From Bacillota bacterium (GTDB lineage: Bacteria; Bacillota; Sulfobacillia; JAJZYS01; JAILZS01), in assembly GCA_023512375.1 (NCBI GenBank), contig JAILZS010000001.1, positions 62,001 to 126,000 of the forward strand: a stretch of 64,000 nt of DNA. The letters run 5' to 3'. Shown here piece after piece: positions 1 to 64,000 of the stretch (the first letter of the stretch is position 1; each line of letters opens with the position of its first letter). Under the pieces are notes generated by a model, which was not told where the DNA came from, searched no databases, and was given only the letters and a program-made list of their open reading frames with translations. Made by a program: the position numbers and the translations under genes.

Positions 1-114
1 GCCTGCCGAGTGCGCACGCGGGGCGGGGACGTGGAGTGGGATTGGCCCCAGCGCCTGGCCGACATCGACCAGGCCATGCAGGAGGTGGCGCGCCGCCATG
101 GCCTTGACGGTTGA
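1..114 (+). CDS. fliH: FliH flagellar export regulator, C-terminal end (partial)
   Basis: Frame 1 is open from the window edge to a TGA at 112-114 and gives about 37 residues ending in a helix-rich tail (DIDQAMQEVARRHGLDG). The Gly/Asp then Trp-rich segment followed by a short helix resembles the end of FliH, the stator-like protein that binds the FliI ATPase. The next gene, fliI, starts inside it with a 17-bp overlap, as in the usual fliH-fliI order. The product call rests mainly on position, because too little sequence is present for a domain match. Confidence 0.6.
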   Translation, partial: ACRVRTRGGDVEWDWPQRLADIDQAMQEVARRHGLDG

Positions 115-1459
115 GGAGAGCTTGGCGCGCCGGGCGGGCCTGCGCCGGCGGTCGATCCTGGCCGCCATGGCCGAGCGCGCCCGCGCCGTGCCGCCCAAGC
201 GGGCGGTGGGGCGGGTGACACGCCTGACGGGGCTCATGATCGAGTCCGTCGGGCCGCGCGCCAAGGTGGGCGACCGGGCGGACGTGTGGACGCCCGAGGG
301 GCCCATGCCGGCCGAGGTGGTGGGCTTCCGCGACGGGCGCGTGCTCCTCATGCCCCTGGGGGACGGGCGCCAGATCGGCCCCGGGGCGAGGGTGGTGGCG
401 CACGACCGCCCGTTCGGGGTGCGCGTCGGCCCCGCTCTCCTGGGCCGGGTGCTGGACGGGCTGGGCCGACCCATGGACGGCGGACCCCCCCTTGCCGGGG
501 AGTGGCGGGAGGTGGAGCGGCGCCCCCCCTCCCCCCTGGAGCGGCCGCGCATCGACCGCCCCCTGGGGACGGGGGTGCGGGCCGTGGACGCCCTGTGCAC
601 GGTGGGACGGGGACAGCGCGTGGGCATCTTCGCGGGCAGCGGCGTAGGCAAGTCGACGCTCCTCGGCATGCTGGCGAGGGGCACGCAGGCGGACGTGACG
701 GTCATCGCCCTGGTGGGGGAGCGGGGTCGGGAGGTGCGCCAGTTCGTCGACCAGACGCTGGGGGCCGAGGCGCTCGCCCGTTCCGTGGTCGTGGCGGCCA
801 CCTCGGACACGCCGGCGCGCGTGCGCATCCGCGCCGCCCACGTGGCCACGACGGTGGCGGAGCACTTCCGCGACCAGGGGATGGACGTGCTCTTCATCAT
901 GGACTCCGTCACGCGCTACGCCATGGCGCTGCGGGAGGTGGGCCTGGCCGTGGGCGAACCCCCCACCACCCGCGGCTACACCCCGTCGGTGTTCGCCGAG
1001 CTGCCGCGCCTCATGGAGCGGGCGGGGCGGGCGGCGCACGGCTCCATCACCGCCTTCTACACGGTGCTCGTGGACGGCGACGACATGAGCGAGCCGATCG
1101 CCGACGCCGTGCGCTCCATCCTGGACGGGCACCTGGTGCTGTCGCGCGCCCTGGCGGAGCGCGGCCACTACCCGCCCCTGGACCCCCGCCAGAGCCTCAG
1201 CCGGCTCATGCCGGAGGTGGCGGGTTCGGACCACCTGGGGCACGCGGCCGAGGTGCGCCGCATGTGGTCGCTGTACGAGGAGTCGGCGGACCTCATCCGC
1301 ATCGGCGCCTACGCCCCCGGCACCAGCCCCGAGCTGGACCGGGCGGTGGCGGCGCGGCCCCAGATCGAGGCCTTCCTGCGCCAAGGGGTGGGCGAGAGCG
1401 CCCCCTACGAGGAGACCCTCCGGCGCCTGGCCGACCTGGTCGGGGGGTGGGGCGCGTGA
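98..1459 (+). CDS. fliI: Flagellum-specific ATPase FliI
   Basis: 453 aa, normal length for FliI, the cytoplasmic ATPase that energises substrate delivery to the flagellar type III export gate. The Walker A loop GSGVGKST lies near residue 180, the Walker B strand DVLFIMDSVTRYA near 265, and the family block PPTTRGYTPSVFAELPRL follows. The ATG start overlaps the end of fliH, and the stop overlaps the GTG of fliJ (GTGA), so the three are probably translationally coupled. Gene order fliH-fliI-fliJ-fliK supports the call. Confidence 0.97.
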   Translation: MALTVEESLARRAGLRRRSILAAMAERARAVPPKRAVGRVTRLTGLMIESVGPRAKVGDRADVWTPEGPMPAEVVGFRDGRVLLMPLGDGRQIGPGARVVAHDRPFGVRVGPALLGRVLDGLGRPMDGGPPLAGEWREVERRPPSPLERPRIDRPLGTGVRAVDALCTVGRGQRVGIFAGSGVGKSTLLGMLARGTQADVTVIALVGERGREVRQFVDQTLGAEALARSVVVAATSDTPARVRIRAAHVATTVAEHFRDQGMDVLFIMDSVTRYAMALREVGLAVGEPPTTRGYTPSVFAELPRLMERAGRAAHGSITAFYTVLVDGDDMSEPIADAVRSILDGHLVLSRALAERGHYPPLDPRQSLSRLMPEVAGSDHLGHAAEVRRMWSLYEESADLIRIGAYAPGTSPELDRAVAARPQIEAFLRQGVGESAPYEETLRRLADLVGGWGA

Positions 1460-1944
1460 CGGAGGAGAGGCTGGGGCGCCTCGTGCGCCTGCGCCGGGCC
1501 GCCACGCGGGAGCGGGCGCTGGCGGTGGCGCGGGAGGAGCGGCGCCTGGGGGCGGAGCGGCGGGCGTGGACGGCGGCGGGCGCCGCCCAGGCCCGCCTGC
1601 GCGCCGCCATGGCGGAGGTGGCGGACGGCGGCCCGGTGGACGGCGCCACCCTCGCCGACCGCCACCGCCGGGCCGAGAGCGGGGTGCGGGCGGCGGTACG
1701 CCAGCTGCGCCGGGTCATGGAGGCGGAGCGGCTGGTGGAGGAGGCGCGGCGCGCGGTGCGGGCGGCGCGCGTGGAGGAGGCGCGCCTGGAGGCGCTTCTT
1801 GCCCAGGCCGTGCAGCGCCGGCGCGAATCCGAGGCACGGTCCGAGGCGCGTGAGCACGACGAGCTGGCGGTGGCCCGCCGGCGCCACCGCCCGGTCCCTT
1901 GGCCGGCACCGGCCGAGGCGGAGAGGGGAGGCGAGGGAAGGTGA
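1456..1944 (+). CDS. fliJ: FliJ-like flagellar export chaperone/coiled-coil protein
   Basis: 162 aa, almost wholly helical and very rich in Arg, Glu and Ala, with long heptad-like stretches typical of FliJ, the stalk-like coiled coil that links FliI to FlhA and escorts chaperones. I placed the start at the GTG overlapping the fliI stop (GTGA). The ORF track runs this frame much further upstream, but that part is a shadow of fliI. The last 25 residues are Pro/Arg-rich and less conserved. The call rests on position, size and composition rather than on a sharp motif. Confidence 0.8.
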   Translation: MTEERLGRLVRLRRAATRERALAVAREERRLGAERRAWTAAGAAQARLRAAMAEVADGGPVDGATLADRHRRAESGVRAAVRQLRRVMEAERLVEEARRAVRAARVEEARLEALLAQAVQRRRESEARSEAREHDELAVARRRHRPVPWPAPAEAERGGEGR

Positions 1945-3497
1945 CGACAGCGATCGCGGCGGCGGGGGCGGCCGTCTCCGGAAGCGGGGCGGCGGCGAGG
2001 AGCGCGGGCGCGGGGAACGGACTGAAGGCGGCGGCACCGGCGTTCGCCCTGCTCCTGCAGGACCGGATGGCCGCCCGGCCCCAGGAGCAGCCCGAGGCGG
2101 CCGTACCCCCGCGTACGGCCGCGGCCGCCGATGCGCCACGGTCCGCGCGCGAACCGGCACAGACCGCGGGCGGGCGGCCGACGCCGACCCGGATCCGCCG
2201 GCGCGGACGCCTGTTGCGGCGCCATGCGGTGGGCGGAGGTCCTTCGGCACCCGCGCCCCCGCCCCTGGCCGTGCCCGCGCTGGCGGGTGGGGTGCCGCCG
2301 GCGGCGCACCTCCGCCCGCCGGCGGGCGTCAGCGCCGGAGAGGGGCGGCAGGCGCCTCACCTCCGCCCGACGGCCGGCGTCAGGGCCGGAGAGGGGCGGC
2401 AGGCGCCGCACCTGCCGCCGGTGCGGCAGGGCGCGGCGGCGGGCGCCAACCTGCGGCAAGAGCCGGCCGCGCCGGCTCCCCGGGCGCACCGCGTCGCCTC
2501 CGACACGCCCCTGCCGGAGCGGACGGCTGTCCGCCGCGCCCTGGGGCAGCCTCGCCCTGCGCCGGCGGCGGGAGCCTTGGACGCGGTGCAGGGGGCGGCG
2601 GCCAGGGGAGGCGGGCACGGGCCCGCGCCCGAGGTCGCGCCTGGGGTGCGGCAGCCGACCTTGACGACAAGGCCGGCGTATGGGGATGCGGCCGCACCGC
2701 CTGCGACGTCGGCGGCATCGTCTCAGCCGCCGGCGGCCGAGGAACCCCGGCGGGTGGCCGGGCCTGCCGGGATGGGCTCCGCTCCCGGCGTCGGCGCGCC
2801 GTCCCCGCTGCCCCTCCGGGGGACGGGCGGCGCGGCTGTGCTGCAGGCCCGGGCCGGGCGTCCAGCCGACCCCGCCGGGGGTGCCGCAGGCGAGGGACAG
2901 GGTGGCGCGAAGCCCGGGGTGTCGCCCGGTGCGGACGCCGTCCCGGCCGCGGCAGCGGCTCCGGGCGCGGCGCACCAGGTCGCGACGGCGCGGGCCCACG
3001 CCCCCGCCCATCCCGACCCCCGCGCGCCGCGGCAGGCGAGGGAGGGGGAACGGGCGCCGGCCGCCGCCGCGTGGGCGTCGCGGCCGGGTCCCCAGGGCGG
3101 CTTCGCGACGGTGCCGACGCGCGCCGCGGCGGCGGCCGCCCCGTCTCTCCCGCCCGCCCCGCCCCCGTCGGCGGCGCCGGCGCGGGTGGAGCTCCACCTG
3201 CCGGCCGCCGACGGCGGCGTGCGGGCGACGCTCGTCGCCCGGGGCGGGCGGGTGGAGGCCCGCCTGGAGGCGGGGGCGCCCACGGCCGCGCGCCTGGCCG
3301 GGGCGGTGCACGAGCTCGTGGGGGCGCTCTCCCAGCGCGGCGTCGACCTGACGGCGCAGGTCGTGGCCCGGCCCCAGGCGACGGTGACGCCGGACGGGGG
3401 ACGGGGCGGCCAGGCGGGCGGCGGCGGGGATGGCCGGGAGCAGCGGCGGCGCGATGAGGGGCGGCCGGGCGCCTTCACCCTCGATACCCGGGTCTAG
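1941..3497 (+). CDS. fliK: Flagellar hook-length control protein FliK
   Basis: 518 aa from a GTG that overlaps the fliJ stop. The long N-terminal part is low-complexity, rich in Ala, Pro, Arg and Gly and apparently disordered, and includes a 17-residue tandem repeat. The last 100 residues contain a conserved Flg_hook-type domain: VELHLPAADGGVRATLV, then repeated RVEARLEAG and HELVGALSQRGVDL segments. This fits the ruler-plus-switch design in which the N-terminal half measures hook length and the C-terminal domain binds FlhB. A glycine-rich tail follows. The preceding fliJ and following flgD support the call. Confidence 0.88.
   Translation: MTTAIAAAGAAVSGSGAAARSAGAGNGLKAAAPAFALLLQDRMAARPQEQPEAAVPPRTAAAADAPRSAREPAQTAGGRPTPTRIRRRGRLLRRHAVGGGPSAPAPPPLAVPALAGGVPPAAHLRPPAGVSAGEGRQAPHLRPTAGVRAGEGRQAPHLPPVRQGAAAGANLRQEPAAPAPRAHRVASDTPLPERTAVRRALGQPRPAPAAGALDAVQGAAARGGGHGPAPEVAPGVRQPTLTTRPAYGDAAAPPATSAASSQPPAAEEPRRVAGPAGMGSAPGVGAPSPLPLRGTGGAAVLQARAGRPADPAGGAAGEGQGGAKPGVSPGADAVPAAAAAPGAAHQVATARAHAPAHPDPRAPRQAREGERAPAAAAWASRPGPQGGFATVPTRAAAAAAPSLPPAPPPSAAPARVELHLPAADGGVRATLVARGGRVEARLEAGAPTAARLAGAVHELVGALSQRGVDLTAQVVARPQATVTPDGGRGGQAGGGGDGREQRRRDEGRPGAFTLDTRV
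2307..2408 (+). repeat. 51-bp in-frame tandem repeat inside fliK
   Basis: Two copies of a 51-bp unit (starting at 2307 and 2358) encode HLRPPAGVSAGEGRQAP and HLRPTAGVRAGEGRQAP, and a degenerate third copy starts at 2409. The period is exactly 17 codons, so copy-number change would keep frame and alter the length of the disordered ruler region. Confidence 0.85.
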
Positions 3498-3509
3498 GAG
3501 GTGCTGGCG

Positions 3510-3950
3510 ATGAGCGTGGGCGGTTCCCAGGTGGTGGGCATGTTCGGCGCCCTGCCGACGGCCGGCTCGCAGGCCGGCGGCGCGGGGGGCCTGTCGCAGT
3601 CGAACTTCCTCAACCTGCTCGTGGCGGAGCTTCAGAACCAGGATCCGCTCAACCCGCTGTCGTCCGACAGCTTCATCCAGCAGCTGGCCACCCTGACCGA
3701 CGTCTCCGCCGTAGGCCAGATGACCCAGGCGATGACGGACCTGCTCGACCTGTCAGCCGCCGCCAGCGCCGTGCGCCTCATCGGGCAGAACGTGACGGTG
3801 GCGGCGGCGGGCGGGTCGACGGTGCAGGGGACGGTGTCGGGCGTCCAGGCGGGGGCGGGCGGACCCGAGGTGGTGGTGGCGGGCACCGCCTATCCGCTGT
3901 CCAGCGTGGTGGCGGTCGGCAGCGTGCCCGGCGCGGGGACGTCGCCATGA
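3510..3950 (+). CDS. flgD: Flagellar hook-capping scaffold FlgD (short form)
   Basis: 146 aa. The N-terminal signature LSQSNFLNLLVAELQNQDPLNPLSSDSF is split here: NFLNLLVAELQNQDPLNPL is near-consensus FlgD. FlgD caps the growing rod/hook and is removed when the hook is finished. The protein stops soon after a small beta-rich segment and lacks the FnIII/Ig-like C-terminal half of enterobacterial FlgD, as is common in Gram-positive forms. I chose ATG 3510, 8 nt after AGGAGG, over the upstream GTG. The stop overlaps the next gene. Confidence 0.92.
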   Translation: MSVGGSQVVGMFGALPTAGSQAGGAGGLSQSNFLNLLVAELQNQDPLNPLSSDSFIQQLATLTDVSAVGQMTQAMTDLLDLSAAASAVRLIGQNVTVAAAGGSTVQGTVSGVQAGAGGPEVVVAGTAYPLSSVVAVGSVPGAGTSP

Positions 3951-4189
3951 TGGCGCTCACCCGACTTGACGGCGCCACCTTCTACGTGAACCCGCACCTG
4001 GTGGAGACGGTCGAGGCCACGCCGGACACCGTGATCATGCTCGTGAACGGCCACCGCTACGTGGTGCGGGAGGCGGTGGACCAGGTGATCCGGGCGTGGC
4101 GCGAGGCGGAGGCGAAGTCGGGCGGCCGGGCGGCGGTGCTCTACCCGGCCGCGAGGGGGGACGACGATGGCCAAGCTGGCCGAGGATGA
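3947..4189 (+). CDS. flbD: FlbD family flagellar protein
   Basis: 80 aa. The pattern ALTRLDGATFYVNPHLVETV followed by EATPDTVIMLVNGHRYVVRE is the FlbD (YlzI/SwrD-like) family signature. In Bacillus the homologue lies between flgE and fliL and increases motor power. Here it directly follows flgD with ATGA overlap, with no flgE between, and its end overlaps fliM by 23 bp. ATG 3947 and ATG 3950 are equally possible starts. The C-terminal tail beyond residue 60 is variable. Confidence 0.9.
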   Translation: MMALTRLDGATFYVNPHLVETVEATPDTVIMLVNGHRYVVREAVDQVIRAWREAEAKSGGRAAVLYPAARGDDDGQAGRG

Positions 4190-5213
4190 GCGCGCCGCCC
4201 TCATGGCGGCCTTGCGCTCCACCGGCGCCGCGCCGGCCGCGCCGGCGCCGTCGGTGCCGCAGTCGCAGGCGGTGCATGCGGCGCCGCCGGCGCCCCAGGG
4301 CGAGCCGGAGCCGTACGACTTTCGGCGCAGCACCCGCTTCTCCAACGAGCAGCTGCGCAGCCTCCTGCGCATGCACGAGCACATGGCCACGCTCTTGCGC
4401 ACCTATCTGGCCGCCTACCTGCGTGTGCCCGTGTCCGTCTCGCCGGCGGACGTGACCGCCACCACGTACGAGGAGTACATGGAGTCGCTCAGCCCCACCA
4501 CCCTGGTGGCGGTGATCGACCTGCCGCCCTTGCGCGGGCGCGCCTTGCTCACGATGGAGCATGGGCTGTTCATGGCCATCGTCGACCGCCTGCTCGGGGG
4601 GCCGGGCCTCAAGGAGGCGGTCCGCCCCCCGACCGAGATCGAGGTGCGGGTGCTCCGCCGCGCCTACCCGATCTTCCTCGAGGCCTTCCAGCAGGCGTAC
4701 ACGCCGCTCGCGCCGCTGAGGCCAGCGCTCGACTCGATCGAGACCAACTCCCAGTTCCTGCGCCTGGTCTCCCCGTCGGAGGCGGTGGTGGCGGCGAGCG
4801 TGACCTTGGGGGTCGGCCCGCTGGAGGGCAGGGTGGGCTACTGCCTGCCCTACCCCCTGCTGGAGCCGGTGCTGCCGCGCCTGTCGGTGCGCAACCTGGC
4901 GAGCGGCGGAGGCGACCTGAGGCCCGACCCGGAGGCGGAGGCGTACCTGCGGCGCCACATCGGTCAGGCGCATGTGCCGGTGGTGGCCGAGTTCGGCCGC
5001 ATCCGGCTCACCATGCGCGCCCTGCGCGACCTGGAGGTGGGGGATGTGATCGCCCTCGACCACGGCGTGGGGGACCTGGTGACGGTGAAGGTGGCCGGGG
5101 TGCCCAAGTTCCTCGGGCGGCCCGGGGTGCGCAACCGGCGCCTGGCGGTGCGGGTGGAAGAGGTGCTGGAGGGCGACATCGACATCGGGCCGGAGACGGC
5201 GCAGGGAGGCTAG
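4167..5213 (+). CDS. fliM: Flagellar motor switch protein FliM
   Basis: 348 aa. After an Ala/Pro-rich N-terminal segment come YDFRRSTRFSNEQLRSLLRM, the YEEYMESLSPTTLVAVIDL region and FMAIVDRLLGGPG, all characteristic of FliM. The middle domain is CheC-like and the last 75 residues form the SPOA domain that pairs with FliN in the C-ring. An EIDALL-type CheY-binding N-terminus is not obvious; the first residues are LAEDERAALMAAL. The ATG lies 6 nt after GAGGGGGG. No fliL gene precedes it. Confidence 0.95.
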   Translation: MAKLAEDERAALMAALRSTGAAPAAPAPSVPQSQAVHAAPPAPQGEPEPYDFRRSTRFSNEQLRSLLRMHEHMATLLRTYLAAYLRVPVSVSPADVTATTYEEYMESLSPTTLVAVIDLPPLRGRALLTMEHGLFMAIVDRLLGGPGLKEAVRPPTEIEVRVLRRAYPIFLEAFQQAYTPLAPLRPALDSIETNSQFLRLVSPSEAVVAASVTLGVGPLEGRVGYCLPYPLLEPVLPRLSVRNLASGGGDLRPDPEAEAYLRRHIGQAHVPVVAEFGRIRLTMRALRDLEVGDVIALDHGVGDLVTVKVAGVPKFLGRPGVRNRRLAVRVEEVLEGDIDIGPETAQGG

Positions 5214-5216
5214 GGC

Positions 5217-6080
5217 GTGAGCGCGATGGGCGGTCACGAGCGGTTGACGGCGCTCGGCCCCGTGCTCGGGGCGGCGGTGGCGGTCCGCCTGGGGGCGGTG
5301 GTCGGGCGGCCGATGGAGGTGCAGGTGGCGGACGCCGGCGCCCCCCTCCCCGCGGGCCCGGGCGATCTCGAGGCGGCCGTGGCCTGGACGCTCGGGAGCG
5401 AGGAGGGCCACCGGGGCAGCGTCGCCGTTGCGGAGGAGGACGTGCGCGTCCTGGCCGGCCTGGAAGGGGAGGGCGAGGGCGCGGGAGGTGCGGCGCCCGA
5501 GTACGCCCGCCGCCTCGCCCAGGCGGTGGTGGCTGGGCTGGCGGAGGCGGCCACCACCCTGGTGGGCGACCCCGTGCACGCCCAGGTGGTGGAGGAGGCG
5601 GTGGGCGGCGAAGGGCCGCCCGGGGTGGGGGTGCTCCTTCAGGCGCGGGTGCGCGACGTGTTCGAGGCCCACGTGCGCGTCGTCCTCCCCCGCCCGTTGG
5701 CCGACGCCCTGGTGGCGGCGGCGCCGCCCGGGCCGGTGGCCGTCCGCCCCGCCCGCTTCCCCGCCTTCGGCCCCGACCAGGCGGCGGGGGAGAGCGCGGG
5801 CATGGAGCGGGTGCTCGACGTCCCCCTGACGCTCACGGTGGAGCTGGGCAGGACCACGAAGCGGGTGAAGGAGCTCCTGCAGATCGTGCCCGGGAGCGTG
5901 CTCGAGCTCGACCGGCTGGCGGGCGAACCGCTGGACATCTACGCCAACCAGGAGTGGGTGGCGCGCGGCGAGGTGGTGGTGGTGGACGAGACGTTCGCCA
6001 TCCGCGTCACGCAGGTGGGCTCCGGCAGCCCCCTGGGGTCGGAGGCGGGGGAGGGGGGCGGCGCATGGGGGCCACGGTGA
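5217..6080 (+). CDS. fliN: Flagellar motor switch protein FliN/FliY-like
   Basis: 287 aa. The last 80 residues are a clear FliN SPOA domain (VLDVPLTLTVELGRTTKRVK, PGSVLELDRLAGEPLDIYAN). The first 180 residues look like a diverged CheC-type domain, so the layout is that of FliY rather than short FliN. The phosphatase motif of FliY/CheC is not obvious, so enzymatic activity is doubtful. GTG 5217 is used; ATG 5226 is an alternative. It forms the lower C-ring with FliM. Confidence 0.9.
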   Translation: MSAMGGHERLTALGPVLGAAVAVRLGAVVGRPMEVQVADAGAPLPAGPGDLEAAVAWTLGSEEGHRGSVAVAEEDVRVLAGLEGEGEGAGGAAPEYARRLAQAVVAGLAEAATTLVGDPVHAQVVEEAVGGEGPPGVGVLLQARVRDVFEAHVRVVLPRPLADALVAAAPPGPVAVRPARFPAFGPDQAAGESAGMERVLDVPLTLTVELGRTTKRVKELLQIVPGSVLELDRLAGEPLDIYANQEWVARGEVVVVDETFAIRVTQVGSGSPLGSEAGEGGGAWGPR

Positions 6081-6712
6081 TCTCCATGTTCCAGCACGGT
6101 GCCCACGCTGCGGCCCAGGGTCCGGCCGTTCCCGCCTCCGCCTCCTGGGCGGCGGCGGCCGTCCTGGCCGCGGCCGCGCTCTTGGCGCTGGGCCTGCGCC
6201 GGGCGGGGGGCGCAAGGGCCGGGGCCGTCCCTTGGCGGCCGGCCGGTGCCGGCCCTGGGATGCGCGTCCTCTCCCGCCTCGCCCTCGGCCCCGGCCGCTA
6301 CCTGTGCGTGGTGGAGGTGGGGGACCGGGCCTTCCTGGTCGCGGTGGGGGGAGAGGTGCGCCTGATGGCCGAGGTGGAGGCGCGCCTTCCGCGCAGCCGG
6401 CGGCGGCGCCGGGCCATGGCCCAGGACCTCCTGGCCGAGGGTGCGGCGGCGCTCGCAGCGGCGGGGGAGGGCGCGGCGGGCGGCCGGGAGCCGGCCGAGG
6501 CGCCGCCGTCCGCGGTGGCCGTGGCCCTCGACCGCCACGCCGCCGCCCACGTCCCGAAGGCGTCGTCGCCTCGGGAGGGGCCCGACGAGGCGGAGGCGGC
6601 GCAATTCTTCTCCCGCCTTCTCGACGCCTCCCTGCGCCGCATGGAGGCGGCCGACCGGCGCCTCATGGGGCAGGCGGGCGAAGGCACGGCGGAGGGAGGA
6701 GAGGGGGCGTGA
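6065..6712 (+). CDS. fliO: FliO-like flagellar export gate assembly protein
   Basis: 215 aa from ATG 6065 (GTG 6077, overlapping the fliN stop, is an alternative). One membrane segment lies near residues 28-45, followed by a small beta domain with LSRLALGPGRYLCVVEVGDR, the FliO/FliZ pattern. A long Ala/Glu/Arg-rich cytoplasmic tail follows. FliO chaperones FliP ring assembly. It lies directly before fliP, whose GTG overlaps its stop, so position strengthens a call that sequence alone would only suggest. Confidence 0.83.
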   Translation: MGATVISMFQHGAHAAAQGPAVPASASWAAAAVLAAAALLALGLRRAGGARAGAVPWRPAGAGPGMRVLSRLALGPGRYLCVVEVGDRAFLVAVGGEVRLMAEVEARLPRSRRRRRAMAQDLLAEGAAALAAAGEGAAGGREPAEAPPSAVAVALDRHAAAHVPKASSPREGPDEAEAAQFFSRLLDASLRRMEAADRRLMGQAGEGTAEGGEGA

Positions 6713-7482
6713 GGGGGCGGTGGCGCCTTGCCCTGGCGGGGACGGCGGCGGGGGTGGCGCTGGCGGCGGCGCCGGCGGCTGCGGCGACCGCGCCGGGCCC
6801 GGCGGTGGCAAGCGCCGCCGCCCAGGCCCTCTCCCCCCGCACGCTCCAGACCCTCCTGGCCAGCCCGGAGATCGCCCTCATGGCCATCGTGGCCGGCGTG
6901 GTGCTCCTGCCCGGGATGCTCCTCCTCATGACGTCGTTCACCCGCATCGTCGTCGTCCTCTCCCTCGCCCGCACGGCTGTGGGCACGGCGCAGACGCCGC
7001 CCAACCAGGTGATCGTCGCCCTCGCCCTCGTCCTCACCCTCTTCACGATGGCCCCCACCCTGGCGGCGGTGAACCGGGTGGCGATCGCCCCCTACCTCGC
7101 CGGCCACATCGACATCGCCCACGCCCTGGCGGCGGCCGAGGGGCCGGTGAAGGCGTTCATGGCTGCGGGCACCCGCCAGCAAGACCTCCTCACGCTCTTG
7201 CGGGCGACGGGCCAACCGCGCCCGGCCACCCTGGCCCAGGTGCCGCTCCTTACGCTCATCCCGGCGTTCGCCATCAGCCAGCTCACGCTCGCCTTCCAGA
7301 TGGGGTTCCTCCTCTTCCTGCCTTTCCTCCTCATCGACTTCCTGGTAGCCAGCGTGCTCATGTCCCTCGGCATGATGATGCTCCCGCCCACGGTGGTGTC
7401 GCTGCCGTTCAAGCTCCTCCTGTTCGTGCTCGTGAACGGGTGGGGGCTCATCGTCGGCAGCCTGGTGGCGACGGCGCGCTAG
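6709..7482 (+). CDS. fliP: Flagellar export gate protein FliP
   Basis: 257 aa from the GTG overlapping the fliO stop. A signal-like N-terminal hydrophobic stretch ends in AAPAAAATA. Family blocks follow: LLMTSFTRIVVVLSLAR, QTPPNQVIVALALVLTLF, LIPAFAISQLTLAFQMGF and LPFKLLLFVLVNGW. FliP forms the pentameric core of the export channel with FliQ and FliR. The ORF track extends this frame upstream through fliO, but that part is out of frame with real coding. Confidence 0.97.
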   Translation: MRGRWRLALAGTAAGVALAAAPAAAATAPGPAVASAAAQALSPRTLQTLLASPEIALMAIVAGVVLLPGMLLLMTSFTRIVVVLSLARTAVGTAQTPPNQVIVALALVLTLFTMAPTLAAVNRVAIAPYLAGHIDIAHALAAAEGPVKAFMAAGTRQQDLLTLLRATGQPRPATLAQVPLLTLIPAFAISQLTLAFQMGFLLFLPFLLIDFLVASVLMSLGMMMLPPTVVSLPFKLLLFVLVNGWGLIVGSLVATAR

Positions 7483-7516
7483 CGGACGGGGCGACGACGA
7501 CGGCGGCAAGGGGGCG

Positions 7517-7795
7517 GTGGCGACGACGCCGGAACAGGCGGTGGCGGTGGGTCAGAGCGCCCTGTTCACGGCCCTCATGGTAGGGGCCCCGGTCTTGGCC
7601 GCCGCCCTGGGGGTGGGGCTGGTGATCGGCCTCCTCCAAGCGGTGACCCAGGTGCAGGACACGGCGCTCTCGTTCCTCCCCAAGCTCCTGGCCGTGGCCG
7701 CGGCCCTCGTCCTGCTCGGGCCGTGGATGCTGCGGGAGCTCATGAACTTCACCGTCGCCGCATGGCAGACGGGCGGTATGGGGGGCCTGCCGTGA
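7517..7795 (+). CDS. fliQ: Flagellar export gate protein FliQ
   Basis: 92 aa with two membrane helices and the FliQ signature GLVIGLLQAVTQVQDTALSF followed by KLLAVAAALVLLGPWML. The size is exact for the family. The GTG start lies after AAGGGGG. The stop overlaps the GTG of fliR, as is typical for the fliPQR gate operon. Confidence 0.96.
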   Translation: MATTPEQAVAVGQSALFTALMVGAPVLAAALGVGLVIGLLQAVTQVQDTALSFLPKLLAVAAALVLLGPWMLRELMNFTVAAWQTGGMGGLP

Positions 7796-8571
7796 GCGCG
7801 GCGCAGTGGATGGCGCTTGTCGCCGCGGCCGGGGCGGTCCTAGCCCGGGTGGCGCCGCTTGTGGCGGTCTCGCCCTTCGGCGCCCTGGTGCGCCTGCCCA
7901 GCCTGGCCCAGGCCGCGCTGGCGGCGGCGGTGACGGCGTGGGTGCTGTTCGTCACGCCCGGCGCGGCCTTCGCCCACGCCGGCCCCCTGACGTGGGGGGA
8001 CGTGCTCGCCGCCGCTCTGGGCAACGCCCTGGTGGGCTTCGCCTTCGCCCTCGCCGCGCGCTTCCTGTACGCGGCCTTCGAGGTGGCGGGGGGGTACCTG
8101 GACCTCGTGTTCGGCTTCTCCATCAGCGCCACCCTCGCCCCCGCCGGCGCGGACACCACGCTGGTGCAGGAGTTCACCATGCTCCTGGGGACGTTCGTCT
8201 TCCTCAGCCTAGGCGGGCTGACGGACATGGTGGGCGCGGTGGCCGCCTCCTTCCGGCCCCTGCCCGCCTTCGCCCCCCTGTCGCCGGGGCCGGGCGCCCT
8301 TTCCCTCCTCCTGCGCGCCTTCACCACCGCGGTGGACGTGGGCACCGCCGTGGCCGCCCCCCTCATGCTGGCCATGCTCCTCGTCAACCTCCTGGTGGGG
8401 GCGCTTTCACGCCTCATCCCCCAGATCAACCTTCTGGCCTTCGACTTCCCGCTCCTCATGATCCTGGGCCTGGTCCTGTTCGCCCTCTCCCTGCCGGTCT
8501 GGCTGGGGGTGGCGGACAACCTTCTGAGCGACCTCGGCAGCGCGGTCTCCGCCCTGGTGGGCGCGGCCTAG
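7792..8571 (+). CDS. fliR: Flagellar export gate protein FliR
   Basis: 259 aa, six predicted membrane segments. Recognisable blocks are RVAPLVAVSPFGA, ALVGFAFALAARFLYAAFE, GGYLDLVFGFSISATLAP and RLIPQINLLAFDFPL. FliR completes the FliP5Q4R1 channel. The start is the GTG overlapping the fliQ stop; the longer ORF in the track begins inside fliQ. Confidence 0.96.
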   Translation: MSAAQWMALVAAAGAVLARVAPLVAVSPFGALVRLPSLAQAALAAAVTAWVLFVTPGAAFAHAGPLTWGDVLAAALGNALVGFAFALAARFLYAAFEVAGGYLDLVFGFSISATLAPAGADTTLVQEFTMLLGTFVFLSLGGLTDMVGAVAASFRPLPAFAPLSPGPGALSLLLRAFTTAVDVGTAVAAPLMLAMLLVNLLVGALSRLIPQINLLAFDFPLLMILGLVLFALSLPVWLGVADNLLSDLGSAVSALVGAA

Positions 8572-8596
8572 CGCGGGCGAAGGGAGGTAGGGCGCC

Positions 8597-9685
8597 ATGG
8601 CGATGGCCGACCCCGATCGGGAGCGGCGAACGCTTCCGGCCACGCCGCGCCGGCGGGAGGAGATGCGCCGGCGGGGGCTGGTGCCGCGCTCGCCCGACGT
8701 CGCCCCCGCGTTGGGGGTGGCGGGGCTGCTCGTCGCCGTCCTCTCCCTTGCCCCCGCCGCCCCCGGTCTGGCGCGGACGGTGGCGAGGGCGCTGATGGCG
8801 GCCGGCGACCCCCGCCCCCTCACGCCCGAAGGGGCGGTGGCGGACATGATGGCCCTCGGCGCTGCCGGCGCCCGCGCCGCCCTCCCCGTCCTCGCGCTAG
8901 CCTGGGCGCTGGTGGCGGCCGGCCTGGTGGCGGTGCAGGGGGTGACGTTCGTCTTTCCGAGCGGCGGCCTCGCCCGCCTCAACCCCATGCAGGGCCTGAC
9001 CCGCATCGCCTCGCGCCAGGCGTTGGGCGGGCTGGGCCTCGCCCTGCTCAAGCTGGCGGGGGCGGCGGTGGCGGGGGCGGCGGTGCTGGCCGGGCCGCTG
9101 GTCGCGTGGGCGCACCACCCCTTGGCCGACCCGGTGGCCAGCCTGGACGCGTTCCGGGGCACGCTCACCGCCCTGGCCGCCTCCCTGGCCGGGGTGGGCG
9201 CCGTGGTGGGCGCGGCGGGCGCGCTCCAGGCCCGGCGCCGGTACGAGGCCGACCTGAGGATGACGCCGGAGGAGCTCCGGGAGGAGATGCGGCGCAACGA
9301 GGGCGACCCGCAGGTGCGGCGCCGCCGCCTCGGCCAGCACCGGCGGCTCGTGCGCCAGCGCCTGGTGGAGGCGGTGCGGTCCGCAGACGTGGTGGTGGTC
9401 AACCCCACGCACGTGGCGGTGGCGCTCCTCTACCAGCCGGGGCGCATGCCCGCGCCCGAGGTGACCGCCAAGGGGGCGGAGCGGGTGGCCGAGCGCATGC
9501 GGGAGGTGGCGCGCCGGGCGGGGGTGCCCGTGGTGGTCAACCGCCCCCTGGCCCGCGCCCTGTGGCGGGACGTGGAGGTGGGCGGGCGCGTGCCGCCGGC
9601 CCTGTTCGTGGCCGTGGCCGAGGTGCTGGCCTTCGTCTACCGCCAGCGCGGCTACGTCCCGGGGGCGGGGGGTGAGCGGCGGTGA
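8597..9685 (+). CDS. flhB: Flagellar export switch protein FlhB
   Basis: 362 aa with four membrane helices and a cytoplasmic domain containing the self-cleaving NPTH motif (VVVNPTHVAVALLY) near residue 270. The N-terminus carries the PATPRRREEMRRRGLVPRSP pattern (usual form ATPKRRxEARKKGQVAKS). Cleavage at N-P together with FliK switches export from hook to filament substrates. The ATG follows GGAGGT. It overlaps flhA. Confidence 0.97.
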   Translation: MAMADPDRERRTLPATPRRREEMRRRGLVPRSPDVAPALGVAGLLVAVLSLAPAAPGLARTVARALMAAGDPRPLTPEGAVADMMALGAAGARAALPVLALAWALVAAGLVAVQGVTFVFPSGGLARLNPMQGLTRIASRQALGGLGLALLKLAGAAVAGAAVLAGPLVAWAHHPLADPVASLDAFRGTLTALAASLAGVGAVVGAAGALQARRRYEADLRMTPEELREEMRRNEGDPQVRRRRLGQHRRLVRQRLVEAVRSADVVVVNPTHVAVALLYQPGRMPAPEVTAKGAERVAERMREVARRAGVPVVVNRPLARALWRDVEVGGRVPPALFVAVAEVLAFVYRQRGYVPGAGGERR

Positions 9686-11718
9686 TGCGGCGCCTGGCCG
9701 GCATGAGCACGATCCTGTTCGTCATCGTCATCGTCCTCATGCTGGTCGTCTCGCTCCCCACGTGGCTTCTCTCCGTCCTCATCCTGGCCAACCTGTCGCT
9801 CTCCCTGGTGGTGACGGCGGTGGCCATGGGCACCCCTCGCCCCCTGGACTTCTCCTCGTTCCCTTCCCTGCTCTTGCTCACCACTCTCTTCCGCCTGGCG
9901 CTGAGCGTCTCCACCGCCCGCCTCATCCTCTTGCAGGCCAACGCCGGCTCGGTGGTGCAGGCCTTCGGCCAGTTCGTGGTGGGCGGCAACCCGGCGGTGG
10001 GGTTCATCCTCTTCCTGCTCCTGTTCATCGTCCAGTTCATGGTCATCACCCGCGGGGCGGAGCGCGTGTCGGAGGTGGCCGCCCGCTTCACCCTGGACGC
10101 CATGCCCGGCAAGCAGATGGCCATCGACGCCGACCTGCACGCCGGTGTCCTGACCGAGGCGCAGGCGCGCGAGCGGCGGCGGGAGATCGCCCTGGAGGCG
10201 GACTTCTACGGCGCCATGGACGGCAGCGCCAAGTTCGTGCGCGGCGACGCCATGGCCACCCTGGTCATCCTCCTGGTGAACGTGGCGGGCGGGCTCCTCA
10301 TCGGCATGGTGGAGCGCGGCCTGAGCTTCTCCCAGGCCTTCGACACGTACACCCTCCTGAGCGTGGGCGACGCCATCGCCGCCCAGCTGCCGGCCATCCT
10401 CCTGTCGGTGGCCACGGGCATCATCGTCACCCGTTCGGGGGCGAGCGGCCAGGAGATGGCCGCCGCCCTGGGCGGGCAGCTGTTCGGCCGCTCCCAGCCC
10501 CTGTACGTGGTGGCCGCCCTGATCGCCGCCCTGGGGGTGGTCACGCCCGTCGGCCTCGTGCCCGCTCTGGCCCTCGCCGCCGGCCTGGTCTGGATCGCCA
10601 GCCGCATCGCCGCCATGGAGCGGGTGGCGCCGGCGGGGGCGGCGGCGGGGGCCGGGGGGGTGGCGGGGGCACCGGCGCCGCCCCCCGCGGAGCCCGCGGC
10701 CGTGCTGCCCGACCCGGTGGCGTTGGAGTTCGGCTACGGCCTCTTGGGCCTGGCCGACCCGGAGCGGGGCGGCGACCTCCTGGCGCGGGTGACGGCGGTG
10801 CGGCGGGCGTTGGCGGAGGAGCTGGGGTTCGTGGTGCCGCCGGTGCGGGTGCGCGACAACGTGCAGCTTCCGCCCCAGGCCTACGTCGTGCGCCTGCGCG
10901 GGGTGGAGGTGGCGCGGGGCGAGGTGATCGCCGACCGCCTCCTGGCCATGTCGGTGTCCGAGGCGGCGGTGCCCGGCATCCCGACGCGCGACCCGGTGTT
11001 CGGCCTGCCCGCCCTATGGATCACCCCGGCCCAGCGGGAGGCGGCCCTGGCGGTGCGGGCGACGGTGGTGGAGCCGTCGGCGGTGATCGCCACCCATGTG
11101 TCGGAGGTGTTGCGCCGGCGGGCGCACGAACTCCTACGGCGCGAGGACGCCCGCGCCTTTCTCGACCGCGTGCGGCAGGAGGACCCGGCGGTGGTGGAGG
11201 AGCTCTCCCCCCAGGTCCTGCCTCCCGGCGTCCTGCACCGCGTGCTGGCCAACCTCCTGCGCGAGGGCGTGCCGATCGCGGACGGGGTGACGATCTGCGA
11301 GGCCTTGGCCGACGGCGCGGCGCAGACGAAGGACCCCGACGCCCTCACGGAGGTGGTGCGCCGCGCCCTGGGGCGGTCGATCACGCGCGCCGCGGCGGGG
11401 GGCGGGCGGCTGGCGGTGGTGACGCTGGACGCCGCCCTGGAGCAGGACCTCTTGGCACGCGTGCAGCGCACCACCGACGGCGGCGGTGGCCTGGAGCTCG
11501 ATCCGGCGGCGCGCGACCAGGTGGTGGGGCGGCTCGCGGCCGCCCTGGAACCCGCCCTCTCCCAAGGCCGGCGGGCGGCCGTAGTGACCACGCCCCTCTT
11601 GCGCCCCCACCTGCGGCGGGCGCTGGAGCGCGCCCTGCCGGACGTGCCCGTGTTGTCGTACGGTGAACTCGACCCGGAGGCGCAAGTCGAGCCCATGGGG
11701 ATGGTGACCAGCGCGTGA
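9685..11718 (+). CDS. flhA: Flagellar export gate protein FlhA
   Basis: About 677 aa. The N-terminal half has eight membrane helices and the conserved blocks SLPTWLLSVLILANLSLSLV, TTLFRLALSVSTARLIL and the FHIPEP-type region DAMPGKQMAIDADLHAG. The C-terminal cytoplasmic domain binds chaperone-substrate complexes. GTG 9682 or ATG 9685 can start it; both overlap the flhB stop. A Gly/Ala/Pro linker (about residues 315-345) separates the halves. Confidence 0.97.
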   Translation: MRRLAGMSTILFVIVIVLMLVVSLPTWLLSVLILANLSLSLVVTAVAMGTPRPLDFSSFPSLLLLTTLFRLALSVSTARLILLQANAGSVVQAFGQFVVGGNPAVGFILFLLLFIVQFMVITRGAERVSEVAARFTLDAMPGKQMAIDADLHAGVLTEAQARERRREIALEADFYGAMDGSAKFVRGDAMATLVILLVNVAGGLLIGMVERGLSFSQAFDTYTLLSVGDAIAAQLPAILLSVATGIIVTRSGASGQEMAAALGGQLFGRSQPLYVVAALIAALGVVTPVGLVPALALAAGLVWIASRIAAMERVAPAGAAAGAGGVAGAPAPPPAEPAAVLPDPVALEFGYGLLGLADPERGGDLLARVTAVRRALAEELGFVVPPVRVRDNVQLPPQAYVVRLRGVEVARGEVIADRLLAMSVSEAAVPGIPTRDPVFGLPALWITPAQREAALAVRATVVEPSAVIATHVSEVLRRRAHELLRREDARAFLDRVRQEDPAVVEELSPQVLPPGVLHRVLANLLREGVPIADGVTICEALADGAAQTKDPDALTEVVRRALGRSITRAAAGGGRLAVVTLDAALEQDLLARVQRTTDGGGGLELDPAARDQVVGRLAAALEPALSQGRRAAVVTTPLLRPHLRRALERALPDVPVLSYGELDPEAQVEPMGMVTSA

Positions 11719-12776
11719 AGGTGGAACGCATCTGGGCCCCGACCCTGCCCCAGGCCCTGGCGCAGGTCAAGCGCCGGTTGGGGCCGGAGGCGGTGATCCT
11801 CTCCCACGGCCCGGCGCGGCCGCCCATCTGGCGCTTCTGGCAGTCCTGGGTGGAGGTGGTGGCGGCCGACGCCATGCCGCCGTCGCCCGCCCCCCCCGAG
11901 CCCGCTGCGCCGCCCCAGGAGCTCCTGGCGGCCATCTCCGACCTGCGCCAGGAGGTGGCGCGGCTGGGGCGGCCCGACTCTCTCGTGCCTCAGCCCTGGG
12001 TGCACGGCATGGCGCGCCTGGCCCGGCGCGGCGTGGGGCCCACGCTGGCGGCACGCCTGTTGGAGGCGGCGCGCCGGGCGGTGGGCGACGTGCCGGTGGA
12101 GGAGGCGGCGGCGGACGAGGCGCTGCGCACGGCGCTCGCCGCCTGGCTGGCGGAGAGGTGCGACCCCGACCCGCGCGCGCCGCGTACGGTGGTCCTCGTG
12201 GGGCCGACGGGAGCGGGCAAGACGACGACCTTGGCCAAGCTTGCGGCGCGGGCGGTGCTCGAACGCGGGGAGCGGGTGGGGGTGATCACGGCCGACACGT
12301 ACCGGATCGCGGCCATCGACCAGCTGCGCACGTACGCCGACATCCTGGGGGTGCCCGTGAAGGTGGCCTTGTCGGCCGAGGACCTGGCGGCGGCGGCGGA
12401 GGCGTTTGCCGACATGGACCGGGTGTTCGTCGACACGCCGGGGCGCAATTTCAAGGTGCCGCTGGCCGTGGCCGAGCTGGGGGCGCTGGTGCGGGCGGTG
12501 CGGCCGGACGCTGTCGACCTCCTGGTGCCGGCCAACCTGGCGCCGCCGGCGGCCGAGGAGCTGGCCCGCACCTTCGCCGCCGCCGGCTTCACCACCCGCT
12601 TCGTCCTCACGAAGTGGGACGAGGCCCCGTCGCCGGCCGGCACCTTCGGCGCCCTGGCCTTGCTCGACAAGCCGCTGGCGTACGTGACGACGGGGCAGGC
12701 GGTGCCCGACGACCTCGCCTACCCCGGGCCGGACAGCCTGGCCCGGGCGGTGTGGGAAGGGGGCGACCTGACGTGA
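11715..12776 (+). CDS. flhF: Flagellar biosynthesis SRP-type GTPase FlhF
   Basis: 353 aa. The N-terminal residues VERIWAPTLPQALAQVKRRLG are FlhF-like, followed by a helical N domain and an SRP GTPase NG domain: P-loop GPTGAGKTTTLAKLA near residue 162, ADTYRIAAIDQLRTYADIL, DTPGR, and TKWDEA as the base-specificity loop. FlhF sets the position of new flagella, normally with FlhG. Here the partner gene is degenerate. GTG start overlaps the flhA stop. Confidence 0.95.
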   Translation: MKVERIWAPTLPQALAQVKRRLGPEAVILSHGPARPPIWRFWQSWVEVVAADAMPPSPAPPEPAAPPQELLAAISDLRQEVARLGRPDSLVPQPWVHGMARLARRGVGPTLAARLLEAARRAVGDVPVEEAAADEALRTALAAWLAERCDPDPRAPRTVVLVGPTGAGKTTTLAKLAARAVLERGERVGVITADTYRIAAIDQLRTYADILGVPVKVALSAEDLAAAAEAFADMDRVFVDTPGRNFKVPLAVAELGALVRAVRPDAVDLLVPANLAPPAAEELARTFAAAGFTTRFVLTKWDEAPSPAGTFGALALLDKPLAYVTTGQAVPDDLAYPGPDSLARAVWEGGDLT

Positions 12777-13261
12777 GCGGCGACCAGGCGGAAGGGCTGC
12801 GCCGCCGGGTGCGGGAGAGCCGGCCCCAGCGCCTGGGCCTGTGGGCGGGGGCGGGCGTGGACCCCGAGGCGCTGGCGCGCGCCCTGACGGAGGCGCTGCG
12901 GGCGGTGGGGGGCGAGGGCGTGGTGGTGGCGCCCGTCGCCCCCGCCCAGGGGGCGGCGGCGGCGGTGGTGGCCACCCGCCCCGACCCGGAGTCGCTTGCG
13001 GTGGCCTACACCGCCCTGGGGAGCGAGGGCCGCGTAGGGCCGGTGGGCCTCATCCTGGTGGCGGCTCCGGGTTACCCCGGCGGGCCGCGGGCGGCGGCGG
13101 CGGTCCGGGCCACCGCCTGGCAGTTCCGCCAGGTGCGTGTGGTCGACCTGGGCACGCTGCCCGCGGCCGCGGCCGCGGAGGGATACGGCCCCTCCGCCCG
13201 CACCGCCCTTTTGACAGCGGCACGGCGCCTGCTCGCGGTGCAGTGGGAGGGGGCGCCGTGA
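12773..13261 (+). CDS. FlhG/MinD-like protein, degenerate and without a P-loop
   Basis: 162 aa between flhF and fliA, the place of flhG. The start DQAEGLRRRVRESRPQRLGL matches the FlhG entry motif, but the MinD-type GKGGVGKT loop that should follow is replaced by WAGAGVDPEALARAL, and the middle of the ATPase fold (switch regions and membrane helix) is missing or shortened. The last part, ATRPDPESLAVAYTALG then VGPVGLILVAAPGYP, fits the C-terminal half of a MinD/FlhG fold. It cannot be a normal ATPase. It could be a non-catalytic FlhF partner or a decaying gene, but the frame is intact and GTGA overlaps at both ends argue for function. Confidence 0.65.
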   Translation: MSGDQAEGLRRRVRESRPQRLGLWAGAGVDPEALARALTEALRAVGGEGVVVAPVAPAQGAAAAVVATRPDPESLAVAYTALGSEGRVGPVGLILVAAPGYPGGPRAAAAVRATAWQFRQVRVVDLGTLPAAAAAEGYGPSARTALLTAARRLLAVQWEGAP

Positions 13262-14145
13262 GCGGGGAGGGGCGGGCGGCGGCGGCGTACGAGGCTGTCT
13301 CCCAGCCGTCGCGCGAGGCCCGCATCCAGGCCCACCTGGGGCTCTTGGGGCGGCTGGCGCGACGCATCCACTCCACGCTGCCGCCGGGCGCCGCCGACCT
13401 GGACGAGCTCCTCTCTTGGGGCGCCATCGGCCTGTGCCAGGGGGTGGACGGCTACGATCCAGGGCGGGGCGTGCCGCTCGAGGTCTACCTGCGCGGCGCC
13501 ATCCGCCACGCCATCCTGGAGGGCCTGCGCCAGGCCGACCGCCTGCCCCGGCGCATGCGGGAGAAGGAGCGGCGCCTGCGCGAGGCGGTGGCGACGTTGG
13601 AACAGGCGCTCATGCGCACGCCTGCGCCGGAGGAGGTGGCGCGTTACCTCGGCCTGGACGAGCAGGCGGCGGCGGAACACTACGCGGCCGTCGCCTTCGC
13701 CAGCCTCGGCTACCTGGACGAGGAGACGCCGGGCGAGGACGGGGAGGGGACGACCCGGCTCGAGCACGTGGCGGATGAGGGGGCGGAGGACCCCCAGGAG
13801 CGCGTGGAGGCGGCGGAGCGGCGCACCCACCTCATGGCGGCGCTCGCCCGCCTGAGCGAGCGCGAGCGCCGCATCCTGTGGGCCGTCTACCAGGAGGACT
13901 ACACCCTCACGGAGGTGGCGCGGGCGATCGGCCTCAGCGTCTCCCAGGTGGCGCGCATCCACGCCCACGCCATCCTCCGCTTGCGCGGCATGATGTCGCG
14001 CTACGTGGCGGAGAGCCGCCGCCCGGGGGCGACGAGGCCCCCGGCGGCGGCGGCGGCAGGCCGGGTCGGGGTGCGGCGGGCGGTGGGCCGGTCGCCGCCC
14101 GGCGGGGAGGACGGGCACGGAGCGAGGGGGAGGTGGCGGGGATGA
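13258..14145 (+). CDS. fliA: Flagellar sigma factor (FliA/SigD, sigma-28 family)
   Basis: 295 aa. Region 2 is seen in DLDELLSWGAIGLCQGVDGY and the following IRHAILEGLRQADRLPRRM. Region 3 contains TPAPEEVARYLGLD. Region 4 contains LSERERRILWAVYQEDYTLT then AIGLSVSQVARIHAHAI. This is the sigma-28/WhiG layout. It directs late flagellar genes and is held by FlgM. The last 50 residues are an Arg/Gly/Pro-rich extension with no family counterpart. The GTG overlaps the preceding gene. Confidence 0.93.
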   Translation: MSGEGRAAAAYEAVSQPSREARIQAHLGLLGRLARRIHSTLPPGAADLDELLSWGAIGLCQGVDGYDPGRGVPLEVYLRGAIRHAILEGLRQADRLPRRMREKERRLREAVATLEQALMRTPAPEEVARYLGLDEQAAAEHYAAVAFASLGYLDEETPGEDGEGTTRLEHVADEGAEDPQERVEAAERRTHLMAALARLSERERRILWAVYQEDYTLTEVARAIGLSVSQVARIHAHAILRLRGMMSRYVAESRRPGATRPPAAAAAGRVGVRRAVGRSPPGGEDGHGARGRWRG

Positions 14146-14768
14146 CGGACGGGGAGGAGCGGCGCCCCGAGGGGGGCGAGGGCGCGGGCGCCAACTGGCG
14201 CACGATGATGGCCACCTTCGTGACTCGCCTGGAGCGCGAGCACGAGGCGCTCCTGGAGGCGCTCCGGGAGCGGCTGGACGGGGCGGAGGCGCGTTCGCGC
14301 CGGCTGGAGGAGCGCGTAGCCCAGCTGGAGGAACGGCTGGCGGCGGTCGAGGGTCGGGGGACGGGAAGTGCCCCGGCGCCCACCCCGGAGGAGGAGGCGG
14401 AGGCGGTGGGGGCCGCGCCAGAGCCCCCGCCCCCGCCTGCGCCGCCTCTCCCCGCGGCGGCCTCGGCTCCGACGGGAGCCGCCGACTTGGAAGCGGACAG
14501 CGCGCCGGCGCCGGCGGGCGGCGTGGCGGCCGCGGCGGCGGTGCGCCCGCCCGGCCAGGAGGCGGCCGAGGCCATCCTCCGGCGGGAGGCGGAGGTGCTC
14601 CGGCGGGCGGCGGCGGGCGAGAGCGCCCTCGCCATCGCCAACGCCCTGGGCCGGAGCGTGGGCGAGGTGGAGCTGGTCCTCCACCTGGCGCGGCGGGTGA
14701 GCGGCGGCGAGCGCTGGCCGGGGCAGGCGGCGGGGATGGACGTCCGCGCCTTGGGGCCGCCCCGGTGA
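14142..14768 (+). CDS. SwrB/DUF6115-like coiled-coil protein with C-terminal HTH
   Basis: 208 aa. Residues 20-70 form a strong coiled coil (LEREHEALLEALRERLDGAE and on), then comes a Pro/Ala-rich linker, then a C-terminal helix-turn-helix-like motif GESALAIANALGRSVGEVEL. The same layout and the same place after sigD are seen for SwrB-type proteins of Bacillus, which promote flagellar export activation. There is no clear N-terminal membrane helix, unlike SwrB. The family call is tentative. ATG start overlaps the end of fliA. Confidence 0.55.
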   Translation: MTDGEERRPEGGEGAGANWRTMMATFVTRLEREHEALLEALRERLDGAEARSRRLEERVAQLEERLAAVEGRGTGSAPAPTPEEEAEAVGAAPEPPPPPAPPLPAAASAPTGAADLEADSAPAPAGGVAAAAAVRPPGQEAAEAILRREAEVLRRAAAGESALAIANALGRSVGEVELVLHLARRVSGGERWPGQAAGMDVRALGPPR

Positions 14769-14809
14769 GCCGGGGATCCGACGCGAGATCCGAGGGGGAG
14801 GGAAGGACG

Positions 14810-15265
14810 ATGTCGAGCGGCATCGGCAGCGGAGAGGGCATGGCGATCAGCGGTAGCGGCATCACGGCCGACCGCCTGTGGATGGACGTGATCGCCTCCA
14901 ACCTGGCGAACATGAACACCACCCGCACGCCCCAGGGAGGGCCGTACCGGCGCGAGGAGGTGATCCTCGAGCCGGGGGCGCCGGCGGGCGGCTTCGCCCA
15001 GGCGCTCGCCGGCGCCATGGGGGCGGAGCCGGCGGGGGTGCAGGTGGCGGCGGTGGTGCAGGACCCCTCGCCCTTCCCCCTCGTGTACGACCCGTCGAGC
15101 CCCGACGCCAACGCCCAGGGGTACGTGCGCATGCCCAACGTGAACGAGGTGACGGAGATGACCGACCTGGTGGCGGCGTCGCAGAACTACGACGCCAACG
15201 CCACCGCCCTGGGCCTCGAGGAACAGGCGGCGCAGAAGGCACTGGCCATCGGCCAAGGGGCGTAG
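14810..15265 (+). CDS. flgC: Flagellar proximal rod protein FlgC
   Basis: 151 aa. The N-terminal rod motif is SGITADRLWMDVIASNLANM then NTTRTPQGGPYRREEV, and the C-terminal helix contains YVRMPNVNEVTEMTDLVAASQNYD, both diagnostic of FlgC. I use ATG 14810 behind GAGGGGGAGGGAAGGACG rather than the track start at 14765. Its usual partners flgB (before) and fliE (after) are absent here; fliF follows directly. Confidence 0.94.
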   Translation: MSSGIGSGEGMAISGSGITADRLWMDVIASNLANMNTTRTPQGGPYRREEVILEPGAPAGGFAQALAGAMGAEPAGVQVAAVVQDPSPFPLVYDPSSPDANAQGYVRMPNVNEVTEMTDLVAASQNYDANATALGLEEQAAQKALAIGQGA

Positions 15266-15303
15266 GCGGGCGCTAGGGCGTCGAGCCGGGAGGAGGAGGG
15301 GCG

Positions 15304-16833
15304 ATGTCGCTCGGGCCGCAGATCGAGCGGGCGCGCGGGGTGTGGCTGGGGTGGTCGCCCGACCGCCGCCGCCAGGCCGCCGTGGCCCTGGGGGCGGCGG
15401 CGGCGCTGGCCGTGGGCATCGCCGCCTACTCGTCGTACGTCCCGTACACCACGGTGTACACGAACCTCACGCCCCAGAGCGCCGGGCAGGTGGTGCAGGC
15501 GCTCCAGGGCCTGAAGGTCCCCTACCGCCTGCAGGGGACGTCGATCCAGGTGCCATCCTCGATGGCCGACCAGGTGCGGGTGGAGCTGGCGACGCAGAAC
15601 CTCCCCCAGCAGGGGCAGATCGGCTACCAGAACGTACTGGGCTCGATGGGCTTCGGCATGACCGACCAGCAGTTCAACCTGGCGGTGCTCAACGCCCTGC
15701 AGAACGACCTGGCGTCCACGATCGCCACCATGCAGGGCGTGCACTCGGCCGTGGTGGAGATCGTCGAGCCGCCCCAGAGCGCCTTCGCCCAGGCGCCGGC
15801 GGGAGTCGCCTCCGCCTCCGTGTACGTCGACGTGGCGCCCGCCCAGAGCCTGCCCGCGTCGGAGGTGAACGGCATCGTCCAGCTGGTGGCGCACGCCGTG
15901 CCGGGACTGTCCACCCGCAACGTGGTGGTGGTCGACCAGACGGGCGAGCTCCTGTCGGCGACCGCGGCGGGCGGGGGCGGGGCGGCGACGCCCTCCGGCA
16001 TGCTGGGGACGGAGCAGGCGGTGGAGAACGCCCTCGCCCAGCGCATCGCCGCCCTCATCACGCCGGTCACCGGCCCCGGCAACGTGGTGGTGGACGTGCA
16101 CGCCAACCTCAGCTTCCAGCAGACGAACACGACCGAGCAGCTCAACTCGAGCCCGAGGCCGGGCGGCCTCGTCACCTCCCGCACCAGCCAGACCACCACC
16201 TTCCGCGGCACGGGCGGGGCGGTGCCGCCGGCGGGCACGAGCGGCAACGTGCCCACCTACCCGGCGGTGACGGGCGGGGGCGGCAACAGCAACTACACCA
16301 CCCAGTCCACCACCGTGCAGTACGCGGTCAACCACATCCTGGAGCAGATCCACAGCCCGCCCATGACGGTGAACGGCTTCACGGTGTCGGTGGTCGTCAA
16401 CCAGCGCGCCTATCCGCTCACGCCGGCGCGCACCGCCCAACTGCGCAGCCTGGTGGCGACGGCGGTGGGGCTGGCGGCCAACTCGCCCCAGGCGGCGAAC
16501 GACATCACCGTGGCGGCGGCGCCGTTCGCGGGCGTGCCCATCCCGCCCGCCAAGGCGCCCGGCGCCGCGCTGCCGTTGCCGGAGCTGGCGGCGGCGGGGG
16601 CGGGCGGGCTTGGGCTCCTGGTGGTCCTCGGCCTTCTCCTGGGACGGCGGCGGGGGCGGCGCACCGAGGGTCAGGCGCCGCCCGCCCCGCCGCCGGTGGT
16701 GATCGCGCCCCCCCCGCCCAACCCCGACCTGGAGCGCGAGCGCCGCCTGATCGAGAGCGTGACCGAGAGCGCGCGCACCCAGCCCGAGGAGGTGGCCAAC
16801 CTCCTCAGGGGGTGGCTGAGGGAGGAATCGTAG
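15304..16833 (+). CDS. fliF: Flagellar MS-ring protein FliF
   Basis: 509 aa. The N-terminal membrane helix (AVALGAAAALAVGIAAY) is followed by YTNLTPQSAGQVVQALQGLK, the ring-building motifs and NLPQQGQIGYQNV, all FliF-like. The second membrane helix lies near residue 435. The C-terminal end EEVANLLRGWLREE is the FliG-binding tail. ATG follows GGGAGGAGGAGG. No fliG follows; the next gene is flgM. So this flgC-fliF pair is detached from the canonical early operon. Confidence 0.96.
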   Translation: MSLGPQIERARGVWLGWSPDRRRQAAVALGAAAALAVGIAAYSSYVPYTTVYTNLTPQSAGQVVQALQGLKVPYRLQGTSIQVPSSMADQVRVELATQNLPQQGQIGYQNVLGSMGFGMTDQQFNLAVLNALQNDLASTIATMQGVHSAVVEIVEPPQSAFAQAPAGVASASVYVDVAPAQSLPASEVNGIVQLVAHAVPGLSTRNVVVVDQTGELLSATAAGGGGAATPSGMLGTEQAVENALAQRIAALITPVTGPGNVVVDVHANLSFQQTNTTEQLNSSPRPGGLVTSRTSQTTTFRGTGGAVPPAGTSGNVPTYPAVTGGGGNSNYTTQSTTVQYAVNHILEQIHSPPMTVNGFTVSVVVNQRAYPLTPARTAQLRSLVATAVGLAANSPQAANDITVAAAPFAGVPIPPAKAPGAALPLPELAAAGAGGLGLLVVLGLLLGRRRGRRTEGQAPPAPPPVVIAPPPPNPDLERERRLIESVTESARTQPEEVANLLRGWLREES

Positions 16834-16988
16834 GCGAAACCGGCCAGACGGCCGCGCTCGCGGGCGCGCCGGAGGGATGGGGCCGATCCATCCGGCCGCA
16901 CGCCGCGAGGGAGGATGCAATCGATCGCCGCCGCTGACCGATCTTGCATGTCGACGATCCCATGGCGACGGCGGGGAGGTGGGGTACG

Positions 16989-17279
16989 GTGGACGAGGTG
17001 ACGCCGGTCGGGGGCCCGATGGGGCCGATGCCAGCGGGCGGGCCGGAGGGGCGGCCGGCCGCGCCGGCGGGTGGTTCGGCCGCGGCGCGGCGCACCGCCG
17101 CTCGCGCGGCCGCCCAGGATCAGGTCGACCTTTCGGCGGCGGCGGCGCTCGCCACCGACCCCGCGCAGGCGGCCGAGCGCGCCGCCGCCCTGGTGCGGGC
17201 GATGGCGCCGGGGGCGCCGGCCGTGGACCTGGGCAAGCTGGCCGACGCGCTCCTGCGCGAGGGGGTGGTGGGACCGTGA
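16989..17279 (+). CDS. flgM: Anti-sigma-28 factor FlgM
   Basis: 96 aa from GTG 16989, which has GGGGAGGTGGGG upstream; ATG 16962 and TTG 16944 are longer alternatives without a good ribosome site. The C-terminal half contains DQVDLSAAAALATDPAQAAE and a final helix VDLGKLADALLREGVV, the FlgM pattern (normally KVDxxKVAxKLL). FlgM holds FliA until hook completion allows its export. It is followed by flgN, flgK and flgL, the standard late operon. Confidence 0.8.
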   Translation: MDEVTPVGGPMGPMPAGGPEGRPAAPAGGSAAARRTAARAAAQDQVDLSAAAALATDPAQAAERAAALVRAMAPGAPAVDLGKLADALLREGVVGP

Positions 17280-17704
17280 GCGGGCGGACGCAGCAGGTGG
17301 CCCTCTGCCTGGGCGAGGCGCGGGCGCTCACGCGCACGGCCCGGGCGATGCAGAGCGCCCTCGTGGCGGGCGACGCCGAGGCGGTGCGGGAGCTCGTGGA
17401 GGAGCAGGAGGTCGCCATCTGGCGGCTGGGGCGCCTCTTGCAGGGAGAGGACGTGGAGGGGGCGCGGGCGCCGGAGGAGTTCTCGCCGGAGGCGGCGGGC
17501 GCGGACGAGGAGGCGTACCGGGAGCGGGTGCGCCAGGCGTGGCTGGGCGAGATGGCGGCCCTGGCCGAGGTGTCGCGCCAGAACGCGGTGCTCGTGCGCG
17601 ACGGCCTCGTGACGGTGGCGGGCCTTCTGCGCATCCTCACGGGGGGCGCGGACGACTACGGCGGCGCGGTCGGCGGGCCGCGCCTGTTCAGCCGGCGGGC
17701 ATAG
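17276..17704 (+). CDS. flgN: FlgN-like export chaperone for FlgK/FlgL
   Basis: 142 aa, nearly all helical. It begins with GTG overlapping the flgM stop and sits directly before flgK. Size and the pattern of an N-terminal helical hairpin followed by NAVLVRDGLVTVAGLLRIL match FlgN chaperones, which protect and deliver the hook-filament junction proteins. Sequence conservation is low in this family, so the call rests on context and fold-like composition. Confidence 0.8.
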   Translation: MSGRTQQVALCLGEARALTRTARAMQSALVAGDAEAVRELVEEQEVAIWRLGRLLQGEDVEGARAPEEFSPEAAGADEEAYRERVRQAWLGEMAALAEVSRQNAVLVRDGLVTVAGLLRILTGGADDYGGAVGGPRLFSRRA

Positions 17705-17716
17705 GGGGAAGCGGAC

Positions 17717-19270
17717 GTGGCCACCACCTTCGTCGGCTTTGCGATCGTGCAGAGCGCCCTCGAGGCCATGCAGGAGGCCGTCAACGTCGCGGGCCAGAAC
17801 GTGGCCAACGCCACCACGCCGGGCTACAGCCGGGAGCGCGCCCAGCTGGTGACCGAGCCCACCGTGGTGCAGGCCGGCACGGGCGGGCCGGTGACCGACG
17901 CCGTGCTGGGCACGGGCGTCAACATCGCCAACGTGGAGCGCGTGGTGGAGTCCTACCTGAACGCCGCGGTGCGAAACGCCCAGTCGAACGCCTCCTACCA
18001 GGACCAGGTGGTGGCGTTCCTGCAGAACGCCCAGAGCCTGTACAACGAGCCCGGGGCGAACGGCCTTTCGAGCACCATGCAGAAGTTCTTCACCGATCTC
18101 GCCACGCTCTCCCAGGACCCCCAGAGCAGCGCCGCGCGGGCGGTGGTGGGCCAGGACGCGGCCAACGTCGCCGCCCAGTTCAACACCCTGGCGAGCGGCC
18201 TGAGCCAGCTCGGCACCGCCTTGGAGGGGGACCTGGCCACCCAGGTGGGACAGGTGAACCAGGCCCTCTCCCAGGTGGCGAGCCTCAACCAAGAGATCCA
18301 GAACGCCCAGATCCAGGGCATGTCGGCCAACAGCCTCTTGGACCAGCGCGACCAGATCCTCGCCCAGTTGAGCCAGAGCATGGCCATCCAGGTGGGGACC
18401 GACGCAAGCGGCAACCTCACGGTGACCGACGCGGCCACGGGCGCCCTCTTGGTGGACGGGCAGAGCTACGGCCAGCTCGCCACGAACGGCACCCTGGGCG
18501 GGGTGGCGGCGGCGGCTTGGCAGGTGGTGGAGCAGGGCCTCCCGACCACCCCCGGGGGGGCGGCGCCGCCGGCCGCCCTGGCCGACATCACGTCGGGCCA
18601 GATCGGGGCCGACCTCACGCTCCTGGGGGGGACGGCGTACCCGGCGGGCACGACGCCGCCCGCCTACTTCGGGGCCTTGGCCCCGCCGGGGAGCTCCGCC
18701 TACGGCCAGAGCCTCCAGGCTGGTCTGGACCAGGTGGCGGCCACGCTGGCGGGGGCGATCAACGCCCTGCAGCTGAACGGCTACTACCTCGACTCCTCCG
18801 GTAGCCCCGTGTCCGCCGCCTCCCCGCCGGTGCCGTTCTTCATCAACGGGGCGGCGGCCACCCAGACGAATCCGCCGTCGGGCATCGGGGCCGCCAACCT
18901 GGCCGTCAACCCGGCCATCCTCTCCGCCCCGTACGAGATCGCCGCCGCCCAGACGGCGAGCGCCGGCGACGGGTCGAACGCCCTGGCCATGGCCGACTAC
19001 GGCCAGAGCACGCAGCCGTCGGCGGCGGTGCCGCTGTACAGCGGCCAGGTGAGCGCCCTCGGCGTGCAGGTGGCGGCCGCGCTCTCCCAGCAGACGACGA
19101 ACAAGAGCCTGCTCACGCAGGCGAAGAACATGCAACAGAGCGTGAGCGGCGTCTCCCTGAACGAGGAGTTCGCCAACCTCACCCAGTACCAGGACGTGTA
19201 CACGGCGGCGGCCAAGGCCATGGGGGCGATGCAGACCATGCTGGCGACGCTCCTGTCGGTGGTGCCGTAG
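17717..19270 (+). CDS. flgK: Hook-filament junction protein 1, FlgK
   Basis: 517 aa. The N-terminal motif VNVAGQNVANATTPGYSRER and the C-terminal SLNEEFANLTQYQDVYTAAAK are the classic FlgK ends that form the coiled D0 domain. The middle is Gly/Ala/Pro-rich. FlgK is the first of two junction proteins between hook and filament. GTG start after TAGGGGGAAG. Confidence 0.96.
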   Translation: MATTFVGFAIVQSALEAMQEAVNVAGQNVANATTPGYSRERAQLVTEPTVVQAGTGGPVTDAVLGTGVNIANVERVVESYLNAAVRNAQSNASYQDQVVAFLQNAQSLYNEPGANGLSSTMQKFFTDLATLSQDPQSSAARAVVGQDAANVAAQFNTLASGLSQLGTALEGDLATQVGQVNQALSQVASLNQEIQNAQIQGMSANSLLDQRDQILAQLSQSMAIQVGTDASGNLTVTDAATGALLVDGQSYGQLATNGTLGGVAAAAWQVVEQGLPTTPGGAAPPAALADITSGQIGADLTLLGGTAYPAGTTPPAYFGALAPPGSSAYGQSLQAGLDQVAATLAGAINALQLNGYYLDSSGSPVSAASPPVPFFINGAAATQTNPPSGIGAANLAVNPAILSAPYEIAAAQTASAGDGSNALAMADYGQSTQPSAAVPLYSGQVSALGVQVAAALSQQTTNKSLLTQAKNMQQSVSGVSLNEEFANLTQYQDVYTAAAKAMGAMQTMLATLLSVVP

Positions 19271-19313
19271 GCGAGGGCAGGCTCCCGGGGGAAGGCGAAG
19301 GGAGGCGGATGGC

Positions 19314-20252
19314 GTGCGCGTCACCCAGACGATGCCCGAGACGCAGCTTCTGGCCAACCTGGACAACCTCATGACGTCGATCCTCGCTTCCCAGCAGGAG
19401 CTGGCCACGGGGACGAGCATCCAGGCGCCCTCGGACAACCCCGTGGGGACGGCTCTCTACCTCACCATCCAGCGCGCCCAGGCCTGGAACGGCCAGTGGA
19501 GCGCGAGCGCCCAGGCGGCGAGCGGCTTCATGGGGGCGGCCGACCAGGCGATGACCCAGCTCACCCAGATCCTCCAAAGCGCCCACGCCATCGCCGTGGC
19601 CGCGAATAGCGGGAGCGTCAACCCGGCCGACCTGTCGGCGCAGGCGAGCCAGGTGGGGGAGCTCGTGCAGCAGGCCGAGACCCTGGCCAACACCCAGTAC
19701 GGCGACCAGTACGTGTTCGCCGGCACGTCCGGTCAGGCGCCGTGGAACCAGGCCACCGGGCAGTGGAACCTCACGGCCTCCCCGCCCGGCCAGGTGGTGT
19801 TCGAGATCTCGAGCGGCGTGGTGGTGGCGGGGAGCGTGGACGGCTACGCCCTCTTCCAGGGGTCGGTGAACGGGGCGGGCGGGCCGGGCATCCTCAGCCC
19901 CAACGGGGCGAGCCCCGCCGCCGGCAACGTGGGCGTGCTCCAGCAGCTGGAGAGCGACCTTGCGAGCGGCAACACGGCGAATCTCGGAAGCGACATCCAG
20001 CTCCTCGAGGACGCCATCGCCCACGTCTCGGCCATGCAGGCCGACCTGGGGGCGCGCATGCAGCGGGCGCAGTCGGTCTCCGCCATGCTCGGGCAGCTGG
20101 GGGTGGAGCTGACGAAGCAGGCGGCCCAGGTCGACTCGACGAACATGCCCCAGATGGTGGCCCAGCTCACCAACCAGCAGGCCGTCTACCAGGCGGCGCT
20201 CGACATCGGGGCGAAGATGCTCATGCCCACCCTGGCCAGCCTCATCGGGTAG
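19314..20252 (+). CDS. flgL: Hook-filament junction protein 3, FlgL
   Basis: 312 aa with the flagellin-like N-terminal half: LDNLMTSILASQQELATGTS, APSDNPVGTALYLTIQRAQA and NTQYGDQYVFAGT, diagnostic of FlgL. The C-terminal D0 helix contains LTNQQAVYQAALDIGAKML. The GTG start lies 43 bp after flgK, behind GAAGGGAGG. Confidence 0.95.
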   Translation: MRVTQTMPETQLLANLDNLMTSILASQQELATGTSIQAPSDNPVGTALYLTIQRAQAWNGQWSASAQAASGFMGAADQAMTQLTQILQSAHAIAVAANSGSVNPADLSAQASQVGELVQQAETLANTQYGDQYVFAGTSGQAPWNQATGQWNLTASPPGQVVFEISSGVVVAGSVDGYALFQGSVNGAGGPGILSPNGASPAAGNVGVLQQLESDLASGNTANLGSDIQLLEDAIAHVSAMQADLGARMQRAQSVSAMLGQLGVELTKQAAQVDSTNMPQMVAQLTNQQAVYQAALDIGAKMLMPTLASLIG

Positions 20253-20277
20253 GGGCGGGGGACGGGCGCCGGAGGAG

Positions 20278-20751
20278 GTGGCGGCGGTCGGGGGAAGGGT
20301 GCGCGGGCGCTTTCGGCGTGGCGGCCTCGCCGCAGTGGCGTTGGCCGCCGCCCTGTGGGCGGCCGGCTGCGGGGTGGTGTACGTCCCCGGGCCGGCCTTC
20401 ACCGTGCGCAGCCTGTTCTTGTACCTCCGCCTGGGGGCGCGGGAGAGCGCCTGGCAGGAGCTGGCGACGGACCTCCAGCGCCCCGGGCGGCCCCACGCCG
20501 CGGTCGGTCCGGACGGGGCAAGCGCCCTCTCCCTCGCCTGGTCGGGGGAGGGCGCGTTCGCCCGCCAGGCACCGCGCCAGCTTCGGGCCTTCCTGCGCGG
20601 GGCGCGGGTGAGCGAGGCGGCCGGGGGGGCGCAGGGGCCGGCAGAGGTGGAGGCGCGCTCGCCCGGAGGCGAGCGCCTGTGGGCGACGCTCGTGCGGGTG
20701 GACAACGAGTGGCTGATCGAGCGCATCGTGGTCGAGCCGCCGCCGGCATGA
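20278..20751 (+). CDS. Exported/lipoprotein-like hypothetical protein
   Basis: 157 aa. An Arg-rich N-terminus, a hydrophobic segment (LAAVALAAALWAAGC) and a Cys give a lipoprotein-like signal, but the lipobox WAAGC is not canonical. The mature part is small and predicted alpha/beta, ending WATLVRVDNEWLIERIVVE, a pattern seen in small NTF2-like domains. I do not recognise a family. It lies between flgL and fliC where Bacillus has yviE, fliW and csrA, but has no similarity to FliW or CsrA that I can see. The start is uncertain (GTG 20278 overlaps its own GGAGGAGG). Confidence 0.6.
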   Translation: MAAVGGRVRGRFRRGGLAAVALAAALWAAGCGVVYVPGPAFTVRSLFLYLRLGARESAWQELATDLQRPGRPHAAVGPDGASALSLAWSGEGAFARQAPRQLRAFLRGARVSEAAGGAQGPAEVEARSPGGERLWATLVRVDNEWLIERIVVEPPPA

Positions 20752-20901
20752 GATGCGCCCCAGATAGGGCACCCCGCAGGGCGGCGGGCGCCAACTTGCG
20801 GTGCGGGTGCGGGCTGGGCGGAACGGGAAGGAGGCGGGGGGCGGAGAGGCTAAGAGGCAGGCACGCCGCCCTCCCCCGCCTGGGGGAGGGGAAGGGAGTC
20901 G
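20752..20901 (+). other. Intergenic gap between two exported hypotheticals
   Basis: 150 bp of GC-rich sequence with a GGGAAGGGAG ribosome site just before the next ATG. Short inverted repeat CCCTCCCCC/CTGGGGGAGGGG occurs near 20870-20890. No promoter motif could be assigned. Confidence 0.4.
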
Positions 20902-21486
20902 ATGCCCGCCATGGCATTCCGCCGTCTGCCCGATGCCCGGTCCCTGACGGCGTTCGGGGTGGGGGTCCTGCTCGCCCTTGCGCCGTTCGCCCCGGCCGCC
21001 GCCTCCCCCCGAAAGCCTCCCTACCGGGGCCTCACCCGGAGTGCCATCCTGCGGGTGCTTCGCCGCGCGGAGGAGGTGACGCCCGGCCATCCCCGCGGCG
21101 ACGGCGAGCACCTCGCCCTCCTGGGGAAGATCGTGAGCGTGCCGGACGGGCACGGCGGCACGCTCACGGCCGTACCCGCCGTGCGCTACCCCACCGCCGA
21201 CGGGTACGGCCAGCTGGTCCTGTTCTGGGTGGGAAGGCGCCTGGTGGGGAGCAACAACCTCACGCCCCTACCCGACCTGGGACCCGAGGCGGTGTCGCTC
21301 GCCGTCGTCCGCGCCGGCCCCGACCGCATCGTCGTCCGCTATGCCCGCTACCGGGCGAGCGATCCCATGTACCGCCCCTCCCTGCCGCCCGGGTATGTGA
21401 CGTACTCCTGGGACGGCAAGCGGCTGGTGGCGTCGGGGCCGGTCCCCCGGGGGGCGGTGGACGGCCTCACCATGCGCCTGCCGTGA
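20902..21486 (+). CDS. Secreted protein, possibly LppP/LprE-like
   Basis: 194 aa. A signal peptide (LTAFGVGVLLALAPFAPAAA) is followed by a compact domain. The C-terminal segment VRYARYRASDPMYRPSLPPG then YVTYSWDGKRLV recalls the end of LppP/LprE-type lipoproteins of actinobacteria, which usually carry YRxGDxxCCPS; here the cysteines are absent. That likeness is from memory and tentative. It lies between flgL and the flagellin gene, followed by a strong hairpin, so it probably ends the flgM operon. Confidence 0.6.
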   Translation: MPAMAFRRLPDARSLTAFGVGVLLALAPFAPAAASPRKPPYRGLTRSAILRVLRRAEEVTPGHPRGDGEHLALLGKIVSVPDGHGGTLTAVPAVRYPTADGYGQLVLFWVGRRLVGSNNLTPLPDLGPEAVSLAVVRAGPDRIVVRYARYRASDPMYRPSLPPGYVTYSWDGKRLVASGPVPRGAVDGLTMRLP

Positions 21487-21518
21487 TCTCCCGCCAGCCC
21501 TGACCCAAGGCCGTCCCG

Positions 21519-21544
21519 GGCCCGGGCGCCGATGCGCCCGGGCC
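21519..21544 (+). terminator. Perfect 11-bp GC hairpin after the flgM-flgL operon
   Basis: GGCCCGGGCGC and GCGCCCGGGCC pair perfectly around a CGAT loop, 33 bp after the preceding stop. CCAAGG and CCTTGG flank it. There is no T tract, so it may work as a Rho-independent-like pause/terminator or as an RNA end. Confidence 0.6.
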
Positions 21545-21798
21545 TTGGCGCGCTTCGCGGCGCGCATGCCATCGCACCAGGGGGGCGCCGGACGGGGAGA
21601 GGACCTGAAGCGGGCCAGCGGACGAGAAACGAATCCAAGGGGTCGTGCGGAAGAGCGAGAGGGAGCACAGCAGCGACGTCAGGCAGCCATGGGCGCTGGC
21701 CCCCTGTGGCGGCATGCAGGGGCACGGGCTCCTGACCGATCGAGAGCACTGGTTCATGCGCATGGACCGGCTTTGCGAGAAGGCAGGTGACGTGCCCC
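21545..21798 (+). promoter_or_regulatory. Flagellin gene leader region
   Basis: About 250 bp without a gene, between the hairpin and the flagellin start, with lower GC than its surroundings in the last 200 bp. It must hold the flagellin promoter and a long 5' leader. I could not find a convincing sigma-28 pair (TAAA and GCCGATAA); the nearest -10-like string is CTGACCGATCG near 21731. The ribosome site is GGCAGGTGA just before GTG 21799. Confidence 0.45.
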
Positions 21799-23586
21799 GT
21801 GTTCGTCAACACGAACATCTCCGCCCTGCAGTCGGTCTTCGACCTGCAGAACACGACCAACCAGATGGACAACGTGCTCCAGCAGTTGTCCACCGGTTAC
21901 CAGATCAACAGCGCCGCCGACAACCCGGCGGGCCTCGCCATCTCCCAGGAGATGCAGACCCAGATCACCGGTCTCAACCAGGCGGCCCAGAACGCCCAGA
22001 ACGGCATCTCGCTCCTCCAGACGGCCGACGGCGCCATGGCCAACATCGACACGATCCTGCAGTCGATGCGGTCGCTGGCGTCGCAGGCGGCGACGGGTAC
22101 CAACAACCCCACCGACCTGCAGGCCCTCCAGCAGGAGATGAACCAGTACGCTCAGGAGATCACGAACATCGCGAACACGACCCAGTTCAACAACCTTAAC
22201 CTCTTGTCGGGCGCGTTCGGTGGCGCCACGGGTGGCTACTACAACGCGAACGGCCAGTATGTGGGCGGCGTGAGCACCGGTCTCGAGAACATCCAGATCG
22301 GCGCCAACCAGGGGGAGAACATCAGCCTCGGCATCAACCCCCTGGACGCCGCCTCCCTCAACGTGGCGGGGGTGACGGCCACCCTGAATCCGGCCACCGG
22401 TACGAACAACTTCAGCACCCTCGTGAACCAGTCCACGCTGGGCACCTACGTGTACAACATCGGCAACGGCCTGTTCACCCCCAACGGCACCGGCACGACG
22501 AACGAGTACAACGTCTCCGTCGCCTCCTACGTCGCCGCCGGTGTCACGGCGACGACCACGAACCTTGGCGGTGCCGGATCGATCACCACCACCGCCACCA
22601 CGACGGGGCTCCTGTCGGGCGACTTCACGGGCACCTCCCAGGTGCAGTACACGATCAGTGTGGTTTCCGTCGTGGCCGGCACGAGCACAAACACCATCTA
22701 CTACGACGTGACGGGAAGCGACGGCTTCTCGGCCGCCCTGAGCACGACACAGGCCGTGTCAAATGCGACGACGGCGGCAGGCGTGGCCACGTTCACCTTC
22801 ACCGACACCCAGCTCGCCGGCACAACCCTGAGCCTCACGAGCAACAGTAGCGCTGTCACCGTGTCGGTAAACCAGTCGGCCACCTTCGAGATGACGCCCG
22901 CCTACGTCGAGCTGGGTCTCTACAACGGCACGGGCACGAGCACCCTCGTGGGGCCGTCGACCTCGATCGTCACGGGCGGCGTCACCACCAGCGTGAATGC
23001 CAACCTCGTGCTGTACGGGTCGAACATGGTGTCCAACCAGCCCATCATCCTGGGCAACTCCAACACGTCGGACCAGGTGACGCTGGCCAACCTCGGCCTG
23101 CTCCTTGGCCAGTCCTCCACCACCGCCAAGCCCACGTCGGGGAGCGAGTACGCGAACCTCGTGACGCTCGGCGCGACGCCGGCGACCGGACCGTACACCC
23201 TCGCCTTCACGGTGGCGTCGGACGGCAAGGCCGCCACCGTGGCCGGAAGCGGCATCGTCACCACGGCGGCCACCGTGACGAGCGGCATCAACATCTCCAC
23301 CCAGGGCAACGCCGAGACTGCGCTCACGGTCATCGACCAGGCGCTCACGGCGGTCAACGCCCAGCGGGCGGTGCTCGGCGCCTACCAGAACGAGCTTCAG
23401 TTCGCCGTCTCCAACGCCCAGACGGGGGCCAACAACCTCAGCGCCGCGCAGGCCAACATCATCGACACGAACATGGCGCTGCAGATGGCCAACCTGTCGA
23501 AGTACCAGGTCCTGCAGCAGTCCGGCATCGCCATGCTGGCCCAAGCGGATCAGATCCCGCAGGCGATCCTCAAGCTCATCGGCTAG
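21799..23586 (+). CDS. fliC: Flagellin FliC/Hag
   Basis: 595 aa. N-terminal VFVNTNISALQSVFDLQN, YQINSAADNPAGLAISQEM and the C-terminal NIIDTNMALQMANLSKYQVL are the conserved D0/D1 parts. The middle 320 residues are a large Thr/Ser/Val-rich beta domain, so the filament surface is big and offers many hydroxyl sites. I prefer GTG 21799, because VFVNTNISAL then aligns with the usual MRINTNISAL start and GGCAGGTG lies at proper distance; the track start 21787 would add four residues. An apparent terminator follows. Confidence 0.96.
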   Translation: MFVNTNISALQSVFDLQNTTNQMDNVLQQLSTGYQINSAADNPAGLAISQEMQTQITGLNQAAQNAQNGISLLQTADGAMANIDTILQSMRSLASQAATGTNNPTDLQALQQEMNQYAQEITNIANTTQFNNLNLLSGAFGGATGGYYNANGQYVGGVSTGLENIQIGANQGENISLGINPLDAASLNVAGVTATLNPATGTNNFSTLVNQSTLGTYVYNIGNGLFTPNGTGTTNEYNVSVASYVAAGVTATTTNLGGAGSITTTATTTGLLSGDFTGTSQVQYTISVVSVVAGTSTNTIYYDVTGSDGFSAALSTTQAVSNATTAAGVATFTFTDTQLAGTTLSLTSNSSAVTVSVNQSATFEMTPAYVELGLYNGTGTSTLVGPSTSIVTGGVTTSVNANLVLYGSNMVSNQPIILGNSNTSDQVTLANLGLLLGQSSTTAKPTSGSEYANLVTLGATPATGPYTLAFTVASDGKAATVAGSGIVTTAATVTSGINISTQGNAETALTVIDQALTAVNAQRAVLGAYQNELQFAVSNAQTGANNLSAAQANIIDTNMALQMANLSKYQVLQQSGIAMLAQADQIPQAILKLIG

Positions 23587-23594
23587 CCGCCCGG

Positions 23595-23614
23595 CGGGTG
23601 CCGCACGGCACCCG
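23595..23614 (+). terminator. Hairpin after flagellin
   Basis: GGGTGCCG and CGGCACCC pair around a two-base loop 10 bp after the fliC stop, extended by one C-G pair. It is followed by GGGGCCTTTGG, so only a weak T-rich end. Confidence 0.55.
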
Positions 23615-23657
23615 GGGCCTTTGGTCCGTTGGACTTTCGCGGGGGAGGTGAGGGGCG

Positions 23658-25106
23658 ATGGCCAAGCGACCCCTCCTGAGCCTGTGCATGATCGCCCGCG
23701 ACGAGGAGCGCGTCATCGGTCGCGCGATCGTCTCGGCGCGAGGTGCGGTGGACGAGGTGGTGGTGGTGGACACCGGCTCCACGGACCGCACCCCCGCCGT
23801 GGCCGAGGCGCTGGGGGCGCGGGTGTACAGCGAGCCCTGGCGTCAGGACTTCGCGCACGCGCGCAACGCCTCCCTCGCGCAGGCGCGGGGGGAATGGATC
23901 TTCGTCCTGGACGCGGACGAGTACCTGGACGCGGCCGACGCCCGCCGCCTGCGCTCGCTCGTACGGACGGCCCCACCGGACGTCGTGGGCATGTCCGTGC
24001 ACCAGGTGAACATCCTGGCCGGCCGGCGCGAGGCGCTCATCGACCGCTCCACCACCATCCGCGTCTTCCGCAACCGCCCTCATCATCGGTACGTCTTCCC
24101 CATCCACGAGCAGATCGCGCCCTCCCTCGGCCAGGGGCGGGTGGCGGTCACCGACATCGTGCTCTGGCACGAAGGGTTCGACCCGGGCGTGGCCGCTGCC
24201 CGCGCCAAGGGAGAACGCAACCTGGGGATCCTCCGGCGAGTGCTGGCCGAGATGCCGCAGGACCATCCCTACCGCTGGTACTTCGAGATGCAGACCGGGG
24301 GCGAGTTTGCCCGCATGGGCGACATGCGTGCGGCCGCCGACCACCTCCTGAGGGCGGCGCACCTCACGGCGGCGGACCGCTACAACCCCCTCAACCGCGG
24401 CAGCGTCGGCGTGCTCATGGCCAACCTGGCGCGCGCCCTCATCCCCCAGGGGAGGGCGTCGGAGGTGCTCGACCAGGCCGAGGCCCTCTTGGCCAAGGGG
24501 TGGAACGTGGCCAGCGTCTGGTTCGCGCGCGGTTGGGCGAATGTGGAGATTGGTGCGGTGGAGGCGGGTGTGCGCGACCTTCTTTGGGCCACCGCCTTGA
24601 GCGAGGCCACGGCGAATGGGGAGGGCTACGTGTCCGAGGGCCAGCTGCGCGCCGCCTGGTCGTTGGCCGTCCATGCCCTCGTGCGGCGGGGCGCCGTGGC
24701 GGCGGCCGCGGCCCTGCTCGTGCATGCCCTGAAGGCCCGGCCGGACGACGAGCGCCTCGTGGCCATGGCCACGGGCATATGCGCCGGTGTGCCGGGGGCG
24801 CGTGACTTCCTCGTCCCCCGCCTACCGGCGGCCAGCGTGTGGCCATTCGCCCAGAAGGCGGCGTCGGAGGGACGCCTACCCGAGGTGGAGGCGGCTGGCC
24901 GGCGCCTGGCTGCCGACGGTGACCCGCACGCCCCGGTGGCGCAGGCGATCGTCGCCATCGCCCATGGCGAGCGGGAGCGGGCGCGTGCCCTTCTCATGGG
25001 CGTCGATCCGACCTCGCCGGCGGCGGAGGCGGCGCGGTACGCGCTTGCGCGCCTTTCGGCCGAGGAGGGCGTGCATGCCGGCAAGCAAGGGGAGGTGGTG
25101 GCATGA
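23658..25106 (+). CDS. GT2 glycosyltransferase with C-terminal TPR region, probable flagellin modifier
   Basis: 482 aa. Residues 1-200 form a GT-A domain: LSLCMIARDEERVIGRAI, VDEVVVVDTGSTDRTPAVAE and the metal-binding DxD in ARGEWIFVLDADEYLDAAD. Residues 200-480 are helical repeats with TPR-like AEALLAKGWNVASVWFARGW. This layout is that of tetratricopeptide glycosyltransferases that modify flagellin or surface proteins. It starts 71 bp after fliC (GGGGAGGTGAGGGGCG before ATG) and overlaps fliS by ATGA. Sugar donor unknown. Confidence 0.85.
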   Translation: MAKRPLLSLCMIARDEERVIGRAIVSARGAVDEVVVVDTGSTDRTPAVAEALGARVYSEPWRQDFAHARNASLAQARGEWIFVLDADEYLDAADARRLRSLVRTAPPDVVGMSVHQVNILAGRREALIDRSTTIRVFRNRPHHRYVFPIHEQIAPSLGQGRVAVTDIVLWHEGFDPGVAAARAKGERNLGILRRVLAEMPQDHPYRWYFEMQTGGEFARMGDMRAAADHLLRAAHLTAADRYNPLNRGSVGVLMANLARALIPQGRASEVLDQAEALLAKGWNVASVWFARGWANVEIGAVEAGVRDLLWATALSEATANGEGYVSEGQLRAAWSLAVHALVRRGAVAAAAALLVHALKARPDDERLVAMATGICAGVPGARDFLVPRLPAASVWPFAQKAASEGRLPEVEAAGRRLAADGDPHAPVAQAIVAIAHGERERARALLMGVDPTSPAAEAARYALARLSAEEGVHAGKQGEVVA

Positions 25107-25510
25107 GGGGGGCTCAGGCCTACCAGGCCATCGCGTTGGACACGACGCCGCGCCATCGGCTGGTGGAGGTCGTCCTGGAGCGGGCGATCGCCCACATCGC
25201 CCGGGCGGAGGAGGCGATCGCCCGGCGCGACCCGGCCACGGCGCACGACGGCCTCATGCGGGCGCAGATGGCGCTCGGCGCCTTGCGCACGTCCCTCCGG
25301 CGGGAGGTGGCGCCCGAGCTCGTCGACCAGTTGGCGGCCTTGTACACGTACGGAATCGACCGCCTGACGGCGGCCAACGTGCGCAAGGACGCGTCGGAGC
25401 TCGGGGCTTTGCGCCGGATGCTCGACGTGCTGCGCGAAGCGTTTGCCGACGCCGCCCGCCAGGCGGGGGCGGGCGGCGCCGGGCCGACGGCGGAGGTGAA
25501 GGGGAGATGA
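25103..25510 (+). CDS. fliS: Flagellin chaperone FliS
   Basis: 135 aa, all helical. YQAIALDTTPRHRLVEVVLE, then ELVDQLAALYTYGIDRLTAAN and a final helical stretch match FliS, where the usual forms are YxxxxVxTASPxxLixMLYD and NLxxLYxYxxxxLxxAN. FliS caps flagellin C-termini before export. ATGA overlaps at both ends couple it to the glycosyltransferase and to fliD. The ALYTYGIDRLTAAN motif is well kept. Confidence 0.92.
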   Translation: MRGAQAYQAIALDTTPRHRLVEVVLERAIAHIARAEEAIARRDPATAHDGLMRAQMALGALRTSLRREVAPELVDQLAALYTYGIDRLTAANVRKDASELGALRRMLDVLREAFADAARQAGAGGAGPTAEVKGR

Positions 25511-26976
25511 GCAGCCCGGTCGGCGGGAGCACGAGCTCGATCAGCAGCCTGTGGAACAACCCCACGCTGTTGGGCCAGCTCCTGGGGGGCATCAACGTGC
25601 AGGGCCTGCAGGGGGTGCTGCAGGCGGAGGAGAGCCAGGTGGCGGCGCCGCTCGCCCAGCTGACGAACCAGCAGAACGCCCTGAGCGCCCAGGGCCAGGC
25701 GCTCAGCGCCGTGCAGGGGGCGTTGCAGGCGGTCCTGACGGACGCCCAGAACCTGGAGTCGGCGTCGGCCTTCAACCAGACCAGCGCGCCCGTGTCGTCC
25801 AACCCGTCCGTGGCCACGGCCACCGGCACGGGCGGACCGTACGGCGACTACGCCCTGGTGGTTACCAACACGGCCACCCCCGGAGGGGTGAACAGCGCCT
25901 TCCAGGCGGTGTCGCCCACGGCCAGCCTGGGGTGGAACGGCCAGATCCAGATCACGGTGTACGTCGGCATCCCGCCCCAGCAGACCGCGATCACGGTGGA
26001 CGTGCCGGTGGCGGCGACCGACTCGCTCACCAGCATCGCCCAGAACATCGACAACGCCGCCGCCGCCGCCCTGCCGAGCGGCACGCAGCTCAACGCCGTG
26101 GTCCTGCCGGCGAGCCAGAACGGTCAGTCGGGGAGCATCCTCTCCCTCAGCGTCAACGGCGGTCTCACGAGCTCCGACGTGACCACCACCGGTTCGGTGC
26201 CCAACCTCGGGTTCACGAACGCCTCCACCTTCACGCCTGCCACGTACTCGATCAACGGCGTGACCAACCAGAGCACGTCGAACACGGTCTCCAACGCGCT
26301 GCCGGGGGTGACGCTCAACCTCCTGTCGGCGGGGAGCGCCACCTTGTTCATCGCCGCCAACCCGGGGGCCACCGCCTCCCAGGTGGGCTCGCTCGTGTCG
26401 GACATCCAGACGGCCGTCAATACCATTCAGAAGTACACGGGTAAGGGCCAGCCCCTGGCGGGCAACGGCGCCCTCATGAATCTCGTGAATCAGCTGGAGA
26501 GCGCGCTCACGTCCACGAACTCGTCGCTGCCGGCGGGCTACCAGTCGCTCACCGACATGGGGTTGACGATCAGCTACTCCCAGGCCACGGGGGGAGCCAT
26601 CGCCCTCGACCAGAGCGCCTTCACCCAGGCGCTCACCGCCAACCCGCAGGCGGTGACCGGGCTGTTCACCGGTACCTCCGGCCTGGCGTCGCAGATCGCC
26701 TCCCTCGTGCAGAACTTCACCCAGCCCGGCACGGGTGCCATCGCCGCCTACCAGCAGGGTATCCAGAATCAAGAGTCGCTTCTGGCGAGCGAGGAGGCCG
26801 CCCTGCAGCAGACGGTGTCGCTGCAGCAGCGGCAGCTGCAATCCCAGTTCATGTCCTTTCTTCAACAGATCGCGAACAACGTCTCTACGCAGAACTTCCT
26901 CACCCAGTACGTCGCCCTCCAGAGCGCCGTCACCACAGGTGGGGGATCGTCGGGGAGCACGCGCACCGGTGGCTGA
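25507..26976 (+). CDS. fliD: Filament cap protein FliD
   Basis: 489 aa. The N-terminal helical arm contains INVQGLQGVLQAEESQVAAP, and the C-terminal arm has QFMSFLQQIANNVSTQNFLT. Between them are beta-rich domains with Val/Thr/Asn repeats and the FliD-like DMGLTISYSQATGGAIALDQ block. FliD forms the pentameric cap that folds flagellin. Here it follows fliS, the reverse of the common fliD-fliS order. ATG overlaps the fliS stop. Confidence 0.93.
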   Translation: MSSPVGGSTSSISSLWNNPTLLGQLLGGINVQGLQGVLQAEESQVAAPLAQLTNQQNALSAQGQALSAVQGALQAVLTDAQNLESASAFNQTSAPVSSNPSVATATGTGGPYGDYALVVTNTATPGGVNSAFQAVSPTASLGWNGQIQITVYVGIPPQQTAITVDVPVAATDSLTSIAQNIDNAAAAALPSGTQLNAVVLPASQNGQSGSILSLSVNGGLTSSDVTTTGSVPNLGFTNASTFTPATYSINGVTNQSTSNTVSNALPGVTLNLLSAGSATLFIAANPGATASQVGSLVSDIQTAVNTIQKYTGKGQPLAGNGALMNLVNQLESALTSTNSSLPAGYQSLTDMGLTISYSQATGGAIALDQSAFTQALTANPQAVTGLFTGTSGLASQIASLVQNFTQPGTGAIAAYQQGIQNQESLLASEEAALQQTVSLQQRQLQSQFMSFLQQIANNVSTQNFLTQYVALQSAVTTGGGSSGSTRTGG

Positions 26977-27538
26977 CGAGGCGGTGACGGTCGCGGTGCG
27001 GGTGCGGGCGGCGGCGCCGGCCGACGCCGCGGCCGTGCTCGACCTGTTGGGGCGGGTGGCGCGAGAGTCGCCGCTGGCGGCGTTGGAGGGGGTGCCCGCC
27101 GACCCGGAGCCCTTCGCCCGCGCCCTCGGGCGCATGGGCGACGGGGGCGCGGTGCTCCTGGCGGAGGAGGTGGCCGAGGCAACGCTGGTAGGCGTGGCGG
27201 TGGTGGCGCGCGGGCCCGGCCCCGCCCGCCATACGGCCAACCTCTCGCTCGCCGTGGCGGAGGCGGCGCGGCGGCGCGGCGTGGGCCGCGCCCTGGTGCG
27301 GGCGGCGGCGGAGTGGGGGGCGGAACAGGGGGTCGAACGCCTCACCGCATCGGTGGCGTCGGGCAACGGCGCCGCCCTGGCCCTGTTCGGCGCTCTGGGG
27401 TTTTCCATCGAAGGGCGGCGCCCGGGACACCTGCGCATCGGGGGCGCGTTGTACGACGAGGTCCTGTTCGGCGCCGGCGTGGCCGAGGTGCGCGCGCGCC
27501 GGGCGCCGGCGCTGCGGCGCCCGGGGGTCGTCCGATGA
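26969..27538 (+). CDS. GNAT-family N-acetyltransferase
   Basis: 189 aa from GTG 26969, which overlaps the end of fliD. The acetyl-CoA-binding motif is AEAARRRGVGRALVRAAAEW, followed by the usual NGAALALFGALGFSIEGRRP. This is a RimI/PhnO-like single GNAT domain. The substrate is unknown. Position inside a coupled filament-modification unit suggests an amino-sugar or a flagellar protein lysine/terminal amine as acceptor, which is inference only. The ORF upstream of 26969 in the track is a shadow of fliD. Confidence 0.8.
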   Translation: MADEAVTVAVRVRAAAPADAAAVLDLLGRVARESPLAALEGVPADPEPFARALGRMGDGGAVLLAEEVAEATLVGVAVVARGPGPARHTANLSLAVAEAARRRGVGRALVRAAAEWGAEQGVERLTASVASGNGAALALFGALGFSIEGRRPGHLRIGGALYDEVLFGAGVAEVRARRAPALRRPGVVR

Positions 27539-29112
27539 GCGGAAGGCGCCCTCGGCAGGGGGCGGGGCCGGAGCTGACGGCGGCGCTGCTGGTGCCGCCG
27601 GGGAGGGGATGGCCCGACGCGGCCGTGGAGGCGGCGCGGGCGGTGGCGGAGGAGGTCTTGGTGGTGGGGGCGCCCCCGCCTTCCGGCGCCCTGCCGGAGG
27701 GGGTGCGGGCGGTGCCCGGCGCCGGCCAGGAGGCGGGGGGCGCGGTGGCGGCGGCCCTGGGGAGCGCGCGCGGGCAGTGGACGCTCCTCGTGCGTCCCGA
27801 CGAGCTTCCCCACGCCCCCCATCCCCGCACCCTGCGCCGCTACCTGCGTCACGGCACGGCGAGCGCCTTCTTCGTCCCCTTCAACGACCAGCCGCCCCTG
27901 GTGCGCGTGCTCCCCACCGGCGCGGGCCGCCTGTGGGGGGACGACCCGCTCCCTGCCCAGGCGCTCCTGGAGGCGGAGCCGGGGCGGCGTCTGATGGCTA
28001 CGGAGGGGCTGTCGCTCGCCCGCAGCGCGCGCGCCTGGCCCGTGGCCGCCACCCGCCCGGGAGGGGTGTGGCTGAGGGCTACACGGGCGCTCGGCCGCGA
28101 GCGGTGGGCGGCGGCGACCCGCCTCCTGGCCGGGGAGGAGGGGCCGGAGGCGGCCGCCCTCTTGGGCGAGGCGGCCTTCTGGCGGGAGCGTTGGGACGAG
28201 GCGCAGGCGCACTGGCAGAGGGCTCTCGGGGCGGGACGGCCATGGGCTCCCGCGGCGCGGGCCGCGGGCGTGGGCCTGGGGCGGCTGGCCGAGGCGCGCG
28301 GCGACCTGGAGGGGGCGCGGGCCGCCTACCGCCGTGTCCTCGAGGCGGCGCCGCTGGACGGGGTGGCCCTGGCGCGCCTGCTGGCGGTGGACTGGCGGCT
28401 GGGCGCCTCCTGGCCGGAGAGCGTGGGCCAGGTGGTGCGCCTCCACCCGGCGGCCTGGCGCGGCGTCGGCCGCGCCCTGGACCGCATCGTCCCCCCGTCC
28501 GCCCAGGTGCGCGCCCTGCGCTCCATGCCCATGGCGTACGGCCGCGACCTCTTGTTGGCCCGCGCCGCCCTGGCGACGGGCGACGCGGCCACGGCCAGGC
28601 GCTCGCTTCGGCGCGTGGAGCCGGGCGTTGGCCTTACCGCCGTCGGGTACCAGGCGTGGCTCACCGAGGTGGTGGCGGGCTCCGCATCGGAGGCGCGGGC
28701 GGTGGCGGCCCGGTGCACGGACATGTCGGCCGCCGCCCGCCTTGCCATGCTCCTGGCCGCTGGGGCGGTGCTGGGGGAGCCGGGTCAGGTGCCCACGCTC
28801 GGCCCGGAGGAGACGCTGGAGGTGGGCGAGTGGCTCCTCGTCGCCTTGGCGGACCTGGCCCTCCTGCGCCTGGAGGCGCAGGCCCGCGCCCTGGCCCGCC
28901 TCGTGGCCTCGCTCCTGGGGCCTGCGGGTACGGCCGAGGTGCGCGCCGTCCTGTGGCGGGCGGCGAGGGCGGCGGGGCCGGCGCGGCGAGGGCGGCGGGT
29001 GCGGCCGAGCCGCCACCTGGTGCTGCTGCCCCGCCCCGCCCGGGCGCCGGCGTGGTGGGAGGGGCCGGAGATGGACGCGGTGGAAGGGGTGGACCGATGG
29101 CCGTCGCGATGA
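27535..29112 (+). CDS. Glycosyltransferase-like/TPR protein lacking the DxD motif
   Basis: 525 aa. The N-terminal 130 residues look like a worn GT-A domain: EEVLVVGAPPPSG stands for the DEVVVVDTGS strand, and SARGQWTLLVRPDELPHA for the ARGEWIFVLDADEYLDA of the nearby enzyme, so DxD is replaced by RPD. Residues 200-480 are helical, TPR-like (EARGDLEGARAAYRRVLEAA). The same two-part layout suggests an ancient paralogue of the 23658-25106 gene that has lost metal binding. It may be a partner, carrier-recognition or scaffold subunit. ATGA couples it to the GNAT gene. Confidence 0.6.
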   Translation: MSGRRPRQGAGPELTAALLVPPGRGWPDAAVEAARAVAEEVLVVGAPPPSGALPEGVRAVPGAGQEAGGAVAAALGSARGQWTLLVRPDELPHAPHPRTLRRYLRHGTASAFFVPFNDQPPLVRVLPTGAGRLWGDDPLPAQALLEAEPGRRLMATEGLSLARSARAWPVAATRPGGVWLRATRALGRERWAAATRLLAGEEGPEAAALLGEAAFWRERWDEAQAHWQRALGAGRPWAPAARAAGVGLGRLAEARGDLEGARAAYRRVLEAAPLDGVALARLLAVDWRLGASWPESVGQVVRLHPAAWRGVGRALDRIVPPSAQVRALRSMPMAYGRDLLLARAALATGDAATARRSLRRVEPGVGLTAVGYQAWLTEVVAGSASEARAVAARCTDMSAAARLAMLLAAGAVLGEPGQVPTLGPEETLEVGEWLLVALADLALLRLEAQARALARLVASLLGPAGTAEVRAVLWRAARAAGPARRGRRVRPSRHLVLLPRPARAPAWWEGPEMDAVEGVDRWPSR

Positions 29113-29420
29113 TGGCGCGCGTACGGACGAAGCGAGAGCGGGGAGAGGCGGCGGGGGGCGTCTACCTGGCGCTCACCCGGCGCCTGGCGGCGGCGGCGGT
29201 GCGAGGCGACGACGGCCGCGCACGGCGCCTCGTGGTGGCGCGCGAGGAGCTCTTGGCCGTGTTGCGGACGCAGGGCTGGCGGCCGTCGCACGCCCTGGCG
29301 GCCGAGGTGCGCTCGCTCGAGGCGCGGACGATGCTGGCCCTGGGCGTCGACCCCTTGCCGGTACGGCACCGCACCTGGTGGCGCGAGGAGGCCGAGGGCG
29401 CGGCCCTAGGCGCGCCCTGA
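29097..29420 (+). CDS. Small helical protein, possible FliT-like chaperone
   Basis: 107 aa from ATG 29097, overlapping the previous gene by 16 bp. Residues 20-85 form a helical bundle pattern (YLALTRRLAAAAVRGDDGRA, RRLVVAREELLAVL, SLEARTMLALG). FliT, the FliD chaperone, has this size and layout and usually follows fliD-fliS. Sequence identity is too low to be firm. The last gene of the flagellar block; the next start is 93 bp away behind a PHO-box-like element. Confidence 0.5.
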   Translation: MAVAMMARVRTKRERGEAAGGVYLALTRRLAAAAVRGDDGRARRLVVAREELLAVLRTQGWRPSHALAAEVRSLEARTMLALGVDPLPVRHRTWWREEAEGAALGAP

Positions 29421-29448
29421 CCGCGTCGACTCCCGCAGGGACGCGCGG

Positions 29449-29470
29449 CTTAACGCGGCCTTAACACGGC
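29449..29470 (+). promoter_or_regulatory. PHO-box-like direct repeat upstream of pstS
   Basis: Two adjacent 11-bp repeats, CTTAACGCGGC and CTTAACACGGC, differ at one base. PhoP/PhoB boxes are built of 11-bp direct repeats, and the Bacillus core is TTAACA. The pair ends 43 bp before the pstS start, and a -10-like GATATGGT follows at about 29474. This is what phosphate-starvation control by a PhoP-type regulator should look like. Confidence 0.65.
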
Positions 29471-29513
29471 CGCGATATGGTCGTGTCGGACGAAGTCCCG
29501 AGGGAGGTAGACC

Positions 29514-30602
29514 ATGGAGGCCAAGCGCGCTTGGCGTCGGTGGGCATCGGCCGGCGCGGCGACGATCCTGGCGGCGGCGGTGGCGGCGCCCGCGGCGACG
29601 TGGGCGGCCGGGCGGCCGGCGGTGCACCGGTCCGGCTCGAGCGTCACCCTGCTGGAGACGGGCTCCACCCTTCTCTACCCGCTCTTCAACCTCTGGGTTC
29701 CGGCGTACACGCACACCCATCCGGGCGTGAAGATCACGACCGCCGCCACCGGGAGCGGCACGGGCATCTCCGAGGCGACCAGCGGCGCGGTGCAGATCGG
29801 CGCCTCGGACGCCTACCTGCCGCCCGCCCATCCGTCGACGCTCATGAACATCCCGCTCGCCATCTCGGCCCAGCAGGTGAACTACAACGTGCCGGGCCTC
29901 AACGGCGTGCACCTCAAGCTGAGCGGCCCCGTGCTGGCCGGCATCTACACGGGCCGCATCAAGACGTGGAACGCCGCCCCCATCCGCGCCCTCAACCCGG
30001 GCGTCAAGCTCCCCGCCCACGCCATCGTGCCCTTGCGGCGGGCGGACGCAAGCGGCGACACCTTCATCTTCACCCAGTACCTCACCTTCTCGGCCGGCAA
30101 GGCCTGGCCCGCCGGCTACGGCACGTCCGTCAGCTGGCCGGCGCTTCCGTCGCTCGTCGCCGAGCCGGGCAACTCGGGCATGGTGAGCGGCCTCAAGTCG
30201 ATCCCGTACTCGGTCGCCTACGTGGGCGTGAGCTACCTGAACGAGACGAACGCCGCCCACCTGGGCGAGGCGAAACTGGAGAACCGGGCCGGTAACTTCG
30301 TCCTGCCCGTCGCCGCCACGATCGAGACCGCGGCCAAGGCGCGGGTGGGCCAGACGCCGCCGGACGAGGCCCTCTCCCTGGTGTACGCGCCGGGCAAGGA
30401 CGCCTACCCGATCATCAACTACGAGTACGCCATCGTGTCGCAAAAGCAGGCGAGCGCCGCCGTGGCGGCCGCGGTGCGGAGCTTCCTCACCTGGGCGCTG
30501 ACGGTGGGCAACGGCGAGCGCTTCCTGTCGCAGGTCCACTTCCAGCCCCTTCCGCCCGCCATCGTGAAGATGAGCAAGGCGCAGATCGCCAAGGTCCGCT
30601 AG
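29514..30602 (+). CDS. pstS: Phosphate-binding protein PstS
   Basis: 362 aa. The signal peptide (ATILAAAVAAPAATWAAG) has no lipobox Cys, so the protein may be secreted or anchored otherwise. The ligand region SSVTLLETGSTLLYPLFNLW and TAATGSGTGISEATSGAVQI correspond to the PstS phosphate-binding loops (GAGATFPxPxY, and GSGxGxxAxxxGxxDxGxSD). It feeds PstCA. ATG lies after GGGAGGTAGACC. First gene of pstSCAB-phoU. Confidence 0.92.
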   Translation: MEAKRAWRRWASAGAATILAAAVAAPAATWAAGRPAVHRSGSSVTLLETGSTLLYPLFNLWVPAYTHTHPGVKITTAATGSGTGISEATSGAVQIGASDAYLPPAHPSTLMNIPLAISAQQVNYNVPGLNGVHLKLSGPVLAGIYTGRIKTWNAAPIRALNPGVKLPAHAIVPLRRADASGDTFIFTQYLTFSAGKAWPAGYGTSVSWPALPSLVAEPGNSGMVSGLKSIPYSVAYVGVSYLNETNAAHLGEAKLENRAGNFVLPVAATIETAAKARVGQTPPDEALSLVYAPGKDAYPIINYEYAIVSQKQASAAVAAAVRSFLTWALTVGNGERFLSQVHFQPLPPAIVKMSKAQIAKVR

Positions 30603-30604
30603 GC

Positions 30605-31576
30605 ATGCGGGGGGAGCGGGCGGATCGCCTCTACCGCGCGGGCGTCGGCCTTCTGGCCGGCGCCGTCCCCGTCGCCTTGGGGGCGATCGCAGTGTTCGTG
30701 CTCGTCGACGCCCTTCCGGCCCTCCGCTACATGGGGCTGGGGTTCTGGACGGGCACGCAGTGGAACCTGGGCAACCAGTACGGCGGCACCACCGCGAGCC
30801 AGAACGGCGTGGTGGCCGCCGCCGGCGCCACCTTCGGCATCCTGCCCTACATCCTGGGGACGCTCCTGACGTCCGCGGTGGCCCTCGCCGTCGCCCTGCC
30901 CCTGGGGGTGGGGGCGGCACTCTTCCTGTCGGAGTATGCGCCGCCGCGCCTGCGCCTGTGGCTGTCGAGCCTCGTGGAGCTGCTCGCGGGCGTGCCCAGC
31001 GTCGTGTACGGCCTGTGGGGTCTCGCGGTGGTGGTGCCGGCGGTGGCCGGCGGCATCGGCCCCTGGCTGAGCGCCGCCCTGGGATTCATCCCCTTCCTGC
31101 GCGGGCCGGTGGGGACGGGACTGGGGCTGCTCTCGGCCGGACTCGTGCTCGCGGTCATGGTGCTGCCGCTCATCGCCGCCACGGCGCGCGACGCCATGCA
31201 ACAGACGCCGCGCGCCCTGCGCGAGGGGGCGGTGGCGCTGGGGCTGACGCGGTGGGAGGCGATCGCCGGCGTGGTCCTCCCCACCGCGCGCCCGGCCATC
31301 TTCGGCGCCGCCATCCTCGCCCTGGGGCGCGCCCTGGGCGAGACGATGGCGGTGCTCATGGTGAGCGGGGGATCGATCAACCTTCTTCCCACCAACCTGT
31401 ACGGGCCGGTGAACACCCTGGCGGCGGTGATCGCCTCCCAGCTCGACGCCGCCTTCACGGACGCGACGCACATGGCCCTGCATGCCCTCGCGGGCATCGC
31501 CCTCACGCTGTTCGTCATCTCCCTGGTCGTGAACGGCACGGCGCGCCTCATCGTGCGGCGGGAGGGAGCGGCGTGA
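30605..31576 (+). CDS. pstC: Phosphate ABC transporter permease PstC
   Basis: 323 aa, six membrane segments. Family features are the long periplasmic loop after helix 1 (GLGFWTGTQWNLGNQYGG), PLGVGAALFLSEYAPPRLR, ELLAGVPSVVYGLWGL and the EAA-loop region REGAVALGLTRWEAI. It pairs with PstA. The start is 3 bp after the pstS stop, so the two are surely cotranscribed. Confidence 0.95.
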   Translation: MRGERADRLYRAGVGLLAGAVPVALGAIAVFVLVDALPALRYMGLGFWTGTQWNLGNQYGGTTASQNGVVAAAGATFGILPYILGTLLTSAVALAVALPLGVGAALFLSEYAPPRLRLWLSSLVELLAGVPSVVYGLWGLAVVVPAVAGGIGPWLSAALGFIPFLRGPVGTGLGLLSAGLVLAVMVLPLIAATARDAMQQTPRALREGAVALGLTRWEAIAGVVLPTARPAIFGAAILALGRALGETMAVLMVSGGSINLLPTNLYGPVNTLAAVIASQLDAAFTDATHMALHALAGIALTLFVISLVVNGTARLIVRREGAA

Positions 31577-32490
31577 GCGCGGCGGACTGGGAAGCGACGG
31601 CGTACCTGAGGCGCCGCCACGGGCAGGTCCTGGCCGAGGCGTCGCGCCGGTCGCGGGCGGCGCGGCAGGTGCGCGGGCGCGTGTTCGGGGCGCTCGCGGC
31701 GCTGGGCATGGCGGCCTCGCTCTTCCCCCTGCTCGACATCGTGGAGCTGGTGGCGGTCCACGGCGCCCGCGCCCTCTCCGCCGCCGTCTTCACCCAGGTC
31801 ACGAACGGCGTGAGCGGGGGCCTCCAGAACGCCATCCTGGGTACGGTGTTCCTGGTGGCGCTGGGGCTGGCGGTGGCGGCGCCGATCGGGGTGGGGGCGG
31901 GGGTGTATGTGGCGGAGTGGAGCGACGCCCGCACGGCCGCGGCCCTCAACTACCTCACGGACGTGCTGGTGGGGGTCCCCTCCATCGTCGTGGGCTACTT
32001 CGGCTTCATCGTGTTCGTGGGCGACTTCGGATGGGGCTTCAGCTGGCTGGCGGGGTCGCTGGCGCTGGCGGTCATCATGCTCCCGTACATCGTGCGCGCC
32101 ACGGAGCTGGCGCTGTCGAAGGTGCCCTTGGACCTGCGGGAGGGGAGCCTGGCCCTGGGGGTGACGCGGGCGCGCACGGTGCACGCCGTCTCGCTCCCCT
32201 TCGCCCTCCCCGGCATCCTCACAGGGGTGCTCCTGGCCATGGGGATCGGCATCGGCGAGACGGCGCCGCTTCTCTACACGGCCAGCTGGTCGAACTACAA
32301 CCCGAGCCTCGCCCTGACGCATTCGCCCGTGGGATACCTGACGTACGTGGTGTGGACCTTCATCCAGGAGCCGTTCTCCACCGCCCACAGCCTGGCGTAC
32401 GCGGCCGCTCTCCTCCTCATGGCGGGGGTGTTGGCCATCAACCTGGTGGCGCGGCAGTGGCTGGGGCGGCGGGGCGAGCACGCGGCCTGA
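31573..32490 (+). CDS. pstA: Phosphate ABC transporter permease PstA
   Basis: 305 aa from GTG overlapping the pstC stop. It shows AAPIGVGAGVYVAEWSDART, LVGVPSIVVGYFGFIVF, LREGSLALGVTRARTVHAVS and LAMGIGIGETAPLLYTASWS, all PstA landmarks. The N-terminal 35 residues are cytoplasmic and Arg-rich. Six membrane segments are expected. The ORF in the track begins far upstream as a pstC shadow. Confidence 0.95.
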   Translation: MSAADWEATAYLRRRHGQVLAEASRRSRAARQVRGRVFGALAALGMAASLFPLLDIVELVAVHGARALSAAVFTQVTNGVSGGLQNAILGTVFLVALGLAVAAPIGVGAGVYVAEWSDARTAAALNYLTDVLVGVPSIVVGYFGFIVFVGDFGWGFSWLAGSLALAVIMLPYIVRATELALSKVPLDLREGSLALGVTRARTVHAVSLPFALPGILTGVLLAMGIGIGETAPLLYTASWSNYNPSLALTHSPVGYLTYVVWTFIQEPFSTAHSLAYAAALLLMAGVLAINLVARQWLGRRGEHAA

Positions 32491-32524
32491 GGGACGGTTC
32501 GACGGCGGATCGGAGGTGGCGTCG

Positions 32525-33337
32525 GTGTCGACGATGTGGACGTCCGCCCAACTCGAGGCGCAGGAGCGGCCCGCGGGCGGCGATGCGGCGAAGATGGCGG
32601 TGCGGGGGCTGTCGGTCTTCTTCGGCGGCCAGAGGGCGCTCGAGGCGATCGACCTGGAGCTGCCGGAACGCCAGGTGACCGCCCTCATCGGTCCCTCGGG
32701 GTGCGGCAAGACCACCCTCCTGCGCTCCCTCAACCGCATGACGGAGCTGGTGCCGCACAGCCGGCACGAGGGGGACGTGCTCCTCGACGGGCGGTCGATC
32801 TACGGTCCCGGGGTGGACGTCGTGGACCTGAGGCGGCGGGTGGGCATGGTCTTCCAGCGTCCCAACCCCTTCCCCATGTCGATCCTCGACAACGTGACCT
32901 TCGGCCCCCGGCGGCACGGGGTGCGCAACCGGCGCCTGTTGCAGGAGATCGCCGAGGAGAGCCTGCGCGCCGCCGCCCTGTGGGACGAGGTGAAGGACAA
33001 GCTCCACCACAGCGGCATGAGCCTGTCGGGCGGGCAGCAGCAGCGCCTGTGCATCGCCCGCGCCCTGGCCGTGCAGCCGGAGGTGCTGCTCATGGACGAG
33101 CCCACCTCCGCTCTCGACCCGATCTCCACGGGGAAGATCGAGGACCTCATCCGGCAGCTGGCGGAGGACTACACCCTGGTCCTGGTCACCCACAGCCTGC
33201 CCCAGGCGGGCCGGGTGGCCGACCGCGTCGCCTTCCTGCTCCAGGGCTCCCTCGTCGAGGTGGGGGCGGCGCAGGAGATCTTCACGCGCCCGCGCGACCG
33301 TCGGACAGAGGACTACCTCACGGGACGGCTGGGCTAA
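32525..33337 (+). CDS. pstB: Phosphate ABC transporter ATPase PstB
   Basis: About 270 aa. Walker A GPSGCGKTTLLRSLNRM lies near residue 56, Q-loop VFQRPNPFPMSI, signature LSGGQQQRLCIARAL, Walker B VLLMDEPTSALDP, and the H-loop in VTHSLPQAGRVADR. FQRPNPFPMSI is specific to PstB. GTG 32525 follows GGAGGT by 8 nt; GTG 32516 and ATG 32534 are alternatives. Confidence 0.95.
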   Translation: MSTMWTSAQLEAQERPAGGDAAKMAVRGLSVFFGGQRALEAIDLELPERQVTALIGPSGCGKTTLLRSLNRMTELVPHSRHEGDVLLDGRSIYGPGVDVVDLRRRVGMVFQRPNPFPMSILDNVTFGPRRHGVRNRRLLQEIAEESLRAAALWDEVKDKLHHSGMSLSGGQQQRLCIARALAVQPEVLLMDEPTSALDPISTGKIEDLIRQLAEDYTLVLVTHSLPQAGRVADRVAFLLQGSLVEVGAAQEIFTRPRDRRTEDYLTGRLG

Positions 33338-33338
33338 G

Positions 33339-34016
33339 GTGCGCCGGCGGGCGACGGGGGAGCGCGTGCGGGCGCTCGTGGCGGGGGCGGTGGCCCTGGG
33401 CCGCATGGCGCGCGACAGCGTGGCCAAGGCGCGGCGAGCGCTGGAGGAGGGGGACGAGGTCCTGGCTCGCCGCCTGGCCGAAGGGGACGCCGCCGTCGAC
33501 CGGGCGGCGCGCGTCTTGGAGGGCGAAGTGCTGGCCGTCTTGGCCACGGCCTCGCCGATGGCCGGCGACATGCGGCGGGTGGTGGCGGTGTTCAAGGCGC
33601 TGACCGACCTGGAGCGGGTGGGCGACTACGCCGTGCATGCCGCCGCCGCCGTCGCAGGCGGGTGGCGGGCCGAGCCCGACCTCGTGGCCATGGCGGCGGA
33701 GGCGGAGGCCATGGCGGGGGCGGCGACGCTCGCCCTGGGGCGGGAAGATGCGCGCCTGGCGCGGCGGGTGATGGAGCGGGACGGGCGCGTCGACCGACTG
33801 TACCGGCGCGTGCGCCGGCGGTGGGAGGACGAGGCGGGAGGCGAGACCTCGGGCGGCCGCTGGCTTCTGGCGGCCCGCTCCCTGGAGCGGGCGGCGGACC
33901 ACGCCGTGCACGTGGCGGAGTGGGCGGTGTACGCGGCGGTGGGGGAGCGCCCCGCGCCGGCGGCGGGCGAGGGAACGGCGCGCCGGCTGGGGCTCTCGTC
34001 GGGGGAAGCGCCGTGA
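33339..34016 (+). CDS. phoU: PhoU-like phosphate signalling regulator
   Basis: 225 aa, all helical, with two copies of a three-helix PhoU repeat. The metal-binding motif is seen in KALTDLERVGDYAVHAA and in the second repeat as ARSLERAADHAVHVAEWAVY (usual ExxxDxxxxxA). PhoU restrains PstSCAB and the sensor kinase when phosphate is plentiful. No PhoR/PhoP genes are in the window. GTG start directly after the pstB stop. Confidence 0.9.
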   Translation: MRRRATGERVRALVAGAVALGRMARDSVAKARRALEEGDEVLARRLAEGDAAVDRAARVLEGEVLAVLATASPMAGDMRRVVAVFKALTDLERVGDYAVHAAAAVAGGWRAEPDLVAMAAEAEAMAGAATLALGREDARLARRVMERDGRVDRLYRRVRRRWEDEAGGETSGGRWLLAARSLERAADHAVHVAEWAVYAAVGERPAPAAGEGTARRLGLSSGEAP

Positions 34017-34023
34017 CGGGAGA

Positions 34024-34067
34024 GAGGCGGGGAGGGCGGCGCGTCCGGCGCCTTCCCTCCCCGCCTC
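34024..34067. terminator. Bidirectional hairpin between phoU and the oxidase gene
   Basis: GAGGCGGGGAGGG...GGCGC and GGCGCC...CCCTCCCCGCCTC form a long imperfect stem of nearly 20 bp around GTCC. It lies between two convergent genes and so can end both transcripts. No long T tract. Confidence 0.65.
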
Positions 34068-34077
34068 CGCTGTCGCC

Positions 34078-35235
34078 TCAAAGGGTGTAGCCCTGTCGGA
34101 TGGGGAAGGCAGGCGGACCTTCCCACGAGACCCGCCCGGGAAGGCAGGCGGTCCCCACCGCCTCTTCGTCCCCGGCCGCAAGCCAGCGCGCCATCGCTTC
34201 GCCCACGGCGGGACCCCGCATCACCCCGAATCCGTTCATGCCGGCCGCGAGCCACAGGCCGTCCTCGCCCGGCACGGGGCCGAGCAGGGGACGGCGGTCG
34301 GGCGTGGCCGTCAGGATGCCGGCGTAGGCCCGGCCCAGGGTGGCGTCCTCGCCGCCGCCCGTGCGCGCCCCCAGGCGCCGGGCGACGGACTCCAGGAAGG
34401 CGGCGTCGGCCTGGGTGCGGAAGGCGTCGGGGTCGGACTCGGTGCTCTCGGTGCCGTCGCCCGCCAGGAGGCGGCCGCCGGCTTCGGGCACCGTGTACCA
34501 GTCGAGGACGAGGTCGTGGAAGACGCCGGGCCATAGGTCGGCGGCGCGGGGGTGGGCGACCACGGCCAGCTGGGTGCGGTACGGCCGGAGGGGAGCCCAC
34601 AGGTCGAGGGCGCGCAGAAGGCGCGCCGACCAGGCGCCCGCCGCCACGACGAGAACCTCCGCCCGGCGGCGCGTCCCATCGGGGAGGGCGAGGGCCACGG
34701 CGCCGCCCTCCGCCCGGACGAGGGAGCAGGGCGCCTCCTCGTGCACCTCCCCTCCCAGGCGGACGATCTCCCGCCCGGCGGCCCGGCAGTAGGCGGCGGC
34801 GTCGGTGACCCCGTCCTCGGGCAGGACGAGGCCGACGCCGTCCGCCTCCAGGCGCAGGGCGCTGTGGCGCGCGGCGAGGGCGGCGGCGTGGGGCCGCTCC
34901 TGGGGGACGCCGGCGCGAGCCAGGCGGTCGGCGTGGGCGAGGAGCCGACGTCCGTCCTCGCCCCGCGCCCAGGCGAGGGAGCCGGTGCGCCGAAAGAGAC
35001 TCTCCCCACCTCCCGGGGGACGGCGGTAGCGCTCGCGGCTCTCGGCCACCCACACCCGGTCCTGCTCGTCCCAGGTGAGCTCCGACACGACGCCGGCGGC
35101 GAGGGCGGTGCTGGCGCCGCCCAGACGGGCGCGCTCGTACAGGGCCACACGCCAACCTCGGCGCGCCAGACCCAGGGCGACGCTCGCGCCCACGATGCCG
35201 CCGCCTACCACGATCGCCCGCACCTCTGCCGCCAT
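34078..35235 (-). CDS. FAD-dependent amino-acid/amine oxidase (DAO family)
   Basis: 385 aa. The FAD-binding Rossmann motif is IVVGGGIVGASVALGLARRG at the N-terminus, with VALYERARLGGASTALAAG downstream, and the C-terminal FAD block PLLGPVPGEDGLWLAAGMNG then FGVMRGPAVGEAMARWLA. This is the DAO fold of glycine oxidase, sarcosine oxidase beta and D-amino-acid dehydrogenase. The exact substrate is not readable. I use ATG 35235 behind GAGGGGTGG; the 60 residues upstream in the track are Arg-rich shadow. Single gene, with terminators on both sides. Confidence 0.83.
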   Translation of the reverse strand: MAAEVRAIVVGGGIVGASVALGLARRGWRVALYERARLGGASTALAAGVVSELTWDEQDRVWVAESRERYRRPPGGGESLFRRTGSLAWARGEDGRRLLAHADRLARAGVPQERPHAAALAARHSALRLEADGVGLVLPEDGVTDAAAYCRAAGREIVRLGGEVHEEAPCSLVRAEGGAVALALPDGTRRRAEVLVVAAGAWSARLLRALDLWAPLRPYRTQLAVVAHPRAADLWPGVFHDLVLDWYTVPEAGGRLLAGDGTESTESDPDAFRTQADAAFLESVARRLGARTGGGEDATLGRAYAGILTATPDRRPLLGPVPGEDGLWLAAGMNGFGVMRGPAVGEAMARWLAAGDEEAVGTACLPGRVSWEGPPAFPIRQGYTL

Positions 35236-35279
35236 GTATCCACCCCTCGAACGGCTGTCTGTGCGGGAGTCGATTGGAC

Positions 35280-35313
35280 GGCGCCCGCCCGACCTCCTGG
35301 CCGGGCGGGCGCC
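35280..35313 (-). terminator. Perfect 12-bp hairpin after the repeat-protein gene
   Basis: GGCGCCCGCCCG and CGGGCGGGCGCC pair perfectly around a 10-base loop. It lies 20 bp beyond the stop of the minus-strand gene at 35333 and upstream of the oxidase gene. Confidence 0.65.
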
Positions 35314-35332
35314 TATGCGGATCGAGGAGGGT

Positions 35333-37492
35333 TCAGTGCCGATCGCGGTGCGGGGTGCGGTCCCGCGTGGCCGGGCCCTGCCGGTGGGGCGGGGCCTGGC
35401 GCCCGCGGTCGCCATGGTCGCCGCCGGGAAGGGTGAGGGTGAGGCCGGGGAGGACGTACACGTCGGCGGCCATGAGGGTGGCGTCGCCCTCGGCGCCCAG
35501 GACGGCGACCTCCTGGCCGGGGGCAGGGGCGGCGGCGGTGCCCGCGCCCGCGGTCCCCCACAGGAGGTAGATCACGTGCGTGGCCGGGAGGAGGGTGACG
35601 GTGAAGGTGCGTCCCCCGCCCACGGGCGGGAAGGGGGCGCGGCCGCGTCCCCCACCCCGGCCATGGTCGTCGGCCGCCCAGGGCGGCAAGGCGCCCCGGG
35701 CAAAGAGGCGGCCGCGCACGGTCAGCGTCGTCGCGCCCGACGCGGTCTCGACGTTCTCCACCACGCCGACGGCGACCGCGGGTGCGAGGATGACGGCGAG
35801 GGCGTCAAGCTGCCCGGACTGGACCGGATCGGGGGCGGCGAGGACGGACGCCCGCTCACCGGCCGCAAGGAGGCTCGGGTCGCCGCCCGCGAGGCCGACG
35901 CGGTAGCGCGTGGTGGGCACAAGCGCCAGCGTCCAGGTACGGCCGCGGGCCCAAAGCACGATGTCCGCCGCGGTGGCGGAGAGGATGCGGCCGTTGAGGA
36001 ACGTGGGGACGGTGACGGGCGGGGGCGTGGGGGCGGCAGGCGCAAGGTCGACGGCGAAGGCCTCGAAGGCGGCGGGGGAGAGGAAGACGCCCAGGAGGCG
36101 GGCGGCGTCGCCGACGGCCGGCGGCCCTCCCTGGACCGAGGCGTCGGGGGCGACCGAGACGGAGACGCTTGCCCCGGCGCGGGTCAGCGTGAAGGCGGTG
36201 GGCGAGGCTACGGCGGCGACGCTGCCCTCCAGGGATTGGGGGACGACGGCCACGGCCGTGGCCGTCCCCTGGACGCCGGTGGCGCCGGGGGTGTAGGTGA
36301 CCGTGGCCTGTTCGCCTGCGGCCAGGTCGGCGGAAGCGGCGGCGTACGGACCCACGTGCACGGCGGTGGACGGGGTGAGGGCGAAGAGCAGGGTGGCCGA
36401 AGGCGTGGCGAGGGAGAGAGACGTGGCGGTGACGGCCGTCACCGTCCCCGACGCGGTGTCGGAGGCGGCGGGCGGCGGCGACGTGAGGGCGAGGGAGAGG
36501 GCAGTGAGGGTGTTGGCGACCAAGACGCCCGTGGCCGTGACGGTCGCGCCCGGCACGAATTCGCCTAGGCCGGCGCCCCCGAGCTGCGTGGTGGGCAGGA
36601 CGGCGACCGTGACCACCCCCTGGGCGGTGGCCAGCGTGAGGTCGGTGGCCGAACCGGAGGGGGACACGGCGGTCACGGTGCCCGACAAGGTGCTCGAGGT
36701 CAGGGAGACGGTGGAGGCCTGGGCACCGGCGCTTCCCACGGTGAAGGTGACGTCGGCCTGGGCGCCGGGGAGGAGGTAGGTCGAGGCGGCGGCAGTCGTG
36801 CCCACGAGGATGGAGGTGGCGCCGGTGAGGGCGAACGACAGCGGGCCCGAGACGGTGCTCAGGGTAAGGGGGGTCGGCCCGGCGGCGGCCACGGTGCCGG
36901 AGAGGGTGGGATAGGCGCCAGGGAGGTCGATGGCATAGGCGACGTCGGCGCTTCCTCCCTGGTCGAGGGCGTAGACGACCACTCCCTGCCCGACGGACAG
37001 CGTGCCGGAGGAGGGGGAGACGAGGACGCCGGGGGCGGTGACGAAGTCGGCGGCGCTGCCGTTCGCCGAGAGGGTGAAGGCCGTGGGCTGGCCGAGGCTG
37101 GTGGCCACGGAGGTGACCTCGCCCATGGCGACCTGGCTCACGAGCGCCACCTGGGCGGCGTCGGCGACGCCTTGGGTCGAGGTGGCGGCGGGGGTGAGAT
37201 CGACCTGTTCGCCTACAGCCAGGTCGGAGGCGGTGGGGGTGGGGGCTCCGGCCCCCAGACCCGGTCCGACCAGGGAGTAGGTGGTCTGGGATGTGAGGGC
37301 GTACCACGTGAGGCCACCCCCGGCCAGGGCCAGCTCGATCTCCTCCGGGGTGGTGGCGGTGGCCGGCTGGATGGCCGCGATGGTGCCGCTGGGGTCGGCG
37401 GTCGGGCGGTGACGGGGGTGGGCGGCCGCCGGCAGGGCGGACGGGATGAGCATGGCGGCGGCCAGCACGGCGGCGGCGACGCGGTGGGACAC
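35333..37492 (-). CDS. Large secreted repeat protein (DUF5666-like beta modules)
   Basis: 719 aa with a signal peptide (VAAAVLAAAMLIPSALPAAA). The rest is built of about ten diverged beta modules of 60-70 residues, each running like SGTVTAVTATSLSLATPSAT, then LLFALTPSTAVHVG, then a LAAGEQATVTYTPGATGVQG segment. This rhythm (GxVxAVxxxxFTL, then VxVxxxTxxxxG, then LxxGxxVxVxG) is that of DUF5666-type surface proteins. The C-terminal tail is His/Arg/Gly/Asp-rich (GDHGDRGRQAPPH), perhaps metal binding. Start GTG 37492 after GGAAGGAGG. Role unknown, likely cell-surface. Confidence 0.7.
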   Translation of the reverse strand: MSHRVAAAVLAAAMLIPSALPAAAHPRHRPTADPSGTIAAIQPATATTPEEIELALAGGGLTWYALTSQTTYSLVGPGLGAGAPTPTASDLAVGEQVDLTPAATSTQGVADAAQVALVSQVAMGEVTSVATSLGQPTAFTLSANGSAADFVTAPGVLVSPSSGTLSVGQGVVVYALDQGGSADVAYAIDLPGAYPTLSGTVAAAGPTPLTLSTVSGPLSFALTGATSILVGTTAAASTYLLPGAQADVTFTVGSAGAQASTVSLTSSTLSGTVTAVSPSGSATDLTLATAQGVVTVAVLPTTQLGGAGLGEFVPGATVTATGVLVANTLTALSLALTSPPPAASDTASGTVTAVTATSLSLATPSATLLFALTPSTAVHVGPYAAASADLAAGEQATVTYTPGATGVQGTATAVAVVPQSLEGSVAAVASPTAFTLTRAGASVSVSVAPDASVQGGPPAVGDAARLLGVFLSPAAFEAFAVDLAPAAPTPPPVTVPTFLNGRILSATAADIVLWARGRTWTLALVPTTRYRVGLAGGDPSLLAAGERASVLAAPDPVQSGQLDALAVILAPAVAVGVVENVETASGATTLTVRGRLFARGALPPWAADDHGRGGGRGRAPFPPVGGGRTFTVTLLPATHVIYLLWGTAGAGTAAAPAPGQEVAVLGAEGDATLMAADVYVLPGLTLTLPGGDHGDRGRQAPPHRQGPATRDRTPHRDRH

Positions 37493-37635
37493 GACGGCGC
37501 CTCCTTCCGTAGCGCGCGTACGGCGCGCGGTCTAGGGCCGCCGGGGGCGGCGCCGGCTCGGCGGCCACCGCCAGGGTAGCGCCCGAATATGGCAAGCGTG
37601 TGGTAGCGGGTGCGGTGTCGGCGGGGGGCGCGGGT

Positions 37636-40071
37636 CTAGCCCGCCCCCTCCGCCTCCCCGACCCGACCTTCGAGGGCGGCCAACGTCTCCTCGAGGAAGC
37701 GGCGGTGGTAGAGGAGCATGTCGTCGACGGCGGGGAAGGCGGGATCGCGCACCGGCCCTGGGAGGCGCAGGCGCCCGGCGCCGTCCACGGCCAGCTGTCC
37801 CCGCCGCGCCATGGCCCGGAGGGAGGCGCGCACCAGGGGGCCGGGGCGGCGCCGCAGATCGGGGTCCAGGTGCGCTGTCGCGGGAAGGGAGGCGACGAAG
37901 GCGGTCGCCGCGGCGGCGACGCCGTCCACGCTGGCGCCCGGGGGAGCCTCCAGGAGGCAGCGGGCCAGAACCTGGCTCACGGTCACCGTGCGCTCGGCCA
38001 GCAGGGTGGCGCGCAGCGGTCGGCCCGGGGCGAGCGGTACGAGGCGTAGGTGAAGGCGGAGACGGCCGGGGCGGAGGTCGTCGTAGGCCAGGGCGGCGAG
38101 ATAGACGGCGCGTGCCCGGGGAAGGAGGCGGTCGAGGCTGAGGCGGAAGCGGTGCAGGCGCCCGTCGGGACTGACCATGCCCTCGGGCGTGAGGTAGAGG
38201 GTGCGGCCGCGCGCGATCAGGCGCTCCAGGCGGGCCACCTGCGCCTCGAGCTCGAGACGCAGGCGGGACAGGAGGTGGGTCCGGGGGGCCGCCGCCAGGT
38301 GGGCGAGGGAGACGAGCTCCGCTCCCAGCGTGAGGCGCAGCCGGCCGGACACCTCGGCCAGGGCGAGGTCGCCGAGGCCCGCCCCGTGGCGCGCTTCCAG
38401 GGCTGCGAGGGCCGCGGGGGTGAGGAGGGCGGAGAGGGGGGCCCGGGGGGGAAGGCCGCACGTGTCGGCGATGGCGGCGAGGGGGCGGCGCCGGGGCCGG
38501 TCCTCGATCGGCACCACCCCCAGGGCGGAGAGGACGCCCCCAAGCCTGAGGCGCGTGAGGGCATGGGGACGGGAGAGGCGGAGGCGGTCGGCCAAAAAGC
38601 CGGGTTCGAACAGGCGCTGCGAGCCGGCGCTCACCGGCGGCTGACCGAGCGGTCCGGTGAGGTAGAGGAGGGCGGGGAGGACCATGCCGTCCAGGTCGTG
38701 CAGGTGGTTGGCTACCACCAGAAGGCCGTGGCGCCGTCGTGGCAGGCGGCCCTCGATGCGCACCCGGTAGCGCGTGCGGGCGTACAGGAGAAGCCCTGCC
38801 GCCACGGACAGGCGCAGGGCGAAGAGCAGGACGGCGCGCAGGGGGCGCAGCCGCCCGGCACGCAGGACGAGGAGCGAGCCGGCGAGGAAGGAGAGGCCGG
38901 AGAGGACGAACAACATGCGGTAGCCGACGGCCGGCGAGGCGTAGCGGGCGATGAGCCAGCTGCCGGCGACCGGGGCGAAGACGGCGGGAAGGTTGCTCGC
39001 CATGCCCCAGATGCCCAGGTCGCGCCCCGCCCGCGTGCGGTCGGGCAGGGTGTCGAGGGCCAGCGCCCAGTCGGTGGACAGGAAGACGCCGTAGCCTAGG
39101 CCGTACACCACGGCCAAGGCGAGGATGTCCTTCAGGGACGGGAAGAAGGCGAAGCCTAGGGCGCTCAGGGCCATGGGGAGGCCGGCCAGGAAGACGACGG
39201 CGGTGCGGTCGACGCGGTCCGACAGACGGCCGGCGACGAAGGTGGAGACGGTCGCCCCCACCAGGGCCATGCCGGCGACGGCGGCGGTGCCGCGGGCGGG
39301 CTGGGCCATGCCGAGCACGTCCCTGAGGTAGTACAGCACAAACGTCATGAGGAGGGTGAGGCCGAACATGATAGACAGGCGGGCGGCGAAGACGAGGGCG
39401 AAGGCGCGCCGGCCATGCCGGGCGCCGCGGCGGCGGGAGGAGGCGGCGGCGCGGCCTTGGGGTCGCCAGGAGGCCGGGCGGGCGTCCTCGTGCACGCCGA
39501 GGGCGGTGACGGCGGTGCCGAAGACGATGGACAGGAGCATGGCGCCGTACGCGTTCGCCTCGCTCCCGACGCCGGCGGCGGCGAGACCCACCACCGTACC
39601 CAGGAGGGCGAAGACGCCCATGTACCCCGAGGCGCTGCCCCACTGTTCGGGCGGCACGATGTCGGGCACGAGCGCCTCGTACGCGGCCATGGAGGCGTTC
39701 TGCCCCAGCGTGGCGAGGAGGTAGCCGGCGGCCAGGTCGAGGAGGCTCTGCGCCCCCGCCATCCCCACCAGGCCGAGGACGTTGAGGGCGCTGCCGCCGA
39801 CCACGAGCGGCATGCGCGGCCGGCCGCCCTGGCGCAGGCGGTCGGACATGTATCCGGCCACGGGCGGCACCACGAGGGCGACGAAGGAGCCGAGAGCGGC
39901 GACGCGTCCGAGGACGGCGGTGTGCTGGGCTTGGGCGAGGCGCAGGATGCCGAGGGGGAGGACGATCGTCGAAAGAGCTCCGGATTCGAGGTTGAGGGCA
40001 AACCACAGGGCGGCGAGGAGCGACTGGCGGTCGACGCGGTCCCGCCACCAGGTCGAAGCGCGCTGCTCCAT
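37636..40071 (-). CDS. MFS transporter fused to a PlsC-like acyltransferase
   Basis: 811 aa. Residues 1-420 hold 11-12 membrane segments with MFS features: MSDRLRQGGRPRMPLVVGG in loop 2-3 and AGRLSDRVDRTAVVFLAG in the second half. Residues 450-810 form a cytoplasmic acyltransferase with motif I HxxxxD in VVANHLHDLDGMVLP and motif III-like LYLTPEGMVSPDGRLHRF. The pair resembles LplT-Aas, which flips lysophospholipid and re-acylates it, but no acyl-ACP synthetase domain is seen. ATG 40071 after AGGAGG; 408 codons upstream in the track are shadow. Possibly lipid remodelling. Confidence 0.8.
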   Translation of the reverse strand: MEQRASTWWRDRVDRQSLLAALWFALNLESGALSTIVLPLGILRLAQAQHTAVLGRVAALGSFVALVVPPVAGYMSDRLRQGGRPRMPLVVGGSALNVLGLVGMAGAQSLLDLAAGYLLATLGQNASMAAYEALVPDIVPPEQWGSASGYMGVFALLGTVVGLAAAGVGSEANAYGAMLLSIVFGTAVTALGVHEDARPASWRPQGRAAASSRRRGARHGRRAFALVFAARLSIMFGLTLLMTFVLYYLRDVLGMAQPARGTAAVAGMALVGATVSTFVAGRLSDRVDRTAVVFLAGLPMALSALGFAFFPSLKDILALAVVYGLGYGVFLSTDWALALDTLPDRTRAGRDLGIWGMASNLPAVFAPVAGSWLIARYASPAVGYRMLFVLSGLSFLAGSLLVLRAGRLRPLRAVLLFALRLSVAAGLLLYARTRYRVRIEGRLPRRRHGLLVVANHLHDLDGMVLPALLYLTGPLGQPPVSAGSQRLFEPGFLADRLRLSRPHALTRLRLGGVLSALGVVPIEDRPRRRPLAAIADTCGLPPRAPLSALLTPAALAALEARHGAGLGDLALAEVSGRLRLTLGAELVSLAHLAAAPRTHLLSRLRLELEAQVARLERLIARGRTLYLTPEGMVSPDGRLHRFRLSLDRLLPRARAVYLAALAYDDLRPGRLRLHLRLVPLAPGRPLRATLLAERTVTVSQVLARCLLEAPPGASVDGVAAAATAFVASLPATAHLDPDLRRRPGPLVRASLRAMARRGQLAVDGAGRLRLPGPVRDPAFPAVDDMLLYHRRFLEETLAALEGRVGEAEGAG

Positions 40072-40092
40072 ATCGCCCGGCCTCCTGGCTTC

Positions 40093-40098
40093 AGTATA
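40093..40098 (-). promoter_or_regulatory. Possible -10 box of the MFS-acyltransferase gene
   Basis: TATACT on the minus strand (AGTATA on plus) lies 22 bp before the start codon, in an AT-richer patch between divergent genes. No good -35 was found, and on the plus strand the overlapping TATAGT could serve the divergent gene. Weak. Confidence 0.3.
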
Positions 40099-40224
40099 GT
40101 GTCGCTTCCTGCGCCGGAACCCGAGGTGCCTGCGCCTTGGGCGCCGAACCGACCGCGGGGGCGGGGAGGGCGCGCGCGGACGGGCGGCGTACATGTGGGG
40201 ACCAGACGGGAGGAGAGGGCGGCG

Positions 40225-41367
40225 GTGCGGCAAGCGCTGGTGGGGGCGGCGGGGGCGGCGGCGGTGACGCTGGCCTTCGTGGCCCTGCGCCCTCACCTCG
40301 CCCCCTTTCCACCGCACCCCGTCTACCGGCAGTTGCCGCCTCCGGCGGGGGCCGTCCCGGCTGCCTGGCTTCGGCAGGGCGTGGACCCCGGCACCCCGCT
40401 CGCAGGCGTGCCCGCCCCCGCCTTCACCCTCACCGACCAGCGGGGGCGGCGGTTCTCCCTGTCCTCCCTGCGCGGCCGCGTGGTCCTCCTGGCGTTCGTC
40501 GACAGCCGCAGCACGGGCTACGGACCGCTTACGGCCCAGACGCTCCTCGACGCCCGCACCCTCCTCGGAAGGGGGGCGGATGCCCTCGCCCTCGTGGGGG
40601 TGAACACCGACACGAAGGCGTGGGGCGTCGCTGCCGTCCGCGCCTTCAGCCGCGCCCAGGGCCTCGGGCGGGCATGGCTCTACGGCACCGGCGACCCCTC
40701 CGCCTTGGCGGCGGTGCGTCGGGCGTACGGCGTTGCGCCGGGGATGCCGGCGGTCTTCCTCATCGACGGGCGGGGGAGGGAGCGGGCGGCGTTCCTCATC
40801 CCGGGGGAGGCGGCCGACGTGCCGGAGCAGGCCGAGGTGCTGGCCCGTGCCGCCGACCGCCTGCTCGCCCGCCCCGTGCCCCTGGCCCCGGCCTCCCTCC
40901 TGACGGGGGCCCCGACGGAGCCGGTCGTGGGCGGGGGCGCCTTCCGCCTCTCCGGGTGGGACGCAACCGGCCGAGCGGCGACGTTGACCGCCGGGAGGGG
41001 GCAGGCGGCGGTAGTGGCCTTCTTCGCCACCTGGTGCACGGCGTGCCGGCGCGATCTCACCGCCGTCGCCCGGTACTCCGCGGTCGCGCGGCGGCTGGGG
41101 CTGCCGCCGGCGGTGGCGGTCGACCTGCGGGTGGCCGAGCCGTCCACCGCCTACGTGCGCACGGCATGGCGGCGCGACCGCGTCGCCCTGGCGGTGGCCC
41201 TCGACGCCACGGGTCGGGTGGCCGACGCCTACGGCGTCACCGCCCTGCCCACGCTCGCCGTGGTGGACGCCCGCGGCCACATCCTCTGGCGCCACCAGGG
41301 GGCCATGGCGGCGGCGGCGCTGGCGCGGGCAGTCGCCGCCGCCCTGGGCGGCGGCCGCCGGCCCTGA
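40225..41367 (+). CDS. Double thioredoxin-fold protein (Sco1-like plus TlpA/ResA-like)
   Basis: 380 aa. An N-terminal membrane anchor (AVTLAFVALRPHL) is followed by domain 1 (about 70-220), AFTLTDQRGRRFSLSSLRGR then VVLLAFVDSRSTGYGPLTAQ, which looks like Sco1/redoxin but has no CxxxC. Domain 2 (about 240-375) has VVAFFATWCTACRRDL, a genuine WCxxC thiol site, and the cis-Pro loop GVTALPTLAVVD. Sco1 and TlpA both help deliver copper to CuA of cytochrome oxidase. The gene precedes the cupredoxin and coxBAC, so an assembly role is likely. GTG 40225 after GGGAGGAGA. Confidence 0.75.
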   Translation: MRQALVGAAGAAAVTLAFVALRPHLAPFPPHPVYRQLPPPAGAVPAAWLRQGVDPGTPLAGVPAPAFTLTDQRGRRFSLSSLRGRVVLLAFVDSRSTGYGPLTAQTLLDARTLLGRGADALALVGVNTDTKAWGVAAVRAFSRAQGLGRAWLYGTGDPSALAAVRRAYGVAPGMPAVFLIDGRGRERAAFLIPGEAADVPEQAEVLARAADRLLARPVPLAPASLLTGAPTEPVVGGGAFRLSGWDATGRAATLTAGRGQAAVVAFFATWCTACRRDLTAVARYSAVARRLGLPPAVAVDLRVAEPSTAYVRTAWRRDRVALAVALDATGRVADAYGVTALPTLAVVDARGHILWRHQGAMAAAALARAVAAALGGGRRP

Positions 41368-41480
41368 ACGGCGGCCGAACGGCTGGGATCGAAGGGCGAA
41401 TCGTCAAGGGGCCGTCGGCATATGGACCTTCGACCCCTGACGGCAGGTATTTCTTCCGCCAGATCGAACCACCTACGGCC

Positions 41481-41521
41481 GGGGGCGGACCGTTCGTTCC
41501 CGATGCTGACGGTTCGCCCCC
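41481..41521. other. Inverted repeat in the leader before the cupredoxin gene
   Basis: GGGGGCGGACCGT and ACGGTTCGCCCCC form a 13-bp stem with one G-T pair around a 15-base loop. A second GC hairpin follows at once (GGGGCCGGGGCGGCCCC). In the 259-bp gap between the thioredoxin-like gene and the cupredoxin gene, so it may end the first transcript or act as a leader structure. No gene is seen in this gap. Confidence 0.5.
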
Positions 41522-41626
41522 GGGGGCCGGGGCGGCCCCGCTCGAAACGTGGGGATGCCGGGACGGCGCGGCGCCGGAAGTCGGCGCCGCCCTCCCGGGA
41601 CCCGGATGAGGGAAGGAGGTTGGCCC

Positions 41627-42265
41627 GTGGCAGACTCGGATCGCCTGGCGCTCGCCGAGGGGGACGACGCCCAGCTCTGGAGCCGGGGACAGTTCCTGCG
41701 CGCCTCGGCCGGCCTGTTCGTCGCCGGTGCGGCGTCCCTCTGGCTTCGGCCGCAGATCGTCGACGCGGCGCGCGCCGTGTTCGGCTCGCCTGTGGAGCAC
41801 GGCCTCGTGCATCTCTACCAATACGACTTCTTCTTCGTGCCCAACTACATGACGTGGCGGGTGGGTACGCCGCTCACGGTGCGCCTGCACAACATGAGCA
41901 CGACACGGTGGCACGAATGGCAGATGGGGCGCACCATCTACCTGGAGTCGAGCGTCCTGGGCGTACAGACCGCCAACGCATGGAAAACGGACTTCTGGGA
42001 TGGCGTGCACGTGACCCTGAGCAACGTCTTCGGGATGGACAACTTCGCGCCCAACGAGGCAATCGTCACCTATATCGGGCCGAAGGGTCCGTACCAGATC
42101 GCACCCGGCGGCGACTTCAGCCCGACCCTCAAGCCCGGGGGGCACGTCGACATCTCGTTCGTGGTGCCCGACAAGCCGGGCATGTGGGAGTACGGCTGCT
42201 TCATCCAGAGCGACGTGCACTACCGGCTGGGCATGCGCGGGCGCGTGAACATCCTGCCGGCCTGA
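41627..42265 (+). CDS. Exported cupredoxin of the oxidase cluster
   Basis: 212 aa. After an N-terminal tail comes WSRGQFLRASAGLFVAGAA, a Tat-like signal with RG in place of RR. The mature part is a cupredoxin: TWRVGTPLTVRLHNMS, a possible His ligand in TRWHEWQ, and the C-terminal ligand loop YGCFIQSDVHYRLGM with Cys, His and Met. It resembles a nitrosocyanin- or CoxII-type blue copper domain. It may donate electrons to the oxidase encoded downstream. GTG 41627 is 6 nt after GGAAGGAGGT. Confidence 0.75.
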   Translation: MADSDRLALAEGDDAQLWSRGQFLRASAGLFVAGAASLWLRPQIVDAARAVFGSPVEHGLVHLYQYDFFFVPNYMTWRVGTPLTVRLHNMSTTRWHEWQMGRTIYLESSVLGVQTANAWKTDFWDGVHVTLSNVFGMDNFAPNEAIVTYIGPKGPYQIAPGGDFSPTLKPGGHVDISFVVPDKPGMWEYGCFIQSDVHYRLGMRGRVNILPA

Positions 42266-42295
42266 GCGGCGGGGGTGAAGGGGAGGGAAACCGGT

Positions 42296-43159
42296 TTGGG
42301 CGACCTCGTCGCGGTGTTCGTCATCTGGCTGGTGGCCGGCGGCCTGGCCGAGTGGGCGACGGTGAGCTGGATCAACAGCGGCCCGTGGGACAGCGGCCCG
42401 TACTTCTACGTGGCCTCCAACCTCGGGACGGTCGGCCTGCACGCCTTCGACTTCCTGCTCGAGTTCGCCGTGGCGATCTTCATGCTCGTGGTGGTGATGA
42501 TCGCCTACTCCGCCGTCCGCTTCCGCGTGCGTCGGGGCGAGCGCCCGAGCCAGGCGCCGAGCCAGTCCCGCTACAACGGGACGTTCGTCGGCGTCTGGAT
42601 CGTGGGCAGCATCGTCCTCAACCTCCTGTTCTGGATCCACCCCACGGCGAGCGGCCTCGAGGCCGTGTACGCCGCCCAGCTGCCGCAGAACAACAAGAAC
42701 GCCCTCATCGTCGACGTGGCGGCGCGGCAATGGGAGTGGATCTTCAGCTACCCGCAGTACGGGATCCAGCAGGCGGTGAACAACCAGGGCTTCGACGCCC
42801 TGTGGCTGCCGGTCAACCGGCCGGTGGAGTTCGTCCTCAAGTCGTACGACCCGGCGCACAACTACGAGAACATCGACTACGTCATCCACTCGTTCTGGAT
42901 TCCGGCCTTCGGCGTCAAGGAGGACGTGGTGCCGGGGCAGACGCGCTACCTGTACCTCATCCCCACCCACATCACGTCCACGAAGACGAACGAGATGGTC
43001 CGGGTGCAGTGCGCGGAGGTGTGCGGCGGCGGCCACCCCTACATGGAGGCCGACGTGCACGTGGTGACGCCGCAGGCGTTCGCCGCCTGGGTCCAGCACC
43101 AGAAGCACCTGCAGGCCAGCATCCTGAACCTGGAGGGCATCGTCGGCGACGAGAGCTGA
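42296..43159 (+). CDS. coxB: Cytochrome c oxidase subunit II (CuA)
   Basis: About 287 aa. Three membrane segments (not the usual two) precede the CuA domain. The copper ligands are in VIHSFWIPAFGVKED and CAEVCGGGHPYM, that is H, CxxxC, H and M, complete. RQWEWIFSYPQYG is the aromatic electron-entry patch. No haem c domain is attached, so a cupredoxin or soluble cytochrome should be the donor. TTG 42296 has GGGGAGGG at good distance; GTG 42275 is the longer alternative. Confidence 0.92.
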   Translation: MGDLVAVFVIWLVAGGLAEWATVSWINSGPWDSGPYFYVASNLGTVGLHAFDFLLEFAVAIFMLVVVMIAYSAVRFRVRRGERPSQAPSQSRYNGTFVGVWIVGSIVLNLLFWIHPTASGLEAVYAAQLPQNNKNALIVDVAARQWEWIFSYPQYGIQQAVNNQGFDALWLPVNRPVEFVLKSYDPAHNYENIDYVIHSFWIPAFGVKEDVVPGQTRYLYLIPTHITSTKTNEMVRVQCAEVCGGGHPYMEADVHVVTPQAFAAWVQHQKHLQASILNLEGIVGDES

Positions 43160-43192
43160 CGAGCATGAACGGAATGCGGAAGGAGTGAGGGC

Positions 43193-45073
43193 ATGGCTCG
43201 CGTGGTGACGGCGCCCGGCACCGTCCGGGCGGCGGGCGGCCGTGCGAGAGCGGGAGGCGGCATGGCGCCGGCGATGCGGGGCGTGCTGTGGGGGCTGGTG
43301 GCGTTCTTCGTGTTCAACGCCGCCACGCTGGCGGTCGATCCGTCGGCGGAAAGCCCGTACGCCTCCCAGGTGTCGGTGACCGTCGGCTGGTTCGCCGCCA
43401 TGATCGCCTACCTGCTCGGGATCGGCGGCCTGGAGGCGGTGGCGCGGCCGATGTTCGGCCTCAGCGACACCTGGCGCGAGGCACCCGGCTGGCGCCGCTA
43501 CTTCGGCTTCTCCACCGACCACAAGGTGGTCGGGCTGCAGTACATGCTGGCCTCGGCCGGCGGCTTCCTCGTCGCCGGGCTCGTGGCCATGGCCATGCGC
43601 TACCAGCTCATGACGCCGTACCTGACGATCTTCGGGTCGACGTCCGACTATCTCACGGCGGTGGGCATCCACGGCACGATCATGATGTTCTCCGTGGCCA
43701 CCGTGTTCATGGTCGGCGGCCTGGGCAACTACCTGGTGCCGCTCATGATCGGCACCAACCGTACGGTGTTCCCGAAGCTGTCAGGCCTGAGCGTGTGGCT
43801 CGTGCCCTTCGGCATCCTCACCGTCGCCCTGAGCCCCCTTCTGGGCGGCTTCACCACAGGGTGGCGAGGCTACCAGCCGCTGGCCGGCTCCGACACGAAC
43901 GGCATCCTCTTCTACTACCTCGGCATCGTGGCTCTCACCACCTCGTCGTTCATGGTGGCGCTCAACCTCACCACCACGATCATCTTCCGGCGCGCCCCCG
44001 GGGTGACCTGGAACCGGCTGCCGATGTTCGCGTGGGGCATCCTCACGGTCTCGCTCCTCAACCTCATCTGGCTGCCGGAGATCCAGATCACCTACCTCAT
44101 GAACCTGGCGGAGCGCCTCGTGCCGCTCAACCTGTTCAACGCCAACGGCTCGCCGGCGATGTACCTCGACCTATTCTGGCTCTTCGGCCATCCCGAGGTG
44201 TACATCGTCGTCGTGCCCGCTCTGGCGGTGTGGAACGAGATCCTGCCGGTGATGGGGAAGAAGTCGCTCTTCGCCCGCCCGGTGGCGGTGCTCGGCCTGG
44301 TGTTCGTCATGCTCCTGAGCGGCCTCGTCTGGGCGCACCACATGTTCACGAACATCCGGGCCACCGAGCAGCTGCCGTTCTCGTTCTTCACCGAGATGAT
44401 CTCCATCCCCACCGGCTTCGCCTACCTAGCGGCGATCGGCACGCTCTGGCGGTCGCGCCTGCAGGTGAACACCCCGACGCTCCTCGTCCTCATGAGCATG
44501 TTCAACTTCCTCATCGGAGGCCTGACGGGGCTGTTCCTGGCGGATGTGCCGATCAACTACCAGATCCACAACACCTTCTGGGTGGTCGGCCACTTCCACT
44601 ACACGATCATCGGCGGCATGGTCTTCTCCTCCCTGGCGGCGATGTACTACTGGCTGCCCAAGTTCTCGGGCCGCATGTTCAACGAGTTCTGGGGCAAGTT
44701 CGGCGCCATCTGGATCTTCATCGCCTTCAACGCCACGTTCGGCAACTTCTTCGTCCTCGGCCTGCGGGGCATGAACCGGTGGGTCCCGGTGTACCCCGGC
44801 TACCTCGTGCCGGAGAACGTCTGGACCTCGATCGCCGCCTTCGTGCTCGGCGCGGGCTTCCTCTTCCACGCCGCCCACCTGTGGTGGGCCTGGTACCGGG
44901 GCGAGAAGGCGGACGAGAACCCGTGGGGGGCGCGTACGCTCGAGTGGCAGACGAGCTCGCCCACGCCTGAGGTCAACTTCTCCCGTCCGCCCATCGTGGC
45001 CGCGAACTTCTACTCGTACGGCGACGACGCGCCGCCCGTATTGTGGGCCGGCGACGCGTCGCACGCCGACTAG
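43193..45073 (+). CDS. coxA: Cytochrome c oxidase subunit I (haem-copper, A-type)
   Basis: 626 aa. Ligands are in VGIHGTIMMFS (about residue 158), FGHPEVYIVVVP (330, His and cross-linked Tyr), VWAHHMFTN (380) and VVGHFHYTIIGG (465). GHPEVY marks a proton-pumping A-type oxidase. The N-terminal 90 residues add two membrane helices before the start of the normal subunit (WRRYFGFSTDHKVVGLQYML). The C-terminal 60 residues follow the last helix and carry little conservation. ATG after GGAAGGAGTGAGGG. Confidence 0.96.
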   Translation: MARVVTAPGTVRAAGGRARAGGGMAPAMRGVLWGLVAFFVFNAATLAVDPSAESPYASQVSVTVGWFAAMIAYLLGIGGLEAVARPMFGLSDTWREAPGWRRYFGFSTDHKVVGLQYMLASAGGFLVAGLVAMAMRYQLMTPYLTIFGSTSDYLTAVGIHGTIMMFSVATVFMVGGLGNYLVPLMIGTNRTVFPKLSGLSVWLVPFGILTVALSPLLGGFTTGWRGYQPLAGSDTNGILFYYLGIVALTTSSFMVALNLTTTIIFRRAPGVTWNRLPMFAWGILTVSLLNLIWLPEIQITYLMNLAERLVPLNLFNANGSPAMYLDLFWLFGHPEVYIVVVPALAVWNEILPVMGKKSLFARPVAVLGLVFVMLLSGLVWAHHMFTNIRATEQLPFSFFTEMISIPTGFAYLAAIGTLWRSRLQVNTPTLLVLMSMFNFLIGGLTGLFLADVPINYQIHNTFWVVGHFHYTIIGGMVFSSLAAMYYWLPKFSGRMFNEFWGKFGAIWIFIAFNATFGNFFVLGLRGMNRWVPVYPGYLVPENVWTSIAAFVLGAGFLFHAAHLWWAWYRGEKADENPWGARTLEWQTSSPTPEVNFSRPPIVAANFYSYGDDAPPVLWAGDASHAD

Positions 45074-45076
45074 GGG

Positions 45077-45646
45077 GTGGCGGCAGTGGCATTGGACACG
45101 TACGATCCGTCGGAGGAGAGCTCCCTCGCCAGCCGGCGCGGCGGCCTCGGCATCCTGCTGGCCGCCCAGGCGGTCATCCCCGTCGTGCTCATCAGCGTGC
45201 GCTTCCTCCTGGCGTCGGAGAGCGTGGGACCGGTCAACCAGGTGCTGGGCGTGCTGGCCGCGGTGCTGGGGCTCGTGGCCGCCTACCTCGGCATCCAGGC
45301 GCGCGGCGCGGCCTCTCGGGGTGAGCGCGCGGGGTACGACAGCCTCCTGGGCTGGGCGGTCGCGAGCGCGGTCCTCTCCATCGCCCTCCTCATCGTGCAG
45401 TGGATCGCCTTCTACGGCACGGGCACCTCGCCCGGAAGCCCCTACGGCGAGGTCTTCTACGTGATGAGCGGCACGTGGCTCATGTACCTGTTGATCGCGG
45501 CCTTCGTCCTGTTCGCCGCCCGGGTGCGCGGCCGGCGCGTGGCGTACGGCCCCGACAACTACTGGGACGTGGAAGCGGCCACGCTGTTCATGTCCTTCGT
45601 CTCCCTCGTCGGCGTGGTCACCTACCTCTTCCTCTACCTGATCTGA
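45077..45646 (+). CDS. coxC: Cytochrome c oxidase subunit III
   Basis: 189 aa with five membrane segments, following coxA by 3 bp. FYVMSGTWLMYLLIAAFVLF and the C-terminal NYWDVEAATLFMSFVSLVGV fit subunit III, whose usual C-terminal block is WHFVDxVWxxxF. The gene is short and diverged, but position and fold pattern support it. GTG 45077 or GTG 45086 may start it. Confidence 0.85.
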   Translation: MAAVALDTYDPSEESSLASRRGGLGILLAAQAVIPVVLISVRFLLASESVGPVNQVLGVLAAVLGLVAAYLGIQARGAASRGERAGYDSLLGWAVASAVLSIALLIVQWIAFYGTGTSPGSPYGEVFYVMSGTWLMYLLIAAFVLFAARVRGRRVAYGPDNYWDVEAATLFMSFVSLVGVVTYLFLYLI

Positions 45647-45665
45647 GCGGAAAGGGGGGTGCTCG

Positions 45666-45908
45666 GTGGTGCATGAGACGTTCTGGCCCCACTTTCCGTT
45701 CTTCATCCCGGGGCTGCCCGGCATCGCCAACTGGTGGGACATCTTCTGGTGGGCGTTCCAGCTCGTGGTGATGAGCGCCGTCCTCATCGGCCTGCGCCGC
45801 CTCGGTGTGGGCGTGGACGAGGAGAACGAGCGTCGCCTGCCGACCGCCCTGCGCCGTGCGAGCGCGCGGCCGCCGGCCGCAGGCCGCGGTCCTGCGGTGC
45901 CCGGCTAA
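45666..45908 (+). CDS. Small single-TM oxidase-cluster protein
   Basis: 80 aa. One membrane segment (FQLVVMSAVLIGLRRLGVG) follows an aromatic N-terminus (FWPHFPFFIPGLPG, NWWDIFWW). The tail is Arg/Ala/Pro-rich and basic. I recognise no family. It follows coxC by 20 bp behind AAAGGGGGG, so may be a small accessory subunit or assembly factor. Confidence 0.7.
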   Translation: MVHETFWPHFPFFIPGLPGIANWWDIFWWAFQLVVMSAVLIGLRRLGVGVDEENERRLPTALRRASARPPAAGRGPAVPG

Positions 45909-45933
45909 GGCGCGGATCGAGGTGGGCGCTACC

Positions 45934-46812
45934 GTGCCGGGAAGACGGCTGCGAGCGGCGTCGTCCGGCGCGCCGGCGGGCGCTGGCGCAAGAGGCGAGG
46001 GCCAGCCCGACGTCTCCCCCCTGGAGGCGGCGATGGTGGTGGCGGCGCACGAGTGGGCCGGACAGGCGCGTCCCTGGCTCGGGGTGTACTTCCTCCTGGG
46101 GGCTCTGTTGTTCGTCCCCCTGGCCGTCAACCCCGCCCTGGGCCGCGCGCTCGAGCTGCAGGCCAGGCAGATCCAACCCGGCCGCCCGCTGTATCCGCTG
46201 CCCCATCTTGCCTTGGGACCGAGCCTGTTCGACCTCGCGTGGGGTATCGCCCTCCTCCTTCCCCTGGCGGCCATCGCGCGAGCCGTCGCCCTCGGGCCCG
46301 CAGGACCCGGGGCGGTATGGCCGGCGCTCCGCCGGGGGTGGGCGGAGACGGCCCGGGCGTTGCTCGGGTGGGCGGTCGGCATGGCGGCGCTGGCGGCCGC
46401 AGGCTTGGCGGCGGCGCAGGTCGCCCCGGCGGCGATACGGGCCGTCGTGGTCGCCGCGGTGGTGGCGGCAGCGCTCGGGGCGTGGGGGGTCGGCTTCTGG
46501 CTCCTGGCGCTCGCAGGGCGTGAGGGCGGTCGGGGGGCCGAGCCCCGGCGCCTGGCGGAGTGGCTGAGAGGCCAGCCCGTGGCGGCGGGCGTCGGCGTCG
46601 GCCTGTGGACGGTGTCGGTGGCCCTCGTCGGCATGTTGGCGGCGGCCGTCACGTGGACGTCGGATCTGTGGGCGGGGATGGCGTTCGAGGCCCTCGCACT
46701 GGCAGCGGCGTGGCTCCTGGCCGTGCGCACGGCGATCGTGTTCACGTCCGCCCAGGTGCGATCGGGCCGGCGGTCGGCAGGCATGGGGAGTGTATCCGGC
46801 CGGGCCGGCTAG
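45934..46812 (+). CDS. Polytopic membrane protein of the oxidase cluster
   Basis: About 292 aa from GTG 45934 (GAGGTGGGC upstream), or 259 aa from ATG 46033 (GGAGG upstream). Six hydrophobic segments occur, among them WLGVYFLLGALLFVPLAV, WGIALLLPLAAIARAVAL and AGVGVGLWTVSVALVG. I recognise no family; it is not CtaA, CtaG or CtaB. Its place between small cox proteins suggests a role in oxidase assembly or haem/copper handling, by context only. Confidence 0.65.
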   Translation: MPGRRLRAASSGAPAGAGARGEGQPDVSPLEAAMVVAAHEWAGQARPWLGVYFLLGALLFVPLAVNPALGRALELQARQIQPGRPLYPLPHLALGPSLFDLAWGIALLLPLAAIARAVALGPAGPGAVWPALRRGWAETARALLGWAVGMAALAAAGLAAAQVAPAAIRAVVVAAVVAAALGAWGVGFWLLALAGREGGRGAEPRRLAEWLRGQPVAAGVGVGLWTVSVALVGMLAAAVTWTSDLWAGMAFEALALAAAWLLAVRTAIVFTSAQVRSGRRSAGMGSVSGRAG

Positions 46813-46832
46813 CGGGGAAGGGAGGGGTGTCG

Positions 46833-46934
46833 GTGCCGTTCGACCTGTTGTGGAGCATCACCGCCGTGCCGCTCTTCGTACTGGTGGTGATCGTCCTCTC
46901 GGTGATCCTCTGGCGCGACTACTTCGAGACGTAG
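46833..46934 (+). CDS. 33-residue single-TM protein of the oxidase cluster
   Basis: GTG 46833 lies after GGGAAGGGAGGGG. The product VPFDLLWSITAVPLFVLVV and on to WRDYFET is one transmembrane helix with short ends, too short for the ORF track as such (the track shows it as the tail of a longer shadow). Many haem-copper oxidases have tiny one-helix subunits (CcoQ, CbaD, subunit IV) encoded close by. A new subunit of this kind is likely. Confidence 0.6.
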   Translation: MPFDLLWSITAVPLFVLVVIVLSVILWRDYFET

Positions 46935-47060
46935 GCGTCCCCGCTGCGCGCCGCCCCCAGCCTCGGCTTCGGGCCGCCTCGCGGCGGACCCGCAGGCTGG
47001 GCGCGCGCCGCAGGACCTGGGACGGGTGCGCACGGATGGGCTGGGAGGGAACAAGGACCC
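46935..47060 (+). other. Short intergenic region in oxidase cluster
   Basis: 126 bp, GC-rich. It contains GGCCGCCTCGCGGCGG, a small palindrome near 46973-46988. A GGGAGGGAACAAGGACCC ribosome site precedes the next ATG. No promoter was assigned. Confidence 0.35.
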
Positions 47061-47591
47061 ATGCACGCGCTCGTCGTATGGACCTTCCTCAGCCTGGCCG
47101 TGACCGCCGCCTTCGGCGCGGTGCTGTTCGTGGGCTTCACCTTTCGCCAGCCGGTCACGTTCCTGTGGTTCAACCTCAACGACGCGTCCTATCCCCGCAC
47201 CCTCGTCATGGCCCACATGGCGTCCGCCATGGTCACCTTCCTCTTGTTCACCTGGTACCTCGTGCGTCGGGGGCTGGGGGACGCGTTCGTCGACGCGGCC
47301 TACGCCCTCACCGCCCTGACGTTGGGCGTGGGCATGGCGTTCTTCCTGCGCTACGACTACTGGTCGCGCCCCCTGAGGTGGCGGCTGGTGGGGGCGCATC
47401 TGGTGCTGGCGGTCTTCACCTTCATCGCCATCGTCGTCGCCCTACCGCTCTTCCCGCCTCCGCCTCGCACCGTGCCGCGCTCCGATCTGGGATCGCACAG
47501 CTCCCTGTGGGCGAACGTGCAGCAGAACCTCGAGCTGGAACTTAGGAATCGTCTCGCCCATGCCCATGGCGGAGCTCACCGATCCCGATGA
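47061..47591 (+). CDS. Four-TM membrane protein near the oxidase genes
   Basis: 176 aa. Four hydrophobic segments: WTFLSLAVTAAFGAVLFVGF, LVMAHMASAMVTFLLFTWYL (with a His), AYALTALTLGVGMAFFL and LVGAHLVLAVFTFIAIVVAL (with a His). The two paired His residues in helices 2 and 4 could bind haem b or copper. The tail is His/Arg-rich (RLAHAHGGAHRSR). The last 50 bp overlap a minus-strand small ORF. I do not recognise the family. Confidence 0.7.
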   Translation: MHALVVWTFLSLAVTAAFGAVLFVGFTFRQPVTFLWFNLNDASYPRTLVMAHMASAMVTFLLFTWYLVRRGLGDAFVDAAYALTALTLGVGMAFFLRYDYWSRPLRWRLVGAHLVLAVFTFIAIVVALPLFPPPPRTVPRSDLGSHSSLWANVQQNLELELRNRLAHAHGGAHRSR

Positions 47592-47649
47592 TGGCGGCCA
47601 GGACCAGGGCGACGACGAAGACCGCGCCGGCCACCGCGAGCAGCGTCAT
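47542..47649 (-). CDS. 35-residue single-TM protein coupled to the cupredoxin-like lipoprotein
   Basis: ATG 47649 overlaps the TGA of the upstream gene (ATGA). The product is one membrane helix, TLLAVAGAVFVVALVLAAII, then ELRHGHGRDDS with two His. GGGAGG lies just before the ATG. The 3' end overlaps the plus-strand gene by 50 bp. Size and coupling suggest a tiny membrane anchor or subunit. Confidence 0.5.
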   Translation of the reverse strand: MTLLAVAGAVFVVALVLAAIIGIGELRHGHGRDDS

Positions 47650-48179
47650 CCTCCCACCCCCAAGGCGAGCGAAGGTCGGACACCGGCGGCCACCCGCACC
47701 AGCGCCCACATGCCGGACGTCTCGTGCCCGGGCACGAGGGAGGCGAGCCGGTACAGGCCGGGGCGGGTGGCGCGGAAGGTGAACGAGGCGCTGGCCCCCT
47801 CCGGGATCCCCTGGCGGAGCCGTCCGGCCGGAACGGCTGCGCCCGGGAGGACCGGGGACGTGCTGGACGGGCCCGCGACGAGCGCGAGGGAGTTGTGGAG
47901 GGTGCTCAGGTTGCGCAGGGTGACCGTCACCCTCCAGCCGAGCGGTACCGTGAGGCGCATGGCGCCGTGCTCCGTGCCGTCGAGGTCGAACCCCCCCGTG
48001 CGCGCGCCCGCGACGACGAGGAGCGACATGGCGTGTCGGGACGGGAAGACATGCAGGTAGGAGGCGGGCGGGCGGAAGGATAGGGAGGTGGGCCGAGGGG
48101 GAGGGGTCGACGGGCCGCACCCCCCGAGGGCGAGGACCGCAGCGACGGCCAGAGCCCCTCGGCCAAGACGCGGCGACAC
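47646..48179 (-). CDS. Cupredoxin-like lipoprotein lacking the copper cysteine
   Basis: 177 aa. The lipobox LGGC is preceded by VAAVLAL, so it is a lipoprotein. The mature domain looks like sulfocyanin/plastocyanin-type cupredoxins: VTLRNLSTLHNSLALVAG has the first His, and SLVPGHETSGMW is the C-terminal ligand loop (usual CxVPGHxxxGM). The Cys position is Ser, encoded by TCC, so a type 1 blue site cannot form as usual. It may bind copper weakly as a chaperone or be structural. GTG 48179 after GGAGGGG. Lies between cox and ctaB. Confidence 0.65.
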   Translation of the reverse strand: MSPRLGRGALAVAAVLALGGCGPSTPPPRPTSLSFRPPASYLHVFPSRHAMSLLVVAGARTGGFDLDGTEHGAMRLTVPLGWRVTVTLRNLSTLHNSLALVAGPSSTSPVLPGAAVPAGRLRQGIPEGASASFTFRATRPGLYRLASLVPGHETSGMWALVRVAAGVRPSLALGVGG

Positions 48180-48350
48180 GGGCTACCCCTCCCACGGGCG
48201 ACGGGTTTCGAACGGGAGCGAATTCGTCCCCGGACATGGCCCTCCTGCCGCAGGGGCGGGGCCGGACGGCCCCCGCCGGCGGCGGCGGAGGAACCGAAGG
48301 ACCGGGGGACGAACGCTCCAAGCAACGGACGAGGAAGGGATGGTCGTAGG

Positions 48351-49310
48351 GTGAGCAGCCAGGCGAGGCAGGCCGAGCTTGCGGCCCTGCCCGTGGCGAC
48401 CCGGTCCGCTGCGCGCTCCGGCGCCCGGAGCCTGGTCGCGACCGCTTCCGATTACGTGCAGCTCATGAAGCCGGGGATCGTGCTCCTTCTCCTCATCACG
48501 GCCTTCTGCTCCATGATCGTGGCCGCGCACGGCCTAACGGCGCCCCGTACGCTCATCGCCGCCCTGGTGGGCCTCGCCCTGTCGAGCGGCGGCGCGAATG
48601 CGGTGAACATGTGGTACGACCAGGACATCGACCGCGTCATGCTGCGCACCCAGCGCCGGCCGGTGCCGGCGGGCCGCATGGCGCCGGAACGGGCCCTGTG
48701 GTTCGGCGTCGCCTGCCAGGTGGTCTCCTTCGCCCTCATGTGGCGGACGGTGGGGGCGCTGGCGGCGCTCCTCTCGCTCGCCGGCTTCGCCTACTACGTC
48801 TTCATCTACACCATGTGGCTCAAGCGGACCACGCCCCAGAACATCGTCATCGGCGGCGCTGCCGGCGCCTTCCCGCCTTTGGTGGGGTGGGCGGCCGTGA
48901 CGCACGGGCTTGCCCTCGCGCCCGTGCTCATGTTTTTGGTGGTGTTCCTGTGGACGCCGCCCCACTTCTGGAGCCTGGCCCTCTACCGCCAGGAGGACTA
49001 CCGGCGTGCCGGCATCCCCATGATGCCGGTGGTGGCGGGCGAGCGGACGACGAAGGCGCAGTCGCTCGCCTATGCGGTCCTCACCCTGCTCGCCTCCTCG
49101 GCCCTCGCCGCCACCGGCGCCGTGGCACCCTGGTACCTCGCCATCGTGGTGCCGGCCGGCGTGGCCTTCGTGTTCTTCTCCCTCGCCACCTGGCGGGAGC
49201 GCCTGCCCGCCGTGGCCTGGGCCAAGCGCACGTTCCGCTTCTCCCTGCTCTACCTGGCGGCAGTCTTCGGGGCCATGGTGCTGAGCGTCCCCGGCTTGTT
49301 CGGGCGTTAG
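48351..49310 (+). CDS. ctaB: Haem O synthase (protohaem IX farnesyltransferase) CtaB
   Basis: 319 aa, eight to nine membrane segments. The prenyl-diphosphate/Mg motif is NAVNMWYDQDIDRVMLRT followed by QRRPVPAG, and a second loop has RQEDYRRAGIPMMPVVAGER (YKxDYxxAGIPMLPV-type). It makes haem O for the oxidase at 42-46 kb. CtaA (haem A synthase) is not in the window. GTG 48351 is preceded by GAGGAAGGGA. A perfect hairpin ends the transcript. Confidence 0.95.
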   Translation: MSSQARQAELAALPVATRSAARSGARSLVATASDYVQLMKPGIVLLLLITAFCSMIVAAHGLTAPRTLIAALVGLALSSGGANAVNMWYDQDIDRVMLRTQRRPVPAGRMAPERALWFGVACQVVSFALMWRTVGALAALLSLAGFAYYVFIYTMWLKRTTPQNIVIGGAAGAFPPLVGWAAVTHGLALAPVLMFLVVFLWTPPHFWSLALYRQEDYRRAGIPMMPVVAGERTTKAQSLAYAVLTLLASSALAATGAVAPWYLAIVVPAGVAFVFFSLATWRERLPAVAWAKRTFRFSLLYLAAVFGAMVLSVPGLFGR

Positions 49311-49324
49311 GGCGCTGCGCACGG

Positions 49325-49356
49325 CGAGGCGGCCGGGGGCTCCCCCGGCCGCCTCG
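49325..49356. terminator. Perfect 15-bp hairpin between ctaB and the SQD1-like gene
   Basis: CGAGGCGGCCGGGGG and CCCCCGGCCGCCTCG pair with a two-base loop, 14 bp after the ctaB stop and before the end of the convergent gene. It can serve both directions. No T tract. Confidence 0.7.
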
Positions 49357-49378
49357 GCGTGTGGGTCGCCTGGTGCCT

Positions 49379-50659
<1,281 letters not shown>

Positions 50660-50694
50660 CTATCAAAAGCGGAGGGGCTCGGACCACCGGTCGC

Positions 50695-51618
50695 TCAGGC
50701 GCCCGGCGAGCGCGTACGGGCGGGGTCGACCGTCTTCCCCATGCGGCCGCGCACGCCGTCGACGATGCCGCGCACCCGCATGAGCGTGTTCGGCACGCCG
50801 TAACGCGGGTTCACCACCAGCTCGCGCGCGCTTTGGAGGGCGGAGAAGCGCAGGGCGAGGAGGAACTCGCGCCCGCTCCGCCGCGTGCTGAGGGCGGTGA
50901 AGACGCGGTTGCGGCTGTCGTAGTACGCCTTCCAGGGCGGGTTGCGAGAGATGACGCGGCGGGCGGCGCCGCGCTCCCCCAGGGGGTGGAGCATGCGGCT
51001 TGTGGGCACGATCACCACGGGGATGCCGCGGCCGCGCGCTCGCAGGCAGTACTCGTAGTCGGTGAAGCGGGAGAAGAAGTCGCCGCGCGGGTAGCCCACG
51101 GCCTCCACCAGCGGCCGACCGGCGAGGAAGCCGCAGAACGGGGCGAGGTCGGTCTCGTAGGGCTCGCCCCGATCCACCTTCGCCCGCGCCACCGGCACCG
51201 GCAGGCCGCGCCAGTCGAAGCCGGCGTTGTACTTGTCGAGGCCGGGGTCGTATTGCACGGAGGAGAAGATGGCGGGTCGGGTCGGGTCGGCGCGCTCGGC
51301 CACGGACATGATCGCCTCGAGGGCGACGGGCTCCGGCTGGGGGTCGTCGTCGGTAAGCCACGCCCAGTCGTAGCCCAGGGCGAGCGCCTCCCTCAGGCCG
51401 GCCTCGAAGCCGCCCGCCCCACCCAGGTTCTCGGGCAGGGTGAGGACGCGGGCGCGGGGGAACTCCCGCGCCACCATGTCGCGCGTGTCGTCGGTGGAGG
51501 CGTTGTCCACCACGAGCAGCCCGTCCGGCAGCCGCGTCTGGGCCTCGATCGCCGTAAGGCAGCGGCGCAGGGTGGCGCTGCGATTGTACGTGACCACGAC
51601 GGCGCACACGGTCGACAC
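50695..51618 (-). CDS. GT2 glycosyltransferase (GlfT1/rhamnosyltransferase-like)
   Basis: 307 aa. CAVVVTYNRSATLRRCLTAI, GLLVVDNASTDDTRDMVARE, LPENLGGAGGFEAGLREAL and the metal site WAWLTDDDPQPEPVALEA place it with galactofuranosyl- and rhamnosyl-transferases of GT2. SRFTDYEYCLRARGRGIPV holds the ED-like acceptor region. The gene lies upstream of the SQD1-like gene, on the same strand. GTG 51618 is preceded by GGGCGGGGGGCG; upstream residues in the track are shadow. Confidence 0.85.
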   Translation of the reverse strand: MSTVCAVVVTYNRSATLRRCLTAIEAQTRLPDGLLVVDNASTDDTRDMVAREFPRARVLTLPENLGGAGGFEAGLREALALGYDWAWLTDDDPQPEPVALEAIMSVAERADPTRPAIFSSVQYDPGLDKYNAGFDWRGLPVPVARAKVDRGEPYETDLAPFCGFLAGRPLVEAVGYPRGDFFSRFTDYEYCLRARGRGIPVVIVPTSRMLHPLGERGAARRVISRNPPWKAYYDSRNRVFTALSTRRSGREFLLALRFSALQSARELVVNPRYGVPNTLMRVRGIVDGVRGRMGKTVDPARTRSPGA

Positions 51619-51807
51619 GCGATCGCCCCCCGCCCGATCGTTCCCGGTCCGGCGTCGGACATGCGAACCCTGCCATCCATTCGACGCCGCTCGTCCCATC
51701 CCTGGCCGCCGATGGGTGGGGCGGGGCGTGCGTGCCATGGTACACTCGCGCCAGAAGAGACGGATGCGCGCGCCGGGGCCCAGGCGGCGCGCGCCGGGGG
51801 GTCGGGC
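51619..51807. promoter_or_regulatory. Divergent intergenic region GT2/coaX
   Basis: 189 bp. On the plus strand TACACT near 51740 could be a -10 for coaX; no convincing -35 is seen. No gene recognised. Confidence 0.3.
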
Positions 51808-52599
51808 GTGCTCCTGGCGGTCGACATCGGCAACACGGAGGTCGTCCTGGGCCTCTTCCAGGGCGAGCGCCTGGCACGTCACTGGCGGCTTTCGGCCGAC
51901 CCGCGCCGTACGCCCGACGAATACGGCGTGTTCGTGCGCGCCCTGTTCGAGGCGGCGGGGGTGGACAGGGGCGAGGTGACGGCGGTGGCGATCGCCTCCG
52001 TCGTCCCGCCCCTCCTCACGGTGTGGCGAGAGGCATGCGCCGACCTGTTCGGCCTGTTCCCCTACGTGTACGGGGAGGACGGCGACTTCGGCATCGAGGT
52101 GCGCGTGGACATGCCCGCCCGGGAGGTGGGGAGCGACATCCTCTGCAACGCCGTCGCCGCCCGCCGCCTGTGCGGCGCCCCGGCCGTGGCCGTGGACTTC
52201 GGCACGGCCCTCACGGTGGACGCCGTGGCCGCCGACGGCGCCTACGTGGGCAGCGCCATCGCACCGGGCATCGTCACGGCGGCGGAGGCGCTGGCCCGCA
52301 AGGCAGCCAAGCTGCCGCGCATCGAGTACGCGCCGCCGGCGCGCGCCATCGGCACGAGCACGGTGGAGGCGATGCAGTCGGGGCTCATCCTAGGCTTCGC
52401 CGGCCAGGTGGACGGTCTGGTGCGACGGGTGCGGGCGGAGCTCGGGGCACCCGCCGCCCCGGTGGTGGCGACGGGCCCCCTGGCGCCGCTCATGGCCCAG
52501 GTATGCGAGACGATCGACCGCGTGGAGCCGTGGCTCACCCTCTTCGGCCTCGCCCATGTGGCCGGCCGCCGGGGCGGTGCGGGGGGGCGGACGGCGTGA
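51808..52599 (+). CDS. coaX: Type III pantothenate kinase CoaX
   Basis: 263 aa. The ASKHA-fold phosphate motif is VLLAVDIGNTEVVLGLF, with AIASVVPPL, AVAVDFGTALTVDAV and GSAIAPGIVTAAEAL, all CoaX signatures. The enzyme makes 4'-phosphopantothenate, the first step of coenzyme A synthesis. GTG 51808 starts the conserved domain. The stop overlaps recD2 by 4 bp (GTGA). Confidence 0.94.
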   Translation: MLLAVDIGNTEVVLGLFQGERLARHWRLSADPRRTPDEYGVFVRALFEAAGVDRGEVTAVAIASVVPPLLTVWREACADLFGLFPYVYGEDGDFGIEVRVDMPAREVGSDILCNAVAARRLCGAPAVAVDFGTALTVDAVAADGAYVGSAIAPGIVTAAEALARKAAKLPRIEYAPPARAIGTSTVEAMQSGLILGFAGQVDGLVRRVRAELGAPAAPVVATGPLAPLMAQVCETIDRVEPWLTLFGLAHVAGRRGGAGGRTA

Positions 52600-54797
52600 C
52601 CCTGGAGGGCGAGGTGGAGCGCGTCACCTTCCACAACCCCGCCAACGGCTATACCGTCCTGCGCCTGCGGGCGGGCGGGGAACGGGTGACGGTGGTGGGG
52701 CGCTTCTCCGCCGTCTCCGTGGGCGAGCGCCTGCGCGTGCACGGCGACATGGTGGAGCACCCCACCTACGGCAGCCAGTTCCGGGCCGAGGCGTACGAGA
52801 CGTTCGTCCCCACCACGGTGGAGGGCATCGAGGCCTATCTGGGGAGCGGGGTGATCAAGGGCGTCGGCCCCGCCCTGGCCCGCCGCCTGGTGGCCGAGTT
52901 CGGCGCCCGCACCTTGGAGGTGATCGAACAGAGCCCCGCCCGTCTGCGCAAGGTGCCGGGCGTGGGCGCGGCCAAGGCGGCGGCCATCCGGGAGCGCGTC
53001 ATGGCCACGCGCGAGGCGCGCGAGGTGTTCATCTTCCTCGAGGGGCACGGCATCACCCCGGCCATGGCGCAGCGCATCTACGACCAGTACGGTCCCGGCG
53101 CCGTCGCCTTGGTGCGGGAGAACCCCTATCGCCTGGCGGAAGAGGTGCGGGGCATCGGCTTTCGCATCGCCGACCGCATCGCGCGCAGCGTCGGCTTCGA
53201 CCTCGCCTCGCCGGCACGGGCTCGGGCCGCCTGCGAGTACCTCCTGTCGGAGGCGCGCGACGCCGGGCATTGCTTCCTCCCGCGCAGCGTGCTGGCGGTC
53301 CGGCTGGCGGAGCTCTTGCGAGAAGGGACGGGGGAGGAGGCCCAGGGGGAGAGGGAGCCGGAGGCTCTCGACCTCGACGCCGTCCTCGACGGCCTGCGCC
53401 TCATGGGGCGGGTGGTGGTGGAGCCCATCTCCGGCCCGGACGGCGGCGAGGACGCGGCCGTCTTCCTCTCCTCCGTCCATCGCCAGGAGGTGACCGCCGC
53501 CCAGGGGCTGGCGCGGCTCCTGGCGGCGGAGCGGGAGGGGGAGAGGCCGGCCGCCGACTTCGCTGCGGCCAGCGGCCTCGTCTTGAGCGAGGAGCAGATG
53601 CGGGCGGTGGCGAGCGCCTTCGCCCACCGCCTGTTCGTGCTCACGGGGGGACCGGGCACGGGCAAGACCACGGTGCTGCGCACGCTCCTCGACGCCTTGG
53701 AGGCGCACCGCGAGCCCTACCTCCTGGCCGCGCCCACCGGCCGGGCCGCCAAGCGGCTGGCGGAGACCACCGGGCGCAGCGCGCGCACTCTGCACCGCCT
53801 GCTCGAGTACGGCGGGCGGGGCGAGCAGGGGCGCATCTTCGGGCGCGACCGGGACAACCCCCTGCCGCCCTGCACGGTGATCGTGGACGAGGCGTCCATG
53901 GTGGACCTGTGGCTGTTCGCCCACCTGGTCGAGGCCCTGCCGGCAGGGGGGCGGCTCGTGCTGGTGGGGGACAAGGACCAGCTGCCGTCGGTGGGGGCGG
54001 GCAACGTGCTGCGCGACCTCATCGCCTCGCGGGTGGTGCCCATGGCCGCCCTCACCCGCATCTACCGGCAGGAGGCGGGAAGCCGCATCGTGGAGAGCGC
54101 CCACGCCATCCTGCAAGGGCGGATGCCCCGGTTCACGCCCCCCGACGGCGAGTTCACCCTGGACGAGACCCCCGACCCCGAGGCGTGCGCCGCCCGCGTC
54201 ACCTCTCTCGCCCTGGCCCTGGGCAGCATGGACAACGTCCAGGTCCTCACGCCCATGCGCCGCGGGCCGGCGGGTGTGGAGGCGCTCAACCTGCGCCTGC
54301 AGGCGGCGCTCAACCCGCCCGCCCCGGGGCGGCCGGAGGTGAACGTGCGGGGGGCGCCGCTTCGGGTGGGGGACAAGGTGATGCAGATCCGCAACAACTA
54401 CGCGAAGGCCGTGTTCAACGGCGACAGCGGCACGGTGGTGGCGATCGACCCGGCCGAGCCCACCGTCACGGTGCGCTACCCGGAGCCCGAGGCGGACCGT
54501 GACGTCGTGTACGCCGGACGGGAGCTGGACGAGATCACCCTCGCCTACGCCGTCTCCGTCCACAAGTCGCAGGGGAGCGAGTACCCGGCCGTGGTCCTGG
54601 CCATGCTCACACAGCACTACATGCTCCTGCAGCGAAACCTGCTCTACACGGCGGTGACGCGCGCCAAGACGCGCGTGGCCATCGTCGGCCAGCGCCGGGC
54701 CGTGGCCATGGCGGTGCGCAACAACCGCGTGGCCGAGCGCCACACCCGCCTGAGGGAGAGGCTGGGCCAGGCGGTGGCCGAGGCGGGGGCGACCTGA
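52596..54797 (+). CDS. recD2: ATP-dependent DNA helicase RecD2
   Basis: 733 aa. The N-terminal region (FHNPANGYTVLRL; then helix-hairpin-helix GVIKGVGPALARRLV and KVPGVGAAKAAAI) is typical of RecD2 and absent from RecD. The helicase core has Walker A TGGPGTGKTTVLRTLLD near residue 350, APTGRAAKRLAETTGRSART, Walker B VIVDEASMVD and VHKSQGSEYPAVVL at motif VI. RecD2 is a stand-alone 5'-3' helicase for repair when RecBC is absent. GTG overlaps coaX. Confidence 0.95.
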   Translation: MTLEGEVERVTFHNPANGYTVLRLRAGGERVTVVGRFSAVSVGERLRVHGDMVEHPTYGSQFRAEAYETFVPTTVEGIEAYLGSGVIKGVGPALARRLVAEFGARTLEVIEQSPARLRKVPGVGAAKAAAIRERVMATREAREVFIFLEGHGITPAMAQRIYDQYGPGAVALVRENPYRLAEEVRGIGFRIADRIARSVGFDLASPARARAACEYLLSEARDAGHCFLPRSVLAVRLAELLREGTGEEAQGEREPEALDLDAVLDGLRLMGRVVVEPISGPDGGEDAAVFLSSVHRQEVTAAQGLARLLAAEREGERPAADFAAASGLVLSEEQMRAVASAFAHRLFVLTGGPGTGKTTVLRTLLDALEAHREPYLLAAPTGRAAKRLAETTGRSARTLHRLLEYGGRGEQGRIFGRDRDNPLPPCTVIVDEASMVDLWLFAHLVEALPAGGRLVLVGDKDQLPSVGAGNVLRDLIASRVVPMAALTRIYRQEAGSRIVESAHAILQGRMPRFTPPDGEFTLDETPDPEACAARVTSLALALGSMDNVQVLTPMRRGPAGVEALNLRLQAALNPPAPGRPEVNVRGAPLRVGDKVMQIRNNYAKAVFNGDSGTVVAIDPAEPTVTVRYPEPEADRDVVYAGRELDEITLAYAVSVHKSQGSEYPAVVLAMLTQHYMLLQRNLLYTAVTRAKTRVAIVGQRRAVAMAVRNNRVAERHTRLRERLGQAVAEAGAT

Positions 54798-54839
54798 GGG
54801 GATCCGCCGACGGGACCGACCGGAAAGGGGAGAGCGAGC

Positions 54840-56003
54840 GTGTCCGCCGATTTCTACCGATTCGATGCCATGCTCACGCTCGAGGAGCGGCAGGTGCGCG
54901 ACGCGGTGCGGGAGTTCGTCGAGCGGGAGGTGCGCCCCGTCATCGGCGCCTGTTGGCGCGAGGGGCGTTTTCCCATCGAGCTCGTGCCGCGCATGGCGGA
55001 GCTGGGGCTCTTCGGCCCCACGTTGCCCGAGCGCTACGGCGGCCTCGACCTGGGGGCGATCCCGTACGGCCTCATGATGCTGGAGCTGGAGCGCGGCGAC
55101 AGCGGCCTGCGCTCGTTCGCCTCCGTGCAGGGGGCGCTCGCCATGTACGCCATCTACCGCTACGGCTCGGAGGAGCAGCGCCAGCGCTGGCTTCCCGCCA
55201 TGGCGCGAGGGGAGAGGATCGGCTGCTTCGGCCTCACCGAGCCGGACGCCGGCTCCGACCCCGGCGCCATGCGCACGCGCGCCCGGCGCGACGGCGACGC
55301 CTACGTCCTGGACGGCGCCAAGCGCTGGATCACGAACGGCAGCATCGCCGACGTGGCGGTGGTTTGGGCGCGCGACGACGAGGGCGAGGTGGCGGGCTTC
55401 CTCGTGGAGCGCGGCACGCCGGGGTTCAGCGCGCCGGAGATCGAGACCAAGGCGTCCATGCGCGCCTCGGTCACCTCCGAGCTCGTGCTCGAGGGCGTAC
55501 GCGTGCCCGCCGACCAGCGCCTGCCGGGGGCGCGGGGCCTGGGGGCGCCGCTCTCCTGCCTGACGCAGGCGCGCTACGGCATCGCCTGGGGGGCCCTGGG
55601 CGCGGCCATCGCCTGCTACGAGGAGGCGCTCGCCTACACGAAGGAGCGCCTCTCCTTCGGGCGCCCGATCGCCGCCGCCCAGCTCACCCAGGAGCGGCTG
55701 GTGGACATGCTCGCCCGCATCGTGCGCGGCCAGCTCCTGGTCCACCGCCTGGGCCAGCTCAAGGACGCGGGCCAGATGACGTATCCCCAGGTGTCGCTGG
55801 CAAAGCGGGAGAACGCCCGTGCCGCCCTGGAGGTGGCGCGCATGGCGCGCGAGCTTCTGGGCGGCAACGGCATCTCCACCGAGTACGGTGCCTTCCGCCA
55901 CATGGCCAACCTGGAGACGGTGGACACGTATGAGGGCACGTACGAGATCCACACCCTCATCGTGGGGCGGGAGATCACGGGCGAGGGGGCCTTCGGCCGC
56001 TGA
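54840..56003 (+). CDS. Acyl-CoA dehydrogenase, glutaryl-CoA dehydrogenase-like
   Basis: 387 aa. FAD-binding blocks are CFGLTEPDAGSDPGAMRT and KRWITNGSIADVAVVWARD. The catalytic Glu lies in VDTYEGTYEIHTLIVGREI, at the position used by GcdH-type enzymes. GNGISTEYGAFRHMANLETV is also GcdH-like. It would oxidise glutaryl- or a short acyl-CoA. No ETF or other catabolic genes are beside it. GTG follows AAAGGGGAG. Confidence 0.85.
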   Translation: MSADFYRFDAMLTLEERQVRDAVREFVEREVRPVIGACWREGRFPIELVPRMAELGLFGPTLPERYGGLDLGAIPYGLMMLELERGDSGLRSFASVQGALAMYAIYRYGSEEQRQRWLPAMARGERIGCFGLTEPDAGSDPGAMRTRARRDGDAYVLDGAKRWITNGSIADVAVVWARDDEGEVAGFLVERGTPGFSAPEIETKASMRASVTSELVLEGVRVPADQRLPGARGLGAPLSCLTQARYGIAWGALGAAIACYEEALAYTKERLSFGRPIAAAQLTQERLVDMLARIVRGQLLVHRLGQLKDAGQMTYPQVSLAKRENARAALEVARMARELLGGNGISTEYGAFRHMANLETVDTYEGTYEIHTLIVGREITGEGAFGR

Positions 56004-56005
56004 AG

Positions 56006-56022
56006 GGCGGCGCTACGCCGCC
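56006..56022. terminator. Small hairpin across convergent stops
   Basis: GGCGGCG and CGCCGCC pair around CTA. The loop includes the stop codon of the minus-strand gene, only 10 bp from the plus-strand stop. Possible two-way terminator; no T tract. Confidence 0.4.
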
Positions 56023-56774
56023 TGCCCGGGCCGACGGTAGCCGGCGCGCCGCAAAAGGTCGCCCACCGTCGTCACCGTGTACCCCTGGGCCCGCAGCATG
56101 GGGAGGAGGCGGCGCACCGCCTCCACCGTGGCGCTGCGGTCGCCGCCCCCGTCGTGGAAGATGACGATCCGACCCGGGGCCATCTGGCGCATGGCGCGCT
56201 GCACCAAGGCGTCGGGGCTCTGGCGCAGGTAGTCCCGGGTGTCGACGCTCCACTGCACGATGACGTAGCCCAGGCGGCCGAGCGCCGCCCGCGCGGCCGT
56301 GTCGCCCACCCCCTGGGGCAGGCGGTACAGGGTGGGCCGGCGGCCCACCAGGCCCTGGAGGAGGTCGGCGGCCTCGTTCGCCTCCGCCGCCACCTCCTCC
56401 TCCGTGCGCCCCCTGAGGCGGATGTGGTGCATGCCGTGGTTGCCGAGCTCCATGCCGGCAGCGGCTTCCGCCCGCACCAGGTCGGGGTAGCGCGCCACCT
56501 CCTGGCCGATGAGGAAGAACGTGGCCCGGGCGCCGTTGGCCTTGAGGATGGAGAGGATCTCGGGCGTGTAGCGGGGGCTGGGGCCGTCGTCGAAGCTGAA
56601 CGCCACCACCTTGTCCGCCAGGGGGACGCCGCGCACCGTGGGCGCCAGGCGCACGGCGGAGGGAGCCGGGGCGGGCGCCCTGGCGCCGGCGGCGGGCCGG
56701 GGCGCGGCCAGGACGAGGGCAAGGGAGAGGACGGCCGACAGGCCGGACACGGTACGGACGGGCGCCGAGGACAT
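56013..56774 (-). CDS. Exported polysaccharide deacetylase (NodB homology)
   Basis: 253 aa. Signal peptide (VLSLALVLAAPRPAAGARAP). Motif 1 VAFSFDDGPSPRYTPEIL, motif 2 ELGNHGMHHIRLRG (H-x3-H type), motif 3 TLYRLPQGVGDT and motif 5 RIVIFHDGGGDRSATVE are present, so a metal-dependent CE4 deacetylase. Likely substrate peptidoglycan or another N-acetyl polysaccharide. ATG 56774 after CGAGGAGGCG. Encoded just after the Cys-rich protein on the same strand? No: it lies downstream of it, 135 bp away. Confidence 0.9.
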   Translation of the reverse strand: MSSAPVRTVSGLSAVLSLALVLAAPRPAAGARAPAPAPSAVRLAPTVRGVPLADKVVAFSFDDGPSPRYTPEILSILKANGARATFFLIGQEVARYPDLVRAEAAAGMELGNHGMHHIRLRGRTEEEVAAEANEAADLLQGLVGRRPTLYRLPQGVGDTAARAALGRLGYVIVQWSVDTRDYLRQSPDALVQRAMRQMAPGRIVIFHDGGGDRSATVEAVRRLLPMLRAQGYTVTTVGDLLRRAGYRRPGQAA

Positions 56775-56909
56775 GGCATCGCCTCCTCGGCGCCTATTCT
56801 CTCCCGGGCAAGGCGTGCTTCAGCCGCGGCTGGGGCGAGGCACGCGGGCGCGCCTGCGCGGGGTGGAACGAGGCGGCGGTAGGGGGCGGCGGCCATGCGC
56901 CCGGGCCGG

Positions 56910-57551
56910 CTACGCCTCCCCGCCCGAACCCGCCGCCCCTGACGGGTCGTCGCAGTCGCCGCTCGTGCAGTTGGGCGGGAACCCTGGCGGGCAGGGGGGC
57001 AGGCCCTGGACGGTGCATGGGGCCGGGGTGCAGAAGCCGTACGACGGCACGAGGAGCTGGACCGTGGCCACCGACTTGAGGACGAGGCAGACCGTGAGCT
57101 GGCAGCACACGCTCTTGCCGATGATGGCGCAGGGGCCGCAGGAGGTGGAGGCGATGACGCACTCCTGGGTCGTGCCGGCGGGCCCGCACAGGGTCGCGGT
57201 CTTGAGGAAGTTCACCGGCAGGGTGAGGGTGCAGGTGTGGCCGCTGGGGTCGGTGAGGGTGACGGTGAGGGTGAGGGAGACGGCGAAGGTGGCGTTGACG
57301 AAGTCGTCCACGCCCGTGGGGGTCGTCCCCACCAGGTTGCACGAGGAGGCGGTCACGGCGCAGGTGGCGGTCGTGCCGCTCTCGGCCGCGATGTCGCAGC
57401 ACGGCCCGGACGGGATGTTCGTGCACAGGTTGTTGAAGGTCTCGGTCTGGAAGCACGAGTCGTAGACCTTGGTGACCTCGATGCAATCGATCTGCGTGGG
57501 CGCCGGGCAGCCCGACGGCGGGCACGGGCCGGGCACGATGGGGCTCGACAT
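56910..57551 (-). CDS. Cys-rich spore-coat-like protein
   Basis: 213 aa with 22 cysteines (more than 10 percent) and no signal peptide. Two Cys-rich ends flank a Thr/Val-rich middle (FAVSLTLTVTLTD). The start PAPTQIDCIEVTKVYDSC recalls Cys-rich or SPOCS/DUF3794-type proteins of endospore formers, which have VxKVYDSC-like openings. The many cysteines suggest a cross-linked surface layer such as the spore coat. The similarity is from memory. ATG 57551 behind GGAAGGGAGG. It is upstream of a deacetylase gene. Confidence 0.6.
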   Translation of the reverse strand: MSSPIVPGPCPPSGCPAPTQIDCIEVTKVYDSCFQTETFNNLCTNIPSGPCCDIAAESGTTATCAVTASSCNLVGTTPTGVDDFVNATFAVSLTLTVTLTDPSGHTCTLTLPVNFLKTATLCGPAGTTQECVIASTSCGPCAIIGKSVCCQLTVCLVLKSVATVQLLVPSYGFCTPAPCTVQGLPPCPPGFPPNCTSGDCDDPSGAAGSGGEA

Positions 57552-57662
57552 CGGGATCCTCCCTTCCGCGAGACGGGGGTCGGGCCACGCCACCTCTATG
57601 TCGAGCGCGGTCGGACGGTGCGGGACGGCGCCGGTCGGCGTCTTGGGGGCCGGAAGACGGCG

Positions 57663-57691
57663 CGCCCCGGCGGGCGGATCCCGCCGGGGCG
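57663..57691 (-). terminator. Perfect 12-bp hairpin after the Dpp permease gene
   Basis: CGCCCCGGCGGG and CCCGCCGGGGCG pair around CGGAT, about 40 bp beyond the stop of the minus-strand permease gene. A good end of the permease transcript. Confidence 0.7.
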
Positions 57692-57733
57692 TCGGAGGGG
57701 AGGCGCGGGGCGCATTCGGCGCGCCCGGCGCGA

Positions 57734-58663
57734 TCACTCGACGGCGCTCAGGCCGATGCGCGGATCGAGGAGGGTGTAGACGATGTCGACGGCGATCGTG
57801 GAGGCCACCACCACCGCGCCCACCACGATCACCACCCCCTCGAGGACCGGCAGGTCGTTGGCCAGGATGGCCCCCCATGCGAGGGTGCCGAGGCCCGGGA
57901 TGCCGAACACCTGCTCGGTGACGAGGGCGCTTCCCATGAGCGTGGCCATGTCGAGGCCCGCCATCGTGACGATGGGGCGTACGGCGTTGCGCAGCACGTG
58001 GACGAAGAGGATGCGTCCCGCGCCGACGCCCTTGGCGCGCGCCGTGCGGACGTAGTCTCGCGCGTACTCCTCGAGCACGCTGGAGCGGCCCATGCGGGTG
58101 TAGTAGCCGGCACCGGTGAAGGCGAGGCTGAAGGCGGGTAGGACGAACCAGTCGGGCTGGTTCACGGCCCCGAGGGGGAAGATCGGCAGACGGAAGGCGA
58201 GGAAGTAGAGCAGGATCAGGCCGAGCCAGAAGGAGGGCATGGTGAGGCCCAGGGTGGCCACCACGCTGGCCAGGCCGTCGATGGCCGTCCCCTGGCGCAG
58301 GGCGGCGATGAGGCCGAGCGTCACGCCGATGAGGAGTTCGCCCACAACCGCCGCCACCACGAGCTCCACCGTGTAGGGCAGGGCGTCCCCCAGCGCCTGG
58401 GCCACCGGCTGGTTCGTGCCGTAGTTGACCCCGAAGTCGCCGTGGGCGAGGCCCCACACGTAGTGCGCGTATTGCACGGGCAGCGGGCGATCGAGGCCGA
58501 GCTGGCGCCGGATGCTGGCCACCACCTGGGCCGGGGCGTTGCGCCCTGCGATCGCCCGGGCGGGGTTGATCGGCATCACGTAGCCGATGACGAACACCAG
58601 CGTGACGATGCCGAGCATGACCCCGACACCGCTCAACAGGCGGCGCACGACGAACCGGAACAT
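57734..58663 (-). CDS. Peptide/oligosaccharide ABC permease, DppB type
   Basis: 309 aa, six membrane segments. MFRFVVRRLLSGVGVMLGI, the periplasmic region RRQLGLDRPLPVQYAHYVWG then GDFGVNYGTNQPVAQAL, and EYARDYVRTARAKGVGAGRI (the EAA loop) are the DppB/OppB signature. It follows the DppC-type gene by 24 bp. Substrate cannot be read from the permease; neighbours suggest an amino-sugar compound. ATP-binding genes are not in the window. Confidence 0.9.
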   Translation of the reverse strand: MFRFVVRRLLSGVGVMLGIVTLVFVIGYVMPINPARAIAGRNAPAQVVASIRRQLGLDRPLPVQYAHYVWGLAHGDFGVNYGTNQPVAQALGDALPYTVELVVAAVVGELLIGVTLGLIAALRQGTAIDGLASVVATLGLTMPSFWLGLILLYFLAFRLPIFPLGAVNQPDWFVLPAFSLAFTGAGYYTRMGRSSVLEEYARDYVRTARAKGVGAGRILFVHVLRNAVRPIVTMAGLDMATLMGSALVTEQVFGIPGLGTLAWGAILANDLPVLEGVVIVVGAVVVASTIAVDIVYTLLDPRIGLSAVE

Positions 58664-58687
58664 GGCCGGCCCCCCATGGCGCGCGGG

Positions 58688-59596
58688 CTACGCGCGCATC
58701 TCCATGGCGTCCCTGAGCGCGTCTCCCAGGAGGTTGAAGCCGAGGACGGACAGCCCGAGCGTCGCGCCCGGCACGATCATGAGCCGGGGGGCGCTCGTCA
58801 GGTACTGGCTGCCGGCGGCGATCATGTTGCCCCAGGAGGGCGCGGGCGGCTGGACGCCGATGCCGATGAAACCGAGCGAGGCGGTGAAGGTGGCCGTCGT
58901 CGAGAACTCAAGCGTCATGTACACGACGGCCGTGCCCCACACCTGGCGCATGACGTGCCGCCATAGCGTGCGGGCGTGCGTGGCCCCCATGGCGCGGGCC
59001 GCCTCGACGAACTCGAGCCCCTTCACCGCCAGCACCTCGGCGCGCACGATGCGCGCCAGGTAGAACCAGTTCACTGCCCCGATGATGAGGATGAGGGTCA
59101 GGGGCGAAGGGCGCATGACCAGCGCCAGGAAGGCGGCGAGGAGGACCGTGGGCACGGCGAGGAGGACCTCCGTCACGCGCATGAGGACGGCGTCCACCCA
59201 GCCGCCGTAGTAGCCGGCCAAGCCGCCGAACAGGGTGCCCACCGCCGTCGCCAGGAGGTTGGCCAGGAGCGCGATCGCCAGCGTGTTGCGCGTGCCCCAG
59301 AGGAGGCGGCTGAGAAGGTCGCGGCCGAGCTCGTCCGTCCCCAGGGGAAAGGCGGCGCTGGGCCCGAGCGGCGCGCCGTCGGGGGCGAGGCCGTTGGGGA
59401 ACTGGTAGTAGGGCGAGTGGGGGGCAAGGACCGGGGCAAGGAGCGCCACGGCCACGAAGGCGAGGGTGATGGCGAGGCCGAGCGCGCCGAGCGGTCGGCG
59501 CCTGAGCCGCCGCCACACCCGCAGGGCCGAGGGCGCGCCGGCGTCGGCGTCCGGGAAGCCGGGCGCGGCCACCGACCCGGCGGCGCGCATGGGCAC
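58688..59596 (-). CDS. Peptide/oligosaccharide ABC permease, DppC type
   Basis: 302 aa. RRRPLGALGLAITLAFVAVA, then HSPYYQFPNGLAPDGAPLGP and FPLGTDELGRDLLSRLLWGT are hallmark DppC/OppC sequences. The EAA loop is FVEAARAMGATHARTLWRHV. GTG 59596 or ATG 59590 starts it, behind GAAGGAGGG. The order C then B is reversed from the usual dpp order. It is driven from a strong promoter at 59705-59732. Confidence 0.9.
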   Translation of the reverse strand: MPMRAAGSVAAPGFPDADAGAPSALRVWRRLRRRPLGALGLAITLAFVAVALLAPVLAPHSPYYQFPNGLAPDGAPLGPSAAFPLGTDELGRDLLSRLLWGTRNTLAIALLANLLATAVGTLFGGLAGYYGGWVDAVLMRVTEVLLAVPTVLLAAFLALVMRPSPLTLILIIGAVNWFYLARIVRAEVLAVKGLEFVEAARAMGATHARTLWRHVMRQVWGTAVVYMTLEFSTTATFTASLGFIGIGVQPPAPSWGNMIAAGSQYLTSAPRLMIVPGATLGLSVLGFNLLGDALRDAMEMRA

Positions 59597-59684
59597 GATG
59601 GGCGCTCCCTCCTTCGGTGGACGCCCGGCCCGTGCGGACGCCGGCGCGGCCCGAGGGGGGAGGGCGGCCGAGGGGCCTGGGCCA

Positions 59685-59712
59685 TTGACTGCGAGGATGA
59701 CTTCAGCATAAT
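59685..59712 (+). promoter_or_regulatory. Promoter of the solute-binding protein gene
   Basis: TTGACT (-35) and CATAAT (-10) are spaced 16 bp and each match consensus at five of six positions. It faces the gene starting at 59764, with a leader near 45 nt. Its -10 overlaps the -10 of the divergent promoter. Confidence 0.7.
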
Positions 59713-59732
59713 GACCTAAGGACTTTTGTCAA
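59705..59732 (-). promoter_or_regulatory. Promoter of the Dpp-type permease genes
   Basis: On the minus strand TTGACA (-35, perfect) and TATGCT (-10, four of six) are spaced 16 bp. It points to the DppC-type gene, about 100 bp away. The -10 boxes of the two promoters share 4 bp, so they probably compete for polymerase. Confidence 0.7.
59713..59730. promoter_or_regulatory. Palindromic operator GACnnAAGnnCTTnnGTC
   Basis: GACCTAAGGACTTTTGTC reads as a perfect half-site palindrome at 12 of 18 positions. It covers the -35 and spacer of the minus promoter and sits just after the -10 of the plus promoter, so one bound dimer would block both. The GntR/HutC regulator encoded at 61484 is the natural candidate. 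Confidence 0.6.
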
Positions 59733-59763
59733 CCGCAGCGGGCGCTGCGAAAGGATGAGGGGA

Positions 59764-61377
59764 ATGTCGCGATCTACCGCCAGAGTGCTTCCGGCCGCCG
59801 CGGCGGCGCTCCTCCTGGTCGGCGCGGGACCGGTGACGGCCTCGGCCGCGAACGCCCACCGGGCCCAGGCGGCCAGGGCGATCACGGCCGAGATCAGCTC
59901 CGACCCGACGTCGCTCGACCCCGCCGTCGGCTTCGACCCCTTCTCGTGGTCCTTCATCCATGCGACGTTCGTCAGCCTGCTTACGTTCAACGACAAGAAT
60001 CTGAAGATTGTGCCCTGGGGCGCGGCGGCCATGCCGACCGTGAGCGACGGGGGCCGCGTCTACACGTTCCACCTGCGCCACGGCCTTCGGTTCAGCGACG
60101 GCGAGCCGGTCACGGCGAGCGACTACGCTCTTGCCATCGACCGGATCCTCACGCCGTCCACGAAGTCGCTCGTGATGGCGTTCTACGACGTGATCCAGGG
60201 GGCGTCGGCCTACTCGAGCGGCAAGGCGAAGAGCGTGTCGGGGATGAAGGTCCTCGGCCCCTACACGCTCCAGTTCACCCTCGTGCGGCCCGACCGCACC
60301 TTCCTCGACGTGATGGCCATCCCCAACACGGCGGCCGTCCCCCCTAAGGCGCTGGCGAAGGAGCCGCGCACGTTCGGCCTCCACCCCGTGGGCGACGGGC
60401 CGTACGTCGTGCAGAGCTACGTGCCCGGGCGGGAGATCACGCTGGCGAAGAACCCCTCGTACTTCGACGCCCGTTCCGTCCCCACCCCGGCCATCGACGT
60501 CACGATCGGCCTTACGCCGACGACCGAAGCGTTGCGCGTCGAGGACGGCACCACGGACGTCATGATGGACACCCTGCCCACCAGCGTCTACCTGGGCGTG
60601 TACAACAACCCTCGCTACCAGGCGTACCTGCGCCACTTCAGCGCCATCACGGACAACTACGTCGCCCTCAACATGCGCAAGGCCCCGTTCACGAACAAGC
60701 TCGTGCGCGAGGCGGCCGCGTACGCGGTGGACCGAGTCCAGGTCCTGCGCGCCATCTCGGGGCTGGGCACGATCCTGACGCAGATCGAGGCCCCGGGGAT
60801 GCCCGGCTTCGACCCCTCCGTCAAGCCCCTTCCCTACGACCCGGCGAAGGCCCGCAAGCTCCTGGCCGAGGCCGGCTACCCGGGTGGCAAGGGCCTGCCC
60901 ACGATCACCTTTGCCGACGCGTCGGGCGGGTTCACGGCCGGGCCCAACGTCGCCCAGGTCGTGCAGCAGGACCTGGAACAGGTGGGCTTCAAGGTGCAGA
61001 TCAAGGTGATGTCTGCTGGGGCCTTCCTCAGCGCCGTCGGCCAGTACCCGATGACGATGGGCATCTACGGCATGGACTATCCCGATCCGTACGACCTCAT
61101 CGCCAGCCAGTTCGAGTGCAGCGAGATCGCGGCGGGCAACAACTGGCAGTACTACTGCAACCCCTCGGTCGACCGGGCGCTGGAGGCGTCGCTCAGCCTG
61201 CCGCTGTCCAAGGCGATCCCGGTGTACCGCCGGCTGCAGGCCGAGATCCTCTCCTCCTACCCGTGGATCCCCCTCTACTACACGAACTACTGGTTCCTCG
61301 TGAACCCGGCGCTGCGGGGTTTCGGGTCCAACCCCGTCTTCCCCATGCTCTTCGCCTCCTGGCGCCTGAGCGGTTGA
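59764..61377 (+). CDS. ABC transporter solute-binding protein, family 5 (SBP_bac_5)
   Basis: 537 aa. Signal peptide (VLPAAAAALLLVGAGPVTAS); no lipobox Cys is apparent. ISSDPTSLDPAVGFDPFSWS and TFHLRHGLRFSDGEPVTASD, then LNMRKAPFTNKLVREAAAYA are DppA/OppA-like. Such proteins bind peptides, nickel, or chito- and cello-oligosaccharides. ATG 59764 has AAGGATGAGG upstream; 59755 is the track start. It is divergent from the permeases and is followed by a GntR regulator. Confidence 0.9.
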   Translation: MSRSTARVLPAAAAALLLVGAGPVTASAANAHRAQAARAITAEISSDPTSLDPAVGFDPFSWSFIHATFVSLLTFNDKNLKIVPWGAAAMPTVSDGGRVYTFHLRHGLRFSDGEPVTASDYALAIDRILTPSTKSLVMAFYDVIQGASAYSSGKAKSVSGMKVLGPYTLQFTLVRPDRTFLDVMAIPNTAAVPPKALAKEPRTFGLHPVGDGPYVVQSYVPGREITLAKNPSYFDARSVPTPAIDVTIGLTPTTEALRVEDGTTDVMMDTLPTSVYLGVYNNPRYQAYLRHFSAITDNYVALNMRKAPFTNKLVREAAAYAVDRVQVLRAISGLGTILTQIEAPGMPGFDPSVKPLPYDPAKARKLLAEAGYPGGKGLPTITFADASGGFTAGPNVAQVVQQDLEQVGFKVQIKVMSAGAFLSAVGQYPMTMGIYGMDYPDPYDLIASQFECSEIAAGNNWQYYCNPSVDRALEASLSLPLSKAIPVYRRLQAEILSSYPWIPLYYTNYWFLVNPALRGFGSNPVFPMLFASWRLSG

Positions 61378-61483
61378 GCGCGCCCAAGCCGCGCGGCGCG
61401 GGGACCGCAGCACCGGGGGGGAGATCCTGGTATGCTAGGCCCGAACGCCGTCCCGGGTGCGGGATTCGGCGCGGAGGAGAGCC

Positions 61484-62251
61484 ATGACGCGGTACGAGCA
61501 CACCATGCGCGTGATCCAGCAGTACATCGCCGAGCACCAGCTGGGCCCCGGCGACCGCCTGCCCGCCGAGACGGAGCTGGCCCAGATCGCCGGCGTAAGC
61601 CTGATCACGGTGCGCCGCGCCATGGCCGAGATGGCCAACCGGGGCCTGGTACGGCGCGAGCAGGGGAGAGGCTCGTACGTCGAGGCCACGCTCATCGACG
61701 CCGAGACGACGCGCCTGGGCAGCCTGCGCGAGACGCTGGGCGGACACCACGCCCTGACCACCGAGATCCTGGGCGTGGTGGAGCGGGCGGCAACCGAGCG
61801 CGAGCAGGCGGCGCTCCGGCTCTCGCGCCTGGGGCGGGTGTGGGAGGTGACGCGCCGAAGGCTCATCGACGGCGAACCGGCCATCGTCGAGGTGGCGACG
61901 GTGCCGACGCTCAAGGCGCCCGCCCTGGACGCCGCCCTGGGGGCCGACCCGAACGTGTCCCTCTACCGCCTCTTGGCGGAGCGCTACGGCTTGGAAGAGG
62001 GGCATGAGGAGCAGACCCTGGTCGTGCGCCTGCCCGATACGACGACGCGGGAGCGCCTGGGGCTTGGGCCGGGGGACCTCGCGGTCGTGGTCACGGGCGT
62101 GAGCTACGCCCTCGACGGCCAGCCGTTCGACGCCTTCCGCATGGCCTACGACGCCCGCCGCTTCGCCTTCCACCTGCGGTCGACACCGCAGGCGGCACTG
62201 GTGGCCGTCACGCGCGACATCGCCTCCGCCGGGCGGTCGAAGACCGGCTAG
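61484..62251 (+). CDS. GntR/HutC-family transcriptional regulator
   Basis: 255 aa. N-terminal winged helix: QYIAEHQLGPGDRLPAETEL, then QIAGVSLITVRRAMAEM and GLVRREQGRGSYV. C-terminal UTRA ligand domain: VWEVTRRRLIDGEPAIVEVA, EERYGLEEGHEEQT-type region and ending with a strand DGQPFDAFRMAYDARRFAFH. This is the NagR/DasR-like group, which senses phosphosugars. ATG 61484 after GGAGGAGAG. Its stop shares CTAG with the convergent NagB-like gene. Confidence 0.9.
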   Translation: MTRYEHTMRVIQQYIAEHQLGPGDRLPAETELAQIAGVSLITVRRAMAEMANRGLVRREQGRGSYVEATLIDAETTRLGSLRETLGGHHALTTEILGVVERAATEREQAALRLSRLGRVWEVTRRRLIDGEPAIVEVATVPTLKAPALDAALGADPNVSLYRLLAERYGLEEGHEEQTLVVRLPDTTTRERLGLGPGDLAVVVTGVSYALDGQPFDAFRMAYDARRFAFHLRSTPQAALVAVTRDIASAGRSKTG

Positions 62252-63006
62252 CCCGCGTTCCCCAGCGCCGGCTCCGGCCCTTGGGCTGCCGGGCGCAGGG
62301 AGCGGTCGGCGGCGACGAGGGCGTCGGGGTGGTCGAGGAGGACGGCGGCCGGCAGGTCCGGGCCCCGCTCCCCCGCCAGGAGGCGGGCGAGCGGGGCCGC
62401 CTTGTTCGCCCCGGCGGCGATGAGCACGACGGCGCGGGCGGAGGCGATCGTCGCCAGCCCCAAGGTGATGGCGCGCTCCGGCACCCGGGCGGCGGCCCCG
62501 AACCAAGCGGCGTTGGCCGCACGCGTGGCCCACGTCAGGGCGACGACACGGGTGCGGCTGTGCGCGGGCGAGCCCGGCTCGTTGAAGGCGATGTGGCCAT
62601 TGGCTCCCAAGCCCAGCACGGCGAGGTCGATGCCGCCTACCGCGGCGATGGCGCGCTCGTACCCGCACGCCTCCGCTTCCGGGTCGGGCGCGTCGCCGCG
62701 GGGGACGTGGACGCGCGCGGGGTCGACGTCGGTGGCGGCGACGAGGTGGCGGCGCACGTAGGCGGCGAAGCTCGACTGGTCCTCGGGGCCGAGGCCCACG
62801 TACTCATCCAGCTGGAAGGCGGTCACTTCGGCCAGGGAGAGCCCTCCCTGCCGCACCAACCGGCTCAGGTGGGCGTACATGGGGAGCGCGCTCCGCCCGG
62901 TGGGTAGGGCGAGGACGGAGCGGGGACGAAGGCGCACCTGGCGGGCGACGATCTCGGCCGCCGCCGTGGCGGCGGCCTGGGCATCGGCGCACCAGAGGAC
63001 GCGCAT
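62248..63006 (-). CDS. nagB: NagB-like glucosamine-6-phosphate deaminase/isomerase
   Basis: 252 aa. LRPRSVLALPTGRSALPMYA is the sugar-phosphate loop, EVTAFQLDEYVGLGPEDQSS carries the catalytic Asp-Glu pair, and LAVLGLGANGHIAFNEPGSP the catalytic His loop. These are NagB/GlcN6P isomerase motifs. It would turn amino-sugar phosphate into fructose phosphate and ammonia. ATG 63006 overlaps the stop of the kinase gene, so the two are coupled. NagA is not in the window. Confidence 0.9.
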   Translation of the reverse strand: MRVLWCADAQAAATAAAEIVARQVRLRPRSVLALPTGRSALPMYAHLSRLVRQGGLSLAEVTAFQLDEYVGLGPEDQSSFAAYVRRHLVAATDVDPARVHVPRGDAPDPEAEACGYERAIAAVGGIDLAVLGLGANGHIAFNEPGSPAHSRTRVVALTWATRAANAAWFGAAARVPERAITLGLATIASARAVVLIAAGANKAAPLARLLAGERGPDLPAAVLLDHPDALVAADRSLRPAAQGPEPALGNAG

Positions 63007-64000
63007 CACGGCCGCTTCCCCCCGTCTAGGGCGGCAGCGCGTGGAAAGGTGCGCACGTGGTCGCGGTAGAGGCCTTCGTACCGCGCGGCGAGGGCGGGAT
63101 CCGGCGTAAGACGGCGCGTGTGCCCGCCCGCCGCGGCGACCAACGCACCGGCGTGGCGCGGGTCGACCGCCGTCGTCCCCGCCAGGAGGGCGGCCCCGAC
63201 CGCGGCCGCCGACTCGTACGCGATCGCGCGCACCGGCCGGGCGAGGACGGCGGCGAGGACGGCCTCGGCCACGGCGCCGTCTCCCTCCCCGACGTGGCCG
63301 TTCGCCAACGCCACCTCGTCGAACGGTCCGACCAGGCGGCCGATGGCCTCCAACGTCCGACGCACCTCGAAGGCGATGCCCTCGACGAGGGCGCGCGCCA
63401 GTTCCGCCGCACCGTGGCGGAGCGTCAGCCCGAGCACGGCTCCGGCCACGTCGTCCCGCCACAGAACGCCCTGCTCGCCGCCCGCCAGGTAGGGCGCCCA
63501 CCGAAGGCCGCCGGCCCCGGGCGGTACGGCAGCGGCGAGGGCCATGAGGTCGCGCTCGTCTCGCCCGACGAGGCGGGCCAGCCACGAGACGCTCGCGCCC
63601 GTGGCCAAGAGGTCGGCCTCGTACCCCCACCAGCCGGGAAGGGCGTGGGGCGTGACCAGGATGCGTGCACGCCGGTCGAGGCGCGGGCGGCGCACGGCGG
63701 CGAGGACGGCGGTGCTCGAACCGGGGATGACGGCCACCGTCCCCTCGGCGAGGGCGCCAACGGCGAGCGCCGCCGCCGTCGAGTCCGCAGCGCCCACCGC
63801 CACCGGCACGCCCACGGGCAGACCGAGCTGCCGGGCGGCCTCCGCCGTGACGCGGCCGCTCCGGTCGTCGGACGGACGTACGGGGGGGAGTTGCCCCACG
63901 TCCATCCCCCAGGGGGCGAGGAGGGCGGGATCGAACGCCCCCTTGGCGAGGGAAAAGGCGCCGTATCCGGCGGCGGTCGACGGGTCGGTGGCCACCTGTC
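63006..64000 (-). CDS. FGGY-family carbohydrate kinase (partial, N-terminus outside window)
   Basis: 331 codons are open to the window edge; the N-terminal third lies beyond it. ATDPSTAAGYGAFSLAKGAF, then VPVAVGAADSTAAALAVGAL, LRWAPYLAGGEQGVLWRDDV and EVALANGHVGEGDGAVAEAV belong to the FGGY fold of gluconate, xylulose and related kinases. Its stop overlaps the NagB-like start (ATGA). Together they suggest phosphorylation then deamination of an imported sugar. The exact substrate is not readable. Confidence 0.88.
   Translation of the reverse strand, partial: QVATDPSTAAGYGAFSLAKGAFDPALLAPWGMDVGQLPPVRPSDDRSGRVTAEAARQLGLPVGVPVAVGAADSTAAALAVGALAEGTVAVIPGSSTAVLAAVRRPRLDRRARILVTPHALPGWWGYEADLLATGASVSWLARLVGRDERDLMALAAAVPPGAGGLRWAPYLAGGEQGVLWRDDVAGAVLGLTLRHGAAELARALVEGIAFEVRRTLEAIGRLVGPFDEVALANGHVGEGDGAVAEAVLAAVLARPVRAIAYESAAAVGAALLAGTTAVDPRHAGALVAAAGGHTRRLTPDPALAARYEGLYRDHVRTFPRAAALDGGKRP

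Follow-up and report, generated by a model that had tools for sequence, protein, structure and literature searches.

A putative GmaR-type flagellin glycosylation and export unit with a degenerate glycosyltransferase paralogue in a Bacillota bacterium

Downstream of the flagellin gene in a 64,000-nucleotide stretch of Bacillota DNA (hereafter the window; source genome 2.68 Mb, 104 contigs), genes for predicted modification enzymes alternate with those for the flagellin chaperone and the filament cap. The initial annotation had taken this interleaving as a sign that modification is linked to export and possibly carried out on the chaperone-bound substrate. Checking of the sequence, together with Pfam and NCBIfam searches, confirmed the gene content first proposed. 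On the plus strand, fliC (bp 21787–23586) codes for a 599-aa flagellin (Pfam Flagellin_N, 3.5e-36; Flagellin_C, 9.3e-18) and is followed, after a gap of 71 bp, by a unit (bp 23658–29420) with all genes in the same direction. The unit begins with a gene for a GmaR-like GT2-TPR glycosyltransferase of 482 aa (GT; bp 23658–25106; Pfam Glycos_transf_2, 8.6e-21, and motif alignment) and continues with fliS for the flagellin export chaperone (bp 25103–25510; Pfam FliS, 6.6e-24; TIGR00208 above cut-off), fliD for the filament cap (bp 25507–26976; Pfam FliD_C, 1.5e-27; FliD_N, 4.1e-10), and a gene with a GTG start for a GNAT acetyltransferase of 189 aa (bp 26969–27538; Pfam Acetyltransf_1, 1.9e-14). 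Then come a gene for a degenerate GT2-TPR protein of 525 aa (pseudo-GT; bp 27535–29112), identified by hhalign and motif comparison, and a small gene for an all-helical protein of 103 aa (bp 29109–29420), a putative FliT-type chaperone by its position and its AF2 model; an alternative upstream ATG at bp 29097 would give a product of 107 aa.

The overlap of all these genes by a few bases was also borne out. Start and stop codons overlapped at 5/5 junctions of the unit, by 4 bp (ATGA) between GT and fliS, 4 bp between fliS and fliD, 8 bp between fliD and the GNAT gene, 4 bp between the GNAT gene and pseudo-GT, and 16 bp or 4 bp, depending on the start chosen, between pseudo-GT and the small gene. 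Across the window, 18 of the 53 same-strand pairs overlapped, 12 of them by exactly 4 bp; since 14 of the 48 pairs outside the unit do so, flhB-flhA-flhF among them, any single overlap is unremarkable, and it is the five overlaps out of five that make the unit a tight operon. A consensus scan, which is a weak kind of test, detected neither a sigma-70 promoter nor a same-strand terminator inside the stretch, in line with a single operon. Every sigma-28-like site had 3 or more mismatches out of 12, and folding of the fliC-GT spacer was no better than that of shuffles. All frames of the unit had the GC-by-codon-position signature of coding DNA; an antisense ORF (bp 25120–29016, 1298 aa) was disfavoured by the gene-calling codon model, and the forward genes were chosen.

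In the family alignment, the catalytic motifs of the GT were intact (ARDE, DTGSTDRT, LDADE, FRN, HEQI and H171), and those from DTGSTDRT onward comprise every motif that is invariant in the family. Among solved structures, the GT profile best matched the GmaR glycosyltransferase domain (22ao, 3.4e-52), followed by SunS (1.4e-28). The match to Pfam TPR models was weak (TPR_14, 16.4 bits; cut-off, 23.5); residues 202–380 aligned with the conserved TPR region of the family, and a profile (A2) matched consensus TPR structures. The protein combines an intact GT2 domain (DTGS, DxD), a C-terminal TPR part and a location in the flagellin locus, as does a flagellin glycosyltransferase (FGT) of the GmaR type. 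Its candidate substrate has a central region with 29.5% Ser+Thr, and such a Ser/Thr-rich, lysine-poor flagellin middle fits O-glycosylation as judged from composition. Flagellin from genomes that have a GT at the locus was only slightly richer in Ser+Thr (0.211) than flagellin from genomes that lack one there (0.189; uncorrected p 0.03). Within the unit, no further active sugar-extension glycosyltransferase and no sugar pathway were recognized. Elsewhere in the genome, a NeuB match was weak and was shared by most control genomes, and is for these reasons uninformative on nonulosonic acids; PF01041 matches were generic.

Glycosyltransferases inside Gram-positive flagellin loci are well documented (PMC5109656, PMC5207246, PMC13317340), and the GT-flagellin arrangement here is of this known type, with pseudo-GT as the odd addition. 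GmaR of Listeria monocytogenes, a flagellin O-GlcNAc transferase and MogR antirepressor, likewise has an N-terminal GT2 domain followed by TPRs; it adds GlcNAc to flagellin, which its TPR domain has been proposed to bind, and its 637 residues include a C-terminal antirepressor domain (PMC9638930), whereas the window GT is 482 residues long. In Clostridioides difficile, a GT1/CD0240-type gene lies directly downstream of fliC, as in the window, and is assigned to the addition of GlcNAc/HexNAc as first sugar, and in strain R20291 the modification genes are co-transcribed (PMC5207246); there, however, the first glycosyltransferase is followed by further modification genes, while the window GT lies between fliC and fliS. 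TPR-containing enzymes have been called flagellin glycosyltransferases in Clostridium (PMC13317340), and the flagellin glycosylation islands of Geobacillus and Clostridium (FGI, FGT) place glycosylation genes in the flagellin/fliD/fliS/fliT locus, as here (PMC5109656, PMC13317340), but those of Geobacillus are variable, encode 11–23 proteins and include NulO or other sugar pathways, in contrast to the one GT and one GNAT of the unit. By description, FlmG of Caulobacter crescentus is also comparable: it O-glycosylates flagellin in the cytoplasm and is modular, with a domain that binds flagellin (PMC7591256). In FlmG this domain lies at the N terminus and pseudaminic acid is the sugar, whereas the TPR part of the window GT is C-terminal.

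To place the unit among its relatives, loci around fliS were collected from 119 genomes of the same order and class, and fliS was recognized by profile in 115 of them. By profile search, a GT was located within 6.5 kb of fliS in 35/115 relatives, representing 13/43 families, and a GNAT gene in 15/115, representing 6 families; nine relatives had both. The training set of the GNAT profile comprised the window and 12 loci, taken from these or from neighbouring ones; G082, G103, G108 and G111 are the matches that lay outside it. With a few matches per 3 Mb genome-wide, chance proximity to fliS is rare. When loci were fetched with the GT profile from a public genome collection, fliC, fliS or fliD was near the GT2-TPR gene in 28/80, with examples in Alicyclobacillus, Caldanaerobacter and Selenomonas. 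These counts uphold the earlier view of the modification genes as partners of the filament genes, and because the GT recurs in 13 of the 43 families and the GNAT in 6, the linkage is both real and old. The gene order is variable: fliC-GT-fliS-fliD-GNAT was found in the window, in four genomes of family f4 and in one of family f40, fliC-fliS-fliD-GT-GNAT in three other relatives, and fliC-fliD-GNAT-fliS-GT in one.

The GNAT protein matched general GNAT models, and its nearest solved structures were phosphinothricin-acetyltransferase-like proteins and uncharacterised GNATs. Identity with PseH was rejected from the score against TIGR03585 (18.1 bits; cut-off, 93.1). FliC, FliD, the GNAT and the small protein are almost free of lysine, and acetylation of filament lysines was judged an unlikely role; because FliC has 4 lysines and FliD 2, the substrate is probably an amino-sugar or other small amine rather than these residues. 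In six relatives (G007, G009, G082, G103, G108 and G111), the GNAT gene directly follows fliD with no local GT, and in three of them (G082, G108 and G111) no flagellar-type GT2-TPR was detected genome-wide, the only matches being of 40 bits or less. Since the GNAT is kept after fliD where a flagellar-type GT is absent, it need not serve the GT pathway; the link between the two enzymes is optional, the tie of the GNAT to fliD is independent of the GT, and one modification pathway common to both enzymes is not established. Co-occurrence of the two at the same locus was only modestly above expectation (9 observed vs 4.6 expected; Fisher p 0.014, uncorrected for relatedness).

For the small gene, identification as fliT by sequence failed: it had no Pfam or NCBIfam match, to FliT or otherwise, and its score against a profile of its positional counterparts was not clearly above those of shuffles (45/1000 equalled it). 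Its AF2 model was a four-helix bundle (pLDDT 84), for which Foldseek returned FliT-related structures (5krw, 5gna and 3h3m) at non-significant E values of 6.8–8.4, and a helical gene of about 95 aa occupies the same position relative to the GNAT gene, downstream of it, in relatives of families f4, f40 and f47. The label "FliT-like" thus keeps the support of position beside fliS and fliD, size and helical model but loses that of a sequence match; from these features the gene probably encodes a FliT-type chaperone, a weak assignment.

Pseudo-GT matched only TPR models in Pfam and NCBIfam. In favour of an N-terminal GT-A remnant, it gave an hhalign match to the GT2-TPR family (probability 77%, E 2e-5) that was colinear over residues 12–274, and a weaker one with a smaller profile (36%, E 4e-4), and its first ~275 residues scored above all of the ~750–890 shuffles scored. 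In one of two profiles, one unrelated gene of the window outscored it by single-domain score, and for this reason the evidence for a GT-A remnant, from profile comparison and modelling, stays moderate. The model had low confidence (mean pLDDT 59), with a beta-alpha-beta start (pLDDT ~64–79) followed by TPR helices, and Foldseek matched only the TPR part, with no GT-A remnant visible. The catalytic motifs are lost (DTGS to GAPPP, LDADE to VRPDE, HEQI to GLSL), so that the DxD and the donor-binding Asp of an active GT2 are missing. Of the original designation as a pseudo-glycosyltransferase, the loss of motifs and the TPR matches stand, while GT-A ancestry by hhalign, shuffles and model is moderately supported. 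A search of 154 genomes from the class at a cut-off of 1e-4 detected no homologue; a match in one relative (G040; 30% over 141 residues, 4.6e-4) fell in the TPR part. Pseudo-GT is probably a dead GT copy, seen so far in the source genome only. As the GNAT gene and the small gene adjoin in relatives, pseudo-GT, which sits between them here, looks like an insertion. A partial literature search, at the level of titles and abstracts, turned up no description of a degenerate GT2-TPR paralogue within a flagellin locus.

We consider it probable, with good though not full confidence, that the unit is a GmaR/FGT-type operon for cytoplasmic O-glycosylation and export of flagellin. By analogy with related systems, the GT2-TPR protein would bind flagellin in the cytoplasm via its TPR part and glycosylate Ser/Thr residues of the variable central region, most likely with GlcNAc, the sugar that GmaR adds. 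FliS would then receive the modified flagellin and take it to export, so that flagellin is handed over after modification instead of being modified while in complex with the chaperone, and FliD would cap the filament. The only direct experimental model for such a handover is Aeromonas caviae, in which flagellin is glycosylated before and independently of FliS (FlaJ), which binds glycosylated flagellin better and displaces Maf (PMC4065374); since that system uses Maf and not a GT2-TPR enzyme as here, the sequence of events is carried over to the unit by inference. The same Aeromonas order speaks against the export-coupled modification initially proposed, by which the GT would act on FliS-held flagellin, and the GNAT and pseudo-GT on chaperone-held FliD or flagellin, with the overlaps co-locating enzyme and chaperone. 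It is true that the 4-bp overlap of GT and fliS is retained in three relatives and that TPR parts could bind chaperone complexes; but overlaps are the norm in the window, and gene order is not conserved. In 14 relatives, the GT is even encoded on the strand opposite fliS, and therefore no translational coupling to fliS exists there. Gene overlap was accordingly rejected as evidence for coupling to export, neither this link nor action on the chaperone-bound substrate was sustained, and we regard coupled modification as very improbable.

Within the favoured glycosylation and export reading, the parts played by the GNAT and pseudo-GT are open to more than one account. The GNAT may be no glycan enzyme and merely co-transcribed with the GT. 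It would then work together with FliD and the product of the small gene, for instance by acetylating the N terminus of a chaperone or filament protein, or else modify some unrelated small molecule. The fliD-GNAT-small gene order in families f4, f40 and f47, which extends to genomes without a flagellar-type GT, argues for this, as does the score far under the PseH cut-off; the scarcity of lysine leaves it few lysine targets, however, and the GNAT and GT do co-occur somewhat more often than expected. We rate it as a possibility to be taken seriously, if not the one we would choose. As to pseudo-GT, it is rather unlikely to be a decaying duplicate devoid of function: the missing motifs and the lack of an orthologue in the 154 class genomes speak for decay, but the 525-codon frame is open over its full length with normal coding composition, and its start and stop overlap both neighbours. 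Most likely, it is a non-catalytic paralogue whose TPR part would bind flagellin, FliD or the active GT. A specific form of this, in which pseudo-GT is a TPR adaptor that captures flagellin or FliD and presents it to the active enzyme (GT or GNAT), and thus one half of a two-subunit glycosyltransferase with catalysis and substrate capture split between paralogues, is speculative and in our judgement improbable; Maf-2 with its partner GlfM, as described where cited in PMC13317340, would be a functional precedent.

Taken with its relatives, the unit would carry GmaR-type flagellin glycosylation, with its conserved linkage to an acetyltransferase, fliS and fliD, across a bacterial lineage that has received little study. 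Its GT, FliC and FliS form a compact system for asking whether glycosylation or chaperone binding comes first. Most worth following are the GT-independent tie of the GNAT to fliD and pseudo-GT, a degenerate GT2-TPR paralogue that may reveal how catalysis and substrate binding come to be divided in a protein glycosyltransferase.

Two genes (20278-21486) were located between flgL and fliC; in a Pfam search, the first (20278-20751) had no match and the second (20902-21486) contained an LppP/LprE lipoprotein-like domain. At the other end, the unit is separated by a gap (29415-29520) from the start of a pstS-like solute-binding gene. This gap, counted from the final stop of the unit, was predicted to fold more stably than all 200 of 200 shuffled sequences (z = -3.1), and it is possible that it is a terminator or leader separating the flagellar unit from the phosphate-transport genes.

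In three relatives (genomes G149, G124 and G135), the GNAT gene was followed by a gene for an approximately 125-aa protein that, as judged by eye, resembles a PilZ domain (loci L074:4974-5372, L075:2181-2552 and L076:14241-14612), and the small helical gene was not seen at these loci. Putative csrA genes, called from the likeness of the sequence start, were also noticed near filament genes of relatives (L233:3721-3948, L083:6926-7159 and L080:14192-14455).

Several relatives of family f40 had in common a hydrophobic membrane protein encoded close to fliC (L238:11614-13071, L233:8841-10316 and L083:16171-17910), and some of them lacked the flagellar-type GT2-TPR, the probable GmaR-like flagellin glycosyltransferase. 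As a guess from its N-terminal start, this membrane protein is possibly a glycosyltransferase.

Follow-up and report, generated by a model that had tools for sequence, protein, structure and literature searches.

A predicted two-way promoter with a candidate GntR repressor site on its shared -10 box in a split Dpp-type transporter cluster

Introduction

Bidirectional promoters in which the -10 elements of opposite strands overlap are common in bacteria (Warman, Grainger and colleagues; PMC12825309, PMC10268837). They have been defined by pairs of transcription starts that lie 7-25 bp apart, with 18 bp the commonest spacing (PMC10268837, PMC12825309), and competition between polymerases has been found to matter at these sites only if transcription in one direction is strong (PMC12825309). 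Little work has addressed how bidirectional promoters are controlled (PMC12825309). At one such promoter both RNAs are repressed by AcrR (PMC12825309), and among regulators of the HutC subfamily single sites in divergons usually lie mid-way and serve both operons (PMC4494728).

The locus described here lies in a 64-kb window, the whole stretch of DNA that we analyzed, between a Dpp-type permease operon on the minus strand and, on the plus strand, the gene for a substrate-binding protein followed by that of a HutC-type GntR regulator. As a two-way promoter it adds a clean case to a kind of element that is already known. Like the described cases it has overlapping -10 elements on opposite strands, with polymerase occupancy that would be mutually exclusive, and its predicted starts, near A59719 (plus) and 59698 (minus), are 21 bp apart and thus within the 7-25 bp range; for the action of one repressor on both RNAs, AcrR is a precedent. 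It differs from them in that the spacing of these predicted starts is 21 and not the commonest 18 bp, in that both -35 boxes are strong, and in its host, whose lineage is GC-rich and has no close relatives in the collection. The likeness to HutC divergons such as those of NagR/YvoA and DasR resides in a regulator with a GntR helix-turn-helix (HTH) and a UTRA domain, in neighbors of amino-sugar type and in a single intergenic site from which both operons could be controlled. Unlike in those divergons, the candidate operator CAGTATAATGAC does not fit GTMTAKAC, HTH position 38 holds a Leu in place of the base-contacting Arg, and the candidate site coincides with the shared -10.

Results

The 48-bp core at 59685-59732 reads TTGACTGCGAGGATGACTTCAGCATAATGACCTAAGGACTTTTGTCAA and has a GC content of 42%, compared with 74% across the window. 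On the plus strand, upstream of the substrate-binding protein gene, a -35 box TTGACT (59685-59690) and a -10 box CATAAT (59707-59712) are separated by 16 bp; on the minus strand, upstream of the permease genes, a perfect -35 box TTGACA (59732-59727) and a -10 box TATGCT (59710-59705) have the same spacing. Each of the two promoters (59685-59712 and 59705-59732) scores 10/12. They have in common the 4 bp CATA of both -10 boxes (59707-59710), and boxes, spacers and overlap are exactly as a sequence-only reading of this DNA had described them. Across the full 64 kb, a scan that allowed 15-19 bp between the boxes, with a cut-off of 9/12, found these two sigma-70-like sites and no others, and a tool scan of 9 kb returned two promoter-like sites where 0.3 were expected. 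Both promoters are real sequence features, far beyond chance. Their overlapping -10 elements each carry an A at -11 and a T at -7, as bidirectional promoters do, and the overlap supports the earlier idea of a compact divergent switch that would admit one polymerase at a time. Face-to-face TTGAC...GTCAA pairs were rejected as a genome-wide class; they occur at three places in the genome versus two in a reversed control, and only the window pair has -10-like words inside.

The plus-strand genes encode an SBP_bac_5 substrate-binding protein of a Dpp/Opp-type ABC transporter (59755-61377, with 59764 also possible as the start) and the GntR regulator (61484-62251), while the minus strand encodes a DppC-type permease (BPD_transp_1 and OppC_N; 58688-59596) and a DppB-type permease (57734-58663). 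One SBP_bac_5 protein together with two BPD_transp_1 permeases identifies a Dpp/Opp-type ABC transporter. The DppC gene begins with GTG at 59596 and has AAGGAGGG upstream, and hence a proper gene start lies ahead of the minus promoter. Convergent with the binding-protein and GntR genes are minus-strand genes for a glucosamine-6-phosphate deaminase-like protein (NagB; 62248-63030) and an FGGY carbohydrate kinase (63006-64000, extending beyond the window end to position 9505 of locus L034, in which position p equals window position 55000+p). Beyond the window, a class-III aminotransferase gene (L034 10830-9490) is the first of the operon that it forms with the kinase and NagB genes. Given this layout, we think it likely that the plus promoter drives the substrate-binding protein gene and the minus promoter the permeases, starting near the positions given above, and the 48-base stretch is predicted, with similar confidence, to drive an uptake system for sugars or peptides on either side.

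Other elements of the neighborhood deserve mention. A possible extended -10 promoter, TGGTATGCT, precedes the GntR gene at 61415-61440, and this gene may therefore also have a transcript of its own. On the minus strand, an open reading frame at 56910-57462 encodes a Cys-rich product (MSSPIVPGPCPPSGCPAPTQIDC...) that has no Pfam match over the part tested and by eye looks like spore-coat or exosporium-type proteins. Outside the window, at L034 13808-17585 (equivalent to window 68808-72585), a second Dpp-type transporter, comprising a binding protein and two permeases, adjoins an S9 peptidase and a beta-lactamase-family hydrolase.

Among 60 relatives the best matches to the binding protein reached 39%, and we found no close relatives suitable for footprinting in the sample of its own order or phylum. 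A collection of species genomes held two loci at 65-67% to the binding protein, L032 in genome G061 (titled Actinomycetes bacterium) and L033 in G062 (titled Candidatus Dormiibacterota), and further comparison loci were taken from relatives of these two genomes. In both loci the genes for the binding protein, DppC and DppB follow each other in one direction, and L032 continues with genes for a GntR regulator, an aminotransferase and an FGGY kinase. A cluster of aminotransferase, GntR and FGGY kinase genes is also present in G062, G449, G463 and G617, with a gene for a SIS-domain sugar isomerase divergent or nearby. Of the three transporter carriers only the window genome has inverted permeases, and no counterpart of the minus promoter was found in L032 or L033, from which we infer that the two-way promoter is probably the derived state. 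The closest relatives of the transporter occur in genomes labeled as different phyla (the window genome G000, G061 and G062) and are missing from the sampled neighbors of each, which suggests horizontal transfer. In G463, the stretch between the divergent SIS and aminotransferase genes (L065 9075-9105) reads AGCATATAGAGTATGCT; it contains two TATGCT -10-like words arranged as an inverted repeat, one of them preceded at 17 bp by TTGCAC, and may represent a further two-way promoter, in a related cluster.

The word that covers the shared -10 is found at each of the cluster's two promoters and again in related clusters. In the window it takes the form TTCAGCATAATGAC (59702-59715), with the core CAGCATAATGAC at 59704-59715, and is a variant of GTCAgTATAaTGAC at the linked aminotransferase promoter. 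Pattern searches of the 2.68-Mb genome found exactly two matches to CAG[C/T]ATAATGAC, the window core and the promoter of the aminotransferase-kinase-NagB operon, which reads AAGTCAGTATAATGACATC on the gene strand; the exact places of CAGYATAATGAC are C98:121704 (window 59704) and C98:127857 (the aminotransferase operon promoter). The exact word occurs once in the G061 genome, between the GntR gene and the orthologous aminotransferase gene (72% identical), and this copy is reversed relative to the aminotransferase gene, an orientation that fits a palindromic operator. Between the divergent SIS and aminotransferase genes, G449 has CAGTATGATGAC, with one mismatch, and G062 has CAGTATGATGAG, forms that match at 10-11 of 12 positions. 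Each of the five motif sites outscored every one of the 400 shuffles of the region that holds it. The same test was failed by the binding-protein regions of G061 and G062 and by G463 and G617: the motif is weak or absent upstream of the two binding-protein genes and in G463, and was not found upstream of the G617 aminotransferase gene. The upstream region of the window GntR gene itself has no match.

The full form of the motif, GTCAnTATAnTGAC, is palindromic, and the TATA at its center is exactly the 4 bp common to both -10 boxes, with TATAAT as the -10 word on one strand and TATACT or TATGCT on the other. The operator candidate and the two-way -10 thus consist of identical letters. The window version, TTCAgCATAaTGAC, is centered between 59708 and 59709 and keeps 4 of 7 symmetric pairs, compared with 6 of 7 in the aminotransferase copy.

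The regulator has features that bear on such a site. Its protein combines a winged helix (PF00392, E 2e-15) with a UTRA domain (PF07702, E 3.5e-24), the architecture of the HutC subfamily, and DasR and YvoA are the nearest solved structures. The usual HutC consensus, GTMTAKAC/GTNTANAC, was rejected as the operator; GTMTAKAC is absent, at up to one mismatch, from the three intergenic regions of the cluster, and the subfamily is known to include exceptions to this consensus. HTH position 38 is equivalent to FadR Arg-45, which makes a specific contact to G, and an Arg there is usual in the HutC subfamily, if not strictly required. The window protein and four relatives have Leu at this position, whereas the G617 protein has Arg. 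Because GTMTAKAC is absent, the replacement of Arg by Leu fits a non-canonical operator, the contrast with Arg being provided by one genome, G617. The helix GVSLITVRRA is common to five orthologs, the window protein included, among them the regulators that adjoin the motif; the G617 regulator reads SRITVTRA, and its region lacks the motif.

Since the motif includes the -10 hexamer, it owes some of its conservation to that of the promoter. The locus could thus be a bidirectional promoter without a dedicated operator on the -10, in which CAG-ATAAT-GAC represents a conserved -10 and discriminator and regulation, if any, takes place elsewhere or through polymerase competition. In keeping with this alternative, the binding-protein promoters of G061 and G062 have another word in common, GGTGATATACACA, which is identical at L032 1125-1137 and L033 about 5924-5936, unique in each genome, and overlaps a word that departs from the HutC consensus at one position. 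The shared word GGTGATATACACA is absent from the window genome at up to one mismatch and was rejected as an explanation of the window site for that reason. Several findings nonetheless make an operator-free promoter unlikely, although it is an alternative to be taken seriously. The CAG/GAC flanks are kept at 29 of 30 positions across the five sites, the exact word is confined to the cluster in G000 and G061, and the G061 aminotransferase copy is reversed relative to its gene. Moreover, an unsupervised search for the best common 12-mer over eight upstream regions returned the same motif with a score of 99.9, compared with 55.9 +/- 2.6 (maximum 62.4) in dinucleotide shuffles, 68 +/- 7 in shuffles with a realistic -10 planted in every region and 84 +/- 5 (maximum 95.9) when a perfect TATAAT was planted in all eight. 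In this sample of about six clusters, some of common ancestry, conservation therefore exceeds that of a -10 box, by a small margin over the harshest control.

The sequence-only reading had placed a shared operator elsewhere, on the palindrome GACCTAAGGACTTTTGTC directly after the -10 boxes (59713-59730). The word GACnnAAGnnCTTnnGTC is indeed present there, between the -10 and -35 boxes of the minus promoter and over the plus start; it is well positioned to block both promoters, and part of it is the minus -35 box. Its symmetry is at chance level: 6 of 9 arm pairs are complementary, and an 18-mer at least as good arises in 34% of shuffled versions of the 48-bp core and in 93% of those of the intergenic region. 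The proposed search for further copies yielded none beyond the window copy in the 2.68-Mb genome, the linked aminotransferase operon included, and at up to 3 mismatches the word was absent upstream of all orthologous genes. With chance-level symmetry, a single copy and no conservation, GACnnAAGnnCTTnnGTC was rejected, and an operator at this place is improbable. What survives of the proposal is that the product of the adjoining GntR gene could shut both promoters from one site; we judge this site likely to be the shared -10 core itself, 13 bp from the axis of the palindrome.

It is also very improbable that one promoter alone is active in the cell and the other a weak or antisense side effect of the symmetric -10 since, even though bidirectional promoters often yield one non-coding RNA (PMC10268837) and both 16-bp spacers are slightly short, the minus TTGACA is perfect, the plus pair scores 10/12, and in either direction there lie genes that have start signals and require a promoter.

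Discussion

Our analysis argues for a bidirectional sigma-70-type promoter whose overlapping -10 boxes lie inside an imperfect palindrome, the predicted operator of the adjoining HutC-type GntR regulator, and on balance we favor this model. RNA polymerase would load in either direction and never in both at once, with one transcript encoding the substrate-binding protein and probably, farther downstream, the regulator, and the opposite transcript encoding the DppC-DppB permease. When the inducing substrate is lacking, a GntR dimer on the common -10 would block both transcripts and thereby both halves of the transporter and the regulator, and GntR would have the same effect at the equivalent site upstream of the aminotransferase-FGGY kinase-NagB operon. 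The substrate or its phosphorylated product, a ligand that would be of amino-sugar type, would act at the UTRA domain to release GntR, after which polymerase would take the two directions one at a time. Binding by the window GntR, repression and induction seem to us reasonably likely, judging from the gene layout and the recurring motif.

These data also raise the possibility, which we put forward tentatively, that a HutC branch with Leu at HTH position 38 reads a non-canonical palindrome that is itself the two-way -10, such that repressor and polymerase compete for the same letters, and that in this lineage the operator predated the permease inversion by which the promoter became two-way.

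The locus offers a natural comparison, with the transporter genes of distant genomes running one way and those described here split around a two-way promoter that has an apparent repressor site in its -10. This case lets one ask how a one-way promoter turns into a two-way promoter and whether an operator on the -10 eases that step, and it points to an operator of non-canonical but predictable type in a small branch of the GntR family.
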